From assembly GCA_024232355.1 (NCBI GenBank), contig JAAEPW010000058.1, positions 1 through 26,515 on the forward strand: a DNA stretch of 26,515 bases. Direction: 5' to 3'. Below are positions 1 to 26,515 of this stretch, one piece after another; position 1 is the first letter of the stretch, and every line of letters begins with the position of its first letter. This DNA comes from Chloroflexota bacterium (GTDB taxonomy: Bacteria; Chloroflexota; Anaerolineae; B4-G1). Position numbers and translations under genes: made by a program. A model generated the notes under the pieces. That model was not told the DNA's origin. It did no database searches and worked only from the letters and a program-made list of their open reading frames with translations.

Positions 1-140
1 AGGGAGTCAGTCCAAATTTTTAATAATGACATTTTCAAACTTACCATTCCCAAATGCTGGGGTTTGTCACTTGAATACCAGTAAATATGGGGGTGGGCAT
101 ATTTGAACAAAGGTTTTTATGAGCTGAGGACCGACTCCCT
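1..140. repeat. Possible small inverted-repeat (MITE-like) element
   Basis: Positions 1-13 (AGGGAGTCAGTCC) and 128-140 (GGACCGACTCCCT) are inverted copies with one mismatch. The AT-rich sequence between them has further weak inverted pairing, for example AAATAT at 83-88 with ATATTT at 99-104. There is no convincing coding sequence inside. The left arm begins at the window edge, so the element may extend further left and its true boundary is unknown. The layout resembles a short non-autonomous element, but no target-site duplication can be checked. Confidence 0.35.
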
Positions 141-211
141 GTATAGATATATTGAATCATCAAATTACCTCACACGGTTTGGATTCACAAATTGTCTCAG
201 CCCCACACCAA

Positions 212-763
212 CTATGCACTCACGTAAACTTGATACTCTTTTATCTTCTCCGCCAATCTTGCAGATAGTAGAGGGCTGGCCTCACCCAGCGAATTGCGTA
301 TCTCAATCGCTTCTTCTCTATATCGAGCGATCTTGGGCCGCGTCCAATGTGCCGGAGGAGGCTGCAAGTTGGTGATTCTATCTGCCAACTTGACCATCCA
401 CACCTCTCGTGGCTGCTGCTTTATCCGCCTCAAGCTATCCGCCATCCGAAGGTCTTTCTCGACGGTCTCATCCTTGCTCAACGCCAGCACACCATCAGCT
501 ATGGCGCTGCCAAACTCTTGTTCTACCTGACGGCACACTATCTCGGTATCTTCTATCACGTCGTGCAAAAGTGCGCATTGGATGGCAAAATCCCCATCGC
601 TTTCCTTTTCCGCGTGGAGAGCGGCGATGATTTCCATACTCACCAGGCTCAAGTGCATCACATAAGGTAGGGCTGTCCCTGGCACCGTTTGCCCCTGATG
701 AGCGTGGGCTGCAAATCTGTAGGCTTTGATATAGAGGTCCTGTGACCAAATATTTGATGTCAT
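212..763 (-). CDS. HD-domain hydrolase, Mesh1/SpoT-type (probable small alarmone hydrolase)
   Basis: This is a 183-residue single-domain protein of the RelA/SpoT HD hydrolase type (HD_4; compare metazoan Mesh1). The metal-site residues are in the family order: H37 (LPYVMHL), H67-D68 in LLHDVIEDT, and D128 in KLADRITNL. No synthetase, TGS or ACT domain follows, and the length suits a stand-alone hydrolase. The likely reaction is Mn-dependent removal of the 3'-pyrophosphate from (p)ppGpp; related small HD enzymes can also use NADPH. An in-frame TTG lies two codons upstream, but I chose the ATG at 763 because AGGAG sits six bases before it. The gene is divergent from the PadR gene and has its own promoter. 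Family assignment is firm; the substrate is inferred. Confidence 0.85.
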   Translation of the reverse strand: MTSNIWSQDLYIKAYRFAAHAHQGQTVPGTALPYVMHLSLVSMEIIAALHAEKESDGDFAIQCALLHDVIEDTEIVCRQVEQEFGSAIADGVLALSKDETVEKDLRMADSLRRIKQQPREVWMVKLADRITNLQPPPAHWTRPKIARYREEAIEIRNSLGEASPLLSARLAEKIKEYQVYVSA

Positions 764-803
764 CCTCAACTCCTGACATTCTTATTATTCTAATGACACG
801 TCC

Positions 804-832
804 AGTATATGCCAACTTGGCCTACAAGTCAA
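804..832 (-). promoter_or_regulatory. Sigma70-type promoter of the HD hydrolase gene
   Basis: Read on the minus strand, there is a -35 TTGACT (832-827), a 17-base spacer and a -10 TATACT (809-804). This predicts a short leader of roughly 35 bases before the ATG at 763. The spacer contains a small palindrome, GCCAACTTGGC (811-821), which could be an operator. The assignment rests on consensus match and position only. Confidence 0.65.
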
Positions 833-854
833 AGTTGTGAAAAGTTACAATTTC

Positions 855-883
855 TTGACAGGCACTATGTTCTATTGTACAAT
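855..883 (+). promoter_or_regulatory. Sigma70-type promoter of the PadR/beta-oxidation operon
   Basis: A perfect -35 TTGACA (855-860) is followed by a 17-base spacer and a near-perfect -10 TACAAT (878-883). The start of transcription would be near 890, leaving a leader of about 44 bases before the GTG of the PadR gene. Such a strong promoter would need a repressor, and the large dyad over its -10 and start site fits that. Confidence 0.75.
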
Positions 884-913
884 ATTCTCTAGTAGAATAT
901 CCCAATGTAGAAC
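869..913. promoter_or_regulatory. Nested 45-bp dyad, probable PadR operator
   Basis: Two concentric inverted repeats share one centre at position 891. The inner arms are ATATTCT (882-888) and AGAATAT (894-900); the outer arms are GTTCTA (869-874) and TAGAAC (908-913). The inner dyad overlaps the end of the -10 box and the expected transcription start, so a protein bound here would block initiation. PadR proteins are dimers that commonly bind dyads at their own promoters, so autoregulation is the natural inference. The outer arms suggest two cooperative dimers or an extended site. Confidence 0.6.
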
Positions 914-933
914 CTAGAAAGAAGAGGCCCCTT

Positions 934-1473
934 GTGTCAGAAACGAGACTTGCTATTCTATCCCTCCTACGTCACGGACCACTCCACGGATACGAGATCA
1001 AAAAAACCTTGGAACGAGAATGCATTGACATGTGGAGCACCATCCCGCTAGCCACAGTCTACAACGAGCTAAACAAGATGGGCCGAGAGGGTCTCATCGA
1101 AAAGGCCGGTATCGAAGTTGAGAGCGGCCGCGCCCGGAGTATGTACGACATCACCGAGAACGGCCGCTCTGCTTTTGCAGACATGGTGCGAGAGGTATGG
1201 TTGGTACATCAGCCGGTGCCCTTCCCACTCTTCTTTGCCGTGGCGGCCTTGGACGTTCTGCCCCAGGAGGAACTCGTCGAGTTGATTCGCCGCCGCATCC
1301 GCATCGTGGAAAAGCAGTGTGAAATCGTAGAACCCCAAGACAAAAGCGGGCACGTGCGTGACGGCCCATTTATGGGCGTTCAAGCAGTGACAGACCGCTT
1401 TCGATCCCATTTGCAAGCCGAGTTGGGTTGGCTGCAAGAGCTATTAACACATACAGAAAATGACCTTGCGTGA
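934..1473 (+). CDS. PadR-family transcriptional regulator
   Basis: This 179-residue protein has the PadR winged-helix domain at its N-terminus. It opens with a LAILSLLRHGPLHGYEIKK motif, then the recognition-helix region with LATVYNELNKMGREGLI and a wing ending in MYDITENGRSAF (to about residue 78). The C-terminal half is the Vir-like helical dimerisation region. The start is GTG at 934, supported by AGAGG (923-927) six bases upstream. Only 30 bases separate it from the first acyl-CoA dehydrogenase, so it is probably the first gene of the beta-oxidation operon and represses its own promoter through the dyad at 869-913. The effector is unknown; an acyl-CoA or fatty acid is a reasonable guess from context. 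Confidence 0.9.
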   Translation: MSETRLAILSLLRHGPLHGYEIKKTLERECIDMWSTIPLATVYNELNKMGREGLIEKAGIEVESGRARSMYDITENGRSAFADMVREVWLVHQPVPFPLFFAVAALDVLPQEELVELIRRRIRIVEKQCEIVEPQDKSGHVRDGPFMGVQAVTDRFRSHLQAELGWLQELLTHTENDLA

Positions 1474-1503
1474 ACTCACGTATCACATAAAAGGAGAAAA
1501 CCT

Positions 1504-2598
1504 ATGATATCTTTTAGCATGACCGAAGAACAAAAAATGATCGTGGACGCCGTGTCCCGGTTCGCCACCCGTGAGATGCGCGAAGCCGCTCGCGAGTGCG
1601 ACGAGACAGGAGACATTCCCAAAAAGCTGATCGACACCGCATGGGAATTAGGAATCGTAGCCAGCCATATTCCAGAGGCATACGAGGGCTTTGGCGACGC
1701 GCACTCGGCGCTCACAGGTGCACTGGTAGCAGAGGCTCTGGCCTATGGCGACCTGAGCATCGCTATGCACGCGATGGCCCCCGGCCTGCTGGCCCTTTCC
1801 ATCTTGGAAGGCGGCACCGAGGAACAAAAGAAGGAATACTTGCCCCTCTTTTGCGGTGCCGCGTTCGAGCCAGCTACTGCGGCCCTCATCGAGCCGCGCT
1901 ACGATTTTGACCCCAACGAGTTGGCAACCGCTGCTACGTTGGATGGGGACGAGTACGTCCTGAACGGCCAGAAATGCTATGTTCCTCTAGCCGCCGACGC
2001 CAATCGCTTGCTGGTCTGGGCCACAGAGGACGGCGTGACGCAAGGGTTCATCGTCCCCCAAGGCACGCAGGGCTTGGAGATCGGCGAGAGGGAAAAGAAC
2101 ATGGGCATCAAAGCGCTGGCTACCTACGAACTGACGCTGAACGATTGCCGCGTGCCCAAGGCCAACAAGCTCGGCGGTGAAGCAGGCTGTGATTTCGGCC
2201 GCATCCTGAACTATTCGCGGGTTGCGCTGGCAGCGCTGGCCGTTGGAATGGCCAATGCGGCCTACGAGTACGCCCGCGAGTACGCCAAAGAGCGCGAGGC
2301 GTTCGGCGAACCGATCGCGTCCCGGCAGGCCATCGCCTTTATGCTGGTCGATATGGCCATCGAGGTAGACGCGACGCGCCTTATGGCTTGGGAAGCGGCC
2401 TGGAAGCTAGACCGAGGTGAAGATGCCACCAAAGAGTGTTACCTGGCCAAGTCTTACGCCGACGACATGGTGCTCACCGTTACCGACCAGGCCCTGCAAG
2501 TGCTCGGCGGACACGGTTACATCCGCGAGCACCCGGTCGAGTTGTGGCTGCGTAACGGGCGCGGCTTTGTCACCTTTGACGGCATGGCGATGGTATAA
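1504..2598 (+). CDS. Acyl-CoA dehydrogenase family protein with altered catalytic position
   Basis: This 364-residue protein has the acyl-CoA dehydrogenase fold: an N-terminal helical domain (about 1-115), a beta domain (about 120-225) and a C-terminal helical domain containing KEREAFGEPIASRQ and QVLGGHGYIREHPVE. The family's catalytic base is normally the Glu of YEGT near the C-terminus. Here the aligned segment reads FDGM, placing Asp359 in that position, and the protein ends five residues later, without the usual tail. The alternative base position used by isovaleryl-CoA dehydrogenase aligns near Ser238. The flavin-contact segment is also unusual (ALIEPRYDFD instead of TEPxAGSD). AAGGAG precedes the ATG. 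It may be a weak dehydrogenase, a partner subunit of the next gene, or specialised for another substrate. Confidence 0.85.
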   Translation: MISFSMTEEQKMIVDAVSRFATREMREAARECDETGDIPKKLIDTAWELGIVASHIPEAYEGFGDAHSALTGALVAEALAYGDLSIAMHAMAPGLLALSILEGGTEEQKKEYLPLFCGAAFEPATAALIEPRYDFDPNELATAATLDGDEYVLNGQKCYVPLAADANRLLVWATEDGVTQGFIVPQGTQGLEIGEREKNMGIKALATYELTLNDCRVPKANKLGGEAGCDFGRILNYSRVALAALAVGMANAAYEYAREYAKEREAFGEPIASRQAIAFMLVDMAIEVDATRLMAWEAAWKLDRGEDATKECYLAKSYADDMVLTVTDQALQVLGGHGYIREHPVELWLRNGRGFVTFDGMAMV

Positions 2599-2600
2599 GG

Positions 2601-2624
2601 CCGACCGCAGCGGTCGGACCGAAT
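2601..2624. repeat. Dispersed palindromic repeat, copy 1
   Basis: Between the two dehydrogenase genes lies a perfect palindrome, CCGACCGC-A-GCGGTCGG (2601-2617), followed by ACCGAAT. Positions 2603-2624 match 19723-19702 on the other strand at 21 of 22 bases, so it is a repeated unit and not a lone hairpin. It lies three bases after the stop codon and could fold in the mRNA between two coupled cistrons. There is no T-run, so termination is unlikely. Confidence 0.5.
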
Positions 2625-2640
2625 TGCAAGGAGAAATAAA

Positions 2641-3909
2641 ATGATAGATTTTGAAACACCTAGCGTGATCGAGCGCAGTATGGGAATGATGAAAATGGTG
2701 GCCGAAGGCATGATACGCCCCATAGCCCGCCAGTACGACGAGAACGAACACGAAAAACCGTGGGACTATATCAACATGGTGTGGGAAACTCAAAAGCCTA
2801 TGAACAAGGCAAACCTCGACCGACAGCTTGGCAGAACCAAGCCCAAAGAGGACAAGCCGAAAGAGAAAAAAGACAAACGCCCACCCATTGGCTATATGAC
2901 GATGGTTCACGTCATCGAGATGATGTCTTGGGGCGACGCCGCCATCTACCTCTGCACACCAGACGCGGGTCTGGCCGGTACCGCCATCGAGGCGGTAGGC
3001 ACGCCAGAGCAAAAGGAGCGTTTCCTCACCCGTTTTACTGAGGGAGAACCTAAATGGGGCGCGATGGCCATCACCGAGCCGGACGCCGGCTCTGATACCG
3101 CCGCCATCAAATGCACGGCCGTGCTGGACCCCGAGACGAACGAGTGGATTTTGAACGGCGAAAAGATTTTCGTCACCAGTGGCCTTATGGCGGCGCAAGA
3201 ATCCCCCGGCATCCTCGTCGTGTGGGCGACAGTGGACCGTTCGGCAGGACGGGCCGGTATCAAGAGCTTTGTCGTCGAGCAGGGCACACCCGGCATGAGC
3301 GTCACCAAGGTCGAGGAAAAGCTGGGTATCCGCGCCAGCGATACGGCGTCCATCGTCTTTGACAACTGCCGCATTCCCTATGACAATATCCTCGGCAACC
3401 CAGAAGTGCAGGACAAGACAAAGACCAAGGGATTCAAGGGCGTTATGCAGACTTTTAACGCTTCGCGCCCGCTGGTAGCGGCCAGTGCTATCGGCGTCGG
3501 GCGGGCGGCGCTCGAGTTTGTCAAGACGGAACTGGAAAAAAACGGCGTCGAGTTCCCCTACGGCACGCCGCGCCACAAGCTCACCACCGTCCAGCGAGAC
3601 GTGATGGAAATGGAGGCACAACTCAAGGCAGCCTGGCTGCTCACCCTGCGCGCCGTCTGGATGGCCGATATGAAGATCGGCAACCCCGCCGAGGCAAGTA
3701 TGAGCAAGGCCAAAGCTGGCGAGGCAGTGACCAAGATCACGCAGAAAGCGGTCGAGCTGCTAGGACCGTTGGGTTATTCGCGCAAGCTGCTGCTAGAAAA
3801 GTGGATGCGCGACGCCAAGATCAATGATATTTTTGAGGGCACGGGGCAGATCAACAAACTCGTCGTCGCGCGGCGGATCCTGGAATTTCGCAGCGCTCAA
3901 CTCAAGTAG
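2641..3909 (+). CDS. Acyl-CoA dehydrogenase
   Basis: This 422-residue acyl-CoA dehydrogenase carries out the FAD-dependent first oxidation of beta-oxidation. It has the flavin/substrate motif ITEPDAGSDTAAIK, the VLNGEKIFVTSG-like segment (WILNGEKIFVTSG), FDNCRIP, and the C-terminal KINDIFEGTGQIN motif with catalytic Glu399. An unusual lysine-rich insertion (KPKEDKPKEKKDKRPP, about residues 63-80) interrupts the N-terminal domain. AAGGAG lies six bases before the ATG. The gene directly follows the catalytically odd paralogue, so the two may form a hetero-oligomer. No ETF or acyl-CoA ligase gene is present in the window. The stop codon lies inside the left arm of a downstream inverted-repeat element. 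Confidence 0.93.
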   Translation: MIDFETPSVIERSMGMMKMVAEGMIRPIARQYDENEHEKPWDYINMVWETQKPMNKANLDRQLGRTKPKEDKPKEKKDKRPPIGYMTMVHVIEMMSWGDAAIYLCTPDAGLAGTAIEAVGTPEQKERFLTRFTEGEPKWGAMAITEPDAGSDTAAIKCTAVLDPETNEWILNGEKIFVTSGLMAAQESPGILVVWATVDRSAGRAGIKSFVVEQGTPGMSVTKVEEKLGIRASDTASIVFDNCRIPYDNILGNPEVQDKTKTKGFKGVMQTFNASRPLVAASAIGVGRAALEFVKTELEKNGVEFPYGTPRHKLTTVQRDVMEMEAQLKAAWLLTLRAVWMADMKIGNPAEASMSKAKAGEAVTKITQKAVELLGPLGYSRKLLLEKWMRDAKINDIFEGTGQINKLVVARRILEFRSAQLK

Positions 3910-4008
3910 GGGCGAGGCATTCCACGTAGGTGTTACGCAGGTTGACCATTTAACCCCACGCTAAGGCTCTATCTGTGATGAGCGACTGATGGGAATGCCT
4001 CGCCCCTA
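3907..4008. mobile_element. 102-bp MITE-like element with perfect 17-bp terminal inverted repeats
   Basis: The left arm TAGGGGCGAGGCATTCC (3907-3923) and right arm GGAATGCCTCGCCCCTA (3992-4008) are exact inverted copies around a 68-base non-coding core. There is no transposase, so it would be a non-autonomous element or REP/MITE-type repeat. Its first three bases are the stop codon TAG of the preceding acyl-CoA dehydrogenase. The next gene's ribosome site (AAGGAGG) begins after the right arm. In the mRNA it could form a long hairpin between the dehydrogenase and the fusion enzyme and so affect transcript stability. Confidence 0.6.
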
Positions 4009-4042
4009 CAGGACAATAACGACAAAATAAGGAGGAATAATT

Positions 4043-6478
4043 ATGGGTTACGCAAAGCAAAGCGGCATTAATCGTGTGGCCGTCATCGGGGCGGGGACGA
4101 TGGGGGCAGCGATTGCCGCTCACATGGCCAACATCGGCATCCCCGCCTACCTGCTAGACATTGTCCCGCGAGAGCTGACGGCCAAAGAGGAAAAGAAAGG
4201 ACTGACGCTCGACCATCCGGCGGTGCGCAACCGCATCGTCAACGAAGGATGGCAACGCTGCGTCAAGGCCCGTCCGGCCAACCTCTTTGCCAAGGACCTG
4301 GCAGAGCGCGTCACACTGGGCAACCTGGAAGACAATTTTGACTGGCTGGGCGAGGTTGATTGGATCATTGAGGTGATCGTCGAGCGGCTCGACATCAAGC
4401 AGCAGCTTATGGAGCGCATCGAGGCGGTCCGCAAGCCGAACTGCATCGTCACCACCAACACATCCGGTATCCCCATCAAGGACATTGCCGACGGGCGCTC
4501 GGACGAATTCAAGGCCCACTTTTTTGGGACGCACTTTTTCAACCCACCCCGCTACCTCAAGCTGCTAGAGATCATTCCCCACGAGACAACCGATCCAGCG
4601 CTCATCGAATTTATGAAAGAGTTTGGCACGCGGACGTTGGGCAAAGGTGTGGTGGTCTGCAAAGACACGCCTAACTTTATCGCCAACCGTTTCATCTCGA
4701 TTGCCGGAACCTACACGATAAACTATGCGATGGACAACGGCTATACGATCGAAGAGGTAGACGCCCTCACCGGGCCGATTATCGGCCATCCCAAGACAGC
4801 CACGTTCCGGCTGAACGATCTGGTGGGCATCGACGTCCTGGCCCACGTGAGCGGCAATCTCTACCCGGCAATTGCCCACGACCCCTACCGCGAGGAACTC
4901 AAACACGAAAAAATGACGAGCCTCATCCAGAACATGCTGGAGCACAAGTGGCTGGGCAACAAGACCAAGCAGGGCTTTTACAAACGGGTAGACACTGAGA
5001 AGGGGCGCCAATTCTGGATCCTGGACCCCGAGACGATGGAATATCAACCAGCGACCAAGCCGCGCTTTGATTCGGTGGGCAAGCACCGGAAGGTGGAAGA
5101 CACGGGCAAGCGGATCAAGCTACTCTGCGCCGAAGAGGACCGCGCCGCCAAGTTCATCTGGGACACCACCGCCTTTAGCCTCAACTATGCCGCCAGCGTC
5201 ATCCCCGAGATCGCTGACGACATCGTCTCTATCGACAATGCCAACAAGTGGGGCTTTATGCACGAGATGGGGCCGTTCGAGATATGGGATGCGCTGGGCG
5301 TGGCCGAGTCTGTAGAACGGATGGAGGCCGATGGATTGACGGTCGTGCCGTGGGTCAAAGAGATGCTGGCTGCTGGGTTTGGCAGCTTTTACAAAAAAGA
5401 AAACGCCAAGCTGCATTATTATGACCCAGCCAGCAAGAGCTACATCGCCGTGGAGGATGATCCCAGAGCATTCATCATCAAAGACGTCAAAGCGGATGAA
5501 AATCGCGTCATCGCCAAGAATGGCAGCGCCAGTTTGGTGGACATCGGCGACGGCGTCCTCTGCCTCGAATTCCACTCCAAGATGAACGCCCTGGACACAG
5601 ACATATTCAAGATAGCAGCCCAAGCCAGAGAAGAGTTGGAGAAGGATTGGGTGGGATTGGTCATCGGCAACCAAGGTGAGCATTTCTGCGCCGGGGCCAA
5701 TATTTTTGTGATCGCCATTGCCGCGCAGCAGGGCGAGTGGGATCAACTAGAATCAGTAGTCAAGTTGGGCCAAGATACCCTGATGGATTTTCGCTACTGC
5801 CCTAAACCGGTGGTCAGTGCGCCGTTCGGCATGGTGCTGGGCGGCGGGGCCGAGGTGATGATGGGCGCGTCGGTGATCTGCGCCGCGTCGGAGGCATACA
5901 TCGGTCAGGCAGAGGTAGGGGTAGGCGTGGTGCCGGCTGCGGGCGGCTGCAAGGAACTGCTGCGCCGCGTCGTCTCGCCGGTGATCAAGCGCACACCCAA
6001 TGCCGACCCGCTCCCCTTTATGCAGCGCATATTCGAAATGATCGCCATGGCCAAGATCAGTGCCAGTGCGGTCGAGGCCCAGCAGTGGGGTTTCCTCACC
6101 AATTCCGACCGGATCATGATGAACCGCGACCACCTGTTGAACGAAGCCAAGCACATGGTGCTAGAGATGGCCGCTTCAGACTTTCGCCCGCCGGTGCGCG
6201 GCAAGAATATCTGGGCGATGGGCACCAACGGTCTGGCCGCGCTAGATATCATGGTTTGGGGGCTGAGGGAAGCTGGTTACGCATCCGAGCACGACGCCCT
6301 CATCGCCAACAAGGTCGCCCACATTCTCTGCGGCGGCAAGCTCTCCAAGCCCCAGTGGGTAGACCCGCAATACATCCTCGACCTGGAGCGAGAGGCTTTC
6401 CTCTCACTGTTGGGCGAGCAAAAGACGATTGACCGCCTCTGGCATATGCTCAACAAGGGCAAGCCATTGCGAAATTAA
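4043..6478 (+). CDS. fadN: Fused 3-hydroxyacyl-CoA dehydrogenase / enoyl-CoA hydratase (FadN-like)
   Basis: This 811-residue bifunctional enzyme performs hydration and the second oxidation of beta-oxidation. The NAD-binding 3-hydroxyacyl-CoA dehydrogenase domain comes first (about 10-200, with G16-x-G18-x-x-G21). Its catalytic His164-Glu176 pair lies in THFFNPPRYLKLLE with the family's 12-residue spacing. C-terminal dehydrogenase domains follow (about 205-480). A crotonase domain comes last (about 490-720), with both catalytic glutamates, E604 in GGGAEVMMG and E624 in GQAEVGVG, spaced 20 residues apart as in enoyl-CoA hydratase. Dehydrogenase-first order and overall length match Bacillus FadN, not FadB, where the hydratase comes first. 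AAGGAGG supports the ATG. It acts with the dehydrogenases upstream and the thiolase downstream. Confidence 0.95.
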   Translation: MGYAKQSGINRVAVIGAGTMGAAIAAHMANIGIPAYLLDIVPRELTAKEEKKGLTLDHPAVRNRIVNEGWQRCVKARPANLFAKDLAERVTLGNLEDNFDWLGEVDWIIEVIVERLDIKQQLMERIEAVRKPNCIVTTNTSGIPIKDIADGRSDEFKAHFFGTHFFNPPRYLKLLEIIPHETTDPALIEFMKEFGTRTLGKGVVVCKDTPNFIANRFISIAGTYTINYAMDNGYTIEEVDALTGPIIGHPKTATFRLNDLVGIDVLAHVSGNLYPAIAHDPYREELKHEKMTSLIQNMLEHKWLGNKTKQGFYKRVDTEKGRQFWILDPETMEYQPATKPRFDSVGKHRKVEDTGKRIKLLCAEEDRAAKFIWDTTAFSLNYAASVIPEIADDIVSIDNANKWGFMHEMGPFEIWDALGVAESVERMEADGLTVVPWVKEMLAAGFGSFYKKENAKLHYYDPASKSYIAVEDDPRAFIIKDVKADENRVIAKNGSASLVDIGDGVLCLEFHSKMNALDTDIFKIAAQAREELEKDWVGLVIGNQGEHFCAGANIFVIAIAAQQGEWDQLESVVKLGQDTLMDFRYCPKPVVSAPFGMVLGGGAEVMMGASVICAASEAYIGQAEVGVGVVPAAGGCKELLRRVVSPVIKRTPNADPLPFMQRIFEMIAMAKISASAVEAQQWGFLTNSDRIMMNRDHLLNEAKHMVLEMAASDFRPPVRGKNIWAMGTNGLAALDIMVWGLREAGYASEHDALIANKVAHILCGGKLSKPQWVDPQYILDLEREAFLSLLGEQKTIDRLWHMLNKGKPLRN

Positions 6479-6488
6479 AAATTAGGAA

Positions 6489-6975
6489 TTCGGAATTGCG
6501 AGCTGCGATAGATGCGCGGGAAAGACGATGAATAACAGGCCAGGGAGTTTCGAAGAATGGCGAGATGATGTCGCGGGCAGGATAAGCTCATCACCGCTGT
6601 GGAACTCGATAGGCTACCAGAAGACGCTGTTCTTGTACGATCTCGTCTGGTTTGATTGCGAGAAATTGATACAAGACTTGAGAGGAAAAGCAATCGCACA
6701 ACAGTTGATACGCAGTATTGGCTCGATCAGTGCCAATATGGAAGAGGGCTATGGCCGTGGGTTTGGCAAGGATTATGCCCGTTTCCTGAGCTATTCTCTC
6801 GGTTCCGCCCGCGAGACGCAAGGTTGGTATTTTCGGGCCAAGCACCTGCTGTCAGAAAGTGTTGCGTCACATCGCTATGCTCTGGTAGATGAAATCATTG
6901 CTCTCCTAGTCACAATCATCAAACAGCAAAAAAAGACAAAGTAAGAATCGCGAGTTGCGAATTCGCAATTCCGAA
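6489..6975. mobile_element. Candidate four-helix-bundle insertion cassette with flanking inverted repeats
   Basis: TTCGGAATTGCGA (6489-6501) and its exact inverse TCGCAATTCCGAA (6963-6975) bracket the small four-helix-bundle gene. Similarity continues imperfectly on both sides (GCGAGCTGCGAT on the left, ATCGCGAGTTGCGA on the right). The cassette occupies the whole space between the FadN-like gene and the thiolase gene, which are normally adjacent. IVS-type genes are known as insertions in 23S rRNA genes; a free-standing copy with its own repeats suggests a mobile unit. No transposase is present, so movement would be in trans or historical. Confidence 0.45.
6528..6944 (+). CDS. Four-helix-bundle protein (23S rRNA intervening-sequence protein family)
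   Basis: This 138-residue protein matches the S23/IVS four-helix-bundle family. Visible features are W-x-x-Y/F-helix spacing around residues 38-60, then QQLIRSIGSISANMEEGYGRG (about 64-84), KDYARFLSYSLGSARETQ (about 86-103) and a last helix from about residue 118. The family is found encoded inside rRNA intervening sequences and as stand-alone genes; its function is unknown, although it forms pentameric bundles with a basic surface. An N-terminal extension of about 30 residues (MNNRPGSFEEWRDDVAG...) precedes the core. The ribosome site is weak (GGGAAAG). It has no obvious role in fatty acid metabolism, so its place in the operon probably reflects insertion. Confidence 0.85.
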   Translation: MNNRPGSFEEWRDDVAGRISSSPLWNSIGYQKTLFLYDLVWFDCEKLIQDLRGKAIAQQLIRSIGSISANMEEGYGRGFGKDYARFLSYSLGSARETQGWYFRAKHLLSESVASHRYALVDEIIALLVTIIKQQKKTK

Positions 6976-7010
6976 CTCACAATTCGCATATTTGCACAAG
7001 GAGTAAAGAA

Positions 7011-8192
7011 ATGATAAAAGAAGCCGTAATCGTATCCGCCGCCCGTACCGCCGTGGGCCGGGCCAAGCGGGGAACGTTAGCAGACGTGCGGCCCGACGAG
7101 ATGGCCGCTGTGGTGATCAAAGAGGCGCTTGACCGGGCCACACCGGTCGAGGCGCAAGACGTAGAAGATGTGATTATCGGATGCGCTTTCCCCGAGGGGG
7201 AGCAAGGAATGAACGTGGCCCGCGTTGCGCTGCTGCGAGCCGGTCTGCCCTACACCGTGCCCGGGCAGACCGTCAACCGGTTCTGCTCCTCCGGTTTGCA
7301 GACCATCGCCCTGGCTGCCCAGCAAATTATGACGGGCTTTGGCACCTGCATCATCGCTGGTGGCGCCGAGTCGATGAGCATGGTGCCCATGATTAGCAAC
7401 AAGTTTGCGCCCAACCCCTGGATGGCCGAGAACTATCCCCAGGTGTACGCCAGTATGGGGCAAACGGCCGAGAACGTGGTAGCCAAGTACGACATCAGCC
7501 GAGAGGATCAGGATGCCTTTGGCTACCGCAGTCATATGCGGGCCATCGCAGCCCAGGATGCGGGCAAGTTTGAGGATGAGATCGTGCCGCTGGAATTCGA
7601 GCGAGTGGAGCTAAAGAACGGCAAAGCCGTAGCTCGAACCGTCGTTTTTGACGCCGACGAAGGTCCCCGGCGTGACACGACGATGGAAGCAATGGCCAGA
7701 CTGCGACCGGCCTTTGCCCCCAAGGGCAGTGTGACCGCCGCCAACTCGTCACAAATGTCCGACGGTGCTGCCGCAGTGATGGTGATGGAGCGGGAAAAGG
7801 CCGAGTCGATGGGCCTCAAGCCGCTGGCCCGCTTTGTCGGCTTTGCCGTGGGCGGCGTCCCGCCAGAGATCATGGGTATCGGGCCGATCATCGCCATACC
7901 TAGGGTTTTGGAACTCACTGGCCTGTCCTTGGACGACATCGGCTTGATCGAGTTGAACGAGGCGTTTGCCTCCCAATCGCTGGCTGTCGTCCGCGAGTTA
8001 GGGCTGGACGAGGAGATCACCAACGTCAACGGCGGGGCCATCGCTCTTGGGCATCCCTTGGGCTGCACCGGGGCCAAGCTGACGGTCCAACTCGTCCACG
8101 AGATGAAGCGCCGCGACGTCCAGTTTGGTATGGTCACGATGTGCATCGGTGGCGGTATGGGGGCAGCGGGCATCCTAGAGAATCTGCCCTAA
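7011..8192 (+). CDS. fadA: Acetyl-CoA acyltransferase (3-ketoacyl-CoA thiolase)
   Basis: This 393-residue thiolase catalyses the CoA-dependent cleavage that ends each beta-oxidation round. The nucleophile Cys92 is in [10 protein letters not shown], His348 in [16 protein letters not shown], and the second active-site Cys378 in [11 protein letters not shown]. The N-terminus [19 protein letters not shown] and the full length are typical. AAGGAG lies upstream of the ATG. It is the last gene of the operon begun by the PadR gene and is separated from its FadN-like partner only by the four-helix-bundle cassette. Degradative thiolase is more likely than biosynthetic AtoB because of the neighbours, but the sequence alone does not exclude the latter. 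Confidence 0.95.
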
Positions 8193-8227
8193 ACTCGTAC
8201 AGTTCAGTCAAGGTCATTAAAACTGTA

Positions 8228-8292
8228 GAGTGAGCATTCCCAAATGCGAAACGGGGGGTGTCAAAGCCGTTCGCACGAGGGTGTGCTCACTC
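8228..8292. terminator. Bipartite stem-loop between convergent genes, possible bidirectional terminator
   Basis: The outer arms GAGTGAGCA (8228-8236) and TGCTCACTC (8284-8292) pair exactly. Inside them TGCGAAACGG and CCGTTCGCA pair with one bulged A. A T-rich run (CTTTTTC) follows on the plus strand and an A-run (AAAA, 8219-8222) precedes, which is a T-run for minus-strand transcription. The element sits between the 3' ends of the thiolase and nitroreductase genes, where a shared terminator is expected. The internal loop between the stems is larger than in a simple terminator, so it could instead be a short repeat element. Confidence 0.5.
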
Positions 8293-8307
8293 CTTTTTCG
8301 GTATCCT

Positions 8308-8907
8308 CTACCGGAATGTTTCAAAAAATACCAACTCGTCCAGCTCCTTTTTGGGTGGAACCTCTGGCCAACTTTCTGGCACACCAATAGGCAAAAGGCA
8401 TACACGCTTGTAATTATCCGGTGTCCCCAAGACTTTGCGAGTCACTTCCTCAGGAACAGAATCCGTGGTAAAAACCGTCCCGTAACCCAGCGCACGTGCG
8501 GCGAGGATCAAATTACTTGCGGCCAGCGGCCCATCGTGAACATTGTAGCTGGGATAATCCGAGTTGGAATCCACATACACGACGATGTAGACAGGAGCCG
8601 AGAGGAACTCGCCATAATATTCGCGCATTTCTTCTCGCTTTGCGTCTATCTCCTCCGAGGTAGTGGTATTCTCCCGCTCCTTGTATCTTTCCATGCTCGT
8701 GGAGAGGCATTCCTCTTTTAGCTGATCTAGCTTGGCACGATCTCGAATGACCAGAAACTTCCACGGTTGTTGATTACCGGCCGTCGGCGCAAAACGGGCA
8801 GCATCGATCATTTTGGTGACGTGTTCTTTAGGAACCGGTGTTGATTTGAACTTGCGCACAGAACGACGGTTCTGTATAACGTCAAAAAACAATGCATTGG
8901 TCTTCAC
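8308..8907 (-). CDS. Nitroreductase-family FMN oxidoreductase
   Basis: This 199-residue protein is of the nitroreductase superfamily, which uses FMN and NAD(P)H to reduce nitro groups, quinones or related electrophiles. The FMN-phosphate motif RRSVRKF begins near residue 14. The family segment AARFAPTAGNQQPWKFLVI follows, then a central region around residues 125-140 (AASNLILAARALGYGTVF) and a C-terminal LLPIGVPES strand. The start is GTG at 8907, with AAGGAG five bases upstream; an ATG downstream would remove the N-terminus. It lies 21 bases after the MarR gene and is probably its regulated partner. The physiological substrate cannot be read from sequence. Confidence 0.9.
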   Translation of the reverse strand: MKTNALFFDVIQNRRSVRKFKSTPVPKEHVTKMIDAARFAPTAGNQQPWKFLVIRDRAKLDQLKEECLSTSMERYKERENTTTSEEIDAKREEMREYYGEFLSAPVYIVVYVDSNSDYPSYNVHDGPLAASNLILAARALGYGTVFTTDSVPEEVTRKVLGTPDNYKRVCLLPIGVPESWPEVPPKKELDELVFFETFR

Positions 8908-8928
8908 TTTGTCTCCTTATCGTTTGGA

Positions 8929-9390
8929 TTATTGAGGCTCTTGGCTGATCTCTTTGATATGTTTGTACAATTTATCCACAAGCCTTTCAAACTCGTCTAA
9001 TTCTTGCTCATCAAAGCATGAAAGAGGATCAAGAGTTGAAACAATGGATCCCCAAGCGGACCGTTGTATCGCAACAAGCTTTACCTTCCCTGCTTTGGTT
9101 GTGCTCACACGCGAACGTCTCCGATTTTGGGTGTCTTGTTGTCGTTCCACCCATCCCTGTTTCTCCATATTTCTTACGATCACCGTTACTGTTGGACGAT
9201 CGCAAAAAAGTTGGCTGGCGATCTCTGCCGGATACATAAAGTCCCTTTCCGCCAGTCGTTCAAGAAGAAAGAATTGCTTCACTGTGATGTCATGCGATGC
9301 CAGGTTTTTCTGAAAATAACGCTTCCTGGTCAGGAACACGATTTGCAGTTTCTGCATTACGGAGAGTTGGCCTGTATCTTGATCAGTCAT
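8929..9390 (-). CDS. MarR-family transcriptional regulator
   Basis: This 153-residue protein has a MarR winged helix. Helices around FFLLERLAERDFMYPAEIA lead to the recognition region QLFCDRPTVTVIVRNMEKQGWVER (about 62-85), and the wing contains QNRRRSRVSTTKAG. It has a lone Cys in the recognition segment and another near residue 128, so thiol-based redox sensing is possible but not shown. AGGA precedes the ATG. It is first in a two-gene operon with the nitroreductase, and a palindrome overlaps the promoter start, so repression of both genes with release by an electrophile or phenolic ligand is the usual model. Confidence 0.9.
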   Translation of the reverse strand: MTDQDTGQLSVMQKLQIVFLTRKRYFQKNLASHDITVKQFFLLERLAERDFMYPAEIASQLFCDRPTVTVIVRNMEKQGWVERQQDTQNRRRSRVSTTKAGKVKLVAIQRSAWGSIVSTLDPLSCFDEQELDEFERLVDKLYKHIKEISQEPQ

Positions 9391-9412
9391 AATTCCTCAT
9401 TCATTCGATATA

Positions 9413-9434
9413 TATAGTTAGAACTCTAACTATA
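9413..9434. promoter_or_regulatory. MarR operator palindrome
   Basis: TATAGTTAG (9413-9421) and CTAACTATA (9426-9434) form a perfect 9-bp inverted repeat with the 4-base centre AACT. It lies directly after the -10 box of the MarR promoter and covers the expected start of transcription, ending 22 bases before the start codon. Size and symmetry suit a MarR dimer. Confidence 0.7.
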
Positions 9435-9462
9435 ATTATATCACCAGTTCCTTGTTCGTCAA
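9435..9462 (-). promoter_or_regulatory. Promoter of the MarR-nitroreductase operon
   Basis: On the minus strand a -35 TTGACG (9462-9457), a 16-base spacer and a perfect -10 TATAAT (9440-9435) precede the MarR gene. The operator palindrome follows without a gap, the arrangement expected for autorepression. Confidence 0.7.
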
Positions 9463-9529
9463 GGGGCAAAGCAATCCTAACACCGAGTCTGAAGATTGTC
9501 ACAGCCGAAAAGTACTGTTTGTCACTGGC

Positions 9530-9550
9530 ATATCCAGGGCGAATGGATAT
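9530..9550. promoter_or_regulatory. Dyad upstream of glutamate dehydrogenase, possible operator
   Basis: ATATCCA (9530-9536) and TGGATAT (9544-9550) are exact inverted copies with a 7-base spacer, about 125 bases before the glutamate dehydrogenase start. The 285-base region between the MarR and dehydrogenase genes holds this dyad, the MarR control elements and otherwise nothing I can assign. I could not identify a convincing promoter for the dehydrogenase gene. Confidence 0.3.
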
Positions 9551-9675
9551 ACTGATACTGGGTGCACAAAGAGCACTCCCTGCGAGTATGTGAAACGCGG
9601 CGGGACATTGATCGCAATTCACGCCAAGTCAGGTAACTTTCAATCTCACAATTTGATATGGAGGAACGAACTAGT

Positions 9676-10926
9676 ATGACTGAAGAACTAAATCCCTTTG
9701 CCATTGCACAACATCAGTTGGATCAAGCGGCCAAGATTATGGACCTGGATCCGGCGACGCACGAACTGTTGCGCTGGCCACTGCGTGAGTTGCACGTCAC
9801 GCTCCCGGTACGGATGGACGACGGCGTAACCAAGATTTTCCATGGTTTCCGTGTCCAGTATAACGATTCTCGTGGCCCCACAAAGGGTGGCATCCGCTAT
9901 CACCCTGACGAGACCATCGACACTGTCCGCGCCCTGGCGGCCTGGATGACGTGGAAGACATCCGTTGTTGACATCCCTCTGGGTGGCGGCAAGGGTGGCA
10001 TTATCTGCAACCCCAAAGAACTGTCCGAAGGCGAACTGGAACGGCTGAGCCGGGCCTACATCCGCCAGGTTGGCAAGATCATTGGTGAAGAGATCGACGT
10101 GCCCGCCCCCGACGTCTATACCACGCCTCAGATCATGGCTTGGATGATGGATGAGTATTCATTTATGCGTGGCTACAATGTCCCCGGCGTCATCACTGGC
10201 AAGCCCATCCCTCTCGGTGGCTCCCAAGGCCGTGGCGATGCGACCGCCCGTGGCGGCGTATTCTGCGTCCGCGAAGCTGGCAAGGTCCTGAACATTGAAT
10301 TGGAAGGCGCCACCGCCGCCGTCCAGGGCTATGGTAATGCCGGGCAGTTCGGTCACATTCTGGCTGTGGAACTGCTAGGACAAAAAGTCGTCGCAGTCTC
10401 AGACTCTAGGGGTGGCATCTACAACGCCGATGGCCTAGATGCACAAGCCGTCATCGCCCACAAGCAAGAGACTGGATCAGTCATCAACTTCCCCGGCTCC
10501 AAGAGCATCACCAACGAAGAACTGCTCGAACTGGATGTGGTCGTGCTCTACCCGTCCGCGCTGGAGAACCAAATCACCGCTGGCAACGCCAAGAACATCA
10601 AGGCCAAAATCATAGCAGAACTCGCAAATGGCCCCACCACACCAGAGGCAGACGAGATTCTCTATAACAACGACATTTATGTCATTCCCGACTTTTTGTG
10701 CAACGCCGGTGGCGTGACCGTTTCTTACTTTGAGCAAGTACAGAACGCCTACGACTATTACTGGGAAATCGAAGAGGTTCACGAACGGCTGGATAAGAAA
10801 ATGACCGCCGCCTTCCACGCCGTGCACGAAGCAGCTCAAAAGTACAACATTGACAACCGTATGGGCGCTTACGTCGTGTCCGTAGCTCGCGTGGCCGAGG
10901 CCTGCAAGCTGCGCGGTTGGGTATAG
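9676..10926 (+). CDS. gdhA: Glutamate dehydrogenase (Glu/Leu/Phe/Val family)
   Basis: This 416-residue hexameric-type glutamate dehydrogenase reversibly converts glutamate to 2-oxoglutarate and ammonia. The substrate-binding Lys70 is in [10 protein letters not shown] and the catalytic Lys106 in [30 protein letters not shown] is the family signature region, and the Rossmann motif [11 protein letters not shown] marks the NAD(P)-binding domain (about residues 205-350). An ATG at 9658 is in frame, but the GGAGG lies within its own first codons, so I prefer the ATG at 9676, about 11 bases after that site. The gene is monocistronic, ending at a strong terminator. Cofactor preference cannot be decided reliably here. 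Confidence 0.95.
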
Positions 10927-10958
10927 ATCGTTAAACGTTAGTTCAACAGTAGCCATTT

Positions 10959-10986
10959 AAAGCCCCCGCCATCAGGCGGGGGCTTT
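10959..10986 (+). terminator. Rho-independent terminator of the glutamate dehydrogenase gene
   Basis: AAAGCCCCCGCC (10959-10970) pairs perfectly with GGCGGGGGCTTT (10975-10986) around the loop ATCA. The stem is GC-rich, flanked by A and T runs, and lies about 30 bases after the stop codon. Confidence 0.9.
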
Positions 10987-10990
10987 GTAT

Positions 10991-11019
10991 TTGACTTTGC
11001 TTGGCTTTTAGGGTAATAT
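10991..11019 (+). promoter_or_regulatory. Promoter of ssb
   Basis: A -35 TTGACT (10991-10996), a 17-base spacer and a -10 TAATAT (11014-11019) lie just after the previous terminator. They give a leader of about 40 bases containing AAAGGAGG before the ssb ATG. Confidence 0.7.
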
Positions 11020-11065
11020 AACCGCACGTTCTTCAACCCACAGCCATTAATTAAAGGAGGTTATC

Positions 11066-11482
11066 ATGTACCACAAAGTGATCATTGCCGGATATCTCGG
11101 ACGTGACCCAGAAATGAGATACACTCAAGACGGCACCCCGGTCACCAACTTTTCGGTAGCGACCAGTCGAAAATGGAGCCGCCAAGACGGTACCCAGGTG
11201 GATGAAACAGTCTGGTTCCGCGTCAGCGCCTGGCGACGACAGGCTGAGACGTGCAACGAATACTTGAAAAAAGGCTCAGCAGTGCTCGTTGAGGGCCGCC
11301 TACAGCCCGACGACAATGGTAACCCGCGCACTTTTACGCGCAACGACGGATCGGCCGGGGCATCGTTCGAGATAAGGGCACAAACCATCAAATTCCTACC
11401 CGGTAGGCGCGAAGGCACCGGCCCAAGCATGTCCGACGAGCCTCCGCCCCCCGAACCAGGAGAGGAAGAAATTCCCTTCTAG
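11066..11482 (+). CDS. ssb: Single-stranded DNA-binding protein
   Basis: This 138-residue SSB has one OB fold (about 1-110) opening with HKVIIAGYLGRDPEMRYTQDGTPV and containing ETVWFRVSAWRRQAETCNEYLKKGS. A short proline-rich linker leads to the acidic C-terminal tip EEEIPF, the docking peptide for partner proteins such as nucleases and helicases. The protein coats single-stranded DNA as a tetramer in replication and repair. A strong AAAGGAGG site, its own promoter and a following terminator make it a single-gene unit. No rpsF or rpsR neighbours are present, so it may not be the only SSB of this genome. Confidence 0.96.
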   Translation: MYHKVIIAGYLGRDPEMRYTQDGTPVTNFSVATSRKWSRQDGTQVDETVWFRVSAWRRQAETCNEYLKKGSAVLVEGRLQPDDNGNPRTFTRNDGSAGASFEIRAQTIKFLPGRREGTGPSMSDEPPPPEPGEEEIPF

Positions 11483-11538
11483 GCCGTCTCTTGGCGTACG
11501 ATGACCAATTACAAGTCAACGCAATAGCGGCACAGCGC

Positions 11539-11565
11539 AGACCGCCGCTCCTGTAGCGGCGGTCT
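11539..11565 (+). terminator. Rho-independent terminator after ssb
   Basis: AGACCGCCGCT (11539-11549) pairs perfectly with AGCGGCGGTCT (11555-11565) around CCTGT, followed by ATCTTT. It would separate ssb from the next gene, although some read-through is possible because the T-run is short. Confidence 0.75.
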
Positions 11566-11637
11566 ATCTTTGCCCAGCCCAACACACGGATTTCAGAAAA
11601 GTCAAATCAATCCATGTGCTCACCCAGGAGATCATTT

Positions 11638-11967
11638 ATGAAGAAAAAACACCCGCGCCAGATGCAGGTCAACGTCCAAGTACCACCAGATCTGGACGCC
11701 GTCTATTCCAACCTAGCCCTGATCACCCACTCAGCCTCCGAAGTCATCATAGATTTTGCCCGCATACTGCCCAACGTACCCAAGGCCAAGGTTCACGCGC
11801 GCATCGTCACCACTCCGCTGCACGCCAAGCTTTTGCTGCAAGCGTTGAGCGAAAACCTGAAAAAGTACGAGGCCCAGTTTGGCGAAATCAAAACACACAA
11901 CAGAGGTGAGGCCCTCGCCCAACAATTCTTTGGCACCAACAAGCCGCCTCAACTCCCAGAATCATAA
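11638..11967 (+). CDS. DUF3467 family protein
   Basis: This 109-residue protein matches the pattern of DUF3467: an opening strand QVNVQVPPDLDAVYSNLALITHS, then SEVIIDFARILPNVPKAKVHARIVTTPLHAKLLLQALSENLKKYEAQFGEI in two segments. The family has no established function. I chose the ATG at 11638 because AGGAGA precedes it and the protein then starts MKKKHPRQ; an upstream in-frame ATG (11614) would add eight residues without a ribosome site. It is 14 bases ahead of the translin-family gene and probably cotranscribed with it. The basic N-terminus could touch nucleic acid, but this is speculation. Confidence 0.8.
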   Translation: MKKKHPRQMQVNVQVPPDLDAVYSNLALITHSASEVIIDFARILPNVPKAKVHARIVTTPLHAKLLLQALSENLKKYEAQFGEIKTHNRGEALAQQFFGTNKPPQLPES

Positions 11968-11981
11968 TCTCTGAGGTCAAT

Positions 11982-12632
11982 ATGAACCATTATCTAGAAA
12001 CAGTTGCCGAACGCATACAGGCCGATTTTAAGACCCGCAACGGTGTCCGAGACGAAACATTGCGCCGCTCCCGCGAGTTGATCCGGATATGCGCAACTGC
12101 CATCCGCGCCAGCCACCGCGATGAATGGGATTCCGCCCGCGAGTTGCTGACCCAGGCCGATGCAGTCGCCGAAGAAATCCGCCAATCCACCGCCCCCTAC
12201 CCCAAGTTATTGCACGCCGGTTATACTCAGGACGCACTGAAGGAATTAGTCGAGGCTCACATCACTCTGGCGCTTGCCGGCTCCACGTCCATCCCGGAAC
12301 CAGAAACGTTGCAGGTGGCCTATCCAACTTACCTGAATGGGCTTTGTGAGGCCGCCAGCGAGATGCGACGCCGCTGCCTGGACGAACTGCGACGCGGCAA
12401 TACAGTCGAGGCCGAACGGTTGCTGGGAGCGATGGACGAAATCTACGACATGCTGGGCACTTTTGACTTTCCCGATGCCATCACCGGCGGGCTGCGCCGT
12501 CGCGTAGACCAACTGCGCGGTGTGCTGGAACGCACACGCGGCGACCTGACCAACAGCCTGCGCCAGGATCGGCTAATCCGCGCTCTGCACGATTTTGAAG
12601 AACGTGTGGGGGATGGGGAAAATAACGGATAG
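11982..12632 (+). CDS. Translin-family protein
   Basis: This 216-residue, almost wholly helical protein matches translin/TRAX. Recognisable segments are ALKELVEAHITLALAGS (the family's EYVEA-like helix, about 85-101), PTYLNGLCEAASEMRRRCLDEL (about 114-135), TVEAERLLGAMDEIYDMLGTFDFPD (about 140-165), and a closing LRRRVDQLRGVLERTRGDL. Translins are known to form octameric barrels that bind single-stranded DNA or RNA; with TRAX they make the C3PO RNase in animals, and archaeal homologues exist. Whether this protein cleaves RNA depends on acidic residues I cannot align with certainty. It sits between DUF3467 and a Cas4-like nuclease, with five bases to the next ATG, so it is likely cotranslated with that gene. 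Confidence 0.82.
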   Translation: MNHYLETVAERIQADFKTRNGVRDETLRRSRELIRICATAIRASHRDEWDSARELLTQADAVAEEIRQSTAPYPKLLHAGYTQDALKELVEAHITLALAGSTSIPEPETLQVAYPTYLNGLCEAASEMRRRCLDELRRGNTVEAERLLGAMDEIYDMLGTFDFPDAITGGLRRRVDQLRGVLERTRGDLTNSLRQDRLIRALHDFEERVGDGENNG

Positions 12633-12637
12633 ACAAA

Positions 12638-12877
12638 ATGAGCGGTGACCGGGTCATTCGGGCCAGTGAGATTGGGCAGTACACCTACTGCGCTCACGCT
12701 TGGTGGTTGAGCAGTGTGGAGGGATTGCCATCGTCTCACCAGCAAGAAATGGCAGCGGGTGAGATAGTCCATCGTCGCCACGGGCGAGGAGTAAGTGTTT
12801 CCTTCTGGCTGAATCGGCTGGCATACGTTGTGTTGCTGCTGGCAGTGGTCGCTGGGATCGTGTGGCGGGTGAAATAG
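12638..12877 (+). CDS. N-terminal half of a split, membrane-anchored Cas4/RecB-like Fe-S nuclease
   Basis: This 79-residue ORF begins ASEIGQYTYCAHAWWL, like the N-terminus of Cas4-type nucleases, where the first Fe-S cysteine sits in a YxxC(P) motif (Cys18). It continues EMAAGEIVHRRHG, resembling motif I with its metal-binding His (His45). It then ends in one transmembrane segment (about residues 57-76, AYVVLLLAVVAGIVW) and VK. The remaining nuclease motifs are in the next ORF, ten bases on and in another frame, which starts with a second transmembrane segment. Joining them would need both a stop bypass and a frame change, so two polypeptides that pair through their membrane helices is the simpler reading. 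Confidence 0.65.
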   Translation: MSGDRVIRASEIGQYTYCAHAWWLSSVEGLPSSHQQEMAAGEIVHRRHGRGVSVSFWLNRLAYVVLLLAVVAGIVWRVK

Positions 12878-12887
12878 TTGGTCTTTG

Positions 12888-13400
12888 ATGGCACTTTGGT
12901 TCTTTGGCCTGCTGATATTGGGATTGTTGCTGCTCTGGTTGGCGCGACGCGGCCACGCGCGCAGCGGACTACCCCAGGGCCGTGTGATTTATACCGACAC
13001 CGGAGGGTGGAACCGGCTGGAACGCCCGCTTTTTTCGCAGGAATTCCGCCTTACCGGCAAGCCCGATTACCTGGTGGCCGATAGAGCCGATGTCATCCCC
13101 GTCGAGGTCAAATCGAGCCTCGCTCCGGCCCAACCCCGCCCCTCGCACATCCTCCAACTGGCCGCGTATTGCCTGTTGGTCGAGGAATGCTACCAGCGCA
13201 GACCACCTTACGGCATCATCAAATACGCCGACCACGCCTTTGAGGTAGACTATACGCCCGAATTGGAAGACGAACTGTTGGCAACATTGGATGATATGCG
13301 AGACGACTTGGATCACAATGACGCCCCTCGCAACCACGACGAACCCGTTCGCTGTCAATTCTGCGGCTACAATCAACACTGTGAACAAAATCTGATATAA
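12888..13400 (+). CDS. C-terminal half of a split, membrane-anchored Cas4/RecB-like Fe-S nuclease
   Basis: This 170-residue ORF starts with a transmembrane helix (about residues 2-18, LWFFGLLILGLLLLWLARR) whose trailing arginines place the rest in the cytoplasm. The PD-(D/E)XK nuclease core follows: GKPDYLV supplies the motif II Asp, PVEVKSS the E-x-K pair, and HILQLAAYCLLVEE the QxxxY motif. The end, CQFCGYNQHC, holds three cysteines that with Cys18 of the previous ORF make the four ligands of a Cas4/Dna2/AddB-type [4Fe-4S] cluster. I used the ATG at 12888; a TTG one codon earlier is possible. No strong ribosome site is seen, which points to translational coupling. No cas gene or CRISPR array is nearby. 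Confidence 0.8.
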   Translation: MALWFFGLLILGLLLLWLARRGHARSGLPQGRVIYTDTGGWNRLERPLFSQEFRLTGKPDYLVADRADVIPVEVKSSLAPAQPRPSHILQLAAYCLLVEECYQRRPPYGIIKYADHAFEVDYTPELEDELLATLDDMRDDLDHNDAPRNHDEPVRCQFCGYNQHCEQNLI

Positions 13401-13436
13401 CCGCGTGGAAAATCTCACACATCACGGATCAAAACC

Positions 13437-14288
13437 ATGTCTAAAACACTATTAGCTATTTTTGCCCATCCTGACGACGAATCCTTCGGCCCGGGCGGCA
13501 CTCTGGCCAAATACGCCGCCGAGGGCGTAAACGTACACCTCATCTGCTCCACGATGGGTGAAGCGGGTGAAAGCGACATCGCCGACCTGGGCAAGGCTGA
13601 CCCAGGTCAGTGCGAAGAATATGAGGACCTGGCCTGTCGGCGTGAAAAAGAGTTACGCTGCGCGGCGTCCATCCTGGGACTGACGGAACTGCACCTCCTG
13701 GGCTATCGCGACTCGGGGATGATGGGTTCCCAGGACAACTTTCACCCCCGCGCCCTGGCGCAGGCCGACCCAGACGCACTGGCCGAGCAAGTCGCCGACT
13801 TGATGCGCCGCTTGCGTCCGCAGGTAGCCTTGACCTTTGATCCCTACGGCGGCTACGGTCACCCCGATCACATCGCAATGCATCGTGCCACCATCGCCGC
13901 TTTCGAGCGCTTGCCACCAGCCGAACGCCCGCAAAAACTCTACTTTAGCACCTTCCCCCGGACCGCCTTGCGTTGGGCCGTGCGCCTGATGCCGCTCTTT
14001 GGTCTGAATCCAGAGGCGATAGGCAAAAATAAAGATATCAACCTGCGGGCCGCGCTGGAACACGAACTGCCAGTCACGACACGCATAGACATCGGCGACT
14101 ATTACGAGATCAAGCAGCAAGCGGGCGCTTGCCATTCCAGCCAACTCTCCGGGCCGGGATCATTCTGGGGACGGATGCCGCGCTGGTTGATGCGCCGCTT
14201 GCAGTCTGTGGAAACGTTCTACCGGGCCGCGCCGTCGTTTCAACTGGGCGCGTCAGTGGAACGTGATTTGTTTGATGGGGTCACGTAG
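13437..14288 (+). CDS. PIG-L family deacetylase (LmbE-like)
   Basis: This 283-residue protein belongs to the zinc-dependent PIG-L/LmbE N-deacetylases, which remove acetyl groups from N-acetylglucosamine-type sugars. The metal motif AHPDDE is at residues 10-15 and the third ligand region GHPDH at 141-145, with GYRDSGM between. Length and motif order are typical of MshB/BshB-like enzymes, but the class also includes lipid-linked sugar and antibiotic deacetylases. The ribosome site is weak (GGAT). It follows the split nuclease by 36 bases and precedes two sugar-related genes, so a glycan or glycoconjugate substrate fits better than a thiol cofactor, though bacillithiol- or mycothiol-type roles are not excluded. 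Confidence 0.88.
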   Translation: MSKTLLAIFAHPDDESFGPGGTLAKYAAEGVNVHLICSTMGEAGESDIADLGKADPGQCEEYEDLACRREKELRCAASILGLTELHLLGYRDSGMMGSQDNFHPRALAQADPDALAEQVADLMRRLRPQVALTFDPYGGYGHPDHIAMHRATIAAFERLPPAERPQKLYFSTFPRTALRWAVRLMPLFGLNPEAIGKNKDINLRAALEHELPVTTRIDIGDYYEIKQQAGACHSSQLSGPGSFWGRMPRWLMRRLQSVETFYRAAPSFQLGASVERDLFDGVT

Positions 14289-14308
14289 GTTGGGTTTGCT
14301 ACCCAACC
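14288..14308. repeat. Short hairpin after the PIG-L gene
   Basis: GGTTGGGT (14288-14295) pairs exactly with ACCCAACC (14301-14308) around TTGCT. The arm sequence partly recurs at about 14336-14348 (GGTAGCCAACCCA). No T-run follows, so it may be a degenerate short repeat and not a terminator. Confidence 0.4.
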
Positions 14309-14366
14309 GGTATGAGCATACAAAACCAAACGACAGGTAGCCAACCCACCCCACAAGGAGTTCACC

Positions 14367-15206
14367 ATGCGCATATTTGTAACCGGATACAAAGGACAAC
14401 TAGGCCAAGCGCTCTACGCGGCATTGGCCGAACACACCCTATCAGGCTGCGACCTGCCGGAATTGGACATCACCGACCGGCAGGCCATCAGCGCCGCCAT
14501 CACCGACTTTGCGCCCGACGTGGTGATCCATCCCGCCGCCTGGACCAACGTAGATGGCTGTGCCCGCGATCCTGATAAAGCATATCGCATCAACGCAATG
14601 GGCACGCAAAACATCGCCCTGGCCTGCGCTGCTTGCGATGCCGCGATGGTCTATGTCAGCACCAACGAGGTCTTTGACGGGACAGCCACGGAACCCTGCC
14701 GGGAGTGGGACGCGACCAACCCGATCAACGCCTACGCCAAATCAAAGACCGCTGGCGAATGGTTCGTGCGCCACTTGCTGAACCGTTTTTACATCGCCCG
14801 GACCTCCTGGCTCTATGCTCCCGGCGGGCGCAACTTTAGCAATCCCCATCGCATCATCGAGTTGGCCGAAAAACACGGCGCGCTCAAGGTGGTGACCGAC
14901 GAAGTCGCCAACCCCTCCTACGCCCTCGATCTGGCGGCTGCCATCGCGGCCCTGATCCAAACCAGAGCTTACGGCGTCTATCACCTGGTCAACGCCGGTT
15001 ACTGCTCTCGCCACGAGTACGTCTCTGAGGTGCTGCGTATGGGCGGGCAAGAGCACATCCCTGTTGAGCCTATTACGCTGGATGATTTCGAGCGCGCGTC
15101 TACCCCACCCCGCTTTGCGCCCTTGGCCAACACCGCTGCCGCCGCATTAGGCATCACCCTGCGCCCGTGGCAAGAGGCTGTGCGGGAATTCCTCACATCC
15201 CAATGA
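14367..15206 (+). CDS. RmlD-like NAD(P)-dependent sugar reductase (dTDP-4-dehydrorhamnose reductase family)
   Basis: This 279-residue extended short-chain dehydrogenase of the RmlD substrate-binding family has the nucleotide-binding GYKGQLG at residues 7-13. It also has STNEVFDGT (family STDYVFDG) and the catalytic Tyr123-x-x-x-Lys127 in YAKSKTAGE, followed by RTSWLYAPGGRNF. RmlD reduces dTDP-4-dehydro-L-rhamnose to dTDP-L-rhamnose, and relatives act on other nucleotide sugars. rmlA, rmlB and rmlC are absent here, so the exact substrate is open. AAGGAG precedes the ATG. It overlaps the glycosyltransferase start by four bases (ATGA), so the two are translationally coupled and may make and transfer the same sugar. 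Confidence 0.88.
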   Translation: MRIFVTGYKGQLGQALYAALAEHTLSGCDLPELDITDRQAISAAITDFAPDVVIHPAAWTNVDGCARDPDKAYRINAMGTQNIALACAACDAAMVYVSTNEVFDGTATEPCREWDATNPINAYAKSKTAGEWFVRHLLNRFYIARTSWLYAPGGRNFSNPHRIIELAEKHGALKVVTDEVANPSYALDLAAAIAALIQTRAYGVYHLVNAGYCSRHEYVSEVLRMGGQEHIPVEPITLDDFERASTPPRFAPLANTAAAALGITLRPWQEAVREFLTSQ

Positions 15207-16174
15207 ACCAACCGCCATTCCACCTGATCAGCGTCGTCATTCCCAACTGGAACGGCGCGCACCATCTCCCCACTTGCTTGGAGAGCTTGCGCCGTCAGAC
15301 CTATCCGCACGTCGAGGTCATCGTCGCCGACAACGGCTCTACCGACGAGTCGCTGGAACTGCTGGCCTGCGATCATTCTGAGGTGCGAGTGCTGCCGTTG
15401 GGAGAGAACTTGGGATTCACGGGGGCGTGCAACGCCGGAATGCAGGCCGCGCAGGGAGAATTCGTTGCTCTCCTGAACAACGACACTGAAGCCGATCCAC
15501 GATGGCTGGAAAAAGTTGTCGCCGCCTTTGAGCGCCACCCGCAAGCCGGACTCGTCGCCTCCAAAATGCTGCTCTTTGACCAGCGCGACACTTTTCACAC
15601 AGCGGGCGACTTTTACCGCGTGGATGGCACACCGGGCAACCGGGGAGTGTGGCAAAAAGACGCGGGCCAGTACGACCAAGAGGAGTATGTCTTTAACGCC
15701 TGTGGAGGAAGCGCGGCCTATCGCAAGACAATGTTGGAGCAGGTCGGCCTATTGGACCAGAGCTTCTTTTTTTCATGTGAGGATCTAGACTTGGCCTGGC
15801 GCGCCCAATTGAGCGGTTGGCAATGCATCTATACACCCCATGCCGTCATCTATCACAAACTGAGCGCCACCGGTGGCGGAGTGACCGCCAGCTTTTACGA
15901 CGGGCGTAATTTCATCTACCTGCTGGTCAAGGACTATCCCGGCGATCTCTGGCGCACCCACTGGCGAGCCATTCTGCGCGCGCAACTCGGCATCACGGCT
16001 GAGGCATTGCGGGCCTGGCGAGGAGCAGCGGCGCGGGCGCGAATTCGAGGGCAACTGACTGGGCTTTTGGGTATCCCAAGAATGCTCCGCAAACGCCAGG
16101 CGGTTCAGCGCAGCCGAACGGTTGACCGAGCATATCTCGAACACATCCTGACCGGGAACAACGAAACCCCTTGA
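15203..16174 (+). CDS. Family 2 glycosyltransferase
   Basis: This 323-residue GT-A glycosyltransferase resembles the rhamnosyltransferase-like GT2 subgroup. It has ISVVIPNWNGAHHLPTCLESL at the start, VIVADNGSTDES, the DXD-equivalent LLNNDTEADPRW, and the acceptor-side region FFFSCEDLDLAWRAQLSGW. A basic C-terminus may lie at the membrane surface, but no clear transmembrane helix is seen. I chose the ATG at 15203, which overlaps the previous stop as ATGA; an upstream GTG at 15167 would extend into the RmlD-like gene without support. It probably transfers a deoxyhexose to a glycan or lipid carrier. Its 3' end is four bases from that of the convergent kinase gene, with no terminator between. Confidence 0.9.
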   Translation: MNQPPFHLISVVIPNWNGAHHLPTCLESLRRQTYPHVEVIVADNGSTDESLELLACDHSEVRVLPLGENLGFTGACNAGMQAAQGEFVALLNNDTEADPRWLEKVVAAFERHPQAGLVASKMLLFDQRDTFHTAGDFYRVDGTPGNRGVWQKDAGQYDQEEYVFNACGGSAAYRKTMLEQVGLLDQSFFFSCEDLDLAWRAQLSGWQCIYTPHAVIYHKLSATGGGVTASFYDGRNFIYLLVKDYPGDLWRTHWRAILRAQLGITAEALRAWRGAAARARIRGQLTGLLGIPRMLRKRQAVQRSRTVDRAYLEHILTGNNETP

Positions 16175-16178
16175 CGCA

Positions 16179-19100
16179 CTATTTCCTTGCGCGTTTACTT
16201 TGCGCAAATTCGTACAAGATTTCCTGGCGAGTGACCACATTCTTCAAAAACGAGCGTCGCATTTCCAAGTCGGTGATCTTGGCCGCTTGCTCTTGCAGCA
16301 AACGGTGTGCTTTGTCCAAGACGTCCTGCGCACGAGGCTCCTGGCTGGCACGTAAGATACGGATACAAGTCAAGTAAACTCGGAAAGGCTCCTCAGTACC
16401 ACCGAGGGTATGGCTCTCTAGATGGCTCAAAATCTTTTCGACGTGGGCCCGAGCCTGAGATAGATTACCCTCGGCCAGACGTATGCGGGCCAATCCAGCC
16501 AAAGGCTCCATAGCCAGACTGTGCTCGCCCAACTCGCACCGCAGCGTATAGGCACGTTGGTAATAGTTGGCAGCTTGTTGCATGCGGCCCAGGCCCGCCA
16601 GCGCGTGGCCCAGGTTCGTCAAGGCATATCCCTGGTAACGACGGTCGCCGGTTTCCTGCACGATGCGCAACGCCTCTTGGCTGTGTTCCCACGCGGCCCC
16701 ATCGTCACCCAACTGGTGGAAAAGCAAAGCCAGATTGGCCATCGTATAGCCCTCTAGCCCCCGCCCACCGACCTCGTGGCTCACGCTGATCCCCTGCTCG
16801 AGATAGGTTCTGGCTTTGTCATAGTAACCCAGGTGCGTAAATACGAGACCCAAGTTGAGGAGCACAACCCCCTCCCTCCGTCGATTGCCAATCTCGTGAC
16901 AGAGATGCAATGCCTGATCAAAGCACGTCTTGGCCTCGACAAGCTCGACTTGGAAGTAAAAGACCACGCCAAGGTCGTTGAGCGACTCGCTCTCACCGCG
17001 CCGGTCGCCAATCTCGCGGCAGATGTGCAGTGCCTGGCCGTAATAGGCTCTGGCCTCAGTATACTTGCCTTGATATTCAGACACAATACCCAAATTGCGC
17101 AAACTATCCGCCTCTACCTGACGCAACCCCACCAACCGGGCCAGCTTTAAGCCTTGCTCAAGCCGCGCCCGAGACGCCTCATAATCCCCCCGTCGCCAGA
17201 GAGCCACTCCCAACCGCTGGCACCCCAGCGCCTCGCGGCTCACGTCCTCGACCGCTTGGGCCAAGTCGATGGCCGACTGAGCCGCCGCTATAGCCGCCAC
17301 ATAGTCGCTGGTTGCCTCAGCATAGTGCGCCCGACGCAGGGCCACCTCGGCCCGCAGCCCATTATCATCCAGGGCTTGGGCCAGCTTTTCCAAAGCCACT
17401 AGGTCTTGATCCTGCTCCTCGCGGGCCCCCTGCAAATCGTACACCTTTTCGCGAACCAGCAAGAGATTGTAACGCAACACCTGTTCATCCTGCGGTGCCA
17501 GGTCGAGCGCGCGGATCAAGTAGCGGACCACCTCTACATTGGCAAACCTTTCTGCTGCTTGTTCTCCAGCCTGCCGCAAATAGACCACTGCCTGCTCGAT
17601 TTGTCCTGCTCTTTCCAGGTGATCGGCAACCAGGCCCAGATGTTGGTCCACCTCGGCATCGCTGTGGTCCAACAGCCACGCCGCCACTTGACCGTGGTGC
17701 TCGCGTCGCGCCTCGCGCGGAATGCTCTCGTACCCCACCTCCCGCACCGTGGGATTGAGGAACAAATACTCGGGCTCTCCAACAAAGGCCGTCTCGTTCC
17801 GAACGGCCACCAATCCCTGCTCCGCCAAGTCTCCCAATACTGCCCTCACCTGCGCCCGAGGCACCCGCCCCACTTGCGCAATGCTGCCCTCCCAGAATAC
17901 CAAACCCACCACCGCCGCCCATGCCAACGTCTCCCGCGCCTCATCTGACAACTGGACCAACCGTCGCTCTACCACTTGGCGGATGGACTCGGGCAACTTG
18001 GCCTTTTGCAACGCTTGCCCATCCACCTGCCAGCCCGCTACCGTCCGCCGCAGCACTTGGCCCTCTGCCGCCAATGATCGAATCAACTCTTGCACGAAAA
18101 AAGCATTGCCCCCTGTGGTCTGTTGCACCCGCTCCATCAACAGCGCCGGCACCTGCTCCAACCCCAACATCGAGCGGACCAAATCAGCCGTAACATCGGT
18201 GGACAGGGTTTGTAACGGAATACGCTGCACTTGATCACCAGACAGTGAAAGCAATGGATTCTCAGGACCAATCTCGTCACTACGATAGGTCGCACACACC
18301 AATAGACCTTTTGGCACAGAAACCCGCGCCAAGAAACCCAGCATCTCTAGCGTGGCCTCTTCTGCCCAATGTACGTTCTCGATCACAATCACCGTAGGCC
18401 GCAAGCACGCCGCCGCCCGCATCACACTCGCGATAGCATTGTTTAACCGTAACCGTGCTGCTTGTGGTTCGAGATCCGCGGGAGGCGTCAGACCCGCCAT
18501 GTATTCCCGTTCCCACAACTCGGGCAGCAGTGCCGTTAACACCGGCCCCACCTGCTGCATTGTCTTGGTGCTCGCCCCCTCGACATAACGCACCAACACC
18601 CGTAGTGCCTCCCGCCAGGGCTGGTATGCGCTCCCGCCGCGCTTCACACACTGCCCCCATACCACCCGCGCCCCTTCCAGCTCGGCCTTTACTTCCAGCT
18701 CTATGACCAACCGTGATTTGCCTACCCCGCTCTCTCCACTGATCAATATCAGCTTGCCCGTGTCCGACTGGGCTTGCTCCCACAGGGCCTGGAGCATCTC
18801 GATTTCCCCCTCACGATTCACAAAGCGCGTTCGCAGGGCATAACTCTCCGCTGTCTCGCGCGTCTCTAATGCATACGTGCTCCCCATACCCCTATTTATT
18901 GCCTCAATTACTTCATTGGCACTGGCATACCGCTTTTCGGGAGCGATCGCCAGCAATTGCGCGATCACATTACCAATGTTTACCCAATCCAGCCCTTTCA
19001 ATGCTTCGCGCAGCATGAGCCTGATCAGATGCTCGGCGCCAAACATAAACTCGGGAGCCTCCCCCACTAGCAGAACATACCATAACGCCCCCAGGCTGTA

Positions 19101-19682
19101 CAGATCGGCGCGGTGGTCAACCGGACGCGACTCTTTCATCTCTGGCGCAGAATAGCCCGGCGAATAGTAGCACGTCCGCGCCTCCGGCGACCTGATCTCG
19201 AGCGCGATGCCAAAGTCTACGATTTTGATCTGCCCGTCTACCATCAACACATTCGCCGGTTTGAGATCGCCGTGGATCACGCCCCGGCTGTGCAAATAGG
19301 CCAGCGCTCGACAGACCTGCACAATGATGGGCACACTATCGCCAGGCGTTAACTGGCGTCCGTACAGTTCTAGATCTTGCCCCTCAATCCACTCCATCGT
19401 GAAATACAACCCACCCTCAATCATGATGCCATAATCATAGACCGAGACCAGATTAGGATGGCGCAATTGGGTCAACAACTGGAACTCGCGTCGAAAATAC
19501 TCCACCCGCTCGTGTCTCTCTCCCGCTCCTTCCAAACGCACCATCTTGAGAGCTACCACATCGCCGTCCTGCGCATCGTCAGCCACGCGGTAAAGGGTAC
19601 CCATCCCACCCTTGCCGATCACATCCAATACGCAGTATCGGTTCTCGATCAGTTCTCCAATCTCAAATCTCGTCTCTACCAT
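16179..19682 (-). CDS. Ser/Thr-kinase-like / STAND ATPase / TPR protein, paralogue 1
   Basis: This is a 1167-residue three-part signalling protein. The kinase-like domain (about 16-265) has the G23-x-G-x-x-G28 loop, Lys46, Glu66, the catalytic loop HGDLKPAN (Asp139) and DFG (Asp156). The HRD arginine is replaced by Gly, so it is a non-RD kinase, and the activation segment YYSPGYSAPE follows. An AAA/STAND-type ATPase domain comes next, with Walker A GESGVGKS (316-323) and a Walker B-like VIVIENVHWAEEATL near residue 430. About ten TPR-type repeats (roughly 700-1080) lead to a conserved C-terminal block. No DNA-binding or membrane segment is seen. I chose the ATG at 19682 (AGGAG six bases before it) because it aligns with paralogue 2; ATG 19700 would swallow that ribosome site. 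It overlaps paralogue 2 by 20 bases. Confidence 0.9.
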   Translation of the reverse strand: MVETRFEIGELIENRYCVLDVIGKGGMGTLYRVADDAQDGDVVALKMVRLEGAGERHERVEYFRREFQLLTQLRHPNLVSVYDYGIMIEGGLYFTMEWIEGQDLELYGRQLTPGDSVPIIVQVCRALAYLHSRGVIHGDLKPANVLMVDGQIKIVDFGIALEIRSPEARTCYYSPGYSAPEMKESRPVDHRADLYSLGALWYVLLVGEAPEFMFGAEHLIRLMLREALKGLDWVNIGNVIAQLLAIAPEKRYASANEVIEAINRGMGSTYALETRETAESYALRTRFVNREGEIEMLQALWEQAQSDTGKLILISGESGVGKSRLVIELEVKAELEGARVVWGQCVKRGGSAYQPWREALRVLVRYVEGASTKTMQQVGPVLTALLPELWEREYMAGLTPPADLEPQAARLRLNNAIASVMRAAACLRPTVIVIENVHWAEEATLEMLGFLARVSVPKGLLVCATYRSDEIGPENPLLSLSGDQVQRIPLQTLSTDVTADLVRSMLGLEQVPALLMERVQQTTGGNAFFVQELIRSLAAEGQVLRRTVAGWQVDGQALQKAKLPESIRQVVERRLVQLSDEARETLAWAAVVGLVFWEGSIAQVGRVPRAQVRAVLGDLAEQGLVAVRNETAFVGEPEYLFLNPTVREVGYESIPREARREHHGQVAAWLLDHSDAEVDQHLGLVADHLERAGQIEQAVVYLRQAGEQAAERFANVEVVRYLIRALDLAPQDEQVLRYNLLLVREKVYDLQGAREEQDQDLVALEKLAQALDDNGLRAEVALRRAHYAEATSDYVAAIAAAQSAIDLAQAVEDVSREALGCQRLGVALWRRGDYEASRARLEQGLKLARLVGLRQVEADSLRNLGIVSEYQGKYTEARAYYGQALHICREIGDRRGESESLNDLGVVFYFQVELVEAKTCFDQALHLCHEIGNRRREGVVLLNLGLVFTHLGYYDKARTYLEQGISVSHEVGGRGLEGYTMANLALLFHQLGDDGAAWEHSQEALRIVQETGDRRYQGYALTNLGHALAGLGRMQQAANYYQRAYTLRCELGEHSLAMEPLAGLARIRLAEGNLSQARAHVEKILSHLESHTLGGTEEPFRVYLTCIRILRASQEPRAQDVLDKAHRLLQEQAAKITDLEMRRSFLKNVVTRQEILYEFAQSKRARK

Positions 19683-22600
19683 TTGTCTCTCCTGAATCAC
19701 TATTCGGCCCGACCGCTGCGGTCAGCTTTCGCCATTCGTTCACGATCTCCCGGTGGACGGCCACATTCTCCAAAAATGAACGTCGCATTTCCTCGTCACT
19801 GATCTTGGCAGCTTGTTCTTGCAATAGATTGTGGGCGCTGGTCAGTATATCGCGGGCGCGTGAATCTTGATAGGCGCACAGAACATGGTAACAAGTCAAG
19901 TAAATTCGAAAAGGATCACTTATGCCAGACAAGGTGCTGCTGTCCAAATAGTCCATAATCTCCCCTATCTGAAGCAGTGCCCGATCCGTATCTCCTTGTA
20001 CCAAAAACGCACGAGCCAGTCCGGCCAGAGGTTCCAGAACCACAACAGAATCATGCAATCCTCGTCTGATGTCTACTGCGTGGTGGAAGGCATCAACAGC
20101 ATCATCCAGATATTTCTGTGCATATTTCAAGGCTGTGGGCTGCTGTGAGTCGGCAATGGCATCTCCAACCCTGACCAACCCGACCAATGCATCTCCTAAA
20201 GCGATCAAGGCATGACCTTCACCTACTCTGTGCCCCACCTCGCGGGCGAGTGTCAAGGCCTGTTCACAATAGTTCCGTGCTCTGACATGGTCTCCTTGAA
20301 TAATGGCAACAACTCCTAAATCATTGAGGGCCAGGCTCTCGCGTACCTGGTCGCCAATCTCGCGCGCAATTATTATGGACTGTTCAAAATACTCCCGTGC
20401 CTTGGCATAATCACCCAGGCTGCGAGCGATAACTCCCAGGTTGAGCAGCGTGATTCCCTCAACCCTTCGGTCACCGATCTCACGAAAGAGAACCCGGACC
20501 TGGTCAAAATAGTCCCACGCTTGGCCATAATCCCCCAAAAGGCGGGCAACAAACCCCATATCGTGAAGTGCCCACCCCTCGGCTTGCCGATGACCCATTT
20601 CGCGCGCAATCTCTAGGGATTGTTCATGATGATATTGTGCCCCAGCATGATCTCCCTGGCTGAAAGCAAGCCCCCCCAACATACGAAGAACCCTGCCCTC
20701 AACCCGCCGATGACCAATTTCTCGGGCAATTTCCAGAGATTGCTCATAATAGTCCCGTGCCCTGATACGATCTGCTAAACTGAGCGTGACAAGCCCCAGA
20801 GTGAGCAAGCATTCCGCTTCCAAATCACGCTGTCCGGTCTGTTTTGCCAAGGCCAGAGCGGATGTCAGGTGCTCACTCGCAACCGCATGTTTGTTTTGTT
20901 GTCGCAGCGTTTCTCCCCACAACAACTGTGCTGCTGATTCCCGCTCCACGTCTCCGGCGGCTTGGGCCTGGGCGACGGCGACTTGGATCGCCTCAATCGC
21001 CCCTGCATAGTCACCGGTAGCAATAGCGACCTTTGCCCGGCGCGAGGCTACCTCGGCTTGTTCTCCTGGTCGCTGCCATATCTGTACCAGGGTCTCCATT
21101 ACGTTCAAGTCTTGAATTTGCGCATCTCTCGCCCCTTGCAAGTGATAGACCGTTTCGCGGGTTAGCAACAACTCGTAACGAGTAGTGATGTCTTGTTCTG
21201 GCACCAGCACCAGGGCGCGACTCAGATACAGGATCGCTTGTTCATTGGCAAACTGTGCCGCCGCCTGTTCCCCGGCCCGGCGTAGATACCCCACCGCTTG
21301 TTCGACTTGTCCTGCCCTTTCCAGATGATGGGCGATCAAGCCCAAATGCTGACTGGTATCCTCGTCAACCCGCTCCATTACCCACGCCGCCACCCGTTTG
21401 TGATGCGCTTGTCGTTCCTCGGCAGCCACACGCTCATAGCTTGCTTCTCGCAGCACCGAACTGTGAAAGAGGTATTCCGTCTCTCCCTCAAAAGTCGATT
21501 CGTCCCTGGCCACTATCAACCCCTGCCCCAAAACCTCGTGCAGTGCCGTGCGCACCCACTCACGCGTCACCTGCCCTATGTCTGCGACTGCGCCTTCCCA
21601 GAACACCATCCCCATCACTGCTGCCCAGCCGATCACGTCCCGCGTCTCTTCCGACAACTGCTCCATCCGCCGTTCTACCACTTGCTGAATCGACTCGGGC
21701 AGCCGTGCCTCTTGCAGCGCTCTCCCGTCTACCTGCCATCCCGACACCGTCCGCCGCAGCACCTTGCCCTCTACCGCCAACGAGCGAATCAGTTCCTGCG
21801 CAAAGAAAGCGTTTCCCTCCGTCGTCCGCTGTACCCGTTCCGACAGCAGTACCGGCAGTTCCTCCAACCCCAACATCGAGCGCACCAACTCGGCGATGTG
21901 CTCCGTCGACAGCAATTGCAACGGAATCCGCAGCACCCGTTCTCCCATCAATGAGGCCAACAGATGATCAGGGGATATCTCGTTGACACGATAGGTGACG
22001 CAGACCAACAATCCCGTCTGCCCAGACGTCCGCGCCAACAAACCCAACAATGCCAGTGTCGCTTCATCCGCCCAATGCACATCCTCGATCACGACCATCG
22101 TAGGCCGCTGCCCCGCCGCCGCTTGCAACACCTGTACGATCGCATTGTTGAGTCTCTGCCCAGCCGCCTGGGGGTCCAACTCTGCCGGTGGCGCGGCACC
22201 CACCATATACGTTCGCTCCCATAATTCGGGCAGCAGTGTCGCCAACACCGGCCCCACCCGCCGCATAACGGCCTCATCTCCCGCTTCCACGTAACGCACC
22301 AAAACCCGCAGCACCTCGCGCCAAGGATGATAGGCGCTCTCTCCACGCTCCACGCACTGCCCCCACACCACTCGCGCCCCGCCCAGTTCTGCTTGCACTT
22401 CCAACTCTCTCACCAACCGCGTTTTGCCTATCCCACTCTCCCCACTGATCAGTATCAGCTTGCCCTCGGTGGATTGGGCCTGTTCCCATAACATCTGGAG
22501 TATTTCGATCTCTGTCTCGCGATTCACAAACTGCGTTCGCAACGCATAACTGCTGGCTGTCTCTCGGGTTTCCAGGGTGTATGTGCTCCCAGTGACCCTA

Positions 22601-23400
22601 TTCACCGCTTCGATCACCTCGTTCGCACTGGCATAGCGCTCATCGGGAGGCGTCGCCAGCAACTGGGCGATTATGGCTCCGATCTCTGACGCATACGCCT
22701 GATTTTTCAGGGCTTCATTCAGTGTGAGCTTGATCAGATGCTCAGCACCAAACATGAACACAGGGGGCTCTCCCACTAACAAGGCATACCACAATGCCCC
22801 CAAGCTGTACAAGTCGGCGCGATGGTTGATCGGGCGTGGCTCTTTTATCTCGGGCGCGGAATAGCCCGGCGAATAGTAGCGCGCCCGCGCCTCTGCCGAC
22901 CGCACCTCCAACGCGATGCCAAAGTCAATGATCTTGACCCGCTCATCAGCACCATCCGACATCAACACGTTGGCCGGTTTGAGGTCGCCGTGGATCACAC
23001 CCCGGCTGTGCAGATAGCCCAGCGCCCGGCAAACTTGAATAATTATGGACACGCTGTCGTCGAGCATCAACCGACGTCCGTGCAGCTCCAAATCCTGTCC
23101 CTCGGCCCATTCCATCGTAAAATATATGCCACCCCCAACCGTGATCCCATAATCATAGACTGAGACCAAATTGGGGTGGCGCAGTTGGGTCAACAACTGG
23201 AACTCGCGTTGAAAATGTTCGATCCGCTCACGTTTCTCTCCCGCTCTCTCCAGACGCACCATCTTGAGGGCGATCACCTTGTCCTGCTGTGCCTCGTCAG
23301 CCACGCGGTAAAGCGTGCCCATCCCGCCCTTGCCGATCACGTCCAGCACACGGTAACGATTCTCGATCAATTCGCCGACTTGGAATTCGGTGTCTGTCAT
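19663..23400 (-). CDS. Ser/Thr-kinase-like / STAND ATPase / TPR protein, paralogue 2
   Basis: This 1245-residue protein has the same architecture as its neighbours and is the only one complete with extra TPR repeats. Kinase residues are Lys46, HGDLKP with Asp139, and DFG at Asp159, with a three-residue insertion before it. The ATPase part has Walker A GESGIGKTRLV and Walker B-like MVVIEDVHWADEATL, the classic form. The TPR array runs from about residue 770 to 1130 with repeated EIGHRRVEG/EIGDRRVEG units. The conserved end block, DPFRIYLTCYHVL to MRRSFLENV, is followed by an extra 20-residue tail (LTAAVGPNS...). That tail is encoded by a copy of the dispersed palindromic repeat and causes the overlap with paralogue 1. 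GGAGA lies six bases before the ATG. Confidence 0.9.
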   Translation of the reverse strand: MTDTEFQVGELIENRYRVLDVIGKGGMGTLYRVADEAQQDKVIALKMVRLERAGEKRERIEHFQREFQLLTQLRHPNLVSVYDYGITVGGGIYFTMEWAEGQDLELHGRRLMLDDSVSIIIQVCRALGYLHSRGVIHGDLKPANVLMSDGADERVKIIDFGIALEVRSAEARARYYSPGYSAPEIKEPRPINHRADLYSLGALWYALLVGEPPVFMFGAEHLIKLTLNEALKNQAYASEIGAIIAQLLATPPDERYASANEVIEAVNRVTGSTYTLETRETASSYALRTQFVNRETEIEILQMLWEQAQSTEGKLILISGESGIGKTRLVRELEVQAELGGARVVWGQCVERGESAYHPWREVLRVLVRYVEAGDEAVMRRVGPVLATLLPELWERTYMVGAAPPAELDPQAAGQRLNNAIVQVLQAAAGQRPTMVVIEDVHWADEATLALLGLLARTSGQTGLLVCVTYRVNEISPDHLLASLMGERVLRIPLQLLSTEHIAELVRSMLGLEELPVLLSERVQRTTEGNAFFAQELIRSLAVEGKVLRRTVSGWQVDGRALQEARLPESIQQVVERRMEQLSEETRDVIGWAAVMGMVFWEGAVADIGQVTREWVRTALHEVLGQGLIVARDESTFEGETEYLFHSSVLREASYERVAAEERQAHHKRVAAWVMERVDEDTSQHLGLIAHHLERAGQVEQAVGYLRRAGEQAAAQFANEQAILYLSRALVLVPEQDITTRYELLLTRETVYHLQGARDAQIQDLNVMETLVQIWQRPGEQAEVASRRAKVAIATGDYAGAIEAIQVAVAQAQAAGDVERESAAQLLWGETLRQQNKHAVASEHLTSALALAKQTGQRDLEAECLLTLGLVTLSLADRIRARDYYEQSLEIAREIGHRRVEGRVLRMLGGLAFSQGDHAGAQYHHEQSLEIAREMGHRQAEGWALHDMGFVARLLGDYGQAWDYFDQVRVLFREIGDRRVEGITLLNLGVIARSLGDYAKAREYFEQSIIIAREIGDQVRESLALNDLGVVAIIQGDHVRARNYCEQALTLAREVGHRVGEGHALIALGDALVGLVRVGDAIADSQQPTALKYAQKYLDDAVDAFHHAVDIRRGLHDSVVVLEPLAGLARAFLVQGDTDRALLQIGEIMDYLDSSTLSGISDPFRIYLTCYHVLCAYQDSRARDILTSAHNLLQEQAAKISDEEMRRSFLENVAVHREIVNEWRKLTAAVGPNSDSGETNGRDEI
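19702..19723 (-). repeat. Dispersed palindromic repeat, copy 2, inside coding sequence
   Basis: The minus strand here matches 2603-2624 at 21 of 22 bases, including the GACCGC-A-GCGGTC palindrome. It encodes the LTAAVGPN segment in the C-terminal tail of paralogue 2, a tail absent from the other two paralogues. This suggests that the repeat was inserted and extended the gene. Confidence 0.5.
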
Positions 23401-23421
23401 TTGATGTCTCCTAAAGTAAAA

Positions 23422-26400
23422 TCATTCACCCTTGTCAAATTCGCCCCGCGCGAACTCGCGCACAATCTCCCGGTGGTAGAGCACATTCTCCAGGAACGAA
23501 CGTCTTATTTCCTGATCGGTGATCGCAGTGGCCTGCTCCTGCAACGCCTGGTACGCTGTCTCCAGGACAGACCGAGCACAAAGATCGTCGTTGGCCTGCA
23601 GCACCCGGTAGCAGGTGAGGTAGATGCGCATAGGCTCCTCGGTGCCGTCCAGGGAGTTGTCTTCCAAATAGGTCAGAATCTCCTCCACTTGGGCCAGAGA
23701 CAGGTCCAGCTTCCCCTGGGCCAAAGACACCCGAGCCAGCCCGGCCAGCGACTCGATGACCAGATGATGTTGGCCTATCTCTCGACGCAAGTCTATGGCC
23801 TGCTGGTAAAAGTCAGCAGCTCCTTCCAGTTGTCCCAACCCCTCGAGGGCATAGCCCAGGACAGTCAAGGAAAATCCCTGGTTGCGGCGATCGCCGATCC
23901 GTTGGGTGACTCGCAGAATATGGGCGCTCTCTTCCCTGGCAGCCCGATTATCTCCCATCAGATGGAAAAGCCAAGCCAGGTTGCTCTGCGCTATAGCCCA
24001 GCCCATCATATCACCGATCTCCAGTTTGATCGGTACAGCCTCTTTGGTCAAGCGCTGGGCCTCAGCATAATCCCCCCAGAGCAGAAAAGAGTTACCGAGG
24101 TTGAGCAATAAGCGGCTCTCATTCTTCCGGTGACCGATCTCGCGGGTAATTTGGAGCGATTGCTCGTAATAGTTCTTGCTTGCCAGGTAGTCACCGCATT
24201 CACCAAATATCATACCCAAGGTGTTGAGAGCATCACTTTCACCTACGCGATGGCCGATCTCCCGGCACAAATCCAGAGCCTGTTTGGCGTACGCCTCAGC
24301 CTGATTGTATTGCCCCCAGGCCCAAAACACCTGTCCCAGATAGTGCAGGCTTTGCGCCTCGACATCCTGGTTACCACCTTTTCGGGCCAGGATCAGAACT
24401 TGTTCTAGCCTGGTGCGCGCGGCTTGATAGTCTCCCTGGCGAAATAGGCCAATACCCCACTCAAAATGACCTGTTGCCTCCAGGTTGATATTCTGGATGG
24501 CCTGGGCAAACTGGATGGCTTCTCGGGCCGCCGCGATGGCCGCGGGATAGTCGCTGGTAACGTCGGCATAGCGGGCCTGCTGTAGGGCCACCTCGGCCTT
24601 GCGCGTGTTGTCGGCCAACGAATATGCCAGTCCTCTCAACACTGTCAGGTCCTGTTGCTGCGCCTCGCGATCGCCCTGGTAATCGTATATCTTTTCTCGG
24701 TTCAGCAACAAGAGATAGCGTCTTTCCCGGTCGTCTTGGGGCGTCAGGCACAGCGCCCGGCTCAAGTATCCCGCGACCTCGGCGTTGGCAAACTGTGATG
24801 TTGCCTGTTCCCCGGCCCACTGCAAGTAGATCACTGCTTCCTCTACTTTACCGGCTCTTTCCAGGTGGTCAGCGATCAGGCCCAGATGCTCGCTTACTTT
24901 TTCGTCGCTATGAGCCATCAACCACTCAGCCATCCGGCCGTGGACTTTCTGTCGCTCTTCCTGCGAGATGCTCTCATAGCTCACCTCCCGCACCGTGGGA
25001 TTGAAGAATAGGTACTCGCGCTCTCCGACAATGGACGTCTCATCTCGCTCCATGATCAATCCTAAATCTACCAACTCTCCCAACCTCGCTTGCACCCACG
25101 CCCGCGACACCTGCCCCACATCTACTACCCCGCCCTCCCAGAATACCAACCCTGTCACTGCTGCCCACGCCAACACCTGCCGCGCATCCTCCGATAGCTG
25201 GGGCAATCGTCGCTCCACCACTTGCCGGATCGACTCGGGCAATTGTGCCACCCGCAACACATCTCCATCCACCTGCCAGCCCTCCACCGTCCGGCGCAGC
25301 ACCTTCCCCTCGGCTGCCAACGAACGGATCAACTCTTGCACGAAAAAGGCATTGCCGCCCGTCGTCTGCTGCACCCGTTCCATCAGCAACGCTGGCAGCT
25401 CTTCCAGGCCCAACATTGAACACACCAGCTCTGTGGTATATTTTGGTAAAAGCATTTGTGTTGGAATACGCAGCACCTGGTCTCCCGTCAACCCAACCAA
25501 TGGATGCGCTGTCCCGATCTCGTCGCTACGGTAGGTGACGCACACCAACAATCCTGTTTGCCCAACCGTGCGCGTCAAAGAACCCAACATTGCCAGTGTG
25601 GCTTCATCCGCCCATTGAGCGTTTTCGATCACGACCATCGTCGGCCGCAACTTGGCTGCTGCCCTCAGTGTCTGGACGATGGCGCTATGCAAACGCTGTC
25701 GCGCTGCTTGGGGGTCCAATTCTGCTGGCGGCGTTAGACCCGTCATATAATCTCGCTCCCACAACTCGGGCAAGATCGCCGCCAGCACTGGTCCCACCCG
25801 ACTCGTATCTAGCGCTACCTTTTGCGACAGCCCCACACCTTCCACATAGCGTATCAGAACTCGCAACACCTCGCGCCACGGTTGATAGGCACTGCACCCG
25901 CTCTCCACGCACTGTCCCCACACAACCCGTGCTCCCTCTAGTTCGGCTCGTATCTCCAACTCCTCCACCAATCGTGTCTTGCCCAACCCACTCGCCCCAC
26001 TGATCAACACCAGCCGGCCCTCGCCAAACTTGGCCTGTTCCCACACCGTCTGGAGCACCTCCATCTCTGCCTCGCGGTTCACAAAGCGCGTTCGCAGCGC
26101 ATAGCTGCTGGCCGTCTCCCGCGTTTCCAACTGATATGTGCTCCCCGTGATCTCGTTCACCGCTTCGATCACCTCGTTGGCACTGATGTACCGTTTCTCA
26201 GGAGATGATGCCAATAAGCGGGCAATCATCCCACCAAGGGCCATCGGAACCTGTTTCTGGGCTTTCAAGGCTTCGTTCAGTGTGAACTGTATCAGTCGCT
26301 CGGCGCCAAACATGAACACGGGGGCTTCCCCCACCAACAAGGCATACCACAGTGCCCCCAAGCTGTAGAGGTCAGCGCGGTGGTCAACCGGACGCGACTC

Positions 26401-26515
26401 TTTCATCTCTGGCGCGGAATACCCCGGTGAATGGTAGTGTGTCCGATCCTCCGCCGACCTGATCTCGAGCGCGATGCCAAAGTCTACGAGCTTGACGCGG
26501 TGGCTAGTGCCACCG
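23422..26515 (-). CDS. Ser/Thr-kinase-like / STAND ATPase / TPR protein, paralogue 3 (5' end beyond window)
   Basis: The reading frame stays open to the window edge, giving 1030 visible residues. The first are GGTSHRVKLVDFG, so the kinase N-lobe and catalytic loop lie outside. The visible part has DFG, YHSPGYSAPEM, the rest of the kinase C-lobe, Walker A GASGLGKTRLV, and a Walker B-like VVIENAQWADEATL in which the usual His of HWAD is Gln. A TPR array (visible residues about 640-950) and the shared end block follow. A methionine at 26406 lies within the APE motif, so it is not the real start. It ends 21 bases before paralogue 2 and is probably upstream in the same operon; their promoter is not in the window. 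Confidence 0.9.
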   Translation of the reverse strand, partial: GGTSHRVKLVDFGIALEIRSAEDRTHYHSPGYSAPEMKESRPVDHRADLYSLGALWYALLVGEAPVFMFGAERLIQFTLNEALKAQKQVPMALGGMIARLLASSPEKRYISANEVIEAVNEITGSTYQLETRETASSYALRTRFVNREAEMEVLQTVWEQAKFGEGRLVLISGASGLGKTRLVEELEIRAELEGARVVWGQCVESGCSAYQPWREVLRVLIRYVEGVGLSQKVALDTSRVGPVLAAILPELWERDYMTGLTPPAELDPQAARQRLHSAIVQTLRAAAKLRPTMVVIENAQWADEATLAMLGSLTRTVGQTGLLVCVTYRSDEIGTAHPLVGLTGDQVLRIPTQMLLPKYTTELVCSMLGLEELPALLMERVQQTTGGNAFFVQELIRSLAAEGKVLRRTVEGWQVDGDVLRVAQLPESIRQVVERRLPQLSEDARQVLAWAAVTGLVFWEGGVVDVGQVSRAWVQARLGELVDLGLIMERDETSIVGEREYLFFNPTVREVSYESISQEERQKVHGRMAEWLMAHSDEKVSEHLGLIADHLERAGKVEEAVIYLQWAGEQATSQFANAEVAGYLSRALCLTPQDDRERRYLLLLNREKIYDYQGDREAQQQDLTVLRGLAYSLADNTRKAEVALQQARYADVTSDYPAAIAAAREAIQFAQAIQNINLEATGHFEWGIGLFRQGDYQAARTRLEQVLILARKGGNQDVEAQSLHYLGQVFWAWGQYNQAEAYAKQALDLCREIGHRVGESDALNTLGMIFGECGDYLASKNYYEQSLQITREIGHRKNESRLLLNLGNSFLLWGDYAEAQRLTKEAVPIKLEIGDMMGWAIAQSNLAWLFHLMGDNRAAREESAHILRVTQRIGDRRNQGFSLTVLGYALEGLGQLEGAADFYQQAIDLRREIGQHHLVIESLAGLARVSLAQGKLDLSLAQVEEILTYLEDNSLDGTEEPMRIYLTCYRVLQANDDLCARSVLETAYQALQEQATAITDQEIRRSFLENVLYHREIVREFARGEFDKGE

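Follow-up and report, generated by a model that had tools for sequence, protein, structure and literature searches.

Two genes found across much of the Chloroflexota together encode the parts of a single Cas4-like nuclease, and we propose (with a probability of roughly 0.77) that their products form a two-subunit, membrane-tethered nuclease of the solo-Cas4 type. We have much less confidence in any particular role for the pair. Cas4-type nucleases are known as single chains and are mostly found with CRISPR. In this case, two genes share a single active site and a single Fe-S site, apparently with a tie to the membrane, and the arrangement extends over much of a phylum and outside it.

The two genes, which we will term ORF1 and ORF2 (Table 1), are in different frames and are separated by 10 nt. 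(The ORF list begins ORF2 with a TTG at 12885, one codon upstream of the ATG that we use.) By "the window" we mean the whole stretch of DNA that was analysed, which is 26,515 nucleotides long. As the original prediction had it, the parts of Cas4 are divided over the two frames, with Cys18 and His45 in ORF1 and with GKPD, VEVK, QLAAY, and C156-x2-C159-x5-C165 in ORF2.

Table 1. The split nuclease genes, their key residues and predicted helices, and the gene directly upstream (window coordinates).
Feature	Position	Strand	Evidence
Gene for a translin-like protein, immediately upstream; in part of the family probably in one operon with the pair	11982..12632	+	Pfam Translin, E 5.9e-05, 23.6 bits, below the cut-off of 25.9
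ORF1, N-terminal half of Cas4-like nuclease, 79 aa	12638..12877	+	TIGR00372 positions 2-44; cytoplasmic part, then one membrane helix (predicted)
Cys18, putative first Fe-S ligand	12689..12691	+	Cys in 69/71 loci, 2 gaps; in register with the N-terminal Cys in single-chain solo-Cas4
His45, motif-I-like His	12770..12772	+	His in 71/71 loci; in register with the motif-I His in single-chain solo-Cas4
ORF1 membrane helix (predicted), roughly residues 58-76	12809..12865	+	Hydropathy 2.07; 69/69 pairs at 2.0 or above
ORF2, C-terminal half, 170 aa	12888..13400 (ATG at 12888)	+	One membrane helix (predicted), then nuclease core
ORF2 membrane helix (predicted), roughly residues 2-20	12891..12947	+	Hydropathy 2.59; modelled helix 2-26; 67/69 pairs at 1.6 or above
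Asp60 of GKPD, catalytic-type Asp	13065..13067	+	81/81 main-group loci
Glu73-x-Lys75	13104..13112	+	Each residue in 81/81 main-group loci
Gln90 of QLAAY (QxxxY motif)	13155..13157	+	81/81 main-group loci
Cys156, Cys159, Cys165, putative other three Fe-S ligands	13353..13382	+	Each in 80/81 main-group loci, one gap

The two proteins match complementary parts of Cas4

The NCBIfam profile for Cas4 (TIGR00372) matches ORF1 over profile positions 2-44 (E = 2.7e-05, 24.1 bits) and ORF2 over positions 60-179 (E = 2.8e-19, 69.6 bits). Similarly, Pfam Cas_Cas4 (PF01930) matches ORF1 at positions 3-41 (17.5 bits) and ORF2 at positions 53-158 (37.3 bits). ORF2 exceeds the curated cut-offs (65 and 22.7 bits, respectively) and ORF1 alone falls below them. 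The matches are more than chance, and they are collinear and complementary. The pair amounts to one whole Cas4 minus a short stretch, and two hydrophobic helices occupy the place of the missing stretch. In PADLOC, the entries for the two halves were Cas4-type models and DruK, a PD-(D/E)XK protein, and there was none for the translin-like protein. (The ORF1 profile's match in the PDB was to a designed protein only, with E = 0.01, which we read as chance.)

Taken together, the two chains carry the complete Cas4 set of nuclease motifs (His, Asp, Glu-x-Lys, and QxxxY), which is invariant in the main group, and the four conserved Cas4 cysteines, one from ORF1 and three from ORF2. Tyr94 of ORF2 is also identical in 81 of 81 main-group loci. 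The conservation of Cys18 and His45, which the original prediction had proposed as a check, extends to the relatives (Table 1). In these counts, L010, L011, and L035 were left out as duplicates of L001, L009, and L006, and the 71 loci for ORF1 include two from the mid-range class that is described below. When the profiles of the halves are placed end to end and aligned with single-chain archaeal solo-Cas4, the alignment covers 168 columns with an hhalign probability of 99.9. Cys18, His45, the Asp, Glu, and Lys, and the cysteines are in register, and the block of helices is unmatched.

The predicted structures agree. The model of one natural fusion (see below) superposes on Cas4 structures along both halves, with a low-confidence linker and uneven quality across the five models. 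The model of ORF2 from the window alone mostly matches Cas4 only from about residue 51-65 onward, and the portion that is mostly absent from this match is the portion that ORF1 supplies.

The split is conserved across Chloroflexota

We found 121 homologs of ORF1 (74-99 aa among the 120 listed) and 7,714 homologs of ORF2 (166-187 aa in the best 120 of the 7,714), which must include ordinary Cas4s. Among 400 sampled Chloroflexota genomes, 131 matched the ORF2 profile with E ≤ 1e-12. We divided these post hoc by E value into 86 close genomes (≤ 1e-40), 34 mid-range genomes (1e-40 to 1e-22, largely Ktedonobacteria, judging by their names), and 11 weak ones. With a threshold of E ≤ 1e-5, the ORF1 profile was present in every one of the 86 close genomes, in 14 of 34 mid-range genomes, and in 3 of the remaining 280 genomes. 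Thus, the split is conserved wherever ORF2 is close, with two genes in all 86 genomes rather than the single chain that is usual for Cas4. An intact, single, soluble frame in close relatives would have pointed to an error or to decay; instead, the stop-to-stop frames of the main-group loci that we examined contain one half each. The co-occurrence of the halves also reflects shared descent.

The shortfall of ORF1 in the mid-range genomes is at least partly due to the model, because with a local search at a more permissive threshold (E < 0.1), an ORF1-like segment turned up in all 16 of the mid-range loci that were fetched (of 34). In two of the 16, this segment is in frame with ORF2. As for the three other genomes with ORF1, G039 has a weaker ORF2 match adjoining it, G330 is a weak case (2.3e-6), and G063 has a clear ORF1 beside translin (locus L142, contig C48). 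ORF2 was not found in the G063 genome; either the assembly is incomplete or ORF1 is alone. G063 counts against a two-subunit nuclease, as does locus L005, a 5.6 kb contig with no ORF1 within 4.4 kb upstream of ORF2.

In the 86 close genomes, the halves are adjacent in 68, separated by another gene in 7, and unlinked in 11. Eight of the unlinked pairs are on separate contigs; the other three are on one contig each, with the halves on opposite strands and 182 kb apart (G350) or 887 kb apart (G289), or 2.8 Mb apart (G209). A search for ORF1 in 13 genomes, including all 11 with unlinked halves, found it in all 13, and the unlinked halves have intact motifs. From its sequence, we take the intervening gene to be HEAT-repeat-like in five genomes (G333, G081, G298, G378, and G393) and YkuD-type-like in two (G185 and G012). 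The two genes overlap in 29 of the 69 pairs from fetched loci and are within 30 nt of each other in another 19, which fits coupled translation.

At one locus (L027), a 70-aa frame at 1282-1491, between ORF1 and ORF2, looks like the tail of the HEAT-like gene found between the halves in L017-L023. It has no match in Pfam and is apparently a decaying insert next to an intact pair.

Each protein has one predicted membrane helix at the break

The original prediction placed one transmembrane helix in each protein at the break. Indeed, ORF1 ends with a single strongly hydrophobic stretch and ORF2 begins with one, and both are kept in relatives. (The two exceptions among 69 pairs are L078 and L083, where the ORF2 helix is weaker.) The charges that flank the helices bear on their orientation. 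In the 15 residues on either side, the mean number of Lys plus Arg falls from 3.2 to 0.3 across the ORF1 helix and rises from 0.2 to 3.4 across the ORF2 helix, read from the N-terminal to the C-terminal side. By the positive-inside rule, 67 of 69 pairs fit a cytoplasmic placement of both soluble parts, so the hairpin that had been suggested, with both parts in the cytoplasm, agrees with prediction. All of these counts are over the 69 pairs from fetched loci, with mid-range loci excluded.

Fused forms and the loss of catalytic residues

Fused versions, which the original prediction had suggested looking for, were found only in a distant branch, the Ktedonobacteria, and they retain both helices. 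With the fused protein from L096 as the query, there were 340 matches, of which at least 16 (among the 120 listed) are single chains of at least 270 aa. Each of the 16 has two hydrophobic stretches in mid-protein, although one chain is apparently truncated. The fused Ktedonobacteria proteins (P0242-P0262 in part) are like the pair in having both halves with two hydrophobic stretches between them, but they are one chain of about 320-340 aa with a longer linker.

In a tree of 148 rows, which has some long branches and many weak forks, the fused rows lie within the Ktedonobacteria branch, nested among split forms, and no fused row occurs elsewhere in the family. They require 6 changes, of which at least 5 are forced by well-supported branches. 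Fusion is probably secondary and repeated, judging from this tree, and re-splitting of fused forms is possible. In this tree, the nearest relatives of the window are Thermoflexia- and Anaerolineae-labelled Chloroflexota.

The fused forms raise the possibility that the family is a degenerate, non-catalytic membrane protein that uses the Cas4 fold and the Fe-S site as a sensor, a redox component, or part of a scaffold. They keep the three C-terminal cysteines (16 of 16), yet Asp60 is replaced by Thr, Ala, Ser, or His in 15 of 16, and the column of the motif-I His is Glu in 15 of 15 (with His at the next position in several). The split proteins of the Ktedonobacteria type are intermediate, with Asp60 present in 77 of the 104 listed and replaced in 27. 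These losses of some or most catalytic residues also count against a two-subunit nuclease. But in the main group, which includes the window, Asp60, Glu73, Lys75, and Gln90 are each identical at all 81 loci and His45 at all 71, so we consider a non-catalytic role for the family unlikely. More broadly, in the Ktedonobacteria-type loci and proteins (L084-L097, P0242-P0361), the Fe-S cysteines outlast the active site.

DNA uptake, CRISPR, and broken genes

A second possibility is that the pair is a DNA-uptake nuclease that acts with ComEC in natural transformation. The predicted membrane position and inward-facing domains would suit this role, and 84 of the 86 close genomes have ComEC, as compared to 260 of 314 others. 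However, ComEC is nearly universal in our sample (344 of 400) and hardly discriminates; the association may be explained by lineage and genome size. Also, G001 and G388 have the pair and no match to ComEC, and we recognized no com genes among the recurrent neighbors. We find this explanation quite doubtful.

Third, the pair could be an accessory nuclease for CRISPR adaptation that works in trans with Cas1-Cas2. Cas1 is more common in the close genomes (66 of 86) than in the others (92 of 314), but again lineage and genome size may account for this. Cas1 has no match in 20 of the 86 genomes, including the nearest genome (G001), although drafts may be incomplete. Among the matches listed, 10 genomes have both on a single contig, and the shortest distance between them is 34 kb (G177). 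Furthermore, in five genomes (G010, G035, G044, G111, and G147), separate weak matches to the ORF2 profile are directly beside Cas1, and by their position these are ordinary CAS-Cas4. No cas gene was identified among the eight proteins of the window that were scanned against families. We found no link to a CRISPR locus, and a role in adaptation seems very unlikely.

Finally, although the two frames are side by side in 68 of 86 genomes, the idea that one ancestral chain was broken by a sequencing error or decay, or is joined in translation by a programmed frameshift, is ruled out by the unlinked halves with intact motifs: since 18 of 86 pairs are non-adjacent, the relative frames of the adjacent pairs vary (45/13/10), ORF1 is kept in 86 of 86 genomes, and start codons, helices, and motifs are conserved, these are two genes and not one broken gene.

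Comparison to known nucleases

Among the closest known proteins are the solo-Cas4s (COG1468 / PF01930, TIGR00372). Taken together, the pair is like them in its domain, its motifs, its four cysteines, and its location outside of cas loci. The difference is that solo-Cas4 is one gene and here there are two genes, with two predicted membrane helices at the break. PMC5704561 describes a monophyletic solo-Cas4 in many Chloroflexi, and perhaps these are our ORF2 proteins; it also names solo-Cas4 of Thermoanaerobacterales. The words "transmembrane" and "split" do not appear in its main text. We found no report of a split or membrane-bound Cas4 among titles and the starts of abstracts in the open-licence literature.

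CAS-Cas4 and the Cas4/1 fusion (8d3l, 7mi4) are single chains in adaptation complexes, whereas the pair has no adjoining cas1 and has a predicted membrane hairpin inserted; among the matches listed, the close relatives likewise have no Cas1 adjoining the pair. The other Fe-S nucleases of the RecB type (EXO5, AdnA, Dna2, and AddB) have the nuclease domain on one chain instead of two. AdnAB, AddAB, and Dna2 also carry helicase parts, and the chains of 79 and 170 aa have no helicase match.

The pair beyond Chloroflexota

Both halves are present in Woesearchaeota (L007 and L008), and one Woesearchaeota genome (G401) has a second ORF2 (L102). Of 148 Woesearchaeota genomes, 27 matched, but G401 alone matched as well as split forms do; the remaining 26 matches are weak, and the three frames among them that we examined are single-chain. 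Searches with tblastn found both halves, adjacent, on three plasmids of B. subtilis, whose hosts include strain DSM 5611, and the pair is also on the Paludisphaera PALBO2 and Singulisphaera pSINAC03 plasmids (Planctomycetota). Planctomyces sp. SH-PL62 has a shorter annotated copy. Across seven divergent rows, the invariant residues are Glu11, Cys18, Trp22, Gly41, and His45 of ORF1 and D60, E73, K75, Q90, Y94, and the cysteines of ORF2.

On one of the B. subtilis plasmids (CP120602.1; L162, 3474-4438), a helicase gene and a 77-aa ORF come before the pair, and the gene after it is annotated as hfq. This plasmid also has Flp-pilus-type, SNase, and toprim genes. On the two Planctomycetota plasmids (L163, 3636-7387, and L164, 1-2896), a DNA methyltransferase gene adjoins the pair, which hints at a context of defense or restriction. 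A viral origin is unsupported: we found no relative in viral_contigs or in phage records, with searches that reach near relatives only.

Proposed mechanism

Gene pairing, motifs, hydrophobic helices, and fold are computed; from these sequence-based results we infer membrane insertion, contact between subunits, Fe-S binding, catalysis, and the substrate. Each subunit would span the membrane once. The soluble domain, which precedes the helix in ORF1 and follows it in ORF2, would be on the cytoplasmic side in both. A hairpin formed by the two helices would bring the halves into contact. ORF1 would contribute the first Fe-S cysteine and the motif-I His, and ORF2 would contribute the Asp, Glu-x-Lys, and Gln along with the other three cysteines, so that the active site and the Fe-S site would be complete only after the halves assemble in the membrane. 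The role might be to process single-stranded DNA near the membrane. This is a guess from what is known of Cas4 relatives and from the translin and SSB neighbors in part of the family. A role in DNA entry is plausible.

More tentatively, assembly could gate the nuclease. Neither half would cut DNA or hold the Fe-S cluster by itself, and the enzyme would arise, through pairing of the helices, solely at the membrane's inner face. There it might guard or process DNA that is entering or anchored. The split would then be ancestral and kept in four phyla, with fusion coming later and accompanied by the loss of catalysis. We lean against this fuller scheme being right in all of its parts.

If the pair is a two-subunit nuclease, then each ORF2 protein that now carries the label "CRISPR-associated exonuclease Cas4" is half of an enzyme, with the other half annotated as hypothetical, and ORF2-type proteins should be inactive when expressed alone. 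It would be a natural split nuclease, and the copy on a Bacillus subtilis plasmid makes testing practical. The pair is also an entry point to the question of what solo-Cas4 does.

Genomic neighbors

The original prediction placed the pair beside translin, which holds for the window and part of the family but not for the rest of the family. Translin is immediately before ORF1 at 14 distinct loci (L001-L004, L026, L043, L056, L061, L066, L067, L072, L076, L142, and the window), and the tally is 20 of 120 locus entries if repeats are counted. In the genome of L009, translin is 9 kb away. The translin-like gene (11982-12632) is matched far better by NCBIfam models named "haloacid dehalogenase superfamily protein" (the PRK14562 series, best E 6.9e-78) than by Pfam Translin, and this NCBI name looks wrong for the protein.

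The recurrent neighbors include DUF3467 (13 locus entries) and SSB (10 locus entries), with repeats counted. We recognized no cas, defense, or com gene among the recurrent clusters. When neighbors were clustered, they proved to be clade-level; the simple ORF caller also picked up false antisense ORFs (e.g., cluster 3). At other loci, the neighbors resemble RseP, NAD kinase, and others.

Elsewhere in the window, the − strand of 16179-26514 has three long, similar, tandem ORFs that, from their motifs, we take to combine a Ser/Thr kinase, an ATPase, and TPRs. The first two of these overlap slightly. At 6528-6944, between fatty-acid oxidation genes, there is a small protein that we presume to be four-helix-bundle-like (23S intervening sequence family).
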